A stretch of 64,000 nt of DNA from Roseateles aquatilis (GTDB lineage: Bacteria > Pseudomonadota > Gammaproteobacteria > Burkholderiales > Burkholderiaceae_C): positions 1-64,000 of the forward strand of contig NZ_NIOF01000014.1 of assembly GCF_002205645.1 (NCBI RefSeq), read 5' to 3'. Position 1 is the stretch's first letter. Each line of letters begins with the position of its first letter. Below the pieces are notes generated by a model, which saw only the letters and a list, made by a program, of their open reading frames with translations, searched no databases and had not been told where the DNA came from. The position numbers and the translations under genes were made by a program. Below are positions 1 to 64,000 of this stretch, in pieces.

Positions 1-215
1 TCGAGAGGCACCGAGGGATGACGGGCTACATGCTGCGGCCAACCCCGAACCCTGACAGGTCCGGGCGTGACGGCACTGCCGAACACGCACTTCAAAGATA
101 CAAGGGATTGAAGCCGAATGGCCGTAATTCGGCACGAAGCACGGGACGCAGCTCGAAAGCCCGGCGGCGCTTCGCGCCGACACGCCCATGCCATTCAATA
201 TGCCCTCAGGAAAAA

Positions 216-608
216 CTAAAGATGCGGCATGAGCCAGAACCACAATGCCACCCCCATCACCAGCCACAGCGCCACGATCATCACTGCCCCGAACCGGCTC
301 CGCGGCTTGGCGCCTTCCGCCAGCATCCATTCATCGGCCTGAATACGGCATTGCGCCAGCACATCGGATGGCAGCAGCTTCACAGTCAACCAGATCAGCA
401 CGGGCAACAAGATCACATCGTCCACATAACCCAGCACCGGAATGAAGTCTGGAATCAGGTCAATGGGACTGAGCGCATAGGCCACCACGAACAGCCCCAG
501 CGCCTTGGCATACCAAGGCGTGCCGGGATGCTTGCCGGCAAACCACAGCGTCACGCCATCACGCTTGATCCGCCTGGCCCAAGCCTTCAAGGTGACGCCG
601 ATGCTCAT
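216..608 (-). CDS. DUF1232 (YkvA-like) small membrane protein
   Basis: This 130-residue protein has a hydrophobic centre with the DUF1232 signature: a TPWYAKALG segment, then ALSPIDLIPDFIPVLGYVDD, then a second membrane stretch, and a further hydrophobic helix at the C-terminus. The ATG at 608 overlaps the dmeF stop (ATGA), so it is probably translated by coupling as the last gene of the dmeR-dmeF operon. The function of DUF1232 proteins is not established. Placement behind a cobalt/nickel exporter suggests an accessory role in metal stress, which is inference. The longer open frame upstream of the ATG is antisense or out of frame to dmeF and is not used. Confidence 0.8.
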   Translation of the reverse strand: MSIGVTLKAWARRIKRDGVTLWFAGKHPGTPWYAKALGLFVVAYALSPIDLIPDFIPVLGYVDDVILLPVLIWLTVKLLPSDVLAQCRIQADEWMLAEGAKPRSRFGAVMIVALWLVMGVALWFWLMPHL

Positions 609-1558
609 GCGGCCCCGCGCTGCACTTCGATCGTGACATGCGACAGTTCGTGAATATGCGCGAGCAGTGCCTTGTAGTGCGCGGGCTCCTGGGGCTCCCG
701 AGCCACCAGTGAGACGATGGCCGCGAAATGCCCTGGCCCCACCTGCCAGACATGCAGATCTGTAACCTCGCTTCCCGTCGGCTCCACGGCCTCCCGAATC
801 TCCTGCCGCACTTCCTCGCCCTCGACTGCCGCATCGAGCAACACGCTGCCGGAGTCCCGGATCAGCCCCCATGACCAGCGGGCAATCACCAGCGCGCCCA
901 CCACACCCATGACCGGATCAGCCCACAGCCAGCCGTAGCTGCGGCCGAGCAGCAGCGCGACGATGGCGAATACGGATGTCAGCGCATCGGCCAACACATG
1001 GATGTACGCGGCGCGCAGATTGTTGTCGCGGCTCTTGCCTGGCACATGATGGTCGTGATCGTGGTGGTGATGTCCATGATTGTGACCGTGATGCGCATGG
1101 TCGTCCTTCAGCAGCCAAGCGCAGACCAGGTTGACGCCCAGGCCCACGACAGCCACGGCGATCGCCTGGTTAAAGTCGATATGGATGGGTTGGGTGAGCC
1201 GTACCAGACTTTCCCAAGCGATCAGCAGGGCAATCAAGGCCAGGACGATCGCGCTGGCGAAGCCGGCCAGATCGCCGAGCTTGCCCGTGCCGAAGGTAAA
1301 GCGCGGATTGCCCACATGCTGGCGCGCAAAGCGGTAGGCCAGCGCGGTAATCAGCATCGCGCCCGCATGGGTGGACATATGCCATCCATCGGCCACCAGC
1401 GCCATGGAGCCGTAGATCGAACCGGCCACGATTTCCACCAGCATCATGCTGGCCGTGAGAGCGATCACCAGCCACACCTTGCGCTCATTGCGCTGGTGGT
1501 CGCTGCCGAGAAAGAAATGGTCGTGGCCTGAGGCCGAGGGGGTATAGGTCATTGTCAT
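605..1558 (-). CDS. dmeF: Cation diffusion facilitator, cobalt/nickel exporter DmeF-type
   Basis: This 317-residue inner-membrane CDF transporter exchanges metal for protons. The N-terminus carries a short His/Asp stretch. Six membrane helices follow, with the paired metal-site motifs HMSTHAG in helix II and HVLADAL in helix V. Between helices IV and V is a long His-rich cytoplasmic loop (about residues 152-173). The C-terminal cytoplasmic domain contains DLHVWQVGPGHFA. The His loop and the adjacent RcnR-type regulator match the DmeR-DmeF pair known from rhizobia and agrobacteria, which exports Co and Ni, so Zn/Cd (CzcD) is a less likely substrate. ATG codons at 1558 and 1552 are both possible starts. 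The gene is 46 bp after dmeR. Confidence 0.88.
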   Translation of the reverse strand: MTMTYTPSASGHDHFFLGSDHQRNERKVWLVIALTASMMLVEIVAGSIYGSMALVADGWHMSTHAGAMLITALAYRFARQHVGNPRFTFGTGKLGDLAGFASAIVLALIALLIAWESLVRLTQPIHIDFNQAIAVAVVGLGVNLVCAWLLKDDHAHHGHNHGHHHHDHDHHVPGKSRDNNLRAAYIHVLADALTSVFAIVALLLGRSYGWLWADPVMGVVGALVIARWSWGLIRDSGSVLLDAAVEGEEVRQEIREAVEPTGSEVTDLHVWQVGPGHFAAIVSLVAREPQEPAHYKALLAHIHELSHVTIEVQRGAA

Positions 1559-1604
1559 CGGGGAGTCCCTGTCATCTGGAAAAGGTCGCCGGCGGGCGGC
1601 GGGT

Positions 1605-1877
1605 TTATTTCATGTAGGCTCGGATGACCTCGACCATTTCCTCGCCGCCCTGGCGGCGCTCCTTGTCCGTTTCAACTTCCAGGACGTGCTCGCGCAAATG
1701 GTCTTCCATCACCTCGGCGGTCAGGCCATTGACCGCGCCGCGCACTGACGCGATCTGGCGTAGCACTTCCACGCACGCCGCGTCTGATTCCAAAGCGCGC
1801 TCGATGCCTTCCAACTGCCCTTTGATGCGGCGAACACGGGCGACCAGCTTGTCTTTCTGGCGAGAGGTATGGGACAT
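1605..1877 (-). CDS. dmeR: RcnR/DmeR-type Ni/Co-sensing repressor
   Basis: This is a 90-residue all-helical CsoR/RcnR-family repressor (DUF156). Starting at the ATG at 1877 places His3, Cys35, His60 and His64 exactly at the ligand positions of E. coli RcnR, the Ni(II)/Co(II) signature. A TTG start at 1889 would shift this register and is rejected. FrmR-type formaldehyde sensors lack His3 and are excluded on that ground. The gene precedes dmeF and a DUF1232 gene, and a G/C-tract dyad in its promoter is the expected binding site. Metal binding should release the operator and induce export. Confidence 0.9.
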   Translation of the reverse strand: MSHTSRQKDKLVARVRRIKGQLEGIERALESDAACVEVLRQIASVRGAVNGLTAEVMEDHLREHVLEVETDKERRQGGEEMVEVIRAYMK

Positions 1878-1892
1878 GACAGCCGACAATTA

Positions 1893-1913
1893 ATATAGTC
1901 TAGGGGGCTATAT
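1893..1913 (-). promoter_or_regulatory. DmeR operator in the dmeRF promoter
   Basis: ATATAG (1893-1898) and CTATAT (1908-1913) form an inverted repeat enclosing a GGGGG tract (1903-1907). An AT-rich dyad around a G/C tract is the binding architecture of RcnR/DmeR repressors, and the recalled Rhizobium/Agrobacterium dmeRF operator is very similar. It lies 16 bp upstream of the dmeR ATG and overlaps TATAAT-like sequence on the minus strand, so binding would block transcription. Confidence 0.8.
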
Positions 1914-1965
1914 TATAACAACAGCAAAGACGGCATGAGGCGCAGCCGGAAAACCCGACAGCGCG

Positions 1966-2125
1966 TTGCCGGGCGTGACGCCCGGCAATTTCAACGCCGC
2001 CGCCTGAGTGCCAGCGAAGGCGGCGGCGTTCTGATGGAGCTGTTGGGCCTTCAACACCGGGCGCGGCCACCGCCGCGCCCGGATTGGGCTTTTACCGCGC
2101 CCAGGACGGAACGGCCTGGGCGCGG
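1966..2125. repeat. Array of four perfect stem-loops
   Basis: Four consecutive perfect inverted repeats fill the gap between dmeR and the 69-residue gene. The first has arms 1966-1975/1979-1988 (10 bp, loop TGA). The second has arms 1993-2004/2019-2030 (12 bp, 14-nt loop). The third has arms 2057-2067/2072-2082 (11 bp, loop CACC). The fourth has arms 2095-2105/2115-2125 (11 bp, 9-nt loop). None has a strong T-tract, although AATTT follows the first on the + strand. They may be terminators for the leftward core operon, a structured RNA or a processing or origin element. The structures are directly visible, but the role is unknown. Confidence 0.85.
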
Positions 2126-2137
2126 TGCTGATCGCGG

Positions 2138-2347
2138 TTATTCCTTCGTTTTGATGAGCCACCACACGGCGCGCGGCAAGGCGCGTCCCGTGATGGGGTG
2201 AATGTCGGCGAGGTCGGCGCGCGTCGTCCAGCCCGAGGGCGGGAGGTAGCCGCACACGTCGCCATCGCCGCGCCAGCGGCGGGCGCGCACCGTGCCGGGC
2301 GCGTAGATCGCCGCCATGCGCGGGCGGCTGGTCGTGGTGCGGGTCAT
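2138..2347 (-). CDS. Small ICE core protein of unknown function
   Basis: This 69-residue basic protein begins MTRTTTSRPRMAAIYAPGTV and ends in PRAVWWLIKTKE. I recognise no domain. The ATG at 2347 is chosen because GGAGAA sits about 8 nt upstream, and the longer frame to 2401 lacks such a site. It follows the parB-like gene by 63 bp on the same strand and is probably the last gene of the leftward core operon, ahead of the hairpin array. Its small size, charged composition and position resemble the accessory ORFs of Tn4371-like elements. Confidence 0.6.
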   Translation of the reverse strand: MTRTTTSRPRMAAIYAPGTVRARRWRGDGDVCGYLPPSGWTTRADLADIHPITGRALPRAVWWLIKTKE

Positions 2348-2410
2348 GGGGCGGTTCTCCTTCCAGCGAAGCGCCCCGGTCAAGGCCGGGGCGATTGCCA
2401 TTGGCGCGGG

Positions 2411-4474
2411 TCAAGCAGCCAGCGCCTCGGCGGGTTCATCCGCCATTACCTCGGCATCCTCCGGGGCGTCCTGTTCCGGGCCTTCCTCCTGCGCAGCTCC
2501 CTGCGAGCCTATGGCCTTGAAGATGGCGGGCATCCAGCCCGTACCATCGGCCAGTCGTTCGGCTTCGCTGGCAATGTCGGCTTTCTTCAGCTTTGCCAAC
2601 CGGGTGACGTGCTCGGGCGCGTACTCGCCCACGGCTCGCAGAATCACGGCCTTTGGAACATGCCGGAAATACCCCTCGGCAGTCGGCTGCCACCACGCGG
2701 CCATGTCCAGCCCCACGGCCTGCGCTAGTTCCGCGCCCGGCTGCTGCACCGTGGCACGCGGCGTCACCACGTCCACCGTCGAAGCCACGCACACGGCCAG
2801 CAGCTTGACCAGTTCGCCTTGCTCCATCGCCAGCAGCGCAGCGAACAGTTCGGCGCTGTCCTCGGGCAGCTTCTCGCCCCATGCCTGCTGCGCCTCGTGC
2901 AGAGCCACAGCAGCAGGCGATTCCGGCCAGTCCGGGGCCATGCCTTCCAGCCTGTCCTGCACCGTGAGGCGAACCCCCAGCGGCAGATCGTGGCCGTAGT
3001 GACTGCCCTGCAAGATGGTTTGCACCATGCCATGCACCAGCGCCGCCAGCGCCACCTGCGGATGCCGGGCGACTTCGGTTTGCAGCGCGGCGGTGCGGTG
3101 GGCGCTCAAGCGTTGGGCCAGCCGGTCGGACATGGCTGCGGCCTTGGGTGCTTCGTCGGCATCTTCGCCGTCGTCGTCGCCTTCGATTTCCGCGCCGCTA
3201 AAACCTTGGCGCAGCTTCTCCAGCGTGCGCAGCGCCTTGGCCTCGGCTTCGCGCAGCAACCCGCGATGAATGACGGCTTCGCCGTTGCGGTCGATGGTGA
3301 CGATGGCACCGGCTGCGGCCTTCACGCTCGCGGCATAGTCCAGCAAGCCATCCTCCAATGCCTGCAACTGCTCGCCCAGGCGCTCGCCTTCTTCCTGCAA
3401 GGCTTCGGCCTTGTCCTCGTCGTCGGCGTCCATCGCGGCATCAATGGCTTCGGCCACTTCCTGCATCTTGGCCTGCAACTTCTCGATGCGCTGTGCGTCG
3501 CGCTTGCCCGGTGCGCGGCGCTCCCTCGGCGCACGCTGAAAGGCGTGCAGGTCGGCATGGGTCACGCCCGGCGTGGCATCCACCCATGCCCAGCCCTCGG
3601 TGCGGATTGTGTCGGCAATGCTCGCCAGCTTCTGGCGCACCAGCGTTTCCAGCAGAGCGGCATCGTTGAGGTACACGCCCGCATCGCCTTCCGCGAACAG
3701 GTCGCGGCGGATGCCTCCGCCTGCCTGCTCGTAGGTGTCCAACCCGACAAAGCGCACCAGCGGATGCGATGCCCCAATCTCGCGCTCGGTCAGCCGCTCG
3801 CGCAAGTTGGACGGGTTGCGCTGCCACTGTGGCGCATCATAGAACGCGGCCTCCTGCGCGGCGTGGTCGTCGGTGATGGACAGCGCCATCAACTGATCCA
3901 GCGTCACGGCATCGGCGCGATAGTCGGCCATCAGGCGGGGCGAGACATTCGCCAGCTTCAAGCGGCGCTGCACCACCAGCGGCGTGACGGAGAAATCCGC
4001 CGCAATGTCCTCGATGGGCCGGCCCTCGGCCACCAATGCCGCAAACGCTTCAAACTGATCTGCGGGGTGCATGGCTTCGCGCTGCACGTTTTCGGTGAGG
4101 CTGGCCGTGCGGGCCGTGCCATCGGCCACCTGCAGGCAAGGCACCTCCCAATCCTTGGCGATGCGGTGTTTCTTCGCCAGCAGCTTGAGGGCTGCAAGGC
4201 GTCGGCCACCGGCCACCACCTCGTAATGCTCGCCATCAGCGGCGGGAATCACGATCAGGTTTTGCAGCAGGCCAACGCCCTGGATGCTCGCGGCCAGTTC
4301 GGGGATGGACATGCGCGGGGTCTTGCGCACATTGCGGCCCGTGGGGCGCAGCACCAGCCGCGACAGCGGAACCAGAATCATGTGCTTGCTCGGGTCGGCG
4401 GCTTGCAGCACGTTCGCTGCGCTGCTGGCTGCGGTGTGGACGGCGCGGGCTTCGGTAGTGGTAACGGCGTTCAT
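2411..4474 (-). CDS. parB: ParB/RepB/Spo0J-family protein of Tn4371-like ICEs
   Basis: This 687-residue protein has a ParB N-terminal domain (about residues 30-130) with VAGGRRLAAL and TENVQRE boxes, followed by the ParB helix-turn-helix region (about 130-170). A long acidic, partly coiled segment follows (about 290-420), and the acidic tail ends EALAA. It is far longer than plasmid ParB (about 300 residues), as is usual for the ICE version. A role in nucleotide-dependent DNA binding during ICE maintenance is inferred. The ATG at 4474 has GGAGATT upstream and gives a clean ParB start. An earlier start would read through a low-quality leader. It lies 64 bp after the DUF932 gene. Confidence 0.85.
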   Translation of the reverse strand: MNAVTTTEARAVHTAASSAANVLQAADPSKHMILVPLSRLVLRPTGRNVRKTPRMSIPELAASIQGVGLLQNLIVIPAADGEHYEVVAGGRRLAALKLLAKKHRIAKDWEVPCLQVADGTARTASLTENVQREAMHPADQFEAFAALVAEGRPIEDIAADFSVTPLVVQRRLKLANVSPRLMADYRADAVTLDQLMALSITDDHAAQEAAFYDAPQWQRNPSNLRERLTEREIGASHPLVRFVGLDTYEQAGGGIRRDLFAEGDAGVYLNDAALLETLVRQKLASIADTIRTEGWAWVDATPGVTHADLHAFQRAPRERRAPGKRDAQRIEKLQAKMQEVAEAIDAAMDADDEDKAEALQEEGERLGEQLQALEDGLLDYAASVKAAAGAIVTIDRNGEAVIHRGLLREAEAKALRTLEKLRQGFSGAEIEGDDDGEDADEAPKAAAMSDRLAQRLSAHRTAALQTEVARHPQVALAALVHGMVQTILQGSHYGHDLPLGVRLTVQDRLEGMAPDWPESPAAVALHEAQQAWGEKLPEDSAELFAALLAMEQGELVKLLAVCVASTVDVVTPRATVQQPGAELAQAVGLDMAAWWQPTAEGYFRHVPKAVILRAVGEYAPEHVTRLAKLKKADIASEAERLADGTGWMPAIFKAIGSQGAAQEEGPEQDAPEDAEVMADEPAEALAA

Positions 4475-4538
4475 GGTGAATCTCCAATAAGTGAAACAAG
4501 GAAATGGAGGGGAACCGCCCCTCCGGCGGGGGAACGGT

Positions 4539-5363
4539 TCAAGCCTTGAGCTGGCGCATACCATCGGCCAGCAGCCACAGGGCACGGTTCAGCCGAATGT
4601 CGGAATCAATGCCCTGCACGGGGCGGGTCTGCTGCCTGCGTCCGTTGGTGCTGCGCCCGGACAGGCCGCCTTTGGTGAGGTTTTCTTGAGTGCGGTTGAA
4701 CACGCTCCACAAGTCCGGGCGGCGGTCGTCGAAGCGGCGCGGCATCAGAATTTGCGATTCGGTGACAGGCGCTGGCTTGTCCGGGTCGTCGTACTTCAAC
4801 GCCAGCGCAGCACGGGCGAACACCTCCGATTCGCCATCGTCCAAGGTGATGCCGCGCATCAGGTCGCGCGATTCCTTCACCCGCTCGAAGCCGCTCAACA
4901 CCTCATAAGCGCCTTCGATGACGTGCCCGGCCACGTTGCCTTTGTGGGGTACGCGCACATCGGCCACGGTGTCACCGCACACCAGCCCATTGCTGCACAC
5001 GAAGCGGAACATTCCGGCCAGCATCTGGTAGCTGCTCGTGCCGTCATGGGAGTTCAGCAGCACGATTTCGTTAGCTTCCGCGCCGTTGATCTGGCTGGCA
5101 TGGCGCAGGCGCAGCATGTGTTTCGTGTGCTCGCGCTTGCCTTCATCGCGCACGCGGGTCTGCGTCACCATGAAGGGTTGAAACCCCTCTTTGCGCAGTT
5201 CGGTCAGCACGGCGGCGGTGGGGATATAGGCGTACCGCTCGGAACGGCTCTCATGCGGTGCATCCGCGAAGATGGACGGGGCCACCCTGCGAATCTGGTC
5301 ATCGGACAGCGGGTAGCCGCTGCGCAGCGCCGGGGAGTGGGAAGCGAAACGGGTTGCAAGCAT
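4539..5363 (-). CDS. DUF932 domain protein
   Basis: This 274-residue protein starts MLATRFASHSPALRSGYPLS and has an AGGAGAA ribosome site upstream of the ATG at 5363. It contains the DUF932 core, including LNSHDGTSSYQMLAGMFRF and CSNGLVCGD, near residues 105-140. DUF932 proteins are common on conjugative plasmids and ICEs. Their biochemical role is not settled. It heads a leftward run with the ParB-like gene and the 69-residue gene. The long leader between 5364 and 6073 carries a repeated non-coding module. Confidence 0.85.
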   Translation of the reverse strand: MLATRFASHSPALRSGYPLSDDQIRRVAPSIFADAPHESRSERYAYIPTAAVLTELRKEGFQPFMVTQTRVRDEGKREHTKHMLRLRHASQINGAEANEIVLLNSHDGTSSYQMLAGMFRFVCSNGLVCGDTVADVRVPHKGNVAGHVIEGAYEVLSGFERVKESRDLMRGITLDDGESEVFARAALALKYDDPDKPAPVTESQILMPRRFDDRRPDLWSVFNRTQENLTKGGLSGRSTNGRRQQTRPVQGIDSDIRLNRALWLLADGMRQLKA

Positions 5364-6073
5364 GTCGTTCTCCTGAACAAAAAGGCTGTTGAAGAAAACC
5401 GCACACCGGATTCCTAGATTCGGAGCCCAGCCTTTCGGCTGTTCGGTGCGGTCGGCACGAGGAACCCGGTTGGCCCTGTTGCCACCGTCCTTCCTGAGTT
5501 CATCGCCCGCGACGGTCAGGAGCGCGCGGACGGGGGCCGTCAAGGAGACAAGCGCAGGGTTGGTGCGGCCCGCAGGCGCAGCCGAGGACACGGCCCTGCG
5601 CGCCTTGACGGCACACAGCCGCGGGCTACAGTCGCGGTGAAGGTGATGAAGTCAGGGAAGACGGCTGGACATGGCAACGGCCGTCCCTACACACCGACCG
5701 CACGGCAAGCGAAGCGCGCAGGCCCGAAGCTGGAAGCCGGGCCGGAGGCGTCAGCCGAGCGGAGCGAGGGAACGATGGAAGCCCGAAGGGGCGAGACGCC
5801 GCAGGCGGCTCGATGCGCCACGCGCACGACAGCGCGACCGGCTATCTCCCAGGTGGCCGGGGACGCCCAGCCTTCAAAGTGGAATGAACAACTGGATCAG
5901 GATGAGCAAACGCGAGGCATCGTCGATCTGCGGCTGATGTTGTCTGGCCGATCCGGCGCAGCCGGTTCGGCGGTCTTTGAGGGGTGCCAAGCATCGCGCG
6001 GCGGGGATAGCCCGCAGGGCTTTCCCCTGGAGGCAAGCGAAGCGCGCAGCGCCCCGTCAGGGGCGCGTAGGCA
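5364..6073. other. Non-coding core region with repeat module, copy A
   Basis: No convincing gene is seen in these 710 bases. The frames that stay open across 5637-6191 lack family-like sequence. The stretch 5704-5870 is recognisably repeated at 6962-7120: 21 of 22 bases match at 5704-5725 versus 6962-6983, and GGGCCGGAGG(C/T)GTCAGC recurs at 5739-5755 and 6997-7013. A shared stretch follows that reads approximately AGCCCGAAGGGGCGAGAC. The leader of the DUF932 gene must lie at the left edge. Confidence 0.6.
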
Positions 6074-6352
6074 TCATGCCGAGTCGTCAGGACGCAGGCT
6101 GGATTCCGCAACCGGCATCCACGGCGATGACGAGTCCAGCAGGTATCGCGCACCGCGCGCGTACAGACCCGACAGCCCGGTGGGCTGGTAGAACCCGGTG
6201 ACGCGGCGCCGGAACTGTGCGCCGTACTCGTTGGTGTAGATCACCGCGTCGCCGATCTTGAAGCGCAAGGGCTGGCCGTTCTCCGGCGCGAACGGCTTGA
6301 GCGCATCGTGCTGCGCCGTGATTTCGATGATGTAGTCGTGATGGCTGCTCAT
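6074..6352 (-). CDS. Conserved ICE protein of unknown function
   Basis: This 92-residue protein begins MSSHHDYIIEITAQHDALKP. The central motif LRFKIGDAVIYTNEYGAQFRRRVTGFYQP looks like a small beta-barrel (SH3/KOW-like) fold, followed by ARGARYLLDSSSPWMPVAES. That fold guess comes from the alternation of beta-forming residues only. The ATG at 6352 has a GGAG-like site (GAAGGAGATCAATGCC) upstream. It lies 65 bp after the DUF2958 gene on the same strand, so the two are probably co-transcribed. I cannot assign a function. Confidence 0.65.
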   Translation of the reverse strand: MSSHHDYIIEITAQHDALKPFAPENGQPLRFKIGDAVIYTNEYGAQFRRRVTGFYQPTGLSGLYARGARYLLDSSSPWMPVAESSLRPDDSA

Positions 6353-6417
6353 GGCATTGATCTCCTTCGATGGTCGAGAAAGCACAAGGAGCGCCTTGCG
6401 GCGCTCCCAAGGCCAGG

Positions 6418-6768
6418 TCAGACAGCGATCCGCCCGGCCAAGCGCGCATCGCGCGCATAGGCGCTCAACCGCTTCTCGGCGCGGAAAGACAGGTCACGCT
6501 CGATCGGCAACCCCAGCCGCCCGCGCACCGCTGCCAGCTCGCCCAGGCTGACCCAGCCGATTTCCGGCATCCCCAGGCCCAGGTCGCAAAGACCAAAGAC
6601 GTGGTCGTGGTCGTCGGGATCAATCTCGGTCAGCAGCCAGGTCGCGCCCGCATCGGGCGTGAACAGCTTGACTACGGGCGCCGGATCGAAGTCCGGGTTC
6701 TCCAAGGATGCGCGGCCGTTGGCCAGCAGCAGCGCACGCTGCTCGTCGGTGATGAATGCGTAGTTCAT
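6418..6768 (-). CDS. DUF2958 domain protein
   Basis: This 116-residue protein opens MNYAFITDEQRALLLANGRASL and contains the family pattern PDAGATWLLTEIDPDDHDHVFGLCDLGLGMPEIGWVSLGELAAVRG. This matches DUF2958, a short acidic family almost always found on conjugative plasmids and ICEs next to DUF932 and ParB-like genes. The length is typical and the frame intact. A GGAGTTC sequence precedes the ATG. Suggested roles such as anti-restriction are not supported by anything in the sequence. Confidence 0.88.
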   Translation of the reverse strand: MNYAFITDEQRALLLANGRASLENPDFDPAPVVKLFTPDAGATWLLTEIDPDDHDHVFGLCDLGLGMPEIGWVSLGELAAVRGRLGLPIERDLSFRAEKRLSAYARDARLAGRIAV

Positions 6769-7233
6769 GCTGAACTCCTGAAAGGATGCCGGGCGGAATT
6801 GCCCAGCCCCTGCGGGTCACGGCGCAGCGCAAGCCGTCAAGGGGCACGACGGCCGCAGGCCGCAAGCGCCCATGGCGCGCCGCCCTTTACGGCGCGAACG
6901 CCGTGGCACCATGGGGAGACAGCAAGCCGCCACACCCCACCATCCAGCTACACCCGGTCTTGGCAAGCGCAGCGCGCAGGCCCTGGTCAGCAAGTTGGGC
7001 CGGAGGTGTCAGCGATGAGAGCCCGCATGGGGCGAAACCCGCAGGGGTTCAATGCGCAGCACGACAGCGTGGCCGGCCATGCTCCAGTGGCCGGGATCGC
7101 CCTGCATCTGCGGTGAAACAGAAAAACGCCTTGGGTGACGATGCTGATCACCTTGATCAATTTGCAGGAAGGATGCGACTACGAAACGCGTGCGCGTTCA
7201 CCGTAGTCGCAGGCTCACATCGTCTGCGGCGCG
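6769..7233. other. Non-coding region with repeat module, copy B
   Basis: No gene is supported in these 465 bases between the DUF2958 start and the end of the copper module. It carries the second copy (about 6962-7120) of the non-coding module also present at 5704-5870. The leftward copper transcript presumably ends here. A short inverted pair around 7183-7207 (ACGCGTGCGCG / CGTAGTCGCAGG) is weak and has no T-tract. Confidence 0.55.
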
Positions 7234-7671
7234 TTATTTGACCGAGGTCACGACGTAGCCGTCACCCTCTTTCTTGAACCCGACGTGGACTTTCGCGCCC
7301 ACGGCGAGTTTGTCGTACAGGGCCTTGTCCTTGACGCCAAACGCCATGGTCATCGCGGGCCACCCCAGGCTCTTGACGGGGCCATGCGCAAGGGTGACCT
7401 TGCCCTGGACCGCGTCAAATTCCTTCACCACGGCATCGGCCTCATGGGCCGCGGACTTGGCGGTGCCTTTGGCGTCCATGCCTTTCATCATGTCCTGGCA
7501 CTTCTTGGCATCCATGTCCTTCATGTCCATGCCCTTCATTCCCTTCATATCCATGCAGTTCTGCATGCCCTTGCCCTCCATCTTCATGCCGCCCATGTCA
7601 CCGGATTGAGCGAAGGTGATGGCGGAGAAAGACAAGGCTGCGATCAGCGTTGCGGTTGAGACGAGTTTCAT
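7234..7671 (-). CDS. cusF: CusF-like periplasmic copper-binding protein with Met-rich N-terminus
   Basis: This 145-residue exported protein has a signal peptide (residues 1-21, cleavage after TFA). A methionine-rich stretch with repeated MKGM/MDMK units follows (about 22-65). The C-terminal CusF beta-barrel domain (about 80-145) contains GKVTLAHGPVKSLGWPAMTMAFGVKD. The W-x-x-M-x-M pattern supplies the Cu(I)/Ag(I) ligands known for CusF. It would hand metal to the CusCBA pump in the periplasm. It is the last gene of the leftward cus operon. The Met-rich extension is longer than in E. coli CusF and adds possible Cu(I) sites. Confidence 0.88.
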   Translation of the reverse strand: MKLVSTATLIAALSFSAITFAQSGDMGGMKMEGKGMQNCMDMKGMKGMDMKDMDAKKCQDMMKGMDAKGTAKSAAHEADAVVKEFDAVQGKVTLAHGPVKSLGWPAMTMAFGVKDKALYDKLAVGAKVHVGFKKEGDGYVVTSVK

Positions 7672-7778
7672 GATGAGTTTCCTTTTCTGAGCTTTAAAAA
7701 TGGGCCGGCCTTCTGGCAGGCCCCGGATGGAACGCGGTCACTTGGGATGGCCCGCGTTGGAGAGTCATGCGCTGGCGC

Positions 7779-8081
7779 TCACGACTCGGGATTCGCGCAT
7801 GCCTTGACCTGGGCTTCGTAGCGTGCCTTTCGCATCCGGTTTTCTCCGGGCGTCGTTTGAGCACGCGGCCCATGATCCAGCGGCAGCACCAATGGGGCAG
7901 GCAGACATTTCACCCGCTGGCCGGAGGCGCTGTCGACTCTGGTGGTGACCGCTTGCGCAGCCCCGGCCGCTTGCCGGGCGGCACGTGCTTTCTCGATGGC
8001 CTGGAAGTCGGGGCCGGCCAGCGCGGGCAGAGAGACACCCAGCGTCAGGGCAGCAATGAGGGGGAGATACGATGTTTTCAT
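7779..8081 (-). CDS. Small exported protein of the cus operon, unknown function
   Basis: This 100-residue protein has a clear signal peptide (MKTSYLPLIAALTLGVSLPALAG). The mature part is short and basic, with EKARAARQAAGAAQ helix-like sequence and two cysteines (KCLPAP and KACANPES). The ATG at 8081 has GAGGAAACC upstream, whereas the open frame extending to 8315 has no signal sequence and is not used. It lies between the 127-residue gene and cusF in the copper operon. I do not recognise the family. A periplasmic metal-related role is inferred only from position. Confidence 0.65.
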   Translation of the reverse strand: MKTSYLPLIAALTLGVSLPALAGPDFQAIEKARAARQAAGAAQAVTTRVDSASGQRVKCLPAPLVLPLDHGPRAQTTPGENRMRKARYEAQVKACANPES

Positions 8082-8133
8082 GATGGTTTCCTCAGGTTGG
8101 CTGGATTCAAAAGTTCGAGAGGGCCTCATCGGA

Positions 8134-8517
8134 TCAATCCAGCCACCGGCAGAACGCAACGCGCACAGGCCATCGCAGCCGTGCGTCTCCAGCATCGAAG
8201 AACCAGGTTGGAATCGGCGCCGCCGTCGCGTGCGCGAGCCAGGCCGCCGGCGCTTGTTCTCGCGCTTCGCCCTCGCCGGTGAAGGCATGGGCAACAGGAG
8301 CCGGTGCGATGACACAAGCCGCGCAGGTCTGACAATCGCCGGCGCTGCTGGACAGCGGGCGCGAGACCGCCGCCGTCATCACCGGGCCGGCATGCTGAAT
8401 CTCCGCGACGGAAACGGCAGCATGCGCCACCGTGCCCAGCAGCAGTGACAGGCACAGGCAAAGCGCCGCCGCACCCCACGCGCGGTAGCCACCGGAGGAG
8501 CATTCAAGCGGCCGCAC
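8134..8517 (-). CDS. Small secreted or membrane protein coupled to cusA, unknown function
   Basis: This 127-residue protein has a hydrophobic N-terminal segment ([15 protein letters not shown]) that looks like a signal peptide. The mature part carries a cysteine cluster, DCQTCAACV, and a C-terminal [18 protein letters not shown]. Its start at 8517 lies inside the last codons of cusA (14-bp overlap), so translation is probably coupled. The Cys pattern would suit metal binding, but no named family is recognised with confidence. A competing open frame on the same strand (8126-8503) lacks a signal and reads as a shadow. Confidence 0.55.
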
Positions 8518-11500
8518 GATGACGCCTCCAGAACATCCACGGCGATGCCTTACGTTCGCGCGACCGGCGCATCAACAGGTAGGCCGCGGGAATGACGAAC
8601 ATCGAGAGCAACGGCGCCGTGACCATCCCGCCCACCATCGGCGCGGCGATGCGTTGCATCACCTCCGAGCCTGTTCCCGTGCCCCACATGATCGGCAGCA
8701 GGCCGGCCAGGATGACGGCCACCGTCATCGCCTTGGGGCGCACGCGCAGCACGGCGCCTTCGCGAATGGCATCCAGCAGATCGGCCTCGCTGGTCTTACC
8801 CTGGTCGGCACGCTCTTGCCAGGCGTTCTTGAGGTACAGCAGCATGATCACGCCGAATTCGGCGGACACGCCGGCCAGCGCGATGAAGCCCACGGCGCCC
8901 GCGATCGACAGGTTGTAGCCCAGCAGATACAGCAGCCAGATGCCGCCCACCAGAGCGAACGGCAGCGCCGCCATGATCAGCAGCGCCTCACCGAACGCGC
9001 CGAAGGTCAGGTACAGCAGCACGAAGATGATGAGCAGCGTGAATGGCACCACCACCTTGAGCTTGGCGGTGGCGCGCTCCAGGAACTCGAACTGGCCCGA
9101 CCAGGAGATCGAGTAGCCCGGCGGCAGCTTCACTTGCTTTTCGACGGCCTGCTGCATGTCCTGCACGGCGGAGCGCAGATCCCGATCCCGGATATCGACA
9201 TACACCCAGCCCGACAGGCGCGCGTTCTCGCTGCGCAGCATCGGCGGCCCGTCGGCGACGCGGATGTCGGCCACATCGGAGAGCACCAGCCGCTGGCCGC
9301 TTCCTGTCAGCACGGGCAGGACGCGCAGCTTTTCCAGCGAATCGCGCATCTCGCGCGGATAGCGCAGGTTGATCGGGAAGCGCTGCAGGCCTTCCACCGT
9401 CTCGCCGATGTTCTCGCCGCCCACGGCGGATGAAACCACCGACTGCACGTCGGCGATGTTCAACCCATAGCGCGCCGCGTCGTCGCGCCGGATGTTCACA
9501 TCCACATAGCGTCCGCCGGTGAGCCGCTCGGCCAGGGCGCTGCTCACGCCCGGCACGTCCTTGAGCGTGCGCTCGATCTCGCCAGTGAGGCGGTCGATGG
9601 TCGCCAGGTCCGTGCCCGCCACCTTGACACCCACCGGACTCTTGATGCCCGTGGCCAGCATGTCGATGCGATTGCGGATCGGCGGCACCCAGATGTTGGA
9701 CAGGCCCGGCACCTTGACGATGCGGTCGAGTTCCTCAACCAGCTTGTCGGTCGTCATGCCGGCGCGCCACTGGTCGCGCGGCTTGAATTGGATCGTCGTC
9801 TCGAACATCTCCAGCGGCGCGGGGTCGGTCGCGCTCTCTGCGCGGCCCGCCTTGCCGTAGACGCTCGCGACCTCCGGCACCGTCTTGATCAGGCGATCGG
9901 TCTGCTGCAGCAACTCGGCCGCTTTCCCTGCCGACAGTCCTGGCAGTGCCGAAGGCATGTACAGCAGGTCGCCTTCGTCCAGCCGCGGCATGAACTCGCC
10001 GCCGATGTGCCGCAGCGGCCACAAGCTGGTAGCCAGCACCACGAGCGCCACCACGAGCGTGAGCTTCGGGGCGCGCAACACCCTGTCGAGCAGCGGCCGG
10101 TAGACCGCGATCAGCAGGCGATTGAGCGGATTGTTCTTCTCGTCGGGGATGCGGCCACGGACCAGGTAGCCCATGAGCACCGGGATCAGGGTCACCGACA
10201 GGCCTGCCGCAGCCGCCATGGCGTAGGTCTTGGTGAACGCCAGCGGGGAGAACAGGCGTCCTTCCTGCGCTTCCAGTGTGAACACAGGCACGAAGGACAG
10301 CGTGATGATCAGCAGCGAGAAAAACAGCGCCGGCCCCACCTCCGCCGCCGATTCGCCGATGACGTGCCATCGGGCCGTCCCTTCAAGCGTCTCGCCAGGG
10401 TGTTCATGGCCCCAATGCTCCAGATGCTTATGGGCGTTCTCGATCATCACCACCGCCGCGTCGACCATCGCACCGATGGCGATCGCGATGCCCCCCAGCG
10501 ACATGATGTTGGCGTTGACGCCCTGGTAGTGCATCACGATGAACGCCGCCAGGATGCCCAGGGGCAGCGAGATGATGGCGACCAGCGCCGAGCGCAGGTG
10601 GAACAGGAAGAGGAAGCAGACCACCGCAACGACGATGAATTCCTCAATCAGCTTGTGCGTGAGGTTCTCCACTGCGCGTTCGATCAGCCCCGAGCGGTCG
10701 TAGACCGGCACGATCTCCACACCTCGCGGCAGGCTGGACGCCAGGCCCTGGAGCTTGCCCTTGACCGCAGCAATGGTCTGCAGCGCGTTCTTTCCCGAGC
10801 GCATCACGATCACGCCGCCGACGGCCTCTCCCTCGCCGTTGAGTTCGCCGATGCCGCGCCGCATTTCCGGACCGATCTGCACCCGCGCTACGTCGCCCAG
10901 ACGCACCGACACGCCGGCGGCTGTCGTCATGAGCGGCACCTTCCTAAAATCTTCCAGGCTCCCCAGGTAGCCCGAGGCGCGCACCATGTACTCGGCCTCG
11001 CCGAGTTCGAGCACCGAGCCGCCCGTCTCCTGGTTCGCGCGCTGGATCGCCTCCACGACCTTGGTGTGCGGGATGCCGTAGGCCGCAAGCTTGTCCGGAT
11101 CGAGCACGATCTGGTACTGGCGCACCATGCCGCCCACGGAAGCGACCTCGGCCACGTCGGGCACGGTCTTCAGCTCGTACTTGAGAAACCAGTCCTGCAG
11201 CGCGCGCAGTTGCGAGATGTCCATCTTGCCGCTGCGGTCGATCAACGCATACTCGTAGATCCAACCGACGCCGGTCGCGTCTGGACCCAATGAGGCTTTG
11301 GCCTGGGCGGGCAATCTCGACTGCACCTGGTTCAGGTATTCGAGCACCCGGGAGCGCGCCCAGTATGGGTCGGTTCCGTCCTCGAACAGCACGTAGACAA
11401 AGGAGTCGCCAAAGAACGAGTAGCCGCGCACCGCCTTGGCCCCCGGCACCGAAAGCATCGTCGTGGTCAGCGGGTACGTGACCTGGTTCTCGACGATGCG

Positions 11501-11674
11501 CGGCGCCTGACCCGGATAGGTGGTGCGGATGATGACCTGCACGTCCGACAGGTCGGGCAGCGCATCCAGCGGTGTGCGTTGCACCGCATAGATGCCCCAG
11601 GCGCTGAGCGCCACGGTGGCCAGCAGCACGAGGAAGCGGTTGGCGATGGACCAGCGGATCAGCTTGGCGATCAT
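8504..11674 (-). CDS. cusA: Cu(I)/Ag(I) RND efflux pump, inner-membrane subunit CusA
   Basis: This 1056-residue HME-RND transporter uses the proton gradient to drive copper and silver out through CusC. The N-terminal helix (residues 1-30) and [18 protein letters not shown] porter start match CusA/SilA. The helix IV proton-relay region reads [23 protein letters not shown], close to the A(I)G(A)MVDAAIVM pattern of monovalent-metal pumps. The porter loops contain [14 protein letters not shown] and a [11 protein letters not shown] segment. Length is normal. The ATG overlaps the cusB stop by 4 bp. The downstream 127-residue gene overlaps its end. Confidence 0.95.
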
Positions 11675-13308
11675 GGCTTGCCTCCGGCCGCCATCGGCGT
11701 GACGCGAGTGAGTTGCGGCAGGTCGTCCGCGCCCATGAAGAACTCGAAGCTCACGCGGTCGCCGACCTGCACCTTGGGTGCCGAGCCGTCAGGCGGCAGC
11801 TTGAAATCCATCGTCATCGGGCCCCATTTCAGCGTGGGGATCGCACCGTGCGACAGGGTCAGCGCGTCCTTGCCGATGCCGACGACCTTGGCCTCACCGG
11901 AATGCCGCGGCGCGCTGGCGGCCATCGGGACCGGCGGTGAAGCTGCTGCCACCGCCGACGGCGCGCTGTTCAGGCGGGCTTCGACGCCCTTGAGGCTGGC
12001 CTCCGAATCGATCAGGAATTGCGACGACACGACCACGCGCTGGCCGGCCGAGAGGCCGTGCTTGATCTCGGTCTGGCCACCGCTCTCGATACCGGCATCG
12101 ACTTCGGCGGGACGGAAGCGCCCGTTGTCTTCGGCCACGATCACGACCGTGCGTTTGCCGGTCTGGATCACCGCCTCGGTAGGCACGAGCAGCGTCTTGT
12201 CGGGGCGCATGTCCACGAAGTTCATCGTCACGAACATGCCCGGCACCAGCCGGCCGCCCGGGTTGGCAAGCTCCATGCGCGCCTTCAGCGTGCGCGTGCT
12301 CGGGTTCACCTCGGGCAGGATCGCCTGCACCTTGCCATCGAAGCTGCTGCCGGGCGCGGCCGGGCTTCTGGCCTGCACCTTGGCGCCCGGTCGCAGCAGC
12401 GCGGCCTGGCTCTCCGGCACCTCGGCGTTGGCCCATACGGTGGAAAGGCTGTTGATGCGGAACAGCGTCGCACCCGGCGCCACCGTCATGCCTTCGCGCG
12501 CCAGCACTTCGACCGCCACTCCGCCGAGGGGCGCGCTCAGCGTGATGCGCGGCTGGGTCTGGCCGCTGCGCTCGACCAGCGCGATCTGGGCATCGTCCAT
12601 GCCAACCTGACGCATGCGCTGGCGCGCACCGTCCACGAGTCCACCCAGGTCCGTGCCTTTCATGCGCCGTACCGACAGGAACTCTTCCTGCGCAGCAATC
12701 CAGTCCGGGACATAAAGGCTGACCAAGGGCTGCCCTTTGGCAACCGGGTCCAGCGTGGCGCGCACGTGCAGGCGCTCGACATAGCCGGTGGCACGCGCCT
12801 GCACGATCGCCTGGTCGCGCTCGTTGAAAGCGATGCTGCCAACAGCGGACAGCTGCGGCGACAGCGTGCCTTCGGTCACTTCAGCGGTTCGCACGCCGAG
12901 GTTCTGCTGGATGCGCGAGCTGACGGTGACCTTGCCCTGGTCCGCATCGCCGTCGGCGTAGACCGGCGACATCATCATGTCCATGAAGGGTGACTTGCCC
13001 GGCTTGTCGAACTTGTTCGCCGGTACCATGGGATCGTTGTAGTACAGGATCTTCTTGCCATTGGCGGGATCGACGTCGCCGGCCTTGAGGCCGGCCGCGA
13101 TATGCCGCCGCGTGGCGTCCTCGCCCGACTCATTGGCAGGCGCAGCAACAGCGGGAGTCGCCGCTTGCGGCGATGCCATGCCACTGGGATTCGAAGGCGT
13201 GGCCGGCATGTCGGCTCCGTGGCGCATGCCGAGGGTGTAGAGGCCGTAGCCGGCGGCGCCCAGCACGCCGGCGGCGACGAGGGCCATCACGAGGTTTTTG
13301 GTTTTCAT
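11671..13308 (-). CDS. cusB: RND periplasmic adaptor CusB with C-terminal CusF-like domain
   Basis: This 545-residue adaptor links CusA to CusC. It has an N-terminal membrane anchor ([21 protein letters not shown]), then a heavy-metal-binding segment containing [12 protein letters not shown] and PFMDMMMSP (about residues 80-115). Barrel-sandwich, hairpin and beta-barrel domains follow. Unusually, the C-terminal 75 residues form a CusF-like domain with [20 protein letters not shown], so a metallochaperone is fused to the adaptor. The ATG at 13308 follows cusC by 20 bp, and an upstream extension to 13389 overlaps cusC and is rejected. Confidence 0.93.
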
Positions 13309-13328
13309 GGGAGGTCTCTCGGTTGTGC

Positions 13329-14642
13329 TCAGGGGCGGGGTGCGGCCGTGTCGTGACCAGCCGGCACCAGGTAGTTCAGTTGTGCCCACAGGCGCGCCGC
13401 GCCCATTTCCAGGCGCAAGCGTTCGACGCGCGTGTCAATCTCGGCGCGGCGTGCCTCTAGCACCGCGGTCAAGGTGCCCGCGTTGCCGCGGTAGGCGGCG
13501 ATCGAGGCGCGCGTGCGCTCGGTGGCCAGTGGCAGCAGCGAGCTGTCGTAGCGCGCCAGGCGCTCTCGGTCGCTGCGCCATTCCTGCAGCATCGCCAGTG
13601 CCTCGGCCACATGGGCGCGCGTGGCTTCCTCGCGCTCGGCGCGCTTTTGCTCGACACTGGCGAGCTTGGCGGCCAGCTCGCGGTCCTGGCGGTTTTTCTG
13701 GTCCCACTGCAGCGGGATCGAAACATTGAGCGAGACCATGTTCGAGTAGGCCGGGCCGCGCTGGCTGTACATCAGCTCGACGCTCACATCGGTCTTCTTG
13801 TTGGCTTGCGCGATGTCGGCTTCGGCCTGCGCGACCTCTTCCTGCTTTTGCATCACGGCGATTTCAGGGTGGTGGGCCAACTGGGCTTCCAAATCCTGCG
13901 GGCTCAGGCGAACCATATCCAATGCCGGAACCGAGCCCAGGGGATCGCTTGCGACGGAGCCAATCCAGCGCGCCAGTTGCGTGCGGGCCGTGGCGACCTG
14001 GCGCTCGGCCTGCTCGATGCGGTCGTCGATCTGGGCGACCGCCGAACGGGCGGCGAACACATCGGCTTGCGTGCCGCGCCCGCCCCGGTAGGCGGCATCA
14101 GCGGCGTCGATCTGCAGGCGCGCTTCGTCGCGCTGGGTCACCAGCATGTCGCGCACACGCTCCTGGAAGAGACGGTCCAGCCAGGCCAAGGCGGTGTCGC
14201 GCTGCAGGTTGGCGAGCGCCAGGCTGCGCCCGGCCTCGGCGACTTCGGCCTCGCGCTCGTAGCGCCCGGCACGGGCCTTGAGTTTGTCTTCGCGTGTGAA
14301 CTCCTGCATCACGCCGATGGAGCGCATGGTCATGAAGTCGCGCGTCGGGCTGAACCGATCCGCGCCGTTGACGGGCAGGTTGTTGATGCCGAGCTTGAGG
14401 GTGGGGTCTGGCCGCTGTCCGGCGGCGACCGCCATGTCCCGTGCGGCCGATGCCGTCGCATCCTGGGCCACGAGCGCGCGAGAACGGGTTTGTGCCAGGC
14501 GCAGCGCCTGATCCAGCGTCAGGCCGTCGGCGGCATGGGCTGCACCGGCGCCCATGGCGAATGCCGCAACGATGCCGGCAGCAAGCCTGCGCCATGGCAC
14601 AGCGCCGCCCGGCGTGCGGAAAGAAAAAGAGTCGATGAACAT
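13329..14642 (-). CDS. cusC: Outer-membrane efflux channel CusC-type
   Basis: This 437-residue TolC-family protein has a signal peptide (AAGIVAAFAMGAGAAHA). Two outer-membrane-efflux repeats follow (about residues 40-225 and 230-420), rich in alpha-helical heptads such as QRDTALAWLDRLFQERVRDML. There is no obvious lipobox cysteine after the signal, unlike E. coli CusC. It completes a tripartite copper/silver pump with the cusB and cusA genes that follow at 20 bp and by overlap. The 134-bp gap upstream separates it from the Cys-containing exported protein. Confidence 0.9.
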   Translation of the reverse strand: MFIDSFSFRTPGGAVPWRRLAAGIVAAFAMGAGAAHAADGLTLDQALRLAQTRSRALVAQDATASAARDMAVAAGQRPDPTLKLGINNLPVNGADRFSPTRDFMTMRSIGVMQEFTREDKLKARAGRYEREAEVAEAGRSLALANLQRDTALAWLDRLFQERVRDMLVTQRDEARLQIDAADAAYRGGRGTQADVFAARSAVAQIDDRIEQAERQVATARTQLARWIGSVASDPLGSVPALDMVRLSPQDLEAQLAHHPEIAVMQKQEEVAQAEADIAQANKKTDVSVELMYSQRGPAYSNMVSLNVSIPLQWDQKNRQDRELAAKLASVEQKRAEREEATRAHVAEALAMLQEWRSDRERLARYDSSLLPLATERTRASIAAYRGNAGTLTAVLEARRAEIDTRVERLRLEMGAARLWAQLNYLVPAGHDTAAPRP

Positions 14643-14776
14643 GGGATCTCCAGTTGACGAATGCCATCAGGTCGAATGGAGCTTGGCGGGGGCGAGCGGA
14701 AACTCGCGGACACGCGCAAGCGCGACCGATCGGTCTGGTTCAGCCGGCTCAGGCCGGCCGCACCAGCGTCAGGAGA

Positions 14777-15250
14777 TCAAATGCGAAAACAGCAGTGCAG
14801 GATGGCGTGCGGCGGAGACGCCGCGACGCGCCGGAATATCACGTCGGCCGAAGGCCAGCCATGCCCGAGAGGCTCGGGTTGCACCGGAAGGGTGTAGAGG
14901 GTCGTCAGCAGCGCCGCGGGTACGGTCGGGGCCGACGCATGGTCGGCGCTTTGCTGGCCGAAACGGCAGTGCTCTACGCACAAGTTGGCGGCGTTGTCGT
15001 CGATTTGGTCGCAGCTCGCCATGGCGGCCATGTCTGACGTTGCGACCATGTCGGGCGACACGGCCATCGCAGCACCGGCCTCATCACCGGGCATCGCCGC
15101 GGCCGACGCATTCAGGGCCATCGTCGGAAGCGACTGCGGCATGCCCGACAGTGCGGGGCAGGCGTAGGCAGCGATGGCCAACTGGCCGAAGACCAGCACA
15201 CCGAGCATCAGCCGGCAGACGAATCGCCTGAACATGCGCGTCATCGTCAT
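14777..15250 (-). CDS. Exported Cys/Met-containing protein of the cus operon, unknown function
   Basis: This 157-residue protein has a signal peptide (about residues 12-30, ending AIAAYAC). The mature region is Met/Ala-rich (MPGDEAGAAMAVSPDMVATSDMAAMASC), followed by NLCVEHCRFGQQSADHAS and a C-terminal HAILHCCFRI. The C-x3-C-type and Met sites could bind Cu(I). The start overlaps the stop of the MerR-type regulator (15247-15250), so it is translationally coupled and co-regulated with cusCBA. No family name is recognised. Confidence 0.65.
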   Translation of the reverse strand: MTMTRMFRRFVCRLMLGVLVFGQLAIAAYACPALSGMPQSLPTMALNASAAAMPGDEAGAAMAVSPDMVATSDMAAMASCDQIDDNAANLCVEHCRFGQQSADHASAPTVPAALLTTLYTLPVQPEPLGHGWPSADVIFRRVAASPPHAILHCCFRI

Positions 15251-15768
15251 GCGGCCACCCCATCAGTGCGGTGATAGGCTTCAGCGCCCGGCCGCACGGA
15301 TCTGCGTCGGCCGGCAACGCTTGCCTGCGCAACGAGGCTCGGATCGGCGATGGCCGGATCTAAGTCCTGCTCCCCGGTCAGCGCGGCGATGATCGAACAG
15401 GCCGAACCTTCTGGCGCTTTGGCGCAGCAATCGGCCAGATTTTCCAGCGCCGAGGCCATCGACTGCAGGTCGGCCACGCGCTCCCGGATCTCCGCGATGC
15501 GTTCGCGGGTGATTTCCCGCACGCGCAGCCGATCACGCTTGGTACTCAAGGACATCAGTTCGGCGATGTCCTCCAGCGAGTACCCCAATGCCTGAGCCCG
15601 CTTGATGAAGCGCAGACGACGGACATCGTCCTCCGAATACTGCCGGAAGCCGCCGTCCACGCGATCCGGCGCAGCCAGCAATCCACCGCGCTGGTAATAG
15701 CGCACCGCCTCCACGCCAACGCCTGCCGCGTCGGCGAGTTTGCGTATGGTGAATGCATGGGTCGGCAT
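15247..15768 (-). CDS. MerR-family metal regulator of the cus operon
   Basis: This 173-residue regulator has a MerR winged HTH (residues 6-75, FTIRKLADAAGVGVEAVRYYQR) and a dimerisation helix. A metal loop contains Cys114, Cys115 and Cys124 (ADCCAKAPEGSACSII), then a roughly 40-residue extension without cysteines. The Cys-x8-Cys spacing is MerR-like, but no cysteine occupies the position of MerR Cys82, so the usual three-Cys Hg site is absent. Its place at the head of a cusCBA operon points to Cu(I)/Ag(I). It is the first gene of that operon, 4 bp overlapping the next. Confidence 0.82.
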   Translation of the reverse strand: MPTHAFTIRKLADAAGVGVEAVRYYQRGGLLAAPDRVDGGFRQYSEDDVRRLRFIKRAQALGYSLEDIAELMSLSTKRDRLRVREITRERIAEIRERVADLQSMASALENLADCCAKAPEGSACSIIAALTGEQDLDPAIADPSLVAQASVAGRRRSVRPGAEAYHRTDGVAA

Positions 15769-15831
15769 GGGGAAAAGAATGGCTCAGGCGATCGAACGAC
15801 GAAAAGACTCTATGTCTGTTGTTTGGTACGT

Positions 15832-15861
15832 AGTTTAGGCGGTCTTGCCGGCGCATGTCAA
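15832..15861 (-). promoter_or_regulatory. Probable promoter of the cus operon
   Basis: On the minus strand a TTGACA (15856-15861) is followed after 18 bp by TAAACT (15832-15837). The first gene, a MerR-type regulator, starts 64 bp downstream. MerR-family promoters usually have 19-20 bp spacers and a dyad between the boxes. The 18-bp reading here is slightly short and the dyad is weak, so the exact boxes may be offset by one. Confidence 0.45.
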
Positions 15862-15931
15862 CACAGCCTTCGCCTGCTGCCAGTGCTTGCGCACAGGCGT
15901 CTTGCCCTGCGCCATCGATAGATCTGTTTGA

Positions 15932-16339
15932 CTACGCTTCCCGCTGCGCTGCAGAGACCAGCTCGCCAAGGATGCCGCACTCTTTCGCTTGATGTCCTGC
16001 GGAGCAGCGGGCGCGCAGCGTCGTCAGTTGCCTTTCCAGTGCTTTCAAGCTGGTCAGGCGGGCACGCACCCTCGCAATCTGCTCGTCGACCAGCCGGTTG
16101 ATGTCCGCGCAATCCTCATCCGGACGGGATGTGAAGTTCAGGAGCCGCCTGACATCGGCCAGAGGAATGTCCAAGGCCCGGCAGTGGCGGACAAAGGACA
16201 GTCCATCGATGTGTTCCGTCCCGTATACCCGGTATCCATTGGTCTGCCGAGCTGGCGGCGGCAACACCCCCGTCCTCTCGTAGAACCGGATCGTGTCGGT
16301 GTCCACGCCGGTGGCGTGGCTCAACTCGCCAATTTTCAT
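15932..16339 (-). CDS. pbrR: Lead-responsive MerR-family regulator
   Basis: This 135-residue regulator has a MerR HTH (MKIGELSHATGVDTDTIRFYER) and dimer helix. Metal ligands are at Cys77, Cys112 and Cys121 (DEDCADIN and CSAGHQAKECGIL). That spacing equals the Cys78/113/122 set recalled for PbrR691 and differs from CadR (77/112/119). The ATG at 16339 gives the normal MerR N-terminus; an 11-residue extension is possible but unlikely. It is divergent from pbrA, and its operator is the perfect dyad in the shared 211-bp gap. Pb(II) would trigger DNA untwisting and activate pbrA. Confidence 0.88.
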   Translation of the reverse strand: MKIGELSHATGVDTDTIRFYERTGVLPPPARQTNGYRVYGTEHIDGLSFVRHCRALDIPLADVRRLLNFTSRPDEDCADINRLVDEQIARVRARLTSLKALERQLTTLRARCSAGHQAKECGILGELVSAAQREA

Positions 16340-16381
16340 CGCAGAACACTCACATGTTGTCAGGACATGCATCGTAGCCGC

Positions 16382-16412
16382 TTGACCTTGGAGCTACTCC
16401 AAGGTGTGAAAT
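16382..16412 (+). promoter_or_regulatory. MerR-type pbrA promoter with PbrR operator
   Basis: The -35 TTGACC (16382-16387) and -10 TGAAAT (16407-16412) are separated by 19 bp, the overlong spacer that MerR-family activators correct. A perfect dyad fills the spacer: ACCTTGGAG (16385-16393), centre CTA, CTCCAAGGT (16397-16405). It resembles the recalled PpbrA and PzntA promoters. The pbrA ATG lies 138 bp downstream, so the mRNA has a long leader. Confidence 0.88.
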
Positions 16413-16550
16413 AGCCCTTGTAAATGAAAGCACAAGGGGAACGGCACCTGTCGCAACGCTGTCGGCGTCTGCGCTTTGGCTCTCCTGCGCGGAGACTGGC
16501 AAAGCTGGCCCGTCTCACCACCTGACTCTTGAAGAAGAACGGATCGATCC

Positions 16551-19478
16551 ATGAAAGCAGACACCGAAACCTCCTGCACCACGGCGTGCTGTTCAGCGAG
16601 CGCCATGAGCGCAGCGGCGACCGTTGAGCCACTCGTGACCCACTTCGGGATAGCCAACATGGATTGCCCCAGCGAGGAGGCTCAGATTCGCAAGCGCTTG
16701 GCGCAGGTCGATGGCGTCCGGGATATGGCTTTCGACTTGACCCGTCGCCGCCTTGAGGTCACACGCGAACCAGCTGGACAGAACGCCATCCTGCGCGCGC
16801 TGCACGACATCGGCATGCGGGCGGTCGTGGAACCCGCGCCGCAGCAGGTCATCTACTTCATCAAGGAGATGGACTGTCCCAGCGAAGAGCGCCAGTTGCG
16901 CTCGATGCTGGAGCCACTGGCGGGCGTGCAGGCGGTGGACTTCGATCTGAAGGCCCACACGCTGACGGTGACCCATTCGCTGACCGATACAGCCCCGATT
17001 GCCAGGACCATCGAAGGCCTGGGAATGAAGCCGGTGGAAAAGACGGCGGGCAGCATGCCAATCGCTGTCGAAGCCCTCATCCCCAGCACGGCGGCGTCGC
17101 AAACCCCGGCACCGGCGACAGGGAACGGTACACGCTTCCTTATTCCGAACATGGATTGCCCTACCGAAGAGGCAACGATCCGCAAGCGCCTTGGTGCGGT
17201 CGATGGCATCGAACGGCTGGATTTCGACCTGATGGGGCGACGGCTCGATGTCCAGCACCGTCTGCCCGACCCCGCGCCGATCCTCAAGGCCCTGAACGAT
17301 GTAGGCATGAAGGCCAGCATTGAGCACGCTGACGACACCGGGCCGCAGGGCCAGGCCGTGTACCTGATCGAAAAAATGGACTGCCCGACCGAGGAGGGCC
17401 TGCTGCGCAAGGCGCTCGAAGGCATGCCTGGGGTGAAGGCCCTGGATTTCAACCTGATGGGCCGCACGCTGACCGTGAGCCACGAGCTTGTCGATCTGGC
17501 TCCGGTGACCAGCGCGATCGAGCGGCTCGGCATGGCTCCAGTGCTCCAAAGCGCCTCCGACCCGGCGCCATCCGCTCCCCGTGAGTTCGGCACCGGCATC
17601 TCGCGCGGGCAATGGATTCGGATGGCGGTCTCCGGCGTGCTGGCGCTCGGCGCGGAGGCCATGGTCTTCGCGGGTGCTCCCGAGGCCTCCTGGCCCATCA
17701 TTCTTGCTTGCCTCGCGGCCATCGGCCTGGGTGGGGTCGAGACCCTCAAGAAGGGCTGGATCGCGCTGAAGACGCGTTCGCTGAACATGAACCTGTTGAT
17801 GACGGTCGCCGTCATCGGCGCGGCGCTGATCGGCCAGTGGCCCGAGGCGGCGGTGGTCATCTGGCTCTTCGGCATCGCCGAGATGATCGAGGCCTTGAGC
17901 CTGGATCGGGCCCGCAATGCCATCCGCAAGCTGATGGACCTGGCGCCAGAGAACGCATTGGTGCGCCAGCCCGACGGTCAATGGCGCGAGGTCAAGGCGG
18001 ATACCGTGCCACTCGGAAGTGTTGTGCGGGTGCGTCCGGGCGAACGCATCGCACTGGATGGCGAAGTCGTCGCGGGACAGTCGTCGGTGAACCAGGCGCC
18101 GATCACCGGCGAAAGCATGCCGGTGGAGAAGACCGCCGGTGCCACGGTCTTCGCCGGCACCATCAACGAGCGCGGCACGCTGGAGTTCCGCGTTACCTCG
18201 CGCAAGGGCGAAACCACCCTCGACCGCATTGCACGATCGGTCCAGGAAGCGCAGGGACAACGCGCGCCCACGCAACGCTTCGTGGACAAGTTCGCCGGCA
18301 TCTATACACCCGCGGTGTTTGCGCTTGCCCTTGCCGTGGCGGTCATTCCTCCGCTCGCTTTCGGGCAGCCCTGGTTCGAATGGGTCTACAAGGCGCTGGT
18401 GATGCTGGTCATTGCCTGCCCCTGCGCATTGGTGATCTCCACGCCGGTTACCGTGGTCAGCGGCCTGGCAGCTGCCGCACGCCGAGGCATCCTGGTCAAG
18501 GGCGGTCTTTACCTCGAACAAGGGCGGCACCTGAAATCGGTGGCCCTGGACAAGACCGGGACCCTGACCCATGGGCGCCCCGCACTGACCGATGTCATAT
18601 CGCTGCGCGGCCTGCCGAAGGAAGAAGTTCTGCGCATTGCAGCGAGCATCGATGCTCTGTCGGAGCATCCTGTGGCCACCGCCATCGTGGCGGGCTACAA
18701 CCAACCGCATGCCCAGGTGGACAAGTTCGAGGCGATCCCTGGACGCGGCGTCAAAGGCAACGTCGATGGAGATGTCTATTACGTCGGCAACCACCGGCTG
18801 ATCAAAGAGCTGGGACTTTCAACACTTGAGGTCGAGACTCAGCTCGATGCGTTGGAGTACCAGGCCAAGACCGTTGTGCTCCTCGCCACGGACCAGCAAG
18901 TACTCGCCCTGCTGGCCGTGGCCGACACAGTGCGCGACACCAGCCGGCAAGCGATCGCCGAACTCAAGTCGCTGGGAATCGAACCAGTCATGTTGACTGG
19001 CGATAACGCGAAAACCGCGCAAGCCGTGGCTGCCCAGGTCGGCATCACCAGCGCCAAGGGCGAGTTGCTGCCGCAGGACAAGCTGCAGGCAATCGAAGAA
19101 CTGCTCTCACGCGGGCCAGTCGGCATGGTGGGCGACGGCGTCAACGACGCACCGGCATTGGCCAAGTCGAGCATAGGCTTCGCAATGGGCGCAGCTGGCA
19201 CCGACACGGCAATCGAAACGGCCGACGTCGCATTGATGCAGGACAACCTGCGCAAGCTTCCAGAGTTCATCCGGCTGTCACAGCGCGTAGCCGGCATCCT
19301 GACGGCCAACATCGTCTTTGCGCTTGGAACAAAGGCGGTGTTCATGGCCTTGGCCTTTACTGGACATGCAAGTCTGTGGCTGGCGATTCTGGCCGACATG
19401 GGTGCCAGTCTGGCGGTCGTTTTCAATGGGATGCGCTTGCTGCGGTCGTCTGAGGACATCAAGCCACATGGCCATTGA
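16551..19478 (+). CDS. pbrA: Pb/Cd/Zn-exporting P1B-type ATPase with four N-terminal metal domains
   Basis: This 975-residue P1B ATPase is unusually long because it has four tandem HMA-like domains. Each carries an MDCP(S/T)EE motif, at about residues 37, 107, 201 and 276. Cys plus acidic residues in place of GMTCxxC is typical of Zn/Cd/Pb pumps. The N-terminus also holds CTTACC. The transport site CPC is at 623-625, phosphorylation site DKTGTLT starts at 667, and GDGVNDAP lies near the C-terminus. It exports Pb(II) to the periplasm. The end overlaps the lspA-like gene by 11 bp. Confidence 0.92.
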   Translation: MKADTETSCTTACCSASAMSAAATVEPLVTHFGIANMDCPSEEAQIRKRLAQVDGVRDMAFDLTRRRLEVTREPAGQNAILRALHDIGMRAVVEPAPQQVIYFIKEMDCPSEERQLRSMLEPLAGVQAVDFDLKAHTLTVTHSLTDTAPIARTIEGLGMKPVEKTAGSMPIAVEALIPSTAASQTPAPATGNGTRFLIPNMDCPTEEATIRKRLGAVDGIERLDFDLMGRRLDVQHRLPDPAPILKALNDVGMKASIEHADDTGPQGQAVYLIEKMDCPTEEGLLRKALEGMPGVKALDFNLMGRTLTVSHELVDLAPVTSAIERLGMAPVLQSASDPAPSAPREFGTGISRGQWIRMAVSGVLALGAEAMVFAGAPEASWPIILACLAAIGLGGVETLKKGWIALKTRSLNMNLLMTVAVIGAALIGQWPEAAVVIWLFGIAEMIEALSLDRARNAIRKLMDLAPENALVRQPDGQWREVKADTVPLGSVVRVRPGERIALDGEVVAGQSSVNQAPITGESMPVEKTAGATVFAGTINERGTLEFRVTSRKGETTLDRIARSVQEAQGQRAPTQRFVDKFAGIYTPAVFALALAVAVIPPLAFGQPWFEWVYKALVMLVIACPCALVISTPVTVVSGLAAAARRGILVKGGLYLEQGRHLKSVALDKTGTLTHGRPALTDVISLRGLPKEEVLRIAASIDALSEHPVATAIVAGYNQPHAQVDKFEAIPGRGVKGNVDGDVYYVGNHRLIKELGLSTLEVETQLDALEYQAKTVVLLATDQQVLALLAVADTVRDTSRQAIAELKSLGIEPVMLTGDNAKTAQAVAAQVGITSAKGELLPQDKLQAIEELLSRGPVGMVGDGVNDAPALAKSSIGFAMGAAGTDTAIETADVALMQDNLRKLPEFIRLSQRVAGILTANIVFALGTKAVFMALAFTGHASLWLAILADMGASLAVVFNGMRLLRSSEDIKPHGH

Positions 19479-19974
19479 TAGGGCTGTCTTGCGGATGTAC
19501 CTGTTGGCCGTGACGGTGCTTGCCGCCGACGTAGCGACCAAGGCGGCCATCGTCGCGTGGATTCCCTTGTATGGCTCCCATGAAATCACGCCATGGTTCA
19601 ACATCGGGCATTGGCTGAATCCAGGCGCGGCCTTCAGCTTCTTGGCGCAGGCGGGTGGGTGGCAACGCGGCTTTTTTATTGTTATTGGCGTCGCTGCTTC
19701 TGCCTTTCTCACCTGGCTCATTGCCCGCGAGAAGACTGCAACACCTGAGGCCGTGGGCTATGCAGCAATTCTCGGCGGCGCGCTCGGCAATGTTCTTGAT
19801 CGAGTGCGGCATGGGGCCGTGGTGGACTGGCTCGATTTTCATTGGGGCGATTGGCACTGGCCTGCGTTCAATGCAGCCGACGTTGGCATCACCCTGGGAG
19901 CGGGGCTTCTGCTGATCGCCGCGTTTCGCGGCCGCGGCCGAAACGGCGCAGATTCCCATTCGCCAGCACGATGA
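19468..19974 (+). CDS. pbrC: Signal peptidase II-like protein, PbrC
   Basis: This 168-residue integral membrane aspartyl peptidase has four helices and the LspA signatures: AADVATKAAI near the N-terminus, NPGAAFSFL, GGALGNVLDRVRHGAVVDWLDF and FNAADVGI, which contain both catalytic Asp residues. In lead operons an LspA homologue called PbrC accompanies pbrA and is thought to mature lipoprotein partners. The ATG at 19468 lies inside the end of pbrA, so translation is coupled. It is probably a dedicated paralogue rather than the housekeeping lspA, which normally sits by ileS. Confidence 0.9.
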   Translation: MAIDRAVLRMYLLAVTVLAADVATKAAIVAWIPLYGSHEITPWFNIGHWLNPGAAFSFLAQAGGWQRGFFIVIGVAASAFLTWLIAREKTATPEAVGYAAILGGALGNVLDRVRHGAVVDWLDFHWGDWHWPAFNAADVGITLGAGLLLIAAFRGRGRNGADSHSPAR

Positions 19975-20061
19975 TCCAGATTTTCATTGACACATGCGGA
20001 GCCGTGAGCACGGCTTCGGAGAAACCGATGTCCCACTCGGCGCTACCACTGCCGCCTGCAA

Positions 20062-20865
20062 ATGCACGCTGAACTCGTTCTCAAGACGCTAATGATGGGC
20101 GTCGTCGAAGGCATCACGGAATTCTTGCCAGTCTCCTCGACGGGGCATTTGATCCTAGCGGGCAATGCGCTCTCATTCCTTGCGAAAGAGAAGCGCGACG
20201 TCTTTGAAGTGTTCATCCAGTTCGGCGCGATGCTCGCGGTCATCTGGGAATATAGGGCTCGTCTGGCAAGCGTTGTTGTCTCAGCGCATGCCGACCAAGG
20301 CTCCCGCCGGTTTTTAGTGAACCTTGCCATTGCATTTATGCCCGCGGCAGTGCTCGGACTGCTGATTGGATCTCATGTGCAGAGGCTGCTTTTCAGTCCG
20401 GGGCCGGTGGCCGTCGCACTCGTTGTCGGTGGCATCGCGATCCTGTGGGCTGAGCGACGCCCCGTGCAAGTGAAGGCTGAGCGTGCCGAACAGATCAGCC
20501 GAATCGACGCACTGAAGATTGGTTTCGTGCAGTGCCTTGCGCTCTGGCCGGGTACTTCGCGCTCAGGCGCGACGATTATCGGCGGGCTATGGTTCGGGGC
20601 TTCGCGGCAGGCTGCGACGGAGTTTTCGTTTTTCCTCGGCATTCCAATCTTGGGGGCCGCCTCGGTATACAACCTCTTCAAGCACTGGGGCGCATTGTCG
20701 AGCGACGACATCGGCGTTTTTGCAATGGGTTTCATTGCTTCTTTCGCATTTGCGCTGCTTGCGATACGCCTTCTGATGCGTTATTTGACCGGACATGGAT
20801 TTGGAGTTTTTGCGTGGTATCGCATTGCACTGGGAACGCTAATCTTGGTAGCGGTCGCCACGTAA
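20062..20865 (+). CDS. pbrB: Undecaprenyl-diphosphatase (UppP/BacA family), PbrB-like
   Basis: This 267-residue membrane protein has the UppP motifs VEGITEFLPVSSTGHLI (about residues 14-31) and PGTSRSGATIIGG (about 165-177) and eight predicted helices. It releases phosphate from undecaprenyl diphosphate at the periplasmic face. In pbr operons PbrB supplies phosphate that precipitates exported Pb(II). The gene follows pbrC by 87 bp. Here PbrC and PbrB are separate and in the order C then B. Third codon positions are visibly more A/T-rich than in the neighbouring ICE genes, hinting at a different source. Confidence 0.87.
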   Translation: MHAELVLKTLMMGVVEGITEFLPVSSTGHLILAGNALSFLAKEKRDVFEVFIQFGAMLAVIWEYRARLASVVVSAHADQGSRRFLVNLAIAFMPAAVLGLLIGSHVQRLLFSPGPVAVALVVGGIAILWAERRPVQVKAERAEQISRIDALKIGFVQCLALWPGTSRSGATIIGGLWFGASRQAATEFSFFLGIPILGAASVYNLFKHWGALSSDDIGVFAMGFIASFAFALLAIRLLMRYLTGHGFGVFAWYRIALGTLILVAVAT

Positions 20866-21071
20866 CCTTTCACTGGCGATGACGACGACCCATGTGGACG
20901 CTGTTGAAGGCCTTCTGCACAACAGGCCGTGGCGCAGGGCCATACGTGCAGCGAAAGGTGCGCGGCGTAGTTAGCCCCATCATTTTTCGCCGGCAACAGG
21001 CAAATCTTCGTTTTAGAACCTTCGCTCGCACTGCATCGTGCAACGCCCAGTGGTCCGAGTCATCGATAAAA

Positions 21072-21086
21072 TGAGAATCAATAACA
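21072..21086 (+). promoter_or_regulatory. Fur-box-like element before pbrT
   Basis: TGAGAATCAATAACA at 21072-21086 fits the Fur 7-1-7 consensus (TGATAAT-N-ATTATCA) at 11 of 14 informative positions. It sits 10 bp before the ATG of the cytochrome c-FTR1 gene, in an A/T-rich patch that could also hold the -10 box (TTTATAC, 21087 onward). No Shine-Dalgarno is visible in front of the ATG. If functional, it would tie this permease to iron status rather than lead. Confidence 0.5.
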
Positions 21087-21096
21087 TTTATACATC

Positions 21097-23046
21097 ATGA
21101 AAATGCTTTCTCTTTGCGCCAGGCGATTCCTGGCAATAGCCGCGTTGTTCGCACTCTGGTCGGCTTCTCCCGCCTGGGCTGCCGCCCCTGCCGCCAGCGA
21201 CCAGGCCAAGCAGACCTGGCAATTGCTGGACTACCTCGCGGTTGACTACGGCGGCGCGGTGAGCAACGGCCAGATTCAAAGTGCCAGCGAGTACGAGGAG
21301 ATGAAGGAGTTCGCGGCAACCGCCGCACAGCAGCTTGCCGCACTGCCGAGCACTGCGGCGCTGCCCGAGTTGCAGCGGCAGGCCAAAGCGCTCGGAGACC
21401 TCATCGCCGCAAAGGCGGACGCCAAGGCCGTGGCCGACAGCGCCCATTCGCTGGCCGCAGCGCTGGTCAAAGCCTATCCGTTTCCGCTCTCGCCGACCCA
21501 GCCGCCGGATCTCGCACGCGCCAAGGTGCTGTTTGAAGCCAACTGCGCGGCATGCCACGGGGCAACCGGTGCAGGCGACGGCCCGCTCGGCGCCAAGCTC
21601 GAACCGCCGCCGATCGCCTTCACCGATCGTGATCGTGCCCGTTCGCGCAGCGTGCTCGCGCTGTACCAGGTCATTTCTCAAGGCGTGACCAGCACGTCGA
21701 TGCCCAGCTTCGCCACGCTCTCCGACGAGGATCGGTGGGCATTGGCATTTTTCGCCGGCACACTGTCGCATGACGATGCCATGCGCGCACGCGGCGAACA
21801 GTCCTGGGGGCGAGACGCCAGCGCCAAGGCTGTCTTTCCCGACCTGGCTGCTGCCGCCACCTTGACCGAAGCCGCCTTGTCCGAGCGGATGCCCCCGGAC
21901 GCAGCCCGCGACCTCACCGCCTATGTTCGCCGCCACCCGGAAGTCACCGCTGCCGCGAGCGGCTCGGGCGGACTGGCCTTGGCCCGCACACGCCTTCAGG
22001 AGAGCCTTGCCGCGGCGCGCGCGGGCGACCGGGCCAGCGCAACGCGCCTGGGCCTGTCGGCCTACCTGGATGGATTTGAGCCTCTGGAGCCGGCATTGCG
22101 CGCACGCAACCAGACACTTCTCACGGAAGTCGAAAACGCCATGCTGGCCTATCGCGGCGCGCTCGCCGGCGGGAAACTGGAACAAGCCGATGCCACGGCG
22201 CAGAAGCTGGACTATCTCTTTGCCCAGGTGGACGCCGAACTCGGCGCGGACAAGGCAGACCCGCTGACCACGTTCATCGCCTCCCTCACCATCCTGCTGC
22301 GCGAAGGGGTTGAAGCGCTGTTGATCGTCGTGGGCATGCTGGCCTTCCTGAAGAAGGCAGAACGGCGCGATGTGCTGGGCTATGTGCATGGCGGCTGGAT
22401 GGCCGCACTGGCTTGCGGTGGCCTGACCTGGGCGGTGGCCACCTACTTCGTGAGCATCAGCGGCGCAAGCCGTGAGGTGACCGAGGGGGTTTCATCCCTG
22501 TTTGCGGCCGTTGTGCTGCTGAGCGTCGGGCTCTGGATGCACCAGAAAAGCACGGCGGGCAAGTGGCAGGCCTACCTGAAGGAAAAACTCTCCGCAGCCA
22601 TGACGCGGCGTTCGGCATGGGCATTGTTCGCCTTGTCGTTCATTGCGGTCTACCGCGAAGTTTTCGAGACGGTGCTTTTCTATTCGGCCCTGGCCGGCGA
22701 CGGCAACAATGGAGCCCTGCTCGGTGGATTGGTGGGCGGAGTGGCCGTTCTGGCCGTCCTCGCATGGTTCATGCTGCGCACCAGCGCCCGCATGCCGATC
22801 GGCAAATTCTTCAGTCTCAGCTCGATCCTGGTAGCGGTGCTCGCGGTCGTGCTCGCCGGCAAGGGGGTTGCCGGCCTCCAGGAGGCCGGCCGGTTGAGCG
22901 CCAGCCCGATCCATTGGCCGCGCATCGAAGTGCTTGGCATCTATCCGTCAGCGGAAACCGCCATTGCGCAAGCCGTGGTGCTTGCCGTTGCTCTGGCAGG
23001 CTTTGCCATGAACGCCGTGAAGGCGCGAAATCCCCGGCCCGCGTGA
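21097..23046 (+). CDS. pbrT: Cytochrome c-FTR1 fusion permease, PbrT-like
   Basis: This 649-residue protein has a signal peptide (residues 1-28) and a periplasmic helical region. A monohaem cytochrome c domain follows, with CAACH at about 150-154. The C-terminal FTR1 permease (from about 390) has seven helices and two REGxE-like motifs, REGVE (about 402) and YREVFE (about 519). FTR1 permeases move Fe(III) or Fe(II); PbrT is proposed to import Pb(II) in Cupriavidus. Location after pbrRACB suggests PbrT, but the Fur-like box ahead of it fits an iron permease. The 231-bp gap upstream suggests separate transcription. Confidence 0.85.
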   Translation: MKMLSLCARRFLAIAALFALWSASPAWAAAPAASDQAKQTWQLLDYLAVDYGGAVSNGQIQSASEYEEMKEFAATAAQQLAALPSTAALPELQRQAKALGDLIAAKADAKAVADSAHSLAAALVKAYPFPLSPTQPPDLARAKVLFEANCAACHGATGAGDGPLGAKLEPPPIAFTDRDRARSRSVLALYQVISQGVTSTSMPSFATLSDEDRWALAFFAGTLSHDDAMRARGEQSWGRDASAKAVFPDLAAAATLTEAALSERMPPDAARDLTAYVRRHPEVTAAASGSGGLALARTRLQESLAAARAGDRASATRLGLSAYLDGFEPLEPALRARNQTLLTEVENAMLAYRGALAGGKLEQADATAQKLDYLFAQVDAELGADKADPLTTFIASLTILLREGVEALLIVVGMLAFLKKAERRDVLGYVHGGWMAALACGGLTWAVATYFVSISGASREVTEGVSSLFAAVVLLSVGLWMHQKSTAGKWQAYLKEKLSAAMTRRSAWALFALSFIAVYREVFETVLFYSALAGDGNNGALLGGLVGGVAVLAVLAWFMLRTSARMPIGKFFSLSSILVAVLAVVLAGKGVAGLQEAGRLSASPIHWPRIEVLGIYPSAETAIAQAVVLAVALAGFAMNAVKARNPRPA

Positions 23047-23109
23047 AACAAGCCGGCGTCACTGCCGAGCGTGACTCCTGGAAAAAATCGCGCTCAGCAA
23101 GAGATGACG

Positions 23110-25088
<1,979 letters not shown>

Positions 25089-25100
25089 GGTGGATTCCTC

Positions 25101-25451
25101 TCAATAGAACAACGGCAGGACGTACGGAAAAGCGAGGGCAATCAAGACCAGCGCGACCACGATCCAGAAAATGATCTTGTAGGCCGTCCGCACGCGGGGC
25201 ACGGCGCAGACCTCATCCGGCTTGCAGGCGTGAACCGGCCGGAAGATGCTGCGCCAGGCGAAAAACAGCGCCATCAGGGCCGCGCCGATGAAAATCGGCC
25301 GGTAGGGTTCCAACACGGCCAGGTTGGCGATCCAGGCGCCCGAGAAACCGAGCAAGACCAAGATGAGGGGGCCGAGGCAACAGGCCGACGCAAGAATGGC
25401 GGCGAGGCCGCCAGCGGCCAGGGCGCCACGCCCGCTCTTGGGTTCCGACAT
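25101..25451 (-). CDS. merT: Mercuric ion transporter
   Basis: This 116-residue inner-membrane protein is the standard MerT length. It has three helices; helix 1 carries the vicinal pair in ASACCLGP, and the cytoplasmic loop has CKPDEVC. It takes Hg(II) from MerP and delivers it to MerA. The ATG at 25451 directly follows the mer promoter and is preceded by GGAAAACCAT-type sequence; an 18-residue extension upstream would run through the operator and is rejected. Confidence 0.96.
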   Translation of the reverse strand: MSEPKSGRGALAAGGLAAILASACCLGPLILVLLGFSGAWIANLAVLEPYRPIFIGAALMALFFAWRSIFRPVHACKPDEVCAVPRVRTAYKIIFWIVVALVLIALAFPYVLPLFY

Positions 25452-25486
25452 ATGGTTTTCCTTCCGGGACTTCGCTTGATGCTGTA

Positions 25487-25517
25487 AGGTTACTTCCGTA
25501 GTCAACTACGGAGTCAA
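25487..25517 (-). promoter_or_regulatory. merTPA promoter with MerR operator
   Basis: On the minus strand TTGACT (25512-25517) and TAACCT (25487-25492) are separated by 19 bp, the hallmark spacing of MerR-activated promoters. The dyad CCGTAGT (25496-25502) / ACTACGG (25505-25511) lies in the spacer. This closely matches the known Tn501/Tn21 PmerT. The merR ATG begins only 6 bp beyond on the other strand, so the two promoters are superposed. Confidence 0.92.
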
Positions 25518-25522
25518 GCGTC

Positions 25523-25930
25523 ATGGAAAGCGCCTCGGACAATCTGACCATCGGCGCCTTTGCCAAGGCGGCCACAGTCAATGTGGAGACGATCCGGTTC
25601 TATCAGCTCAAGGGCTTGTTGCCCCAGCCGGAGCGGGCCTACGGCCGCATCCGCCGCTACGGGCCGGCAGATGTGGCGCGGGTGAAGTTCGTGAAGTCAG
25701 CCCAGCGCCTGGGGTTCAGCCTGGATGAAATCGGCCAGCTTCTGAAACTTGAGGACGGCACCCATTGCAATGAGGCGGCGGAGCTGGCCTCGCTGCGGCT
25801 GGCCGATGTGCGCGCCCGCCTGGTGGACCTCACACGGATTGAGGCGGCATTGTCGAAATTGGTGGGTGAATGCGACGCGCACCATGGCAATGTGTCCTGC
25901 CCGCTGATCGCGGCATTGCACTGCTGTTGA
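25523..25930 (+). CDS. merR: Mercury-responsive regulator MerR
   Basis: This 135-residue regulator has a MerR HTH ([21 protein letters not shown]). With the ATG at 25523 the cysteines fall exactly at 82, 117 and 126, the Hg(II) ligands of Tn501 MerR. It is divergent from merTPA and sits on the shared operator. The C-terminus ends in HCC, shorter than the Tn21/Tn501 tail and with an additional vicinal cysteine pair, as in other betaproteobacterial variants. Confidence 0.95.
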
Positions 25931-25973
25931 GCGGAGAAGTTCGGCCGTTCACCTCGCGGCGAAGGGGCGGACA

Positions 25974-26057
25974 GGCAAGCGCGGCGCGCGAACCAGATTT
26001 AAGGTATTGAGCCGGAGGCGCGATGGGATCAAGACCGGATGGCCACAATTCGGCGCG
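25974..26057. repeat. Partial copy of the ICE non-coding module at the mer/ars junction
   Basis: GGCAAGCGCGGCGCGCGA starting at 25974 and GAGCCGGAGGCGCGATG echo the module at 5704 and 6962. The end, GGATGGCCACAATTCGGC near 26037-26054, resembles GAATGGCCGTAATTCGGC near 117-134 at the window start. It lies exactly between the mer and ars cassettes, suggesting that such segments mark cassette joins. The match is by eye. Confidence 0.45.
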
Positions 26058-26068
26058 ATAGTGCCCTT

Positions 26069-26099
26069 TTGCACATTAATTCAATAAATGTTGTATTAT
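26069..26099 (+). promoter_or_regulatory. Probable ars promoter, possibly giving a leaderless arsR mRNA
   Basis: TTGCAC (26069-26074) and TATTAT (26094-26099) lie in an A/T-rich patch that contrasts with the surrounding GC-rich DNA; the spacer is long (19 bp). The arsR ATG at 26106 begins only 6 bp after the -10 box and has no Shine-Dalgarno, so transcription may start at or next to the start codon. ArsR would bind here. Confidence 0.5.
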
Positions 26100-26105
26100 C
26101 GAAAT

Positions 26106-26435
26106 ATGAAAGAGACCCAAGCCGTTTCCGCCCTCGGCGCCCTGGCCCACACCCAGCGCCTGCGGGTTTTCCGCGCCCTGGTGGTCGCCGGCCCCGAAGG
26201 GCTGACACCCAGCGCCCTCGCCGACCAGCTCGACGTGGCCCGCAATTCCCTGTCCTTCCACCTGAAGGAGCTGGCCCATGCCGGCCTGGTCACCATCGAG
26301 CAGCAGGGCCGCAACCTGATCTACCGCGCCGACTTCACCCAGATGAACGGACTGCTCGGCTACCTGACCGAGCACTGCTGCCAAGGCAGCACATGCGAGG
26401 TCAGTGATTCCTCCTCTGCCTGTACTTCCTGCTGA
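26106..26435 (+). CDS. arsR: ArsR-family arsenite-responsive repressor
   Basis: This 109-residue repressor has a winged HTH (SALADQLDVARNSLSFHLKELAHAGLV). The C-terminal cysteines (EHCCQGSTCEVSDSSSACTSC) are likely As(III) ligands, as in the ArsR subgroup with C-terminal rather than helix-3 cysteines. It controls the six-gene operon arsR-arsI-arsC-acr3-arsC-arsH. The ATG at 26106 begins MKETQAVSALGALAHTQRL, the usual N-terminus. Confidence 0.92.
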   Translation: MKETQAVSALGALAHTQRLRVFRALVVAGPEGLTPSALADQLDVARNSLSFHLKELAHAGLVTIEQQGRNLIYRADFTQMNGLLGYLTEHCCQGSTCEVSDSSSACTSC

Positions 26436-26447
26436 AAGGATCTCCCC

Positions 26448-26918
26448 ATGAAGCGCTTTCACGTTCACCTGCACGTCGATGACCTGAACCGCAGCATCGG
26501 CTTCTATTCCCAACTGTTCGCCGCGCAGCCCGCGCGTGTCGAGGGCGACTACGCCAAGTGGATGCTCGAAGACCCGCCGGTCAACTTCGCTATCTCCACA
26601 CGGGGCAACAAACCAGGCATCGACCATCTGGGCATCCAGACCGACGATGCGGAGGAATTGGCCGTGCTGAAGGCACGCGCCGAGGCGGCCGACATGGCGC
26701 TGCTCGACGAAGGCACCACCACCTGCTGCTACGCGCGCAGCGAGAAGCACTGGATCACCGATCCGCAGGGCGTGGCCTGGGAACACTTTCATACGCTGGG
26801 CAGCATCCCGGTCTTCAACGAAGCGGCGCCTGCAACGGGTTCTGCCGCAGCCTGCTGCGCCCCGGCGCGCGGCAAGCCGGTGGGCGTTGCGGTGAAGCCG
26901 GCTTCGTCCTGCTGCTGA
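26448..26918 (+). CDS. arsI: ArsI/CadI-family dioxygenase, probable C-As lyase
   Basis: This 156-residue protein has the vicinal-oxygen-chelate fold: RFHVHLHVDDLNRSIGFY at the start, GIDHLGIQ in the middle and WEHFHT near residue 110. The vicinal pair in GTTTCCYA (Cys93-Cys94) is the trivalent organoarsenical site of ArsI, which cleaves the C-As bond of methyl- or aromatic As(III) with Fe(II) and O2. CadI (cadmium-induced) relatives share the fold but position favours ArsI. The C-terminal tail has two further CC pairs. Confidence 0.85.
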   Translation: MKRFHVHLHVDDLNRSIGFYSQLFAAQPARVEGDYAKWMLEDPPVNFAISTRGNKPGIDHLGIQTDDAEELAVLKARAEAADMALLDEGTTTCCYARSEKHWITDPQGVAWEHFHTLGSIPVFNEAAPATGSAAACCAPARGKPVGVAVKPASSCC

Positions 26919-26930
26919 TGTGAGACATCC

Positions 26931-27428
26931 ATGACCACCAACAAGACCTACAACGCCCTGTTCATCTGCACGGGTAACTCGGCCCGCTCCATCCTGGCCG
27001 AAGGCATCCTCAATGAATTGGGCCAGGGGCGCTTTCGCGCCTACTCGGCGGGCAGCCACCCCAAGGGCGAAGTCCACCCGCTGGCGCTTGCCACGCTGGA
27101 ACGGCTGCATATGCCGATCGTCGGCTACCGCAGCAAGAACTGGGACGAGTTCGCGGCGCCCGGTGCACCGGAGCTGGATTTCATCTTCACGGTGTGCGAC
27201 AACGCCGCCGGCGAGGTCTGCCCCGTATGGCCTGGGCGCCCGATGTCAGCGCATTGGGGTGTGCCTGATCCTGCAGCCGTTGAAGGCACCGACGAGCAGA
27301 AGCGCAAGGCGTTCACGGATGCGGCGCTGACCTTGCGCCGGCGCATTGAGCTGTTCCTGTCGCTGCCATTGCAGCGGCTCGATGCCATGTCGCTGCAGCA
27401 CGAGCTGCGCAGCATTGGTACGAAGTGA
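26931..27428 (+). CDS. arsC: Arsenate reductase, low-molecular-weight phosphatase type
   Basis: This 165-residue protein has the P-loop CTGNSARS (Cys-x5-Arg) at about residue 14, followed by the LMW-phosphatase fold. Two further cysteines occur in FTVCDNAAGEVCPVWPG, which form the disulfide relay of thioredoxin-linked enzymes. It reduces As(V) to As(III) for export by ACR3. It is 12 bp after arsI and 10 bp before acr3. A second, unrelated arsenate reductase lies downstream. Confidence 0.9.
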   Translation: MTTNKTYNALFICTGNSARSILAEGILNELGQGRFRAYSAGSHPKGEVHPLALATLERLHMPIVGYRSKNWDEFAAPGAPELDFIFTVCDNAAGEVCPVWPGRPMSAHWGVPDPAAVEGTDEQKRKAFTDAALTLRRRIELFLSLPLQRLDAMSLQHELRSIGTK

Positions 27429-27438
27429 GGTCTGCGCG

Positions 27439-28524
27439 ATGAGTGTTGGAACCCAAACGGCCGGCCGCGTGCCGGCCACCTCCACCATGAGCGTCTTCGA
27501 GCGCTACCTGAGCGTGTGGGTGCTGCTGTGCATCGTCGCCGGCATCGCGCTGGGCCAGTTCGCACCCAACGTATTTCAGGCCATTGGCCGCATGGAGATC
27601 GCCCAGGTTAATCTGCCGGTCGGTCTGCTGATCTGGATCATGATCGTGCCGATGCTGCTGAAGGTGGACTTCGGTGCGCTGGGCCAGGTCAAGCAGCACT
27701 GGCGCGGCATCGGCGTGACGCTGTTCGTCAACTGGGCGGTCAAACCGTTCTCGATGGCGCTGCTGGCCTGGATCTTCGTCCGCCAGGTCTTCGCTCAGTG
27801 GCTGCCGGCCGACCAGCTCGACAGCTACGTTGCCGGCCTCATCCTGCTGGCCGCCGCGCCCTGCACGGCGATGGTGTTCGTCTGGAGCCGGCTGACCGGG
27901 GGCGATCCGGTATTCACGCTGTCGCAGGTGGCGCTGAACGACACCATCATGGTGTTTGCCTTCGCGCCCATTGTCGGCCTGCTGCTGGGCCTGTCGTCCA
28001 TCACGGTGCCGTGGGCCACGCTGCTGGTATCGGTCGGCCTGTACATCGTGATTCCGGTCATCCTGGCCCAGCTCTGGCGCCGTGCTCTGCTGAACAAGGG
28101 CCAAGCCGCCTTCGACCGGGCGCTGGAGCGCATCGGCCCGCTGTCGATCGCGGCGCTGCTGCTCACGCTGGTGCTGCTGTTCGCCTTCCAGGGCGAGGCC
28201 ATCATCCGCCAGCCGCTGGTCATCGCCATGCTGGCGGTGCCGATCCTGATTCAGGTGTTCTTCAACTCCGGCCTGGCCTATTGGCTCAGCCGCAAGGCCG
28301 GCGAGCAGCACAGCATCGCTTGCCCCTCGGCGTTGATCGGCGCCTCCAACTTCTTCGAGCTGGCTGTAGCGGCCGCCATCAGCCTGTTCGGCTTCCAGTC
28401 CGGCGCGGCGCTGGCCACCGTGGTCGGCGTGCTGATCGAGGTGCCGGTGATGCTGCTGGTCGTTCGGATCGTCAACCAAAGCAAGGGCTGGTATGAGTGC
28501 GGCCCGAACCCTGCCCGCAGATAA
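27439..28524 (+). CDS. acr3: Arsenite permease ACR3
   Basis: This 361-residue ACR3-family transporter has ten helices. The conserved cysteine lies in LAAAPCTAMVFVWSRLTGGDP, and the conserved Glu lies in GASNFFELAVAAAI. It exports As(OH)3 using the proton gradient. The ATG at 27439 gives MSVGTQTAGRVPATSTMSVFERYL, which is usual, whereas the frame extending to 27346 overlaps arsC and is rejected. Confidence 0.94.
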   Translation: MSVGTQTAGRVPATSTMSVFERYLSVWVLLCIVAGIALGQFAPNVFQAIGRMEIAQVNLPVGLLIWIMIVPMLLKVDFGALGQVKQHWRGIGVTLFVNWAVKPFSMALLAWIFVRQVFAQWLPADQLDSYVAGLILLAAAPCTAMVFVWSRLTGGDPVFTLSQVALNDTIMVFAFAPIVGLLLGLSSITVPWATLLVSVGLYIVIPVILAQLWRRALLNKGQAAFDRALERIGPLSIAALLLTLVLLFAFQGEAIIRQPLVIAMLAVPILIQVFFNSGLAYWLSRKAGEQHSIACPSALIGASNFFELAVAAAISLFGFQSGAALATVVGVLIEVPVMLLVVRIVNQSKGWYECGPNPARR

Positions 28525-28538
28525 GCAAGGCATTTCCC

Positions 28539-28961
28539 ATGAGCAGTATCACGATATATCACAACCCCGTCTGCGGCACGTCGCGCAACGTGCTGGCCCT
28601 GATCCGCAACAGCGGCGAGGAACCCACGGTCATCGAATACCTGAAGACACCGCCCGACCGCGAAACCCTGCAACGCCTGATCACGGACATGGGCGTGCCG
28701 GTGCGCGCGGTATTGCGCGAGAAGGGCACGCCCTACGCGGAACTCGGCCTCGATGACCCGAAGTGGAGCGATGCGCAGTTGATCGACTGCATGCTCCAGC
28801 ATCCCATTCTGATCAACCGCCCTATCGTGGTGACGCCGCTGGGCACGCGGCTGTGCCGGCCTTCGGAGGCCGTGCTGGACATCCTGCCGCAATCACAGCG
28901 CGGCGCGTTCAACAAGGAAGACGGCGAAGCGGTCGTGGACGCGGAAGGCCGCCGTGTCTGA
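28539..28961 (+). CDS. arsC: Arsenate reductase, glutaredoxin-linked type
   Basis: This 140-residue protein begins [23 protein letters not shown]; Cys in NPVCGTSRN is the catalytic residue of the R773-type ArsC. It also contains [19 protein letters not shown], which holds the family Arg residues. It uses glutaredoxin and glutathione, in contrast with the thioredoxin-type enzyme upstream. The ATG at 28539 follows acr3 by 14 bp, and its end overlaps arsH by 8 bp. Confidence 0.92.
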
Positions 28962-29676
28962 ATCCAGAATCGACCTACCCAATATCGACACCGCGCTATT
29001 CCAACTGCCCGATACCCAACGGCTGCTGACACCCGAGCGCGCCACGCACGCGCCGCGCTTCCTATTGCTCTATGGCTCGCTACGCGAGCGCTCGTTCAGT
29101 CGCTTGGCCGCTGAGGAAGCGGCTCGCATCCTGCGCGCGCTCGGCGGTGAGACGCGCATGTTCAATCCCTCGGGCCTGCCACTGGTGGACGATGCACCCG
29201 CCGACCATCCCAAGGTCAAGGAACTGCACGAGCTGGCCCAGTGGGCCGAAGGCATGGTGTGGAGTTCGCCCGAGCGCCATGGGGCCATGACGGGGTTGAT
29301 GAAGACGCAGATCGACTGGATTCCGCTGTCGGCCGGCGCAGTGCGCCCGACGCAGGGCAAGACGCTGGCGGTGATGCAGGTCTCGGGCGGCTCGCAGTCC
29401 TTCAACGCCGTCAACCAGATGCGCGTGCTGGGCCGCTGGATGCGGATGCTGACCATCCCCAACCAGTCCTCGGTCGCCAAGGCGTACCAGGAGTTCGACG
29501 AGGCCGGGCGCATGAAGCCCTCGGCCTACTATGACCGCATCGCGGACGTGATGGAGGAGCTGATGAAGTTCACCCTGCTCACGCGCGATGCGGCGCCGTA
29601 CCTCGTGGACCGCTACAGCGAGCGCAAGGAAAGTGCGGAAGCACTGAGCCGGCGCGTCCAGCAGACGGCTATCTGA
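28954..29676 (+). CDS. arsH: NADPH-dependent FMN reductase ArsH
   Basis: This 240-residue flavodoxin-like protein has the phosphate-binding loop [14 protein letters not shown] near residue 38, the [21 protein letters not shown] region and [15 protein letters not shown]. ArsH oxidises trivalent methylarsenicals to less toxic pentavalent forms. The GTG at 28954 lies inside the end of arsC and no better start is seen. Together with arsI it extends the operon to organic arsenicals. Confidence 0.93.
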
Positions 29677-29771
29677 ACACTCCCCCTAAAAAACAAGCAC
29701 TTCACTCACCAATCCGTCGTGACGCTAATCTGATGCGCCATCGCAGCGACAGAAACGGATCGGAGAACAGA

Positions 29772-30203
29772 ATGGGAATTTCCAGCAGCAAGGTCTACAA
29801 GCAGGCCGATGAGGCCGCTGCGTTTGCGCATATCAGGGAGCTCGCAGAAAAGGAACCCGTCGATGACGAGACGGCTTCGGAATTGTGGCTTGAGGCAGAA
29901 GCCATCGTGGACACCTACATCGAGGCCGCTGAGTCGCGGTCCATAGAGGACTTGCCCTCCAGGCAGGAACTGGGCGAGTCCTGCTTTTGGCTGTTGTTCC
30001 AGACGAAAGTTTTGCGGGAGGACGAGCATTACCGGCTGATCGTCGAACTGCTGTCGCCACAGCTCGGGCTGTCCCTGTTCGATTTGCTGCCCCGCGTCCG
30101 AAAGCTCCGCGAAGCGGCCCTTGACGCACTGGAGGCCATGGTCAAGAAGCCATCAATGGATCGTCCGACAGCGCCGCAAGCGTGCGAGGACGACCTTTTC
30201 TGA
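29772..30203 (+). CDS. Acidic helical protein of unknown function
   Basis: This 143-residue, strongly acidic and mainly helical protein begins MGISSSKVYKQADEAAAFAHIRELAE and ends in ACEDDLF. GGAGAACAG precedes the ATG at 29772. It lies 95 bp after arsH on the same strand. No domain, signal peptide or cysteine pattern suggests metal handling. Its acidic, all-alpha character would fit an anti-restriction or regulatory protein, but nothing seen proves that. Confidence 0.55.
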   Translation: MGISSSKVYKQADEAAAFAHIRELAEKEPVDDETASELWLEAEAIVDTYIEAAESRSIEDLPSRQELGESCFWLLFQTKVLREDEHYRLIVELLSPQLGLSLFDLLPRVRKLREAALDALEAMVKKPSMDRPTAPQACEDDLF

Positions 30204-30226
30204 TGGGAAGCTGGTGGCACCTCCGA

Positions 30227-30265
30227 GCCGAAATTCTCGTATCAGCGATACGAGAATTCATCGGC
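30227..30265. repeat. Perfect palindrome with AGC loop, copy 1
   Basis: Arms AATTCTCGTATC (30232-30243) and GATACGAGAATT (30247-30258) are perfectly complementary around AGC. GCCGA (30227-30231) and TCGGC (30261-30265) extend the stem with a 2-nt bulge. It matches the second palindrome at 31317-31347 in arm layout and loop. The last codons of the truncated antitoxin-like gene are made from this repeat. Confidence 0.85.
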
Positions 30266-30433
30266 TGCGGAAGATCGAGCGTCAGCACCGAACGTCCGCG
30301 CCATCTGGCGCAGCACAGTCGGCAGTTCGGCCTGGTCGCCGTCCTCCAGAACACCGTTGATGACTTCGAGCGCGAGCGCCGGGTCGCTGCGGTACAGCTC
30401 GGCCATCGCTTCGTCATGGGGTCTGCTTTTCAT
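30242..30433 (-). pseudogene. Truncated antitoxin-like regulator (C-terminal HTH lost)
   Basis: This 63-residue frame begins MKSRPHDEAMAELYRSDPALA and continues VLEDGDQAELPTVLRQMARTFG. It is the N-terminal half of small regulators related to the HigA/HI1420 addiction-module antidote family, normally about 100 residues with a C-terminal HTH. The similarity stops after about residue 49. The remaining residues ADARSSAADEFSYR run into the palindrome at 30232-30258. The ATG overlaps the stop of the upstream HTH gene (TGATG), so it is probably still translated. It may be a relic or may have been shortened by the palindromic element. Confidence 0.5.
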
Positions 30434-30957
30434 CAGCCCACCAGCGCTTCCAGTTCCTCGAACGCCAGGCGCGGCAAGCGCCGGCCTTCCTTGGCCACGT
30501 TGACCTGCAGGGCGGCCCGCGCCACGTCCAGCACCTCCCGCGCCAGGGCATAACCGCCCTTGGCCTGCATCCAGCCCAGCACATCCGCCAGATGCCAGAT
30601 CGACGCGCTGCCCTCATGCACCGGCGCCGGGAAGCTACCCGGATGGGCCAGCATCAGCTTGCGCATATTCTGCCGCGACACGCCCACGATGTCGGCCACA
30701 TCGGTCAGCCCAACCAGATCAGGCGCCACTTCGATCAGCCGGGCCGAGGGTGCGGCACGGCGCACATCGGCCAGCGCGCTGCGCACTGCCTCATCTGCAT
30801 CCACCGCCTCGCGGGTAAATTCCAGCGCCAGCCGCCCCGGCTGCCCGATGCCGACCAGGGCATCGTCGCAGCCGGCTTCACCCAGGCGCTCGACCAGTGT
30901 CTGCGAATCGCGGTCGTCATCGGTGAGCTGGTATTTGAGGGTAAAGGTGTATTCCAT
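30433..30957 (-). CDS. AlpA-type HTH protein, possible antitoxin partner
   Basis: This 174-residue protein has two parts. Residues 1-80 (MEYTFTLKYQLTDDDRDS...) look like a small alpha/beta domain. Residues about 85-150 contain LVGLTDVADIVGVSRQNMRK and SFPAPVHEGSASIWHLADVLGWM, the pattern of AlpA/MerR-like winged HTH. It starts 4 bp after the HicA-like gene and is followed by overlap with the truncated regulator. By analogy with HicB, which combines a toxin-binding N-terminal domain with a DNA-binding C-terminus and follows hicA, it may neutralise the upstream protein and bind the palindromic operator. That is inference. Confidence 0.65.
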   Translation of the reverse strand: MEYTFTLKYQLTDDDRDSQTLVERLGEAGCDDALVGIGQPGRLALEFTREAVDADEAVRSALADVRRAAPSARLIEVAPDLVGLTDVADIVGVSRQNMRKLMLAHPGSFPAPVHEGSASIWHLADVLGWMQAKGGYALAREVLDVARAALQVNVAKEGRRLPRLAFEELEALVG

Positions 30958-30961
30958 CGCG

Positions 30962-31240
30962 CTATTCCTGGGTGCCATCGTCATCCGCCTCGCGCTGCTG
31001 GCGGTCCATGGTGCAGTTGTCCACGGCGCGCCGTAAGGCGCGGGCATGGTTGCCGGGGTTCTTCGGCGTGCTCCATACACTGGTAATGCAGAACTCGCCG
31101 CAACGGCATTCCTCATCGTTGTACGGGCAGTACATCCGCCCCCAGGCATGGCTACCGCCGACTTCGACACGCCAGCCTTGCCCTTCGGCGTGTCGCAGCG
31201 CATCCTCGACCTCTTTCTTCGGGTGAGAGGAACGGGCCAT
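30962..31240 (-). CDS. HicA-like protein with Cys-rich insert, putative toxin
   Basis: This 92-residue protein has a HicA-like plan: KKEVEDALRHAEGQGWRVEVGGSHAWG, with the GSH motif holding the catalytic His of HicA mRNA interferases. A C-terminal PGNHARALRRAV helix resembles the conserved HicA end. Between them is a four-cysteine insert, CPYNDEECRCGEFC, which could hold a metal and is not part of ordinary HicA (about 60-80 residues). GGAGGT lies 5 nt before the ATG. A strong promoter with a palindromic operator precedes it. Toxicity is inferred. Confidence 0.6.
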   Translation of the reverse strand: MARSSHPKKEVEDALRHAEGQGWRVEVGGSHAWGRMYCPYNDEECRCGEFCITSVWSTPKNPGNHARALRRAVDNCTMDRQQREADDDGTQE

Positions 31241-31251
31241 CAGCGACCTCC

Positions 31252-31292
31252 AGTATGGGGATGATGCGCAAGGTTGTCAAGTGACAACCTTG
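31252..31292 (-). promoter_or_regulatory. Promoter and palindromic operator of the HicA-like module
   Basis: On the minus strand TTGACA (31275-31280) and CATACT (31252-31257) are separated by 17 bp. The -35 box lies inside a perfect dyad, CAAGGTTGTCA (31269-31279), centre AG, TGACAACCTTG (31282-31292). This is the layout of an autorepressed toxin-antitoxin promoter. The transcript would start about 5 bp after the -10 and reach the GGAGGT ribosome site directly. Confidence 0.8.
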
Positions 31293-31316
31293 CTGCAAGG
31301 CTTGGTGACCCACGCT

Positions 31317-31347
31317 CGAATTGTCGCGACAGCGTCGCGACAATTCG
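31317..31347. repeat. Perfect palindrome with AGC loop, copy 2
   Basis: Arms CGAATTGTCGCGAC (31317-31330) and GTCGCGACAATTCG (31334-31347) are perfectly complementary around AGC. The inner 12 bp share AATT-x-TCG-x3-C with the palindrome at 30232-30258, and both loops read AGC. It lies between the integrase end and the HicA-like promoter. No T-tract follows, so a terminator is unlikely. Confidence 0.85.
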
Positions 31348-31415
31348 GCGGGCCTGATTTCCGACACGAAAGGCTGGCAACGCCGCGCCTGCCGCAGCCG
31401 ACGGCATCTTGCCGT

Positions 31416-32615
31416 TCATGCGGACGCCTGCTCGGTGCGTTGCGCCCCGGTGATCGTCTTGCGCCGGTTCGCCACCAGCTCGGCGGCCTGCCGCACCGGA
31501 TCGTCCTCCGTGTGGACGTACCGCATGAACATCGCCACGGTCTTGTGCGCCGTCAGCGCCATGCCCACCTTCACCGGAATCCCCGAGTTGGCGATGTCAG
31601 TGGCCGAACGGTGGCGGATGCCATGCGTGCCCACGTGCGTAGCGCCCGCCGCCTTCAGGATGCGGCACCAGGCACCGTAATACTCGCCCTCGGTGAGATG
31701 CTTGGCCGGGTCGTTCGGCGACGGCAGCACGTAGGGGCAGCCGTCCCGGCGCGGCGCGGTGGACAGCAGCCGGTAGGCTTCCTCGCTCAAGGGCTTGGAC
31801 ATGCCACCTGTCTTGCTATCGGGCCAGACCACGCGGCGGTTGTCCAGATCCACCCATGCCCATTCCAGCGAGATGATCTCGGAGCGCCGCCCGGCAAACT
31901 CGAATTGCAGGCGGATCGCCAGCGGGATGACGTAGTTCTCCAGCCCTTCGGCCTCGATACCGTCAAGGTGCCGGAACAGCTTGCCCATGTCCTCGTCGCT
32001 GATGAGGTGGGTGGCCTTGCCGTCGGGGTACACCGGGACGTGGCGGCATGGGTTGGTGCCGTCCGGCCGATAACCCCAGACCTCGGCCAGGTTGAACATC
32101 TTGCGCATGACGCTGAAAGCGCGGTTCGCCTCGGCGGGCTTGTGCGCCATCTTCTTCATCGCCCCGGCCACGTCCGGGCGCTTCACGTCCTGAACCTTGA
32201 TGCGGCCCAGGAAGGGGACGATGCAGCGGTCGATGACGCCCTGGTAGCCCCGGCGGGTGCTGGGCTTGTTGCGTTGCTTGGAGTGATCCTCCATGAACTT
32301 CACGCACAGTTCCGTGACCGTGGGCGCCTTGCGCGCCGCCGCCTTGTCGGCGGCCGGGTCGCCGCCCCGGCGTACCTGGGCCAGCCATTCCTGGGCCAGC
32401 GAGCGGGCCTGCTCGACGGTCAGTTCGCCATACAGGCCCAAAGCGGGTTTGCGGCGCTCGCCGGCGTTCGTGCGGTACTGGAGCATGAACACCTTGCGGC
32501 CCGCTGGTGTAATCTTGCACAGGAAGCCGGGCACCAGCGTGTCCCGCAGTTCGACGGCCTGCGCCTGGGGTTGTGCCGCATCCACTGCGGACTTGGTGAG
32601 CTTGATTTTTGCCAC
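31416..32615 (-). CDS. int: Tyrosine recombinase of the ICE (Tn4371-type integrase)
   Basis: This 399-residue integrase has an N-terminal DUF4102-type arm-binding domain (AKIKLTKSAVDAAQ...LVPGFLCKITPAGRKVFMLQYR), a SAM-like core-binding domain (about 110-200) and a catalytic domain. The catalytic residues visible are Arg in EFAGRRSEIISLEW, His-x2-Arg in THGIRHRS, His in ALTAHKTVAM and Tyr in MRYVHTED. GAGGAG lies 5 nt upstream of the GTG at 32615; a longer frame to 32663 has no such site. It transcribes into the element from the right end and performs integration and excision. Confidence 0.93.
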   Translation of the reverse strand: MAKIKLTKSAVDAAQPQAQAVELRDTLVPGFLCKITPAGRKVFMLQYRTNAGERRKPALGLYGELTVEQARSLAQEWLAQVRRGGDPAADKAAARKAPTVTELCVKFMEDHSKQRNKPSTRRGYQGVIDRCIVPFLGRIKVQDVKRPDVAGAMKKMAHKPAEANRAFSVMRKMFNLAEVWGYRPDGTNPCRHVPVYPDGKATHLISDEDMGKLFRHLDGIEAEGLENYVIPLAIRLQFEFAGRRSEIISLEWAWVDLDNRRVVWPDSKTGGMSKPLSEEAYRLLSTAPRRDGCPYVLPSPNDPAKHLTEGEYYGAWCRILKAAGATHVGTHGIRHRSATDIANSGIPVKVGMALTAHKTVAMFMRYVHTEDDPVRQAAELVANRRKTITGAQRTEQASA

Positions 32616-32790
32616 GATGACTCCTCGGAAAGACCCGGTTTCCAGGGGCCACATGGGAGCCACGAGGCAGGAAGCCGGATCAGGTTTCAGAAAGCACCGG
32701 CATATGATGAACGCGCCTAAGTTATTGATAAACCTGCTGTATCTGGCTTCGGCGTAGTCCAGCGAATTACGGTACTGAAGTCAGTGTGAA

Positions 32791-32798
32791 ATGAAAAA
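32791..32798. other. attR-type junction (8-bp core of the ICE)
   Basis: ATGAAAAA here is the complement of TTTTTCAT, the attB core recalled for Tn4371-family ICEs. It lies 175 bp beyond the integrase start and overlaps the A-run that forms the T-tract of the neighbouring chromosomal gene's terminator. DNA to the right is chromosomal in gene content. The partner copy at the left end is outside the window. Confidence 0.8.
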
Positions 32799-32829
32799 AG
32801 CCGGCGGGGTCTCACGACCCGCGCCGGCT
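32794..32829 (-). terminator. Rho-independent terminator of the YCF48-repeat lipoprotein gene
   Basis: Read on the minus strand, GCCGGCGCGGGTC, loop GTGA and GACCCCGCCGGC form a GC-rich stem with one bulged base, followed directly by TTTTTT (32794-32799) and CAT. It lies 22 bp after the stop of the gene at 32851. The T-tract is shared with the ICE junction. Confidence 0.88.
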
Positions 32830-32850
32830 TTCATGCCGAGGTGAAACGCC

Positions 32851-35193
32851 TTACAGGCCGCCGGTCCCGGTGGCCAGCAACGTGCCGTCGCTGCCCGCCA
32901 CCCAGCCGGTGCGCGCGTCGACGAAGAACACCTGCGTCAGTTGGCGCCGCGTGCCGGAGTCCTGCGTCGACCAGCTCTTACCGCCGTCGACGGTCGTCAG
33001 CACCGCGCCGTTCTCGCCGACCGCCCAGCCCTGCTGCGGCGTCAGGAAACGGATCGCGCGCAGCGAGGCGGTGGTGGGGAAGCTCGCCGCCGACTGCCAG
33101 GTGGCGCCGTCATCCTTGGAGACCTTCAGCACGCCGTCACCGACCATCCACAACGAGCCCGGCTCGCTGTACGCCAGCTGGCGCAGCATCGCGCCGGTGG
33201 CCGCGTATCGGCCGGTCCAGGTCTTGCCACCGTCCGCCGTCACGGCCACGCGGCCGCTGTCGCCCACCAGCACGCCCTTGAGCGTGGAGCTGAACTTCAG
33301 GTCGGCGTAGAAGCCGTCCAGCGCCGCCTGCTCCGTCCAGTTCTTGCCGCCGTCGACGGTGGACATCAACAGTTGCTTCTGTCGGCTGCTGTCGTTGAAC
33401 AGCGCGAAGCCGTTGGTCGCGTCGATGAAGTGGAAGGCCTGCCCCACGCGGCTGGCCGACGAGGGCGGCGTGAGCCAGCTCGCGCCGGCATCCTCGGTCA
33501 GGTAGATCTTGCCGTCGTTGGAAAGCAGCCAGCCCTTCTTCCCGTCGAGGAACTGGAAGCGGTTGCCGCCGTTGTAGCCGTAATAGCCGGTGTTGCCCGT
33601 CAACCCGCCGATCTTGACCTTCCAATCGAGTCCGCCGTTGACGGTCTCCATCAGGTCGCCGCCCGCGGACAGCGCCAGCCCGCGCTTGGCATCGAAGAAC
33701 CAGAACGAGAGCAGCGTCTTGGCCGCGGCGCCCGCGTCGGGCCCGCTGATCTTGGTCCAGGACCTCAGGCCGTCGGTGCTCAGCAGCGCCACGCCGCCAT
33801 AGGCCTGCGCCACGTACAGCTGCGGACCGAAGCGCTTCAGGCTGTTGTCGCCGGTATCCGACGCGACGGCGCGCCAGGTGGCGCCGGCGTCCTCGCTGAG
33901 CTCGTAGACGTAGCCGCCGGTGCCGTAGTAGTTGCGCAGCCAGACGCCGCGGACCGGCTGCCGGTAGCTCACGTACCAGGAGTTCGACGCGCCAGGCACG
34001 CTCACCGCGCTCCAGGTCCGGCCGCCGTCCACGGTGCGGTACAGCGTGCCGCCGGCGCTGAAGGCCGCGGTCAGGGCGTCCACGAAATCGAGGTTGCCGT
34101 AGTAGGCGTTCGTCGGCAGTCCCTGGGGCACGATCGTTTCCCAGGTCTGCCCGTTGTCGACGCTGCGGCGCAGCGCCTGCGAATAGACGTAACCCTGGCT
34201 CGGAACATAGGTGCTGCTGTTGGTCATGAACATGACCGTCCGTCCCAGCACCTGCAGCCCGCTCGACGAGGACTGCGAATCCACCGGCACCGCGAGGCTG
34301 ACGCTCTTGCCCTGGTCCACCGACTTGCGCAGGCCCTGATAGTCCAGCGACCACAGCACGCCGTCGGCGCCCAGCACGCCGTTGGACAGCACATTGCCTT
34401 GCGTCCATGTGGCGCCGCCGTCGATGGTCATGCGGGTGCCGCCGGAGCCGGCGATCAGCGCCGTGTTGGCGCCGTCCAGCTGCAGCGTGGCCGAGGTGAT
34501 GCTCTGCGTCGACGTGGCCTGCAGCGTCCAGTGCGCGCCGCCGTCGGTGGTGCGCAGGAGGGCACCGAACTCCCCGAGGATCCAGCCGTTGCTGGCATCG
34601 GCGAAGCGCACCGTGTTCAGACGCGTCGTCAGGCCGCTGGGTTGGCGCACCCAGGTCTTGCCGCCGTCGACGGTGCGCAGGATCTCGCCGTTGTCGCCGA
34701 CCGACCAGCCCTTGGCGGCGTCGAGGAAGAAGAAGTCGTTCTGCACCGTGCCCGTGGGCCGCGGCGCCTGCCAGCACCAACCCGTGCTGTCCGCGCCGGT
34801 GCAGCTCAGGCCCTGCACGTGCGCGCGGTTGTGCACGGCCACCGTGAACTTCACTTCCCTGGACGCGCCGGCCGCGTTCGTGACCTTCAGCGTGACCTGG
34901 TAATCGCCCACCTTGGCGAAGTCGTGCTTGGGGCTGGCATCGGTGCTGGTCGTGCCGTCGCCGAAGCTCCACGCGTGGGTCAGGCCCGCCGTCGTGGCGA
35001 CGTTGCTGGTGAAGGCCGTGCCGGACGTGACGTCGGTCGACGCGGCGGCGGCGATGGCCAGGTTGTCCGGAATCGCCACGCCCTGCACCGGCGGCGGCGG
35101 GCTGTCGCTGCCACCACCGCCGCAGGCGCTCAACAGCGCCGCGCTGAGCAGCACGCCTGCCCATCCGGCGCGCGCGAATTCAAGTCTGCCCAC
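32851..35193 (-). CDS. Lipoprotein with PKD domain and YCF48/BNR-like repeats
   Basis: This 780-residue protein has a lipoprotein signal (VLLSAALLSAC, then GGGG). A PKD domain follows at about residues 60-125 (HAWSFGDGTTSTDASPKHDFAKVGDYQVTLKV). The rest is a run of repeats of the type TVDGGKTW...GWAVGDNG, which fold as a beta-propeller related to photosystem II assembly factor YCF48 and sialidase BNR repeats. It is probably anchored at the outer membrane or exported. The GTG at 35193 has AGGGAGG 5 nt upstream, better than a TTG at 35220. Substrate and role are unknown. Confidence 0.8.
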   Translation of the reverse strand: MGRLEFARAGWAGVLLSAALLSACGGGGSDSPPPPVQGVAIPDNLAIAAAASTDVTSGTAFTSNVATTAGLTHAWSFGDGTTSTDASPKHDFAKVGDYQVTLKVTNAAGASREVKFTVAVHNRAHVQGLSCTGADSTGWCWQAPRPTGTVQNDFFFLDAAKGWSVGDNGEILRTVDGGKTWVRQPSGLTTRLNTVRFADASNGWILGEFGALLRTTDGGAHWTLQATSTQSITSATLQLDGANTALIAGSGGTRMTIDGGATWTQGNVLSNGVLGADGVLWSLDYQGLRKSVDQGKSVSLAVPVDSQSSSSGLQVLGRTVMFMTNSSTYVPSQGYVYSQALRRSVDNGQTWETIVPQGLPTNAYYGNLDFVDALTAAFSAGGTLYRTVDGGRTWSAVSVPGASNSWYVSYRQPVRGVWLRNYYGTGGYVYELSEDAGATWRAVASDTGDNSLKRFGPQLYVAQAYGGVALLSTDGLRSWTKISGPDAGAAAKTLLSFWFFDAKRGLALSAGGDLMETVNGGLDWKVKIGGLTGNTGYYGYNGGNRFQFLDGKKGWLLSNDGKIYLTEDAGASWLTPPSSASRVGQAFHFIDATNGFALFNDSSRQKQLLMSTVDGGKNWTEQAALDGFYADLKFSSTLKGVLVGDSGRVAVTADGGKTWTGRYAATGAMLRQLAYSEPGSLWMVGDGVLKVSKDDGATWQSAASFPTTASLRAIRFLTPQQGWAVGENGAVLTTVDGGKSWSTQDSGTRRQLTQVFFVDARTGWVAGSDGTLLATGTGGL

Positions 35194-35325
35194 GGCAGCC
35201 TCCCTCGTTGATTGTTTCAATTTGTCTTCTTTGTGAAGCGGCGGGATTCTGCATCAGCTTCATGGCATCAGACACTCGTTCCGCATCGCTCCGATGGGGG
35301 GAGTACCCAAGGCAAAATCGCACCC

Positions 35326-37458
35326 ATGCCCGAGGCCAGCACCGTCCCGTCGACCCCTCCGCCGCCGGCCTCGGCGGCCACCGGCGGCGCGCCGGCCAAG
35401 TCCGCGCCGCAGAAGGCGATGGAGAAGCTCGGGCTGGCGCGGGACATCGACCTGGCGCTGCACCTGCCGCTGCGCTACGAGGACGAGACCACCCTCACCC
35501 CGCTCGACCGCTCCCGCGACGGCGACACGCTGCAGTGCGAGGGCGAGGTCATCGAGAGCCGCATCGAGGTCCGCGGCCGGCGCCAACTGCTCGTCAAGCT
35601 GCGCGACGACGACGGGGCGCAGGTGCTGCTGCGCTTCCTGCACTTCTATCCGACGCACCAGAAGACGCTCGCCGTCGGTGCCCGGGTGCGGGCGCGGGGC
35701 GAGATCCGGGTCGGATTCTTCGGCCGCGAGATGGTCCATCCGAGCTTTCGCAAGGTGGATGAGCAGACGCCGCTGGCGACCTCGTTGACGCCGGTCTATC
35801 CCACCAGCGCCCAGTTGCCGCAGGCCTATCTGCGCAAGGCGGTGGCGTCGGCGCTGCGCCGCGCGCCGCTCGACGAGGTGCTGCCGCAGGCCATGATCCC
35901 CAGGGGGCTGCCGCCGCTGCGCGACGCGCTGAACTTCCTGCACCATCCGCCGCCGTCGGCCGGCCTGTCGACGCTGGAGGACCACACCCATCCCGCGTGG
36001 CAGCGGCTCAAGTTCGAGGAGCTGCTCGCGCAGCAGCTCAGCCAGCAACGCGCGCAGCGTGAGCGCGCCCACCTGCGCGCGCCGGCCCTGCGCGGCTCGC
36101 CGGGTGGGCTGCACGAGCGATTGCTCGCCGCCCTGCCCTTCGCGCTGACCGGCGCGCAGCGGCGCGTCGCGGAGGAAATCGCCGCCGATCTGGCCCGGCC
36201 GCAGCCCATGCACCGGCTGCTGCAGGGCGATGTCGGCTCCGGCAAGACGGTCGTGGCGGCGCTGGCCGCGGCGGTCGCGATGGACGCCGGCTGGCAGTGC
36301 GCGCTGATGGCGCCCACCGAGATCCTGGCCGAGCAGCACTTCCGCAAGCTGATCGGATGGCTGGAGCCGCTGGGCGTGCGCGTGGCCTGGATCACCGGCA
36401 GCATCAAGGGCAAGGCGCGGCAGAAGATGCTCGACGCCGCCGCGTCCGGCGAGGCGACGCTGATCGTCGGCACCCACGCGGTGATCGAGGACAAGGTGCG
36501 CTTCCACCGCCTCGGGCTGGCCATCATCGACGAGCAGCACCGCTTCGGTGTCGCCCAGCGCCTGGCGCTGCGCAAGAAGCTCGCCGACGAGGCCGCCGGT
36601 GCCGCCGACTCCGGCGCGCCGGGCGCCGGTCCGCTCGAGCCGCACCTGCTCATGATGAGCGCCACGCCCATCCCGCGCACGCTGGCGATGACCTACTTCG
36701 CGGACCTCGACGTCTCCACCATCGACGAGCTCCCGCCCGGCCGCAGCCCCATCGTCACCCGCGTCTTCGCCGACGGCCGCCGCGACGACGTGGTCGAGAA
36801 GATCGCCGCCGCCGTCGAGGACGGGCGGCAGGTCTACTGGGTCTGTCCGCTGATCGAGGAGTCGGAGGCGCTCGACCTCAAGAACGCCACCGAGACCCAC
36901 GCCGAGCTTGGCGAGGCGTTGCCGGGTCGCAAGGTCGGGTTGCTGCACGGGCGCATGCCGGCGGCGGAAAAGGCCGCGACGATGGCCCAGTTCAGCAGCG
37001 GCGAGCTGGACGTGCTGGTCGCCACCACCGTGATCGAAGTCGGCGTCGACGTGCCCAATGCCAGCGTGATGGTCATCGAGCACGCCGAGCGCTTCGGCCT
37101 GTCGCAGTTGCATCAACTGCGCGGGCGTGTCGGGCGGGGGTCGGTCGCGAGCGTCTGCGTGCTGATCTACACCGGGCCGCTGTCCGACACCGGCAAGGCG
37201 CGCCTGCGCGCGATGGCGGAAACCACCGACGGCTTCGAGATCGCGCGCCGCGATCTCGATATCCGCGGGCCGGGCGAGTTCATGGGCGCGCGGCAGAGCG
37301 GCGCGCAGTTGCTGCGGTTCGCGGATCTGCAGGAGGACGCGCCGCTGTTGAGCGCGGCGCGGGCGCTGGCGCCACGGCTGCTCGACGAGCATCCGCGCGC
37401 GGCGCAGTTGCAGGTCGAGCGATGGCTGGGGCACAAGACGGAGTACCTCAAGGCCTGA
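35326..37458 (+). CDS. recG: ATP-dependent DNA helicase RecG
   Basis: This 710-residue helicase regresses stalled forks and branch-migrates recombination intermediates. It has an N-terminal wedge/OB domain (about 40-180), Walker A GDVGSGKTVVAAL (about residue 305), DEQH box IIDEQHRFGVAQR, MSATPIPRTLAMT and the C-terminal TRG region with RGRVGRG and GPGEFMGARQSG. The ATG at 35326 gives a Pro/Ala-rich leader followed by KAMEKLGLARDIDLALHLPLRYED. Promoters for this gene and the divergent lipoprotein share the 132-bp gap. Confidence 0.95.
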   Translation: MPEASTVPSTPPPPASAATGGAPAKSAPQKAMEKLGLARDIDLALHLPLRYEDETTLTPLDRSRDGDTLQCEGEVIESRIEVRGRRQLLVKLRDDDGAQVLLRFLHFYPTHQKTLAVGARVRARGEIRVGFFGREMVHPSFRKVDEQTPLATSLTPVYPTSAQLPQAYLRKAVASALRRAPLDEVLPQAMIPRGLPPLRDALNFLHHPPPSAGLSTLEDHTHPAWQRLKFEELLAQQLSQQRAQRERAHLRAPALRGSPGGLHERLLAALPFALTGAQRRVAEEIAADLARPQPMHRLLQGDVGSGKTVVAALAAAVAMDAGWQCALMAPTEILAEQHFRKLIGWLEPLGVRVAWITGSIKGKARQKMLDAAASGEATLIVGTHAVIEDKVRFHRLGLAIIDEQHRFGVAQRLALRKKLADEAAGAADSGAPGAGPLEPHLLMMSATPIPRTLAMTYFADLDVSTIDELPPGRSPIVTRVFADGRRDDVVEKIAAAVEDGRQVYWVCPLIEESEALDLKNATETHAELGEALPGRKVGLLHGRMPAAEKAATMAQFSSGELDVLVATTVIEVGVDVPNASVMVIEHAERFGLSQLHQLRGRVGRGSVASVCVLIYTGPLSDTGKARLRAMAETTDGFEIARRDLDIRGPGEFMGARQSGAQLLRFADLQEDAPLLSAARALAPRLLDEHPRAAQLQVERWLGHKTEYLKA

Positions 37459-37515
37459 GGTCCACCACCCACCCACCAACATCGCCGCCCGCCGCCGAGC
37501 GGCGGCGTGAAGTGA

Positions 37516-37541
37516 AACAGGGGCCTCTCGAGGCCCCTGTT
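37516..37541. terminator. Hairpin between recG and the convergent cyclophilin gene
   Basis: AACAGGGGCCTC (37516-37527) and GAGGCCCCTGTT (37530-37541) form a perfect 12-bp stem around TC. It lies 58 bp after the recG stop and 66 bp beyond the cyclophilin stop. The T-tract is short on either side, but A/T closes the stem, so it may work in both directions. Confidence 0.7.
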
Positions 37542-37606
37542 CATCAGGGTTCGCGACGAGCGCCGCGATATCGATCTGGTGATCGCTCGATCAGATGATC
37601 AATGGA

Positions 37607-38311
37607 TCACTTCAGCTTGACGGCCCAGTACAGCAGCACTTCGGTGGCCGGGGTTTCGGCGCCGGCGTACAGCTGGGTCTCGGCGTTGATCTTGTCGACC
37701 GTCGCCTGGCCGGAGATGACGCGGCCGAAGACGGCGTAGCCCGGCTCGGAGGCGCTCTTGTAGTCCAGCGCCGCGTTGTCGACGGCGTTGAAGTAGAACT
37801 GGCTGGTCGCCGAATTGAAGTCCGTCGTGCGCGCCATCGCGATCGTGTACTTCGTGTTGGACAGGCCGACGTTGGTCTCCAGCTTGATGGCCGGCAGCAG
37901 GCCGGCCGTCTTGGCCACGAAGCCGGTCGTGAACCCGCCGCCTTGCGCGACGAAGTTCGGCACCACGCGGTGGAAGATCGTGTTGTCGTAGAACTTCGCG
38001 GTGACGTACTTCAGGAAGTTGTCGACGGTGATCGGCGCGCGGGCGTCCAGCTCGACGACGATCTCGCCGTCGCTGGTCAGCATGCAGACCGTGTTGGCCG
38101 CCGTGCTGGCGTTGGACGCCGCGATGCCGGCCGCGCTGCAGCTGGTGGTCGGCGGCGTTGTGACCGCGTTCGGCTTCGGACGGAGCGGCTCGCTGTTGTT
38201 GTCGCCGCCACCACCGCAAGCGGCCATGATCAGCGCGCCGCCCAGTGCGGCGGAAAGCGCCAGCAGACGGCGCTTGGACGAGGAATCGGTCGGGATGTGG
38301 GTCGGCTTCAT
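37607..38311 (-). CDS. Cyclophilin-type peptidyl-prolyl isomerase, lipoprotein
   Basis: This 234-residue protein has a lipoprotein signal (LLALSAALGGALIMAAC, then GGGG) and a low-complexity linker. The cyclophilin domain (about 75-234) contains NFLKYVTAKFYDNTIFHRVVPNFVAQGGGF and SQFYFNAVDN, with FHRVVPNFVAQGGG holding the catalytic Arg. It speeds proline isomerisation in exported proteins. The ATG at 38311 starts MKPTHIPTDSSSKRRLL. The family PpiA/RotA is soluble; the lipid anchor is a variation. Confidence 0.88.
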   Translation of the reverse strand: MKPTHIPTDSSSKRRLLALSAALGGALIMAACGGGGDNNSEPLRPKPNAVTTPPTTSCSAAGIAASNASTAANTVCMLTSDGEIVVELDARAPITVDNFLKYVTAKFYDNTIFHRVVPNFVAQGGGFTTGFVAKTAGLLPAIKLETNVGLSNTKYTIAMARTTDFNSATSQFYFNAVDNAALDYKSASEPGYAVFGRVISGQATVDKINAETQLYAGAETPATEVLLYWAVKLK

Positions 38312-38576
38312 GACGGCTTGGGGCGGGAGTTCGTGGCTCCGCGGCTGGCGAAGAAGCGCGAAGTATCGTGTCTGGCCCGACATATGGCGCGGCCAGGGGG
38401 CGCCCGGCGCACGAAATGAGAAGGGAATTTCCCTAACAGATCCTTAACGGGCAACCGGAGGTAACTTTCCGGACAAATAGCGCCCGAAAGGCCTGCCAAA
38501 CGAACAGATCGACGCCGCAGCGCCGATGCAGCCTCGAGGCGTCCTGAGCGCTCCGACCCGGCCCGGACGGCCGGTC

Positions 38577-39410
38577 TCAGGCTTCCAGGTTGTCGATCAG
38601 GCGGGTCTGGCCGATGCGCGCCGCGGCCAGCGCGATCAGCGGCTCGCCGTCGCGGGCGGGGCCCAGGTCATGACGGCGGCGCAGCGTCACGTAGTCGGGC
38701 GCCCAGCCGGCGTCGCGCAGCGCCTGCATCGCGTCGGCCTCCAGGCGGTCGAGGTCGCGCTCGCCCGCCTGCCACCGCGCGATCAGCGCCCGCAGCGTGC
38801 GCGACAGCAGCAGCGCGTCGCGCTTGTGCTCGTCGCTCAGGTAGCCGTTGCGCGAGGACAGCGCCAGGCCGTCGGCGTTGCGCTCGGTCTCGCCGGCCAG
38901 GATGCGGATGGGCATCGCCAGCTGGTCGACCATGCGGCGGATCACCATCAGCTGCTGGTAGTCCTTCTTGCCGAAGACGGCCACGTCCGGCTGGACGATC
39001 TGGAACAGCTTCGCCACCACCGTGCAGACGCCGACGAAGAAACCCGGCCGGAAATGGCCCTCCAGGATGTCCGCGAGCGCCGCCGGCGGATGCACCTTGT
39101 AGCCCTGCGGCTCGGGGTACATCTCCTGCTCGTCGGGCGCGAAGACAAAGTCGCAGCTGGCGCCGGCGAGCAACCCGGCGTCACGCGGCAAGGTGCGGGG
39201 GTAGCGGTCGAAGTCCTCGTGCGGCGCGAACTGCAGCCGGTTGACGAAGATGCTGGCGACGACGAGGCCGTCCGGCCCGACGGCCGCGCGGGCCTGGCGC
39301 ACCAGCGCGAGGTGGCCGTCGTGCAGGTTGCCCATCGTGGGAACGAAGGCGACCGGCCGGTCGCCCGCGAGCGCGGCGCGCAGGCCGGCGATATCGTGAT
39401 GGATCTTCAT
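38577..39410 (-). CDS. panC: Pantothenate synthetase
   Basis: This 277-residue cytosolic enzyme joins pantoate and beta-alanine using ATP. It has the nucleotide motif [14 protein letters not shown] (HxGH-like), [21 protein letters not shown], the [19 protein letters not shown] loop and LSSRNGYLS. The ATG at 39410 gives [14 protein letters not shown], the normal start. It follows panB by 49 bp on the same strand. Confidence 0.96.
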
Positions 39411-39459
39411 GGCGTGGCGCCCCGTGTCGGGGGAACAGGAGATCGGGGGATCCGGGAAT

Positions 39460-40329
39460 TCAGTAGGTGTGCTCGACGGCCGGGAAGGCACCGGACTTCA
39501 CGTCGGCGACGTAGCGCGCGAACGCCTCGCCCACCGAGGCCGAGCCCTGCATGAAGTCCCGCACGAAGCGCGGACGGCGGCCCGGCGTGACGCCCAGCAT
39601 GTCGTGCATCACCAGAACCTGGCCCGAGCAATCCGCGCCGGCGCCGATGCCGATGACGGGAATGCCCAGCGTCGCGGTCAACTCGGCGGCCAGCGCCGAT
39701 GGCACCATCTCCAGCACCAGCATGCGCGCGCCGGCGTCGACCAGCTCGCGCGCATGGGCCTTGAGCTGCGCGGCGCCCTGCTCGTCGCGGCCCTGCACCT
39801 TGTAGCCGCTCAGCGCGGTGACGGTCTGCGGCGTCAGGCCCAGATGGGCGCAGACGGGGATGCCGCGCTCGGTCAGGAAACGGACGGTCTCGACCGTCCA
39901 GCCGCCGCCTTCCAGCTTGACCATGTGGGCGCCGGCCTGCGCCAGTTGCATGGCGCTGTGCCAGGCTTCCCGGGGCGACGCGTGATAGGTGCCGAACGGC
40001 AGGTCGGCCACGATCCAGGCGCGATGCCGGGCACGGGCCACGCAGCGCGTGTGATAGACCATTTCCTCCAGGCGCACCGGGACCGTGGTCTCCTGGCCCT
40101 GCACAACGTTGCCCAGCGAGTCCCCGATCAGGATCGAGTCCACGCCGGCTGCCTCCATCGCGTGGGCGAAGGTGGCGTCATAGGCCGTCAGCATGGCGAT
40201 CTTGTCGCCGGCGGCATGCATGTCGAGCAGGCGCTGCAGCGTGACGGGCTTGCGGTCGGCGGCGGGCGCGGCGGATGCGGCGCCGGCGGGCCGCGGCGCG
40301 GTGGCGTAGGGGGAGGTCGATTCGGTCAT
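39460..40329 (-). CDS. panB: 3-methyl-2-oxobutanoate hydroxymethyltransferase
   Basis: This 289-residue TIM-barrel enzyme makes ketopantoate from ketoisovalerate and methylene-THF. It contains [36 protein letters not shown] with the metal-binding Asp, HLGLTPQTV and [25 protein letters not shown]. The N-terminal 26 residues ([12 protein letters not shown]) form an Ala/Pro leader not needed for the fold. The first gene of panBC; its promoter shares an 87-bp gap with oxyR, which is divergent. Confidence 0.96.
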
Positions 40330-40416
40330 GCAGGTCCCCTGGCGGGAGTCCCATGGGTTGGGGCGGCAGTGTACCGGGCGGTGCCACGGAGCATCTTTCT
40401 GAGGACAATGCCGGCC

Positions 40417-41337
40417 ATGACCCTCACCGAATTGCGCTACATCGTCGCCGTCGCCCGCGAGCGCCACTTTGGCCGGGCGGCCGAGGCCTGCTTCGTGTCG
40501 CAGCCGACGCTCTCGGTCGCGATCAAGAAGCTCGAGGAGGAGCTCGACGTCAAGATCTTCGAACGCGGCGCCAACGAGGTGTCGATGACGCCGCTGGGCG
40601 AGGACATCGTCCGCCAGGCCCAGTCGGTCATCGAGCAAGCCAGCGCCATCAAGGACATCGCCAAGCGCGGCAAGGATCCGCTGGACGGTCCGCTGCGGCT
40701 GGGCATCATCTACACGATCGGGCCGTACCTGCTGCCGGAGCTGGTCAAGCACTGCATCGACCTCTACCCGCGCATGCCGCTGATGCTGCAGGAGAACTTC
40801 ACCCAGAAGCTGCTCGACATGCTGCGTACCGGCGAGCTGGACTGCGCCATCATGGCCGAGCCCTTCCCGGACGCCGGCCTGGCGGTGGCGCCGCTGTACG
40901 ACGAGTCCTTCGTCGTGGCGGTCCCCGCCGTGCATCCGCTGGCCAGGAAGCCCCGCATCACCGCCGAGGAGTTGAAGGCCGAGACCATGCTGCTGCTGGG
41001 CAACGGCCACTGCTTCCGCGATCACGTGCTGGAGGTGTGCCCGGAGTTCGCGCGCTTCTCGACCGACGCCGAGGGCATCCGCAAGAGCTTCGAGGGCAGC
41101 TCGCTGGAGACGATCAAGCACATGGTCGCCTCCGGCATGGGCGTGACGGTGGTGCCGGCGCTGAGCGTGCCCGACGTGGTCCCGGCCCACCTGCGCTACA
41201 TCCCCTTCGTGGCACCGGCGCCGACGCGCCGCGTGGTCCTGGCCTGGCGCCGCACCTTCACCCGCTACGAGGCCGTCGCCGCGCTGCGCAACGCGGTCTA
41301 TGCCTGCCAGCTGAAGGGCGCCACCCTGCTCTCCTGA
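40417..41337 (+). CDS. oxyR: Hydrogen-peroxide-sensing LysR regulator OxyR
   Basis: This 306-residue LysR regulator has an N-terminal HTH ([41 protein letters not shown]). The redox pair lies in [12 protein letters not shown]; its Cys-x8-Cys spacing equals that of Cys199-Cys208 in E. coli OxyR. Oxidation to a disulfide activates transcription of peroxide defence genes, plausibly including dps at 42828. The ATG at 40417 is 11 nt after GAGGA; an ATG at 40408 would add three residues. Confidence 0.94.
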
Positions 41338-41500
41338 GCGCCCCCCTCGAAGCGGGGGCCGTCAGGGTATTCGTGAATATGTCACGGCTGACACAAAGCT
41401 AGCCTCGCTGGTGCGAACAAGGGCCCGAACGGCCCACGGCCTCGCGCCGGGTGATCCCCGGCCGCGGCGGCCCCTCAACCATCGCTTCCAGGGGGAAATC

Positions 41501-42619
41501 TTGACGCTACGACAGACCACCATCCTTGCCGCGGCCCTGCTCGCGGCGGGCGCCGCGCACGCGGTCCCGACCGCCGTGTCCGGCTCCGCCAACGGCCTGA
41601 GCTGGACCGCCGCCAGCACCATCGTCGGGGTCACCTCGACGGCCACCGGCGCCGGCGGCGGCGATCCGCGCTACTTCGCGCCGCGCTCGCAGTACAGCGG
41701 CGTGGCCACGCTGATCATGGATTACGGCTCCGCCGGCCAGTTCATCTGCTCCGGCACGCTGCTGCCCAACCAGCGCTCCATCCTGACCGCCGCCCACTGC
41801 GTCAGCGACGGCACCAACGCGCGCCCGATCAGCACCTCGGTCTACTTCTACACCGGCTCCGATCCGGACAACGTCACCTTCAACCAGCCGTCGTTCTCCT
41901 ACCAGGTCACCAACTACGCCGTGAACTCGGCGTACACCGGCCGGGTGATCGACCAGAACGACATCGCGGTGCTGTCGCTGGACAACCTGGTGGACTGGTC
42001 CGTCAAGTCCTACGAGCTCTTCGGCGGCGATGACCTGACCGGCCTGGACTACAACATCGCCGGTTACGGCGGCCGTTCCGACACCGGCGGCAACGTCGGC
42101 GCCAACCTCGGCACCGGCCGTCTGCGCCAGGGCGACAACCGCTATGAGTTCCGCCTCGGCGACCCGGACTTCGGCGGCGCCTGGTCCGACATCCTGGACG
42201 AGCCGGAAGCGCAGATCGAATACACCTACCTGGCGGACTTCGACAACGGCCTGCCGGCCAATGACCTGGCCTGCAACATCGCCGTGGCGGGCCTGGGCCT
42301 GCCGCCGAGCGCGAAGTTCTGCAACACCGGCCGCGGCGCGAGCGAGGTGTCCTCGGCCGGCGGCGATTCGGGCGGCCCGCAGTTCATCGACGGCAAGGTG
42401 TCGTCGGTGACCTCGTTCGGCCTGAGCTTCGGCTCCGCCTGGGGCGACGTGGACGGCCGGTTGAACAGCAGCTTCGGCGAGTTCAACGGCTTCGTGCCGG
42501 TCAGCATCCACCGCGACTTCATCAACGCCAACGCCGTGCCGGAACCGGCCAGCTACGCGCTCGCCGGCCTGGGCCTGCTGGCCGTGGGCTGGAGCCGCCG
42601 CCGTCAGAAGCGCGCCTGA
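41501..42619 (+). CDS. Secreted trypsin-like serine protease with PEP-CTERM anchor
   Basis: This 372-residue protein has a signal peptide ([16 protein letters not shown]) and an S1 protease domain with all three catalytic residues in expected context: [14 protein letters not shown] and GGDSGGPQ. The C-terminus [27 protein letters not shown] is a PEP-CTERM signal (PEP, hydrophobic helix, Arg-rich end), processed by exosortase. The start is TTG at 41501, preceded by AGGGGGAAATC. It would be displayed or released at the surface with exopolysaccharide. An exosortase gene is not in the window. Confidence 0.9.
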
Positions 42620-42648
42620 GACGGGTCCGCCCCGCTCAAGCCTCGAAG

Positions 42649-42671
42649 CCGCCTTCGGGCGGTTTTTTCAT
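42649..42671 (+). terminator. Rho-independent terminator with TTTTTCAT at its end
   Basis: CCGCC (42649-42653), loop TTCG and GGCGG (42658-42662) are followed by TTTTTT (42663-42668) and CAT. It ends the PEP-CTERM protease transcript. TTTTTCAT at 42664-42671 is identical to the 8-bp core seen at the ICE junction. Confidence 0.9.
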
Positions 42672-42827
42672 GGGCCGACGGCACATCGACGATGCCCCCG
42701 GGGCGTCCGGAACCCGACGCGCAGAGCGCCCCGCCGTCATGTCGCCGCGCATGCGGATCGGTTAGGCTGCGAGGCGATTCACGTGTTCATCTTCGTTCGT
42801 CATTCATTCCCCAGAAGGAGTCCCTCG

Positions 42828-43352
42828 ATGGCCAAGAAGAGCCCCGCCCCCGCCAAGACCTCGTCCGCCAAGGGTGCGCCCAGCATCCAGATCGGCATCA
42901 GCGACAAGGACCGCGCCGCGATCGCGCAAGGCCTGTCCAAGCTGCTGGCCGACACCTACACGCTGTACCTGACGACGCACAACTTCCACTGGAACGTGAC
43001 CGGTCCGATGTTCAACTCGCTGCATGCGATGTTCATGGCCCAGTACACCGAGCTGTGGAACGCGGTCGACCCCATCGCCGAGCGCATCCGCTCGCTGGGC
43101 CATGCCGCTCCGGGCTCGTACGCGCAGTTCGCCGCGCTGAGCTCGCTGAAGGACGCCCCCACCACCCCGCCGAAGGCGCTGGACATGGTCCGCATCCTGG
43201 TCGACGGCCACGAGGGTGTCGCCCGCACCGCGCGTGCGTTGTTCTCGCTGGTCGACAAGGCCAGCGACGAGCCGACCGCCGACCTGCTCACGCAGCGCCT
43301 GACGGTGCACGAGCAAACGGCATGGATGCTGCGCAGCCTGCTGGAAGAGTGA
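42828..43352 (+). CDS. dps: Dps ferritin-like DNA-protecting protein
   Basis: This 174-residue protein has a Lys/Ala-rich N-terminal tail ([14 protein letters not shown]) suited to DNA binding and a ferritin fold. The ferroxidase residues appear in [43 protein letters not shown]. It stores iron and protects DNA during peroxide stress as a dodecamer. AGAAGGAG precedes the ATG at 42828. OxyR 1.5 kb upstream is a likely regulator, by family knowledge. Confidence 0.95.
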
Positions 43353-43401
43353 TCACCCGGGCCGCCCGGCCCGTTCGCCTCGATCGGCGACGGTGACGCG
43401 G

Positions 43402-43428
43402 AAGGGGACGCCGGTCCCCTTTCCCTTT
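43402..43428 (+). terminator. Terminator after dps
   Basis: AAGGGGAC (43402-43409), loop GCCG and GTCCCCTT (43414-43421) form a perfect 8-bp stem followed by TCCCTTTT. It lies 49 bp after the dps stop and 18 bp before the convergent pta stop. Confidence 0.75.
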
Positions 43429-43446
43429 TCGGCCGGCGGCCGAACG

Positions 43447-44430
43447 TCAGCCCAGCGCCTTGATGCGGCCCGCCCGCCGCGCCTCGGCCAGCATCGACGC
43501 CAGCGCGCAGGAGGCCAGGCGCGCGGTGCGCGAGTCGGCGCGGCTGGTCAGCACGATCGGCACCTTCGCGCCGAGCACCACCCCCGCCGCATAGGCCTGC
43601 GCCAGGAAGCTCAGGCTCTTGGCCAGCATGTTGCCGGCGTCCAGGTCCGGCACGATCAGCACGTTGGCGCGCCCCGCCACCGGCGAGACGATGCCCTTGA
43701 TGCGGGCCGCCTCCGGGTCGATGGCGTTGTCCATCGCGAGCGGGCCGTCGAGCACCGCGCCGGTGATCTGGCCGCGGTCGGCCATCTTGCACAGCGCCGC
43801 CGCGTCCATCGTCGACGGCACCTTCGGGTTCACCGTCTCCATCGCCGACAGCAGCGCCACGCGCACTTCGGGCAGGCGCAGCGCGTGCGCCAGGTCGATC
43901 GCGTTCTGCACGATGTCGACCTTGTCTTCCAGCGTCGGCACGATGTTGATCGCCGCGTCCGAGATGATCAGCGGCTGCGCGTGCCCGGGCACGTCCATCA
44001 CGAAGCAGTGGCTGATGCGGCGCGCGGTCCGCAGGCCGCCCTCGCGACGCACCACGGCGCCCATCAGCTCGTCGGTGTGCAGGCTGCCCTTCATCAACGC
44101 GTCGACGCTGCCCTTGAGCGCCATCGCCACGGCCATCTCCGCCGCCGCGTGGCTGTGCGGAACGTCGAACAGCGTGTACTTCGCCAGGTCCACGCCGGCC
44201 GCCGCGGCGGCCTCGGAGACCTTGCCCGCCGGGCCGATCAGCACCGGCTCGATCATGCCCAGCGACGCGGCCTCGGCCGCGGCCTGCAGGGCCACGTCGC
44301 TGCACGGGTGCACGACGGCCATGCGCAGCGGCGGCAGATGGCGCACGGCCTCGATGAGCCGGTCGTAATGGGGATGCGCGCTCGGCGGATGCGGCGTGGC
44401 GGCGCCGAACGGTCGCGACGGGGTGTTCAT
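43447..44430 (-). CDS. pta: Phosphate acetyl/butyryltransferase
   Basis: This 327-residue enzyme of the PTA_PTB family interconverts acyl-CoA and acyl phosphate. It has the single catalytic domain only, without the CobQ/DRTGG N-terminal part of E. coli Pta. Motifs include DALMKGSLHTDELMGAVV, ISDAAINIVPTLEDKVDIVQNAI, GPLAMDNAI and PDLDAGNMLAKSL. It is divergent from the DUF3141-fabI-ackA operon and works with AckA there. Acetyl or butyryl specificity cannot be told from sequence. Confidence 0.9.
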   Translation of the reverse strand: MNTPSRPFGAATPHPPSAHPHYDRLIEAVRHLPPLRMAVVHPCSDVALQAAAEAASLGMIEPVLIGPAGKVSEAAAAAGVDLAKYTLFDVPHSHAAAEMAVAMALKGSVDALMKGSLHTDELMGAVVRREGGLRTARRISHCFVMDVPGHAQPLIISDAAINIVPTLEDKVDIVQNAIDLAHALRLPEVRVALLSAMETVNPKVPSTMDAAALCKMADRGQITGAVLDGPLAMDNAIDPEAARIKGIVSPVAGRANVLIVPDLDAGNMLAKSLSFLAQAYAAGVVLGAKVPIVLTSRADSRTARLASCALASMLAEARRAGRIKALG

Positions 44431-44547
44431 GGTGGCTCCCTTCTCCGCTTAACCCTCTTCGATCCTCGGGCTTTCACGACGGAGTGCGATCGATGATGCA
44501 TGCTGCGCTGCAACAAATCAAGCCGTGCGGCGCAGGGAGTAAGCGAC

Positions 44548-47232
44548 ATGCTCGAATGGATCCCCCGGCCTGGCGCCGTCGACCCCACCGTCCCTGACAC
44601 GGACGTGGCGACGCCCGCGGCCGTCGCGGCGCTGGCCGCCGAGCACGCCGCCCAGGCGTGGCGCTCGTACGCCACCGACGCGTGGCAGCGCGCCGTGCTG
44701 ACGCTGGACGTGATGCGCGAACGCGGCAACGTCTTCCTGGACCACCTGCACGCCGGCAAGCCCGCGCTGCTGAAGTTCGATCACGAGCTGCTCATGCATG
44801 GCCGCGACCTGCCGCAGCCGTGCAACTACTCGCTGTTGCGCATCGAGCCGCCGGCCGGCGTGAGCGTCGATCCGGCGCGGCGCCCGATCGTGGTCATCGA
44901 TCCGCGCGCCGGCCACGGCCCGGGCATCGGCGGCTTCAAGCCGGACTCCGAGATCGGCGTGGCGCTGCGCGCCGGCCATCCGGTCTACTTCATCACCTTC
45001 GAGCCCGAGCCCGTCGAGGGCCAGACGCTGCTGGCCGTCGCCCGCGCCGAGGCCCTGTTCATCGAGGAAGTCGGCCGCCGCCATCCGAAGGCGCCGGGCC
45101 TGCCGGCGGTCATCGGCAACTGCCAGGCGGGCTGGGCCGTCGCCGCGCTGGCGGCTGTGCGCAGCGACCTGATGGGTCCGATCGTGCTGAACGGCGCGCC
45201 GCTGTCCTACTGGGCCGGATCGCCCCAGCAGAACCCGATGCGATACGCCGGCGGCGCGCTGGGCGGCGCCTGGCTGTCGGCGCTGTCGGCCGACCTGAGC
45301 GGCGACCGCTTCGACGGCGCGTACCTGGTCTCCAACTTCGAGAACCTCAACCTCGCCAACACCTGGTGGGACAAGTACTACAACCTCTACGCCAACGTCG
45401 ACACCGAGCGCGAACGCTTCCTCGACTTCGAGCGCTGGTGGGGCGGCTACTTCCGCATGACCGGCCAGGAGATCGAGGCCATCGTCGAGAACCTCTTCAT
45501 CGGCAACCGCCTCGCGCGCGGCGAGGTCGAGATGGAAGGCTACCGGCTCGACCTGCGCCAGATCGCCGCGCCGATGGTGATCTTCGCGTCCTGGGGCGAC
45601 AACATCACGCCGCCGCAACAGGCGCTGGACTGGATCATCGACGTCTGGGGCAGCGAGAAGGCGTTGGTCAAGGCCGGCCGCACCATCGTCTACATGCTGC
45701 ATCCGCGCATCGGCCACCTGGGCATCTTCGTGGGCGGCTCGGTGGCGCGGCGCGAGCACGAGCAGATCGTCGACACGCTCGAACTGATCGCGGAACTGCC
45801 GCCGGGCCTCTATGAAATGAAGATCGACGCGCGCGATCCCGACGCCCCGCTGGCGGCACTCGAATCGGGCGACTACAGCGTCAGCTTCGAGCTGCGCACC
45901 GTCGACGACCTGCGCGCGCTCAATCCCGAGGGGCGCCGCGACGAGGCGCTGTTCAGCACCATCGCGCAGGTCTCCGAGCTCAACATGCGCAACTACCGCC
46001 AGTGGCTGCAGCCGTTGGTGCGCGGCGTCGGCAACAAGGCGCTGGGCGAATGGCTGCGCTGGCAGCATCCGCTGCGGCAGCAACACCTGGCCCTGTCCAA
46101 CCTGCATCCGCTGGCGCCATGGATCCGGCTGCAGGCGGAGAACGCGCGCGAGCATCGCCAGCCCATCGACGGGCACAACCCGTGGCTGGCGTGGGAACAG
46201 CTCGGCTCCCGCTGGATCAGCGAAGGCCTGGACCGCGTCGGCCAGCAACGCGACGCGGCGACGGTGCGCTGGGTCGAGGCGGTCTACGGTCCGAACGGCC
46301 TGGGCGCGGTGCTGCCGCCGCGCGAGACCGACCAGGCGGCGGGCGATGCCCATGCCGCCGCGGATGAGGCCGAGGGCCGCCGCGTGGCGCTGGCGCAAGT
46401 GAACCAGGGCGGCTTCCAGGAGGCCGTCTGCCGCATCCTGCTGGCCGGCATGGCGCATCGCGGCGTCGTGCAGCGGCGCGGCCTGATCCTGGGGCAGATG
46501 CTGGCGGACGCGCATGAGCGCATGGCCGCCCAGGACGCCCAGGTCGCCCAGGTCGCCGCCGCCGCGCCGACCGCCTCGGCGACGCCGTCGGAGGACTGGG
46601 CGACGGTGCTGCATCGCCAGGCGCTGGTCGTCACCTTCGCGCGCAACGAGGCGATCGCCGCCGTGCCCCGGCTGCTGCCCGACCTGGCCGATCGCGAGCA
46701 CGCGGTGGCGCTGGCCAGCGCGGTGTTGATGGCCGAGTCCGAGCTCACGGATCCAGGCTCCCCTGCCTCGCGGTACCTGCACAGCGTGCTGGGCGTCGAT
46801 CCGGGGCGGGTCGCGGCGCTGGCGCAGTCCCTGTCGGCCCAGCCGGCGGCGACCGTGTCGATCGCCGCGTCGCCGGCGCCCAAGCCGCCGCGCCCGCCCA
46901 GGGCCAGTGCCTCGACCAGGGCTTCGTCCACGGGCGCATCCCGGGCATCCTCCCGGGCGTCCTCCCAGGCCTCATCCGGGGCCCCGTCCCGAACCTCCGC
47001 CGCGGCGGGTTCGTCCGCGACCGCCTCGAAGACGACCCCGACCACGACGCCCCCGCCCGGCAAGGCACGGGGCGGCAACGCCCGCCCCTCGGCCCAACCG
47101 GCCCCCGCGGCGGTGAAGACCGCGAAGACCCCGCGGACGACGAAGGCCGCGCCCGCCCCGGCGAAGACCGCCACCCGCAAGGCCGCCACGCCCGCGCCGT
47201 CGCCGTCGCGCCGCCGGAGGGCCGCCGCGTGA
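44548..47232 (+). CDS. DUF3141 PHA-synthase-like alpha/beta hydrolase with basic Ala/Ser/Thr tail
   Basis: This 894-residue protein has a DUF3141 core (about residues 20-760) related to class PhaC synthases. GNCQAGWAVAA is the nucleophile elbow with Cys in place of Ser, and FASWGDNITPPQQAL and HPRIGHLGIF could supply Asp and His. The last 130 residues are low-complexity: Pro/Ser/Ala/Thr repeats, then KTAKTPRTTKAAPAPAKTATRKAA and SRRRRAAA, resembling a histone-H1-like or phasin tail. It overlaps fabI and precedes ackA, so a link to acyl-phosphate and acyl-CoA metabolism is likely. The reaction is unknown. Confidence 0.85.
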   Translation: MLEWIPRPGAVDPTVPDTDVATPAAVAALAAEHAAQAWRSYATDAWQRAVLTLDVMRERGNVFLDHLHAGKPALLKFDHELLMHGRDLPQPCNYSLLRIEPPAGVSVDPARRPIVVIDPRAGHGPGIGGFKPDSEIGVALRAGHPVYFITFEPEPVEGQTLLAVARAEALFIEEVGRRHPKAPGLPAVIGNCQAGWAVAALAAVRSDLMGPIVLNGAPLSYWAGSPQQNPMRYAGGALGGAWLSALSADLSGDRFDGAYLVSNFENLNLANTWWDKYYNLYANVDTERERFLDFERWWGGYFRMTGQEIEAIVENLFIGNRLARGEVEMEGYRLDLRQIAAPMVIFASWGDNITPPQQALDWIIDVWGSEKALVKAGRTIVYMLHPRIGHLGIFVGGSVARREHEQIVDTLELIAELPPGLYEMKIDARDPDAPLAALESGDYSVSFELRTVDDLRALNPEGRRDEALFSTIAQVSELNMRNYRQWLQPLVRGVGNKALGEWLRWQHPLRQQHLALSNLHPLAPWIRLQAENAREHRQPIDGHNPWLAWEQLGSRWISEGLDRVGQQRDAATVRWVEAVYGPNGLGAVLPPRETDQAAGDAHAAADEAEGRRVALAQVNQGGFQEAVCRILLAGMAHRGVVQRRGLILGQMLADAHERMAAQDAQVAQVAAAAPTASATPSEDWATVLHRQALVVTFARNEAIAAVPRLLPDLADREHAVALASAVLMAESELTDPGSPASRYLHSVLGVDPGRVAALAQSLSAQPAATVSIAASPAPKPPRPPRASASTRASSTGASRASSRASSQASSGAPSRTSAAAGSSATASKTTPTTTPPPGKARGGNARPSAQPAPAAVKTAKTPRTTKAAPAPAKTATRKAATPAPSPSRRRRAAA

Positions 47233-48008
47233 CCGGCGCCGCCGCATTGCCGCTCGCCGGCCGCAAGGTGCTGGTCACCGGCATCGCCAACGACCAGTCG
47301 ATCGCCCATGGCTGCGCCCGCGCGTTTCGCGCCATGGGCGCCGATCTGGCGATCACCTACCTGAACGACAAGGCGCTGCCGCACGTCGCGCCGCTGGCCG
47401 AGGCCTTGGGCGCCGAGCTGCTGTTGCCGCTGGACCTGCGCCAGGCCGACGCGCTGGAAAGCGTCTTCGCCGCCATCACCGAACGCTGGGGCGTGCTGCA
47501 CGCGGCGCTGCATTCGATCGCCTTCGCGCCCAAGGACGACCTGCACGGCCGGCTGGTGGACAGCAGCGCGGCGGGCTTCGCGATGGCGATGGACATCTCG
47601 TGCCACAGCTTCATCCGCATGGCGCGCTTGGCGGAGCCGCTGATGCGCGGCGGCGGTACGCTGTTCACGATGAGCTTCCAGGGCGCCAGCAAGGTCGTCG
47701 AGCACTACAACCTGATGGGCCCGGTGAAGGCGGCGCTGGAGTCCTCGGTGCGCTACCTGGCGCACGAGCTGGGCCCGGCCGGCATCCGCGTGCACGCGAT
47801 CTCGCCGGGGCCGATCGCGACACGCGCCGCGTCGGGGCTGGCGGAGTTCGACCATCTGCTCGCCGACGCCGCGGCGCGCGCGCCGGCCCACGCGCTCGCC
47901 ACCATCGACGACGTGGGCTACGCCACCGCGATGCTCGCGGCCGATCACGCGCGGCTCATCACCGGCACCACGCTGTACGTCGACGGCGGTTATCACATCA
48001 TGGGGTGA
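47229..48008 (+). CDS. fabI: Enoyl-ACP reductase (FabI-type SDR)
   Basis: This 259-residue short-chain reductase has the FabI NAD motif GIANDQSIAHGCARAF and catalytic Tyr-x6-Lys in HYNLMGPVKAALESSVRYLA. The C-terminal SPGPIATRAASG and YVDGGYHIMG are typical. The residue equal to E. coli Tyr146 is Phe here (FTMSFQGASK instead of LSYLGAE), so it is a divergent paralogue rather than obviously the housekeeping enzyme. It starts GTG, overlapping the DUF3141 stop by 4 bp. It may reduce crotonyl or other enoyl thioesters of the cluster. Confidence 0.85.
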   Translation: MTGAAALPLAGRKVLVTGIANDQSIAHGCARAFRAMGADLAITYLNDKALPHVAPLAEALGAELLLPLDLRQADALESVFAAITERWGVLHAALHSIAFAPKDDLHGRLVDSSAAGFAMAMDISCHSFIRMARLAEPLMRGGGTLFTMSFQGASKVVEHYNLMGPVKAALESSVRYLAHELGPAGIRVHAISPGPIATRAASGLAEFDHLLADAAARAPAHALATIDDVGYATAMLAADHARLITGTTLYVDGGYHIMG

Positions 48009-48011
48009 GCG

Positions 48012-49226
48012 ATGGATCCACGGCTAGAAGGCGAGTTCATCGCGGTCGTCAACGCGGGGTCGTCCAGCATCAAGCTGTCGATGTTCTCGTTGCACGAGGA
48101 CCGGCAACGCGGCCCGCTGCGGCTGGAGCTGCGCGCGCAGGTCGAGGGCCTGGGCACGGCGCCGCACTTCGAGGCGAAACACGCCGACGGCACGACGGCC
48201 GGCGCGCGCGACTGGCCGGTCGACGTCGGCCTGAGCCATGACGGCGCGCTCGATCACCTGGTCGAGTTCGTCACCCATGAATTCCCCGGCATCCGGATGC
48301 TCGGCATCGGCCATCGGGTCGTGCACGGCGGGACCGACTTCGCCGAGCCCGTCGTCGTCACGCCGGACGTGCTGGCACGGCTGGAGACGCTGGTGCCGCT
48401 GGCGCCGCTGCATCAGCCGCACAACCTGGGGCCGATCCGGCGCGCCTTCGCGGCGCTGCCGCAACTGCCGCAGGTCGCCTGCTTCGACACCGCCTTCCAT
48501 CGCGGCCAGTCGGACGTGGCCGACGCCTTCGCGCTGCCCTACGCGCTCTTCGAGGCCGGCGTGCGGCGCTACGGCTTCCACGGCCTGAGCTACGAGTACA
48601 TCGCGTCGCGCCTGCCGGCGTTGTCGCCGCGGCTGGCCGACGGCCGCGTCGTCGTGCTGCACCTGGGCAACGGCGCCAGCGCCTGCGCGCTGCACCGCGG
48701 TCGCAGCATCGCCAGCAGCATGGGTTTCACCGCCGTCGACGGCCTGCCGATGGGTACGCGCAGCGGCGCCGTCGACCCCGGCGTGCTGCTCTTCCTGATG
48801 GACGAGCGCCGGATGGATGCCCGCGAGCTCGAAACGCTGCTCTACAAGCAGTCCGGCCTGCTGGGCCTGTCCGGCATCTCCAGCGACATGCGCCAGCTGC
48901 TGGCCAGCGACACGCAGCGGGCGCGTTTCGCGATCGACGTCTTCGTGCACCGCATCGCGCGCGAGATCGGCGCGCTGGCGGCCGAGATGGGCGGCCTGGA
49001 CGGGGTGGTCTTCACCGCGGGTATCGGCGAACATGCGACGGAGATCCGCCGTCGCGTGATGTCGCGCTGCCTGTGGCTGGGCCTGTCGGCGCACGAGTCC
49101 GTCAACCGCGACGGCCCCGCCGAGCGACGCATCAGCACCGTCGACAGCCGCTGCGAGGCCTGGGTCATTCCGACCGACGAGGAGCTCATGATGGCTCGCC
49201 ACACCTTCCGGCTCCTGGCCGGCTGA
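48012..49226 (+). CDS. ackA: Acetate kinase
   Basis: This 404-residue enzyme makes acetyl phosphate or ATP with Pta. It has VVNAGSSSIKLSMF at the start, GIGHRVVHGGTDF, RRYGFHGLSYEYI with the catalytic His, VVLHLGNGASACAL, DGLPMGTRSGAVDPGVL and FTAGIGEHATEIR. It begins 3 bp after fabI, completing a DUF3141-fabI-ackA operon that faces pta. Length is normal. Confidence 0.96.
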   Translation: MDPRLEGEFIAVVNAGSSSIKLSMFSLHEDRQRGPLRLELRAQVEGLGTAPHFEAKHADGTTAGARDWPVDVGLSHDGALDHLVEFVTHEFPGIRMLGIGHRVVHGGTDFAEPVVVTPDVLARLETLVPLAPLHQPHNLGPIRRAFAALPQLPQVACFDTAFHRGQSDVADAFALPYALFEAGVRRYGFHGLSYEYIASRLPALSPRLADGRVVVLHLGNGASACALHRGRSIASSMGFTAVDGLPMGTRSGAVDPGVLLFLMDERRMDARELETLLYKQSGLLGLSGISSDMRQLLASDTQRARFAIDVFVHRIAREIGALAAEMGGLDGVVFTAGIGEHATEIRRRVMSRCLWLGLSAHESVNRDGPAERRISTVDSRCEAWVIPTDEELMMARHTFRLLAG

Positions 49227-49321
49227 GCGCGCGTGTAGGGACGCGCATACCCGCGAGGGCCCGGCGCGCGACGTGGCGCCGCTTGGCGCGCGGACGGATG
49301 GAACATCGAAAGGACATCGCC

Positions 49322-49675
49322 ATGAGGACCCCCAAGCAACGCCACAGCCTCGAGGAGTGGGAGAAGACCGTCGAGAGCGTGGACCTGGAGATCGCGCAAC
49401 TGGCGATCATGTGCCACGTCCGGCTGCTCGATCCCGGCGTGATCCAGCGCGTGCTGGACAAGGACCTGCGTGTCTGCGGCGACGGCCATGAAGCCGGCTT
49501 CGAGAAACTGCGCGGTCTGCTCTACCTGCACTACGAGATCCAGGCCCAGCTGGCCGAGGAGCTCGGCCCGGCCGACGCCGCCGAGGTGATCCAGCGCGTG
49601 CGCCATCACCTGCTGGCGCGCATCGGCACGCAGCTCGGCACGCTGGGCACGCTGGACGGCGCCGCCCCCGCCTGA
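49322..49675 (+). CDS. Conserved small cytosolic protein of unknown function
   Basis: This 117-residue protein starts MRTPKQRHSLEEWEKTVESVDLEIAQLAIMCHVRLLDPG and continues VLDKDLRVCGDGHEAGFEKLRGLL. It is mostly helical and has no signal or membrane segment. AAGGACATC precedes the ATG at 49322; an in-frame ATG at 49298 is an alternative. It lies 95 bp after ackA and may be co-transcribed. I do not recognise a family. Confidence 0.65.
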   Translation: MRTPKQRHSLEEWEKTVESVDLEIAQLAIMCHVRLLDPGVIQRVLDKDLRVCGDGHEAGFEKLRGLLYLHYEIQAQLAEELGPADAAEVIQRVRHHLLARIGTQLGTLGTLDGAAPA

Positions 49676-49785
49676 GGCGATCGAATCCCCCCAATAACCC
49701 CACGCCGCTTGGGCGTTGCGCGTGCCGGCGCTACAGTCGGCCGCACCGCCTTCGCAAGGTCGCGGCCTCGCCCCGCGGCATCCCC

Positions 49786-50403
49786 ATGCGCATCGCCATC
49801 CTCTCCTTCGACGGCTTCAACGAGCTGGACAGCTTCGTCCCGCTGGGCCTGCTGAACCGGCTCAAGCCGCGAGGCTGGTCCGCCGAGTTGTGCGGGCCGG
49901 GGCCCCTGGTGACCTCGATGAACGGCGTGACCGTGCAACTGCAGCGGCCGCTGGAATGGGCCAACGAGGCCGACGCGGTATGGTTCGGCTCCGGTCTCTA
50001 CACCCGGGCGATGGCGGAGAACTCCGCGCTGCTGGACCGGTTGCAGCTCGATCCGACGCGGCAGCTGATCGCGTCGCAGTGCTCGGGCGCGCTGCTGGTG
50101 GCGCGGCTGGGCCTGCTCGGCGACGCGCCGGCCTGCACCGATCAAACGACGCGGCCATGGCTGGTCGAGGCCGGCGTGCGCGTGCTCGACGAGCCCTTCC
50201 ACGCCCGCGGCCCGGTGGCGACCTCGGGCGGCTGCCTGGCCTCGCAGTACCTGTCCGCGTGGCTGATGTGGAGCAAGGCCGGCGAGGCCGCCGCGCGCGA
50301 CGCGCTGACGTACGCCGCGCCGGTCGGCGAGAAGACGGCCTACGTGGACCGCCTGCTGGCGCGCGTGCGGCCCTTCATGCCGGACGCGTTGAACGATCGA
50401 TAG
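49786..50403 (+). CDS. DJ-1/PfpI family protein
   Basis: This 205-residue protein has the DJ-1/PfpI amidotransferase-like fold: MRIAILSFDGFNELDSFVPLG at the start and IASQCSGALLVARLGLL, where Cys sits in the nucleophile elbow. VATSGGCLASQYLSAW follows near the C-terminus. Members range from chaperones and glyoxalases to isonitrile hydratases, and substrate cannot be deduced. It lies alone between the 117-residue gene and prfC. Confidence 0.85.
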   Translation: MRIAILSFDGFNELDSFVPLGLLNRLKPRGWSAELCGPGPLVTSMNGVTVQLQRPLEWANEADAVWFGSGLYTRAMAENSALLDRLQLDPTRQLIASQCSGALLVARLGLLGDAPACTDQTTRPWLVEAGVRVLDEPFHARGPVATSGGCLASQYLSAWLMWSKAGEAAARDALTYAAPVGEKTAYVDRLLARVRPFMPDALNDR

Positions 50404-50508
50404 CGGGGCTTCGCCGATAATCGCCGGTTCGCCGTCACCGGCCCCCGATTCCCCCTTCACGTCCAGCGCGCGCGGCCTCCAGGCCTGGCGCGCGGCCTCC
50501 TCCGCGCC

Positions 50509-52149
<1,641 letters not shown>

Positions 52150-52220
52150 TCGCCGGGTGCTCCCGCGGTCCAGCGGTCCAAGCGGTTCAACAGGCCGATC
52201 GGCGATCCGGCACGTGGCAG

Positions 52221-52281
52221 GCCGGTGATCGAATCACCGGCTGATCACCGGCCGGAGCGACGCCGGATCAGCGGATCCGGC
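52221..52281. repeat. Inverted repeats between convergent prfC and the outer-membrane protein gene
   Basis: GCCGGTGAT (52221-52229) pairs with ATCACCGGC (52233-52241), and a third copy ATCACCGGCC starts at 52245, giving competing stems. GCCGGATC (52262-52269) pairs with GATCCGGC (52274-52281). No T-tract follows. They probably serve as a bidirectional transcript end. Confidence 0.6.
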
Positions 52282-52287
52282 CGTGGA

Positions 52288-52818
52288 TCAGAAGCGGAAC
52301 TCGGCGCCCACCGACCACAGTCCCGTGTTGATGCCGGCGTACCGTTCGTAGCCGCCGGTCAGCGAGACGCTGCGGCTCAGGTGCCAGGCCAGGCCGGCGC
52401 CGGCCGAGACCGTCGTCTTGTTGCGCCCGTCGTCGCGGAAGCCGCTGCCCGCGACCTTCATGCGTGTGTTGCCCACACCCAGGCGGCCGGTGGCGCTCCA
52501 GGATCCGCTCAGCGGCAGGTTGGCGGTGGCGGCAAGGCCGACGTGGGTCTCGGGATAGGAATAATTCTGCGACGACCAACCCGGGAACAGCTCGAAGCTC
52601 AGCGTGCGGTAGTAGACCTCGACGCCCACCGTCGAGTTGAAGCGGTAACCCACGCTGGATCCGAACGACGGGGTGCCGCGGGTCCGGTAGGTCTCGTTGG
52701 ACCCGCTCGCCCGGGCGAAGCTCACCGTGGCGTACATGCCTTCATCGGGCACCGACGGCGCCGCATGGGCCGCGCCCGCTCCCACGATCGCCGCGGCGAT
52801 CAACAGCCATTGCTTCAT
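52288..52818 (-). CDS. Outer-membrane beta-barrel protein (OmpW/OmpA-like fold)
   Basis: This 176-residue protein has a signal peptide (MKQWLLIAAAIVGAGAAHA). Alternating beta-strand sequence follows and ends in WSVGAEFRF, the C-terminal Phe typical of outer-membrane barrels. The length suggests eight strands. GGAGAGGACAAC precedes the ATG at 52818. The precise family and permeant are not clear; the frame continuing far upstream is not coding. Confidence 0.8.
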   Translation of the reverse strand: MKQWLLIAAAIVGAGAAHAAPSVPDEGMYATVSFARASGSNETYRTRGTPSFGSSVGYRFNSTVGVEVYYRTLSFELFPGWSSQNYSYPETHVGLAATANLPLSGSWSATGRLGVGNTRMKVAGSGFRDDGRNKTTVSAGAGLAWHLSRSVSLTGGYERYAGINTGLWSVGAEFRF

Positions 52819-53079
52819 GTTGTCCTCTCCCTGCGCCGCTGCCTGGCGGCCTGTTGCCTCGTGGTGCTCCGATCGGAGCGGGCCGCAGGATATCAATGCC
52901 GACGCGCACCGGCGCCGGGGTTTTCGTCGCTTCCCCCATCGGGGGGTGGGCGCCCTGTCAAGACCTGCCCCCACGCCGCGGACCGACGCGCGCCACGGCT
53001 TCGGCACTCGTGACATGCTTGGCGCCACGCGGCCGACATCGTTGTCGGTCGACCCTCCCGGCTCTCTACACTGCGTCGT

Positions 53080-53886
53080 ATGCCGTACGTGACCAGCCCG
53101 CCACCGGAGCTCCGCCGTGGCTGCCGCCTTCTGTTGGCGGCAGCCTTGCTGGTGGGCGCGCCGGGCCTGGCCCGCGCACAGCCCGGGCCGTCGGTGCCGC
53201 ATGGCTCCGCGGCGCTGCACGCGTTCACGGAGAACCTGCCGCCGCTCAACTACATGGAGGGGGGCGAGGCACAAGGCTTCAGCACCGAGCTGCTGCGCCT
53301 GATGGCGGCCGAGGCGGGCCTGACGCTGCGCATCGACGTGCTGCCGTGGCAGCGCTCGGTGCAAGAGGCCGCGCGGCAGCGGCACAGCGTGCTGTATTCG
53401 CTGACGCGCACGCCGGAGCGCGAGACCCAATACCGCTGGGTCGGCCCCATCAGCCCGCGCCGCATCCTCATCTATCGCCTCAGCCAGCGCACCGAGGCGC
53501 AGCCGCGCAGCCTGCAGCAGCTCGACGGCCTGCGGATCGGCGTCGCGCGCGATTCCGCCTCGGCCGCGTACCTGCTGGCGGCCGGGCTGCGGCCGGAGGT
53601 GGATCTGGAATTCGGCCTGGACGACGCCACCAACCTGCGCAAGCTGCTGGCCGGCCGCATGGACCTGATCGTCATGCTCGACTGGGCGGCGGCCTGGCAT
53701 CTGCGGCAGCTGAAGCTGCCGTACACGACGCTGACGCCGGTGCTGCCAATGGACGTGGACAAGTCCTACTGGTTCGGCCTGCCGCCCGACGCCGATCCGG
53801 CGGTGGCGCGCAAGCTGCAGGACGCGCTGGACCGCCTCAAGCGCGACGGTCGCTACGACCGGCTGCGGCAGCGGTACTTCAGCTGA
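53080..53886 (+). CDS. Periplasmic amino-acid-type binding protein (SBP_bac_3)
   Basis: This 268-residue protein has a signal region (CRLLLAAALLVGAPGLARA) and the two-lobed type-3 binding fold: FTENLPPLNYMEGGEAQGFSTELLRLMAAEAG, LPWQRSVQEA and LDGLRIGVARDSASAAYLL. It resembles orphan solute-binding proteins without neighbouring permease genes; none is here. Its ligand could be an amino acid or other small anion. The end overlaps the convergent epimerase gene by 8 bp. Confidence 0.82.
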   Translation: MPYVTSPPPELRRGCRLLLAAALLVGAPGLARAQPGPSVPHGSAALHAFTENLPPLNYMEGGEAQGFSTELLRLMAAEAGLTLRIDVLPWQRSVQEAARQRHSVLYSLTRTPERETQYRWVGPISPRRILIYRLSQRTEAQPRSLQQLDGLRIGVARDSASAAYLLAAGLRPEVDLEFGLDDATNLRKLLAGRMDLIVMLDWAAAWHLRQLKLPYTTLTPVLPMDVDKSYWFGLPPDADPAVARKLQDALDRLKRDGRYDRLRQRYFS

Positions 53887-54958
53887 AGGCGCGGCGCGCG
53901 TCCGCACCAGCGCCCGTCGACTCACCAACCGGCAGGCAGCCCAGCGACTCCAGCGTGCGTTCGACGGCGGCATCCAGCGGCGTGTGCGGCACGCCGCCAT
54001 CGCGGACCAGCTCGGCGGCCAGCCGCGCGCCATCCATGCGCAGCGGCTTGCGCCACAGGTAGCGCATCTCCGCCAGCTCCCGGAACAGCGGCACCACCGG
54101 CGCGCCCAGCCGCACCGCCCACCAGGGGAAACGACCGATGCGCGGTGCGACGCCGGAGCGCGCGCGGACCACGCGCCGGATCGCCTCGGCCATCTGGCGG
54201 CCGTCGGCATCCCAATGGCCGGCGAAGTGGAAACGCGCGAAGGCCGGCAGGCGCTCGCGGCGCTCGATCAGCGCGGCCATCGCCGCGGCGACATCCGGCA
54301 GGTAGGCCCATTGATGGCCGACGCCGTCCCGGCCCGGCTGCTGGATCCGCGTGACCGGCTTGCCGGGCGTCACCAGCCCTTGCGAGAACCAGTTGTTGGC
54401 CGCGTCCGGTCCGAAGAAGTCGCCGGCGCGGAGCACGATCGCGCGGAACTCGCCGCGCTCGGCGCCCTGGCGCAGGCGGCGTTCCATCTCGACGCGGATC
54501 GCGCCCTTGCGCGTCACGGGGCGCTGCGGCGCGTCCTCGCCGGGATGCGGCAGCGCGTCGGGACCGTAGTTGTAGACGGTGCCCGGCAGCACGACGGTGG
54601 CGCCACGCGCCCGGGCCGCGGCGAGGGTGTTGTCCAGCATCGGCAGCACCCACTCGCTCCAGCGCCGATACCCCGGCGGATTGACCGCGTGCACGATCAC
54701 CTCGCAGCCCTGCGCGGCGCGCTGCACGTCCATCGCGTCGAGCGCGTCGCCGCGCAACCAGAGCAGGCCGTCGCGCTGCTCGGACTCACTCGCCAGGCCG
54801 CGCTTGAGCGCCCGCACCGTCCATCCCGCGTCGCGCAGCCGCCGCGCCATTGCACCGCCGATGCCACCGCTCGCGCCCAGCACCAGCGCGATCCGACGCG
54901 CCGACGCCGTCATCGCGCCCAGCAGGCCCACCGCATCCATCGAAGTCATCGCATCCAT
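53879..54958 (-). CDS. NAD(P)-dependent epimerase/dehydratase-like protein
   Basis: This 359-residue extended SDR has the Rossmann motif VLGASGGIGGAMARRL near residue 27. Further on are DAMDVQRAAQGCEVIVHAVNPPGYRRW, GTVYNYGPDALPHPGE with the catalytic Tyr region atypical (YNYG), and VLRAGDFFGPDAANNW. It is related to NAD-dependent epimerases or atypical SDRs; the substrate is unknown. It is divergent from the LysR gene (96-bp gap), which may regulate it. Confidence 0.82.
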   Translation of the reverse strand: MDAMTSMDAVGLLGAMTASARRIALVLGASGGIGGAMARRLRDAGWTVRALKRGLASESEQRDGLLWLRGDALDAMDVQRAAQGCEVIVHAVNPPGYRRWSEWVLPMLDNTLAAARARGATVVLPGTVYNYGPDALPHPGEDAPQRPVTRKGAIRVEMERRLRQGAERGEFRAIVLRAGDFFGPDAANNWFSQGLVTPGKPVTRIQQPGRDGVGHQWAYLPDVAAAMAALIERRERLPAFARFHFAGHWDADGRQMAEAIRRVVRARSGVAPRIGRFPWWAVRLGAPVVPLFRELAEMRYLWRKPLRMDGARLAAELVRDGGVPHTPLDAAVERTLESLGCLPVGESTGAGADARRAFS

Positions 54959-55054
54959 CGCCAGCTCCTGTTCGTTGAAGGAATGGCGTCATTCTGAGAA
55001 CTGCGGGCCTCATTGAAAATTGGCGACTATCGACCTTCGGCTATACATTTTCGT

Positions 55055-55954
55055 ATGACTTCGACGATCGCATGGGAGTGGTACCGGTCCTTTCTGGGCG
55101 TGCTGCGGGAGGGCTCGTTGTCCGGCGCCGCGCGAGCGCTGGACCTGACGCAGCCGACGGTGGGCCGGCATGTGGCCGCGCTGGAGGCGCAGGTGGGTCA
55201 ATCGCTGTTCGTGCGCACGCCCTCGGGGCTGTCGCCGACGGAGGCGGCGCAGGCGCTGCGCCCCTATGCGGAGGCGATGGACAGCACCGCCGCCGCGCTG
55301 GAGCGCACGGCGCGCAGCCATGGCGACGGCGTCCGCGGCGTGGTACGTGTCACCGCCAGCGAGGTGGTCGGGGTGGAGGTCCTGCCGCCGGTGCTGGCCG
55401 AATTGCGCGAGCGGCATCCGGCGCTGATCGTGGAGCTGGTGCTGAGCAACCGCGTGCAGGACCTGCTGCGCCGCGAGGCCGACATCGCGATCCGGATGAC
55501 GTCGCCAAAGCAGGAGCAACTGATCGCGCGGCGCGTCGGCGTGGTCGAGGTCGCCGCTCACGCGCATGAGCGCTATCTGGCGGCGCATGGCATGCCGCGC
55601 TCGATGAAGACGCTGATCGCGGACGGCCACACGCTGATCGGATACGACCAGCCGGCGCCCTACATCCGCGAGCTCGCGCGGCGCTACCCGGTCATGGCGC
55701 GGGAGCGTTTCGCGCTGCGCTCCGACAGCGACCTGGCCCAGCTGGCGCTGATCCGCGCGGGCGCCGGGATCGGCCTGTGCCAGGTGGCGTTGGCCCGGCG
55801 CGATCCGGCGCTGCGGCGCGTGCTGGAGGACGAGCTCAGCATCCCGCTCGAAACCTGGGTCACGATGCACGAGGATCTGCGGGACAGCCCGCGATGCCGG
55901 GTGGTGTTCGAGGCGCTGATTTGCGGTCTCGGGCAACACATCGGACTCGGATAG
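55055..55954 (+). CDS. LysR-family regulator, probably of the divergent epimerase gene
   Basis: This 299-residue regulator has an N-terminal HTH (FLGVLREGSLSGAARALDLTQPTVGRHVAALEAQ) and a substrate domain from about residue 90. The ATG at 55055 gives MTSTIAWEWYRSFLGVL, the usual LysR start. The gene is divergent from the epimerase at 53879-54958, the classical arrangement of a LysR regulator and its target. Inducer unknown. Confidence 0.9.
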   Translation: MTSTIAWEWYRSFLGVLREGSLSGAARALDLTQPTVGRHVAALEAQVGQSLFVRTPSGLSPTEAAQALRPYAEAMDSTAAALERTARSHGDGVRGVVRVTASEVVGVEVLPPVLAELRERHPALIVELVLSNRVQDLLRREADIAIRMTSPKQEQLIARRVGVVEVAAHAHERYLAAHGMPRSMKTLIADGHTLIGYDQPAPYIRELARRYPVMARERFALRSDSDLAQLALIRAGAGIGLCQVALARRDPALRRVLEDELSIPLETWVTMHEDLRDSPRCRVVFEALICGLGQHIGLG

Positions 55955-56076
55955 AGGCCTCTCTTCGAGCATGCACGGGTCTCCGCCATCGACGACATTC
56001 AGGGGGTACTGGCACGCCGTCCTCAGCAGTTCCAGGTCGTTGGTCATTGCATTCGGCAGGGCTAAGCTCCACGCCC

Positions 56077-56967
56077 ATGGCCTACGACATCGTCTCGATT
56101 CCCGAGGACGCCCGAGAAGACACCGAACCACTCGGCAGCAAGCCCAAGTTCTGGGTGACGCTCGGCGGGGAGCGCTGGCTGTTCAAGGAGGCGCGTGAGA
56201 ACACGGGTGAGGATTGGTCGGAGAAGGTGGCCGCCGAACTCGCTCACGCCCTCGGCATTCCCGCCGCCAGAGTAGAGCTGGCGGACTACTGCGGGCGCCG
56301 TGGCTGCATCTCGCGCAGCTTCATGAATCCCGACGCGGGCGAAGAACTGGTGCACGGCAACGAAGTCCTCGCCTTCCATGTCACGGGCTATGACCGCACG
56401 AAGACATTCAATCAAGCGGATCACACATTGGACAACGTCGTCTCGGCGATGCATGCGCTGTTCCGCGAAACCCGCTTGGTGGGTCCCATGCTGACGACCC
56501 TCGCCGGCTATCTGGTGCTCGATGCGTTGATCGGCAACACCGATCGACATCACGAGAACTGGGGCTTGCTGATCCGCGCCGACCGGGCGGCAAACCGCTT
56601 TGCGGTGGGTGTCGCGCCAAGCTACGACCATGCCTCCTCGCTGGGTCGAGAACTGCTGGATCCCAGGCGGGCGGATCTGCTGCGGAACGCTCAGATCTCG
56701 CGCTACATCGAAAAGGGCAAGGGCGGCATCTTCCACGTGTCCTCCGACGTCCGAGGCGCCAATCCCCTCCGCCTGGTGGAGACGGCAGCCGTCGCATATC
56801 CTCACTACTTTCGTTCGGCGCTCATGTCTGTCACCGGACTGAGCGAGGAAACGATCAGCGGCATCGTGCATGCCCTGCCTGAAGCGCGCGCGACGACCAT
56901 GGCAAAACGCTTCGCGCTCGCCATGATCCTCCGCGCCCAACAATCCATGAACGAGATCCCCCGATGA
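56077..56967 (+). CDS. HipA-like Ser/Thr kinase core lacking N-subdomain 1
   Basis: This 296-residue kinase has a Gly-rich loop LGSKPKFW (residues about 19-26) corresponding to HipA's GAQEKTAL. LFKEA carries the ATP Lys. Catalytic DALIGNTDRHHENWG holds the HipA Asp and Asn, and the metal site is APSYDHASSLG. All expected kinase residues appear intact. The roughly 100-residue N-subdomain 1 of HipA is missing, as in HipT of HipBST. It overlaps the next gene by 4 bp. A visible shift to A/T-richer codons suggests transfer. Possible toxin or signalling kinase. Confidence 0.8.
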   Translation: MAYDIVSIPEDAREDTEPLGSKPKFWVTLGGERWLFKEARENTGEDWSEKVAAELAHALGIPAARVELADYCGRRGCISRSFMNPDAGEELVHGNEVLAFHVTGYDRTKTFNQADHTLDNVVSAMHALFRETRLVGPMLTTLAGYLVLDALIGNTDRHHENWGLLIRADRAANRFAVGVAPSYDHASSLGRELLDPRRADLLRNAQISRYIEKGKGGIFHVSSDVRGANPLRLVETAAVAYPHYFRSALMSVTGLSEETISGIVHALPEARATTMAKRFALAMILRAQQSMNEIPR

Positions 56968-57701
56968 ACACGCTCTTCCTCGCATGGCAGACACCACGCC
57001 CAACCCGGGCATGGTTCCCCATCGGCCGCCTCGACGCGGAAGACCACCATTTCGTCTTTCGCTATACGGGAGGGGCGATCAAGGCTCAAGAGGAAGCGGG
57101 GTTCAGCGCGCTCATTGCATTCCCAGACCTGAATCGCCGCTACGAGGCCGACGAGCTATTCCCCCTCTTCAAGAATCGAATCCTCGACCCCAATCGCAAG
57201 GACTTCGCCGAGTACCTGGGGTGGCTCGACATGGATCCGCTAAGAGCCGATCCGGTCGAGATCCTGGGTCTCACCGGCGGGGAACGGGAGACGGACAGCC
57301 TCGAAGTCTTTCCCAAGCTCGAGAAACGGGCTGACGGATCGATCTGCAGCCGATTCTTTCTGCATGGCTTGCGCCACGTATCGTCGGAGGCACAGATCCG
57401 CGCCAAACGACTGATGCCAGGCGAGAAGCTGCAGGTGGCGATCGAAGTCAACAACCCAGCGACCGGTTTCGCGATCCAACTGCAAACATCCGATGGGCAT
57501 TTGATTGGCTGGGCGCCTCGCTACCTCATTGAAGACTTGCGTCAGGGTTTGATCGAACCTTCGGCAATCACCGCCGAGGTACGCAGGATCAATGAACTCG
57601 GCGCCCCCTTCGCTCGCCGCGTGCTGATCGAACTACGCTGCGGCCTACCGGCGTCCTTTCAACCGATGACGTCAAGCGACTACACCGTGCTCACGCCGTA
57701 G
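56964..57701 (+). CDS. HipS/HipA-N-like domain fused to a HIRAN-like domain
   Basis: This 245-residue protein appears to have two parts. Residues about 25-115 (HFVFRYTGGAIKAQEEAGFSA, FPDLNRRYEADELFPLFKNRI, then EYLGWLD and DPVEILGLTGGERETDSLEVFP) follow the order of elements in HipA N-subdomain 1, the part that stands alone as HipS in HipBST. Residues about 130-200 (FFLHGLRHVSSEAQIRAKRLMPGEKLQVAIEV and LIGWAPRYLIEDL) resemble a HIRAN domain. The ATG overlaps the kinase stop. It could be the kinase's inhibitor or substrate adaptor. Both domain calls are by eye. Confidence 0.7.
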   Translation: MNTLFLAWQTPRPTRAWFPIGRLDAEDHHFVFRYTGGAIKAQEEAGFSALIAFPDLNRRYEADELFPLFKNRILDPNRKDFAEYLGWLDMDPLRADPVEILGLTGGERETDSLEVFPKLEKRADGSICSRFFLHGLRHVSSEAQIRAKRLMPGEKLQVAIEVNNPATGFAIQLQTSDGHLIGWAPRYLIEDLRQGLIEPSAITAEVRRINELGAPFARRVLIELRCGLPASFQPMTSSDYTVLTP

Positions 57702-57736
57702 TCGGTCGAGGCCTGGTGCTTGAAGCGACGATTGGA

Positions 57737-57759
57737 GGCGGGGCGTTCAACGCCCCGCC
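57737..57759. terminator. Hairpin between the HIRAN gene and the convergent hydrolase
   Basis: GGCGGGGCGTT (57737-57747) and AACGCCCCGCC (57749-57759) form a strong inverted repeat. It lies 35 bp after the HIRAN gene stop and just beyond the metallo-beta-lactamase gene stop on the other strand. No T-tract is present, so it is probably a bidirectional stabilising hairpin or weak terminator. Confidence 0.65.
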
Positions 57760-57766
57760 CTGCCGG

Positions 57767-58759
57767 TCAGGGCTTGATGCTGTAGTTCACCGGCACCCAG
57801 CGATAGCCCTTGCCGTCCTGCGCCACGTGGCCGATGCCCGGGAAGGACACATGCGCGATGGCGACCCAGTAGCCGTTCTTCGCGGCGTCCGCGTAGGCCT
57901 GGCGACGCTGCGGCATCGCGGCCTTCGAGTCCGAGTCGAAGTTGATCGTCACCGTCGGGTCCGGGAACTGCACCGCCGCGACGTGCATCAGGTCGCCCCA
58001 CACCGCCAGCTTCTGGCCCTGGCTCTCGACCAGGTAGACCGTGTGGCCCGGCGTGTGGCCGTAGGCCGCATGGGTGCGGATGCCGGGGACCAGCTCGGTC
58101 TCGCCGCTGAACGGCTTCAGGCGGCCGGCGTCCTTGTAGGGCTTCAGCGATGCGATCGCCGCGCCGAAGAAGTCCTTGTGGCCCGGCGCTTCCTTGACCG
58201 CGTTGTCGGCGTTGAGCCAGAAATCGGCGTCACGCTGGTCCAGCCGCACCACCGCGTTCGGAAACACCGCCTGGCCGTCCTTCGTCAGGCCCGCGACGTG
58301 GTCGGGATGCAGGTGGGTGATGTAGACCTCGTCGACCTGCTCGGGCTGGTAGCCCGCGGCTTTCAGGTTGGCCAGCAGCTTGCCGGTGGTGGGACCGAAG
58401 GCGCCGTTGGCCCCCGTGTCGATCAGCACCAGCTTGGTGCCGGTGTTGATGAGGTAGGCGTTGATCGAGGTCTCGACCGGCGGCTTCAGATACGACTTCT
58501 GCAGCGCCTTCACCACCGTGCCCGGCTTGGCCTTGTCCATCAGCTGATCGACGGGCAGGTCGATGGTGCCGTCGCTGAGCGCGGTGATTTCGAAGTCCCC
58601 CAGCATCATCCGGTAGTAGCCCGGCGCCTGCGTCTTCACCTGCGGCGCGGCCGCGTGCGCGCCGACGGCGCCCAGAGAAAGCGCGATTCCGGCGGCGGTG
58701 GCGAGGGCGGCAAGGCGTCCACGGAATTGTCCGCGGATAGGTGCGTGGTCACGGGTCAT
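57767..58759 (-). CDS. Exported metallo-beta-lactamase-fold hydrolase
   Basis: This 330-residue protein has a signal peptide (LAALATAAGIALSLGAVGAHA) and an MBL domain with the zinc motif THLHPDH (about residue 140), LVLIDTGANGAFGP, GHTPGHTVYLVES and WGDLMHVAAVQFPDP. It resembles secreted quorum-quenching lactonase-like or alkylsulfatase-like MBL proteins, but the substrate is not clear. The ATG at 58759 gives MTRDHAPIRGQFRGRL. The 357-bp gap upstream is shared with the liv operon. Confidence 0.85.
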   Translation of the reverse strand: MTRDHAPIRGQFRGRLAALATAAGIALSLGAVGAHAAAPQVKTQAPGYYRMMLGDFEITALSDGTIDLPVDQLMDKAKPGTVVKALQKSYLKPPVETSINAYLINTGTKLVLIDTGANGAFGPTTGKLLANLKAAGYQPEQVDEVYITHLHPDHVAGLTKDGQAVFPNAVVRLDQRDADFWLNADNAVKEAPGHKDFFGAAIASLKPYKDAGRLKPFSGETELVPGIRTHAAYGHTPGHTVYLVESQGQKLAVWGDLMHVAAVQFPDPTVTINFDSDSKAAMPQRRQAYADAAKNGYWVAIAHVSFPGIGHVAQDGKGYRWVPVNYSIKP

Positions 58760-59116
58760 GGCGAGCTCCTGTTGCATGGGAAGACCGGCCCCTGGACCGG
58801 CAGCCGCGCAGCATAGCCACCAGCGCGCGGACGTGCCCTTCCCGAATGGCAGAAGCACCGTTCTCCCACAGGAGATTCCGGTGACACACGACGGTCGGAA
58901 CAGGGTCTGTGGCAAGCGCTTTCGACGGTGCTGTCAGTCTCATGCAAGACGGTTGCGGCGTAGTTGATGCAGGCTGTCAGCCCCCCTCGAAATCACCAAG
59001 GGTTAGCCCTTGCGCAATGCTGCGTAAAGGGTTTTACGCTGTGTGGGGCGGCGCTGATCGCCCTAAATTCCCCCCTCCACTACCGAGGCTCCGACAACGG
59101 CGCCCACATTGCGCCG
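58760..59116. other. Shared upstream region of the hydrolase gene and the liv operon
   Basis: These 357 bases carry no supported gene. Two dyads near the liv side are visible: AAGGG (58998-59002) / CCCTT (59007-59011) and GCGTAAA (59022-59028) / TTTACGC (59033-59039). They may be regulator-binding sites for the liv operon. I found no clear -35/-10 pair or sigma-54 promoter. Confidence 0.5.
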
Positions 59117-59887
59117 ATGAGCAACCTCATCCTGGAGACACGCAAGCTGACGAAGGAGTTCAAGGGCTTCACCGCCGTGGACGCCGTCGACCTGCAGGTG
59201 CAGCGCGGACACATCCACGCGTTGATCGGCCCCAATGGCGCCGGCAAGACCACCTGCTTCAACCTGCTGACGAAGTTCCTCACGCCGACGCGTGGACAGA
59301 TCCTCTTCAACGGCATCGACATCACCGGCGAGAAACCCGCGCAGATCGCGCGCCGCGGCGTGATCCGCTCGTTCCAGATCTCGGCGGTGTTCCCGCACCT
59401 GACGGTGCTGGAGAACGTCCGCATCGGCCTGCAACGCTTCACCGGCACCAGCTATCACTTCTGGAAGGGCCTGGGCGGCCTGCACCGGCTCGACGGCCGC
59501 GCGCTGGAGCTGCTGGAGCTGGTCGACCTGCGCGACATGGCCGACGCCCGCGCCGCCGACCTGCCCTACGGCCGCAAGCGCGCGCTGGAGATCGCCACCA
59601 CGATGGCCATGGAGCCGGAGCTGATGCTGCTGGACGAGCCGACGCAAGGCATGGGCCACGAGGACGTGGACCGCGTCACCGCGCTGATCAAGCGTGTCGC
59701 CCAGGGCCGCACGGTGCTGATGGTGGAACACAACATGAAGGTCATCAGCAGCATCGCCGACCGCATCACCGTGCTCGCGCGCGGCGCGGTGCTGGCCGAG
59801 GGCGACTACGCGACCGTGTCGCGCCACCCCCGCGTGCTGGAGGCCTACATGGGCAGCGAAGCCGCGGAACTGCAGGGGGCGCACTGA
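59117..59887 (+). CDS. livG: Branched-chain amino acid-type ABC transporter ATPase LivG
   Basis: This 256-residue ATPase has Walker A GPNGAGKTTCFNLLTKF, a signature-like LPYGRKRALEIATTMAMEPELMLLDEPTQGM with Walker B, and EHNMKVISSIADRITVL. YGRKRALE replaces the usual LSGGQ, as is common in LivG subgroups. The ATG at 59117 starts MSNLILETRKLTKEF. Its stop overlaps the livF ATG. Confidence 0.93.
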   Translation: MSNLILETRKLTKEFKGFTAVDAVDLQVQRGHIHALIGPNGAGKTTCFNLLTKFLTPTRGQILFNGIDITGEKPAQIARRGVIRSFQISAVFPHLTVLENVRIGLQRFTGTSYHFWKGLGGLHRLDGRALELLELVDLRDMADARAADLPYGRKRALEIATTMAMEPELMLLDEPTQGMGHEDVDRVTALIKRVAQGRTVLMVEHNMKVISSIADRITVLARGAVLAEGDYATVSRHPRVLEAYMGSEAAELQGAH

Positions 59888-60600
59888 TGGCCGGCTACGC
59901 GCTAGAGATCAAGGGACTGCAAGCCTGGTACGGCGAGAGCCACATCCTGCACGGCATCGACCTGGCCGTGCCGCAGGGTCAGGTGTTGACCCTGCTGGGC
60001 CGCAACGGCGCCGGCCGCACCACGACGCTGCGCGCGATCATGGGCCTGACGGACCGCCGCAGCGGGTCGATCAAGGTGCACGGGCAGGAGTCGGTCCGCC
60101 TGCCCACGCATCGCATCGCGCGGCTCGGGCTGGGCTACTGCCCGGAGGAGCGCGGCATCTTCGCCTCCCTGAGCACCGAGGAGAACCTGCGCCTGCCGCC
60201 CGCGCTCAAGGGCGGCCGCGGCAAGGTCATGTCCGAGGACGAGATCTACGCGATGTTCCCCAACCTCTCGGAGCGCCGCCACAGCCCGGGCACGCGGCTC
60301 TCGGGCGGCGAGCAGCAGATGCTGGCGGTGGCCCGCATCCTGCGCACCGGCGCCGACATCCTGCTGCTGGACGAGATCTCCGAGGGCCTGGCGCCCGTCA
60401 TCGTCCAGGCCCTGGCCCGCATGATCACCGCGCTGAAGGCGCAAGGCTTCACCATCGTGATGGTGGAGCAGAACTTCCGATTCGCCGCGCCGCTGGCGGA
60501 CCACTTCGTCGTCATGGAGCACGGCCAGGTGGTCGAGTCCTTCACGGCCGCGCAGCTGGACGGCAAGCGCGCGCTGCTCGACGAGCTCTTGAGCGTTTGA
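59887..60600 (+). CDS. livF: Branched-chain amino acid-type ABC transporter ATPase LivF
   Basis: This 237-residue ATPase has Walker A GRNGAGRTT, in which Arg44 replaces the usual Lys. The signature is LSGGEQQMLAVARIL and Walker B ILLLDEISEGLAP, with MVEQNFRFAAPLADH at the end. The Arg substitution is directly encoded by CGC at 60016-60018. I recall the same substitution in other betaproteobacterial LivF proteins, so it may be tolerated. ATPase activity may rest on the LivG site. Confidence 0.92.
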   Translation: MAGYALEIKGLQAWYGESHILHGIDLAVPQGQVLTLLGRNGAGRTTTLRAIMGLTDRRSGSIKVHGQESVRLPTHRIARLGLGYCPEERGIFASLSTEENLRLPPALKGGRGKVMSEDEIYAMFPNLSERRHSPGTRLSGGEQQMLAVARILRTGADILLLDEISEGLAPVIVQALARMITALKAQGFTIVMVEQNFRFAAPLADHFVVMEHGQVVESFTAAQLDGKRALLDELLSV

Positions 60601-60668
60601 GTCTGAAACCCCCGGCCTGCATGGGCCCCCGAGAGGCCGGTGAGGCCCGTCATAAAAGGAGACAAGCG

Positions 60669-61877
60669 ATGAAGACGTCCTTCGAGAAAATTGCCCTGGC
60701 CTCGGTGCTGGCCTGCGGCGGCCTGGCCGCGCAGGCGCAGGTGAGCGGCGACGTGATCAAGATCGGGATCATCACCGACATGTCCAGCGTCTACGCCGAC
60801 ATCGACGGCGCCGGCGGCGTGGAGGCCATCAAGATGGCCATCGCCGACATGAAGGGCCAGGCGGCGGGCAAGAAGATCGAGCTGGTCTTCGCCGACCACC
60901 AGAACAAGGCCGACGTGGCCGCGTCCAAGGCGCGCGAGTGGTTCGACACGCAAGGGCTGGACCTGCTGATCGGCGGCACCAACTCCGGCACCAGCCTGGC
61001 GATGGCCAAGGTGGCGGCGGAGAAGAAGAAGCCCTTCATCTCCATCGGCGCCGGCACCTCGCGCCTGACCAACGAGGACTGCACGCCCTACACCATCCAC
61101 TACGCCTACGACACGGTGGCCCTGGCCAACGGCACCGGCGCGGCGGTGACCAAGGCGGGCGGCAAGACCTGGTTCTTCCTGACCGCGGACTACGCCTTCG
61201 GCACCTCGCTGCAGGCCGACACGTCGGCGGTGGTGACCAAGGCGGGCGGGCAGGTGCTGGGCTCGGTCAAGCATCCGCTGAACGCGAGCGATTTCTCCTC
61301 CTTCCTGCTGCAGGCGCAGAGCTCCAAGGCGCAGATCCTGGGCCTGGCCAACGCCGGCGGCGACACCATCAACGCGGTCAAGGCGGCCAACGAGTTCGGC
61401 ATCACCAAGACGATGAAGCTGGCCGGCCTGCTGATGTTCATCAACGACGTGCATTCGCTGGGTCTCAAGACCACCGAGGGCATGTACCTGACCGACAGCT
61501 GGTACTGGAACCAGAGCCCCGAGGCGCGCGCCTGGAGCCGCCGCTTCTTCGAGAAGATGAAGCGCATGCCGTCGTCGCTGCAGGCGGCGGACTATTCGGC
61601 GGTGACGCATTACCTGAAGGCGGTCGAGGCGATCAAGAGCGACGACGGCGACAAGGTGATGGCGCAGATGAAGGCCACGCCGGTCAACGACTTCTACACC
61701 AAGGCCACGATCCGCAAGGAAGACGGCCGCGCGGTGCACGACATGTTCCTGCTGCAGGTCAAGTCGCAGAAGGAGTCCACCGAGCCGTGGGACTACTTCA
61801 AGGTCGTGACCCGCATCCCCGGCGAGGAGGCGTTCACGAAGCTGGCCGACTCCAAGTGCCCCCTGGTGAAGAAGTGA
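60669..61877 (+). CDS. livK: Branched-chain amino acid-type binding protein LivK
   Basis: This 402-residue periplasmic protein has a signal peptide (IALASVLACGGLAAQA) and the Leu/Ile/Val-binding fold: VIKIGIITDMSSVYADIDGAGGVEAIKMAI, DLLIGGTNSGTSLAMAKVA and TWFFLTADYAFGTSLQ. The ligand may be a branched-chain amino acid, an amide or an aromatic acid. AGGAGACAAGCG precedes the ATG at 60669. It lies between the ATPase and permease genes, 68 bp after livF. Confidence 0.92.
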   Translation: MKTSFEKIALASVLACGGLAAQAQVSGDVIKIGIITDMSSVYADIDGAGGVEAIKMAIADMKGQAAGKKIELVFADHQNKADVAASKAREWFDTQGLDLLIGGTNSGTSLAMAKVAAEKKKPFISIGAGTSRLTNEDCTPYTIHYAYDTVALANGTGAAVTKAGGKTWFFLTADYAFGTSLQADTSAVVTKAGGQVLGSVKHPLNASDFSSFLLQAQSSKAQILGLANAGGDTINAVKAANEFGITKTMKLAGLLMFINDVHSLGLKTTEGMYLTDSWYWNQSPEARAWSRRFFEKMKRMPSSLQAADYSAVTHYLKAVEAIKSDDGDKVMAQMKATPVNDFYTKATIRKEDGRAVHDMFLLQVKSQKESTEPWDYFKVVTRIPGEEAFTKLADSKCPLVKK

Positions 61878-61883
61878 CCTGAC

Positions 61884-61922
61884 GCGGTCCGGGCCGGCGT
61901 CCTAGCGCCGGCCCCGGACCGC
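61884..61922 (+). terminator. GC-rich hairpin between livK and livH
   Basis: GCGGTCCGGGCCGGCG (61884-61899) pairs with the 17-nt arm at 61906-61922 around a short loop, with one bulged base. No T-tract follows. Its position after the binding-protein gene suggests a processing or partial-termination element that lets livK be expressed above the permeases. Confidence 0.7.
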
Positions 61923-61997
61923 CGATGGTCGGTCGCGGATCTCGCGACCTTTCGCGCCGACTCCCTGGCCGCCGCGCCCAGACCCGAGCCAAGACTC

Positions 61998-62885
61998 ATG
62001 AGCGATTTCTTTGGAGTGCCCCTTCCAGCCCTGCTGGGCCAGCTGCTGCTGGGCCTGGTGAACGGCTCGTTCTACGCGATGCTGTCGCTGGGGCTGGCCG
62101 TCATCTTCGGCATGCTCAACATCATCAACTTCGCGCACGGCGCGCTGTACATGATGGGCGCGTTCCTGGCGTGGATGGGGCTGGAGTACCTGGGCATCAA
62201 CTACTGGGCGATGCTGCTGCTGGCGCCGCTGATCGTGGGCGCCTTCGGCCTGCTGATCGAGCGGCTGCTGCTGCAGTGGCTCTACAAGCTGGACCACCTC
62301 TACGGGCTGCTGCTGACCTTCGGCATCACGCTGGTGATCGAGGGCGTGTTCCGCTCCTTCTACGGCGTCGGCGGCCAGCCCTACCAGGTGCCGGACGCGC
62401 TGTCGGGCGCGACGAACCTGGGCTTCATGATCCTGCCCAACTACCGCGCGTGGGTGGTGGTGGCGTCGCTGGTGGTGTGCCTGGGCGTGTGGGTGGTGAT
62501 CGAGAAAACCTCGCTGGGCGCGACGCTGCGCGCCGGCACCGAGAACCCGCGGCTGGTGCAGGCCTTCGGCGTGAACGTGCCACGGCTGGTGTCGCTGACC
62601 TACGCCGGCGGCGTGGCGCTGGCGGCCTTCGCAGGCGTGCTGGCGGCGCCGATCCTTCAGGTGAATTCGCTGATGGGCTCCAACCTGATCATCACCGTCT
62701 TCGCGGTGGTGGTGATCGGCGGCATGGGCTCCATCCTGGGCTCGATCCTGACCGGCCTGGGGCTGGGTCTGGTGGAGGGCCTGACCAAGGTCTTCTATCC
62801 CGAGGCCTCCAACACCGTGGTGTTCGTCATCATGGCCCTGGTGCTGCTGGTGCGTCCCGCCGGCCTGTTCGGCAAAGAGAAATGA
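61998..62885 (+). CDS. livH: Branched-chain amino acid-type ABC permease LivH
   Basis: This 295-residue inner-membrane permease has eight helices and the family segments GLVNGSFYAMLSLGLAVIFGMLNIINFAHGALYMMGAF, LRAGTENPRLVQAFGVNV (EAA-like loop for the ATPase) and VVVIGGMGSILGSILTGLGLG. It begins 120 bp after livK, beyond the hairpin, and its stop overlaps livM by 4 bp. Confidence 0.93.
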   Translation: MSDFFGVPLPALLGQLLLGLVNGSFYAMLSLGLAVIFGMLNIINFAHGALYMMGAFLAWMGLEYLGINYWAMLLLAPLIVGAFGLLIERLLLQWLYKLDHLYGLLLTFGITLVIEGVFRSFYGVGGQPYQVPDALSGATNLGFMILPNYRAWVVVASLVVCLGVWVVIEKTSLGATLRAGTENPRLVQAFGVNVPRLVSLTYAGGVALAAFAGVLAAPILQVNSLMGSNLIITVFAVVVIGGMGSILGSILTGLGLGLVEGLTKVFYPEASNTVVFVIMALVLLVRPAGLFGKEK

Positions 62886-63868
62886 ACAAGAAACCGCTGG
62901 GCTACGCCGCCCTGTTCGTCGCCGTCGCGCTGCTGCCGCTGCTGGGCGTGTATCCGATCTTCGTGATGAAGGTGATGTGCTACGCGCTGTTCGCGTGCGC
63001 GTTCAACCTGCTGATCGGCTTCACCGGGCTGCTGAGCTTCGGCCATGCCGCCTTCCTCGGCGCGGCCGCCTACGGCGCGGGGCATGCGCTGAAGGTGTGG
63101 GGGTTCCCGCCGTTGCTGGGCATCGCCTTCGGCACGCTGATGGCGGCATTGGCGGGGTTGGCGTTCGGGCTGCTGGCGATCCGGCGCTCGGGCATCTACT
63201 TCGCGATGATCACGCTGGCGCTGGCGCAGATGCTGTTCTTCTACTTCCTGCAGGCGCCGTTCACCGGTGGCGAGGACGGCCTGCAGTCGGTGCCGCGCGG
63301 CTCGCTGCTGGGCATCGACCTGGAGAACGACACGGCGCTGTACTACCTGGTGCTGGCGATCTTCGTCTTCGGCTTCTGGCTGATCTACCGGACGGTGCAT
63401 TCGCCGTTCGGCCAGGTGCTGACGTCGATCCGCGAGAACGAGGCGCGCGCCACCTCGCTGGGGTACGACGCCGCGCGCTTCAAGCTGCTGGCCTTCGTGC
63501 TGTCGGCGGCGCTGGCCGGCCTGGCGGGCGCGACCAAGACGCTGGTGCTGGGCTTCGCGACGCTGACCGACGCGATCTGGACCACGTCCGGCCTGGTGAT
63601 CCTGATGACGCTGGTGGGCGGCATGGGCACGATGGTCGGCCCGATCGTCGGCGCGCTGGTCATCATCGCCCTGGAGAACAAGATCGGCGACCTCGGCCAG
63701 TGGCTGGCGGGCGTGACCGGCATCCAGTGGTTCACCGGCCTGGGCGAATCGGTCAGCCTGGTCACCGGCCTGATCTTCATCGTCTGCGTGCTGGCGTTCC
63801 GGCGTGGGCTGGTCGGCGAGGCGGGGGCGTTGTGGGAGCGGTTGAGGAAGCCGGCGAATGCTCGTTGA
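62882..63868 (+). CDS. livM: Branched-chain amino acid-type ABC permease LivM
   Basis: This 328-residue permease has about ten helices and family segments such as ACAFNLLIGFTGLLSFGHAAFLGAAAYGAG, TSIRENEARATSLGYDAARFKLLAF and TLVGGMGTMVGPIVGALVI. It pairs with LivH to form the channel. The ATG at 62882 overlaps the end of livH. Confidence 0.93.
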   Translation: MNKKPLGYAALFVAVALLPLLGVYPIFVMKVMCYALFACAFNLLIGFTGLLSFGHAAFLGAAAYGAGHALKVWGFPPLLGIAFGTLMAALAGLAFGLLAIRRSGIYFAMITLALAQMLFFYFLQAPFTGGEDGLQSVPRGSLLGIDLENDTALYYLVLAIFVFGFWLIYRTVHSPFGQVLTSIRENEARATSLGYDAARFKLLAFVLSAALAGLAGATKTLVLGFATLTDAIWTTSGLVILMTLVGGMGTMVGPIVGALVIIALENKIGDLGQWLAGVTGIQWFTGLGESVSLVTGLIFIVCVLAFRRGLVGEAGALWERLRKPANAR

Positions 63869-63920
63869 ATCGAGTCTGAGCTTCTGACCGGCGCGAGCCG
63901 GCGGCGCGACAATCCCCGCC

Positions 63921-64000
63921 ATGACCCCCGCCGCTCCCTCCCCCGCCGCGCCGTCCCGCCTGTCGCTGTACCTGAACCTGATCCGCTGGGACCGGCCGGC
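63921..64000 (+). CDS. ubiA: Start of 4-hydroxybenzoate polyprenyltransferase (cut by window end)
   Basis: Only the first 26 codons are visible: an Ala/Pro-rich leader followed by LSLYLNLIRWDRPA, which matches the LRLIRWDRP start of UbiA prenyltransferases in ubiquinone synthesis. The frame is open to the window edge. The ATG at 63921 follows AATCCCCGCC, with no strong ribosome site. Confidence 0.65.
   Translation, partial: MTPAAPSPAAPSRLSLYLNLIRWDRP

Follow-up and report, generated by a model that had tools for sequence, protein, structure and literature searches.

The closest described system to the locus examined here is hipIN, in which a gene for a small kinase, HipI, is followed by one for HipN, a protein joining a HipS-like domain to a HIRAN domain. 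According to the passages of Gerdes et al. (2021, mBio, PMC8262856) that deal with it, hipIN kinases measure 279–321 aa and form clade XI of the Hip tree; it is proposed there that HipN neutralises HipI and that HIRAN recognises the DNA ends of invading phage, leading to activation of the kinase. HipBST, described from Escherichia coli O127 and Legionella, is likewise a split HipA with a separate HipS (PMC10627512, PMC9325769). Trp65 of HipS blocks HipT, and this residue is found in many, but not all, HipS proteins (PMC10627512). HipA and HIRAN genes are also listed among the gene clusters of diDNases (PMC11706625). A literature search found no published experiment on any hipIN.

A stretch of 64,000 nucleotides of Roseateles aquatilis DNA (the window) carries a pair of overlapping genes (Table 1) that is a member of hipIN: every feature of the system that was checked was found, namely a kinase of 296 aa, the kinase gene first, and a partner with a HipS-like N-terminal half and a HIRAN C-terminal half. 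Both component profiles of the PADLOC candidate system PDC-M03 were also matched in the adjacent genes (PDC-M03A against HipI, E 3.7e-84; PDC-M03B against HipN, E 1e-79), PDC-M03 being a candidate label only, the name of which is absent from the literature searched. An initial annotation, made from the letters alone, had described a split HipA with overlapping genes and had set it against HipBST, since the kinase comes first, HIRAN is fused to the partner and there is no HipB. The overlap is real and the contrast correct; the anatomy stands, but the arrangement is not new, as both it and the contrast are already in Gerdes et al. (2021), who also put forward the same idea of a response to phage through its DNA ends.

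Table 1. Features of the hipIN locus in the window (positions from the first letter of the window)
Feature	Position	Strand	Basis
Segment absent from six congeneric genomes	55944..57770		ends per comparison with G311
hipI, HipA-family Ser/Thr kinase core without N-subdomain 1 (296 aa)	56077..56967	+	ORF, HipA_C, PDC-M03A
Gly-rich loop GSKPKFW, residues 20-26	56134..56154	+	alignment of 51 kinases
Lys37, putative ATP-binding lysine	56185..56187	+	invariant in 51 aligned kinases
Catalytic motif NTDRHHEN, residues 154-161	56536..56559	+	alignment of 51 kinases
Mg-binding motif PSYDH, residues 181-185	56617..56631	+	alignment of 51 kinases
ATGA, hipI stop / hipN start overlap, 4 bp	56964..56967	+	sequence
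hipN, putative antitoxin, HipS-like and HIRAN domains (245 aa)	56964..57701	+	ORF, PDC-M03B, structure model
HipS-like domain, HipN residues 1-119	56964..57320	+	fold and profile match
HIRAN domain, HipN residues 122-240	57327..57683	+	fold match
Perfect 11-bp inverted repeat, 1-nt loop, downstream of hipN	57737..57759		sequence

HipI scored 45 bits against HipA_C of Pfam, where 30.5 is the cut-off, and matched no HipA N-terminal family of Pfam at E up to 1, bearing out the suggestion that the kinase lacks N-subdomain 1; NCBIfam gave no match near cut-off. Its start was set at the ATG at 56077 because homologues align from there, an alternative longer in-frame ORF beginning at 55777, within the neighbouring LysR gene. 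Across an alignment of 51 kinases, window HipI included, the family keeps the G-loop LGSKPKFW, Lys37, NTDRHHEN and P-[ST]-[YF]-D-H, with G20, K24, K37, N154, D156, R157, H158, H159, N161, P181 and D184 invariant in 51/51, so that the full set of HipA catalytic motifs is present, as had been claimed. The ATP-binding role of Lys37 is assigned by analogy with the family, and residue 21, which is Ser or Thr in all 51, is a possible autophosphorylation site. The kinase had been called ‘HipT-like’, a label that fared less well than the split-HipA description: by profile comparison CtkA is nearer to HipI than HipT is, and is its nearest solved relative, as it is also nearer to the modelled fold of a natural fusion relative. 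Judged in this way, the protein is a HipI-type kinase for which ‘HipT-like’ is a loose name. HipA_C was matched at seven places in the whole window genome; one of these, on contig 45 (L006; 49.6 bits, profile positions 43-165 of 213, in a seemingly truncated frame), is probably what is left of a further HipA-family kinase.

Because comparing the HipN sequence with those of solved structures returned nothing useful, its structural identity was decided by a fold search with the predicted model (pLDDT 92.8). The N-terminal half matched HipS and the HipA N-domain, and the C-terminal half matched HIRAN domains, including those of HLTF and Rad5. Profile alignment of the N-terminal half with the HipA N-domain (hhalign) gave 76.9%, as against at most 2.2% in 20 column shuffles and 0.2% for the C-terminal half. 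Pfam HIRAN matched the C-terminal half at 22.1 bits (E 1.4e-4), under the cut-off of 24.7, and the assignment is kept because the fold search supports it. No NCBIfam family and none of the HTH families of Pfam matched HipN. The subdomain missing from the kinase thus appears in its partner, fused to HIRAN, as the initial annotation had proposed; it had named structural matches as a test, and both halves show the folds that it named.

On the basis of a profile alignment and the published numbering, the position of HipN equivalent to HipS Trp65 is Asn77, a residue that varies across 64 homologues and that lies in a loop whose alignment is itself inferred. If HipN is an inhibitor, it therefore probably does not act through a Trp65-type wedge at the same place. 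Arg72 and Arg78, which flank this loop and are invariant in 64/64, are natural candidate residues for inhibition. Two HipN proteins (P0241 and P0245) carry additional C-terminal sequence, which in P0245 is PF11867, a type I restriction enzyme subunit C-terminal domain, suggesting a fusion of HipN to a fragment of HsdR.

In the window, hipIN has a LysR gene on one side and a gene for a metallo-beta-lactamase-fold protein on the other. The former encodes a regulator with an HTH 122 bp upstream of the pair on the same strand, so the earlier statement that no HTH repressor is adjacent was mistaken. Membership of the LysR gene in the module was considered and rejected, as it is retained in six relatives that lack the pair: in 6/15 other genomes of the genus the two flanking genes are only 25–104 bp apart, with no pair between them. 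HipN was found in one of these 15 genomes (G313; 2/16 with the window), where the pair is flanked by prfC and the metallo-beta-lactamase-fold gene and shares 68% DNA identity with that of the window, compared with 83–90% for the flanks. The stretch from prfC to the metallo-beta-lactamase-fold gene (window 50509-58915, L152) varies within the genus, containing LysR and other genes, hipIN, or a gene for an outer-membrane beta-barrel. Codon use in the pair is A/T-richer than in its surroundings, as first noted (GC3 0.78 and 0.73 vs 0.87–0.95 in seven nearby genes). No sigma-70-type promoter, the only promoter type sought, was found in the 2 kb scanned, and a terminator scan of the locus was negative; the inverted repeat downstream of hipN is a possible terminator, though it has no T-run. 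No restriction gene was seen beside the pair among the genes examined, and the single HSDR_N/HsdR match of the genome is on another contig.

Pairing of kinase homologues with this partner had also been put forward as a test, and homologues were found with HipN in every survey. Profile searches of 399 genomes of the window's family placed kinase and HipN in the same five, adjacent to one another. Among 299 genomes of its phylum there were 12 full-length HipN genes (HIRAN-only and partial matches left out), 7 with an intact upstream kinase (not counting hits on other HipA kinases that were short and weak); in the other five, the kinase had a stop (G157), the contig ended (G088, G184) or no kinase was matched (G085, G137). 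The phylum of the cyanobacterium Anabaenopsis (G764) yielded 19 HipN genes in 17 of 194 genomes, 11 with an intact kinase, 5 with a remnant and 3 with none in the 1.5 kb fetched; 11/11 intact kinases there have HipN, and two kinase fragments (G927, G859:C26) were found without it. Taking the three surveys together, with an intact kinase defined as an open match without stop or contig end and the window genome counted once, 22/22 intact kinases are followed by HipN, and the kinase is broken or missing for 11/35 HipN genes, two more being cut by a contig end. A sign test of 11 vs 0 gives about 0.001 if loci are independent, which they are only in part. Two full-length HipN-like proteins from the window's phylum (L017, L019) had no HipI-type kinase by profile.

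The same asymmetry was seen in a separate scan of 68 loci, a set gathered by HipN words and hence favouring HipN: after 7/68 were set aside as contig-end cases, the remaining 61 comprised 41 with both genes intact, 14 with HipN only, none with the kinase only, and 6 with both broken. Single frame breaks, which may be sequencing errors, account for 5/14 of the broken kinases (L047, L052, L060, L061, L097). In seven cases (L047, L069, L080, L087, L091, L221, L223) the nearest HipN relative by dS keeps its kinase, from which it follows that kinase losses have been repeated and are mostly recent; on the chromosome of Anabaenopsis elenkinii (L087), 53 of about 290 kinase residues are left. Pairs including an orphan HipN had dN/dS of 0.04–0.27 (0.42 in one very close pair), resembling paired HipN, but since the losses are recent this ratio does not demonstrate selection on the orphans. 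As read from these sequences, the decay pattern is that of a toxin that would not be keepable alone, which is the type II toxin-antitoxin criterion. The 4-bp overlap recurs in 32 of 41 measurable homologous pairs (starts were script-chosen as nearest the profile start, and 27/68 loci had no measurable distance). The window genes simply overlap, and neither a programmed nor a natural fusion is proposed for them; a natural one-chain fusion of 552 aa does exist elsewhere (P0244; model pTM 0.65), its partner part 51% identical to window HipN.

HipN is carried by mobile elements, with matches in four Vibrio phage records and seven plasmid records. In the two Vibrio phage records inspected (Vinavirales) hipI-hipN lies beside the integrase, and in Clostridioides phage phiCDKH02 a HipA/HIRAN pair adjoins the integrase; the kinases at these integrase-side sites match the HipI profile at E 2.3e-41 or better. 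Escherichia phage 899 encodes a 519-aa protein of HipL type. Its kinase part matches the HipI profile at E 7.6e-24, and two further domains exceed their Pfam cut-offs, Couple_hipA (HipA N-terminal) at 26.9 bits and HIRAN at 41.4 bits. The gene stands between the replication endonuclease and portal genes and is preceded by one for an exoribonuclease.

Relatives of the pair are also found in type I restriction–modification (R-M) operons. Type I R-M genes occurred near 19/68 hipIN loci, compared with 0/34 control regions, each 16 kb long and drawn from those genomes, and at 5/17 loci of a matched set vs the same 0/34 controls (Fisher p 0.0026), 12/15 of the R-M queries having been cut from hipIN loci and at least 3 of these from the matched set's own members. 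The HsdM and HsdS queries of an outside Rhodococcus plasmid, used alone, returned 12/68, the same 5/17, and 0/34 controls. A looser count of 6/17 was rejected as inflated by an Eco57I-like methylase in L056. At 49/68 loci, many with short flanks, there was no type I R-M gene. A domain search made without the R-M queries, in which a scored gene lay within 1 kb after hipN in 57/68 loci and before hipI in 57, placed HSDR_N on the gene next after hipN in 9/57 and Methylase_S on the gene next before hipI in 8/57. A PfkB-family gene came next after hipN in 11/57 loci, which by their coordinates are Nostocales sharing an ORF there, a fixed chromosomal site. At 1e-15 no type I R-M model of PADLOC matched the 195 sampled control proteins. 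At this threshold, PADLOC models numbered 97 + 72 for 195 script-picked ORFs near 17 loci and 24 + 23 for 195 control ORFs (a random sample of 467, with a Cas9 locus in their lists), an excess that is only suggestive as it counts models, not proteins, and as the models near the loci were listed for just 25 of the 97 and 25 of the 72, the control lists being complete.

A contiguous hsdS-hipI-hipN-hsdR order, in which the hsdR match begins some 10 bp or less from the stop codon of hipN, was present in five loci: L077 and L078 (Nitrospira), L101 (Phycisphaerae), L106 (Acetothermia) and L109 (Opitutales). Nesting between hsdS and hsdR thereby extends over Nitrospirota, Planctomycetota, Verrucomicrobiota and a Bipolaricaulota genome. 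Relatives of Rhodocyclaceae type (L066, L068, L075) have hsdM-hsdS-hipI-hipN, and in the Rhodococcus plasmid the order is helicase gene, hsdS, hipIN pair, methyltransferase gene; the kinase of this plasmid (L239:2076-2945), a hypothetical protein by its annotation, gives E 6.9e-63 with the HipI profile and lacks the usual N-x-D-R-H motif by pattern. The R-M label (17 rows with adjoining R-M genes; L064, with a methylase 2.5 kb away, scored as without) needs 6 changes on the HipN tree, 5 of them forced by starred branches, the tree having been built by a quick method that put the phage and plasmid rows on long branches, and 12 rows with short flanks having been left out. To judge from search summaries, no published description of a HipA/HIRAN pair nested in a type I restriction operon was found.

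Two loci have about 63 codons of the beginning of hsdR upstream of hipI (L079:8777-8965, L060:1890-2078), 59–62% identical in protein sequence to the full hsdR downstream of hipN. These remnants are perhaps a footprint of the pair's arrival at the joint of hsdS and hsdR; a fresh duplication as their source was rejected, the protein identity being only 59–62%. Three type I loci (L060, L069, L072) keep hipN with the kinase frame-broken or lost, so that at these loci HipN may last, or have a use, in the absence of HipI.

We consider it probable, if well short of assured, that hipIN is a module of toxin–antitoxin type in which HipN restrains HipI until DNA ends or single-stranded DNA engage the HIRAN domain and release a growth-stopping kinase. 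By analogy with HipS and HipT, the HipS-like half of HipN would hold HipI inactive by blocking its active site. The HIRAN half would be the sensor, binding ends or single-stranded DNA that arise in phage attack or DNA damage, and such binding would loosen the HipN–HipI complex and free the kinase. Freed HipI, as we infer from HipA and HipT, would then phosphorylate a translation factor, the likely outcome being growth arrest. The genomic surroundings favour a part in defence for the family, though not directly for the window copy, and the sensing of DNA damage or phage suggested in the initial annotation is a conjecture.

HipN could instead be a positive targeting subunit, its HIRAN domain bringing HipI to DNA ends or stalled forks, so that the kinase, no toxin at all, would signal in repair by phosphorylating a repair or replication protein. 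HIRAN is after all the DNA-end module of the fork-remodelling enzymes returned by the fold search, HipI belongs to a kinase type without a known target, and HipN outlives its kinase with dN/dS of about 0.1–0.2 in most comparisons and may have a job of its own. Yet the unfailing company of HipN with intact kinases is what would be expected if free kinase were harmful, and the patchy distribution (5/399 in the family, 2/16 in the genus) fits defence better than housekeeping repair, as do phage and plasmid carriage and nesting in R-M operons; we regard a targeting role as unlikely. The one-sided decay, the carriage on plasmids and phages, and a stand-alone pair that is present or absent at the window site would all suit a plain addiction module stabilising the surrounding DNA, with HIRAN serving autoregulation or the stability of the antitoxin. 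That the antitoxin gene comes second, that no HTH family was matched, that R-M genes cluster near the loci and not in control regions, and that HIRAN is an end-binding rather than an operator-binding fold make this a quite improbable account. It is more doubtful still, and indeed very improbable, that the pair is decayed or unexpressed in the window genome: the failure to find a sigma-70-type promoter and the A/T-richer codons would agree with it, but both frames are open, no residue invariant in the family has been lost, and G313 also has a pair at the prfC/metallo-beta-lactamase-fold locus.

The restraint-and-release reading can be taken a step further, to a proposal that is possible but doubtful: hipIN may be a suicide arm of restriction, in which HIRAN reads ends or single-stranded DNA produced by the neighbouring type I enzyme and frees HipI. 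In the nested form, hsdM-hsdS-hipI-hipN-hsdR, the ends or single strands would arise as the enzyme cuts phage DNA or stalls there, and stand-alone copies such as that of the window would respond to ends left by enzymes whose genes lie elsewhere. If so, a single DNA-end sensor would wire restriction and abortive infection together. HipA-type kinases are central to persistence research, and to our knowledge the trigger of most of them has not been established; a presumed inhibitor with a DNA-end-binding fold would offer a concrete one. Nesting between hsdS and hsdR would make this trigger directly testable in a cloned restriction operon, and the invariant Arg72 and Arg78, beside a loop lacking the tryptophan wedge of HipS, are targets for point mutation.

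Among systems with which the pair may be compared, PrrC-type anticodon nucleases sit inside type I R-M operons and resemble it in placing a growth-stopping effector among hsd genes, with the differences that they are of another protein family, the case here being a kinase pair, and that for hipIN it is the relatives, not the window copy, that show such placement. CtkA of Helicobacter pylori, which is not known to have a HipN partner, is near HipI by kinase profile, and no common role is claimed. HipBST is similar in keeping its HipS-like domain apart from the kinase core, but the window pair has no HipB, has its kinase gene first and has its HipS-like part fused to HIRAN, which rules out membership, and the position aligned with Trp65 is not Trp in window HipN (compared with HipBST as described in PMC10627512 and PMC9325769). 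HipL, as presented in the relevant passages of Gerdes et al. (2021), has kinase, HipS-like and HIRAN parts in the order seen in the window, in one chain where the window has two genes. The passages on hipIN in that paper name no restriction operons, phage-borne copies or pattern of kinase loss (PMC8262856). With hipIN as characterised there, the window pair agrees in gene order, kinase size, the missing N-subdomain 1, a partner that is HipS-like and then HIRAN, and the lack of HipB.
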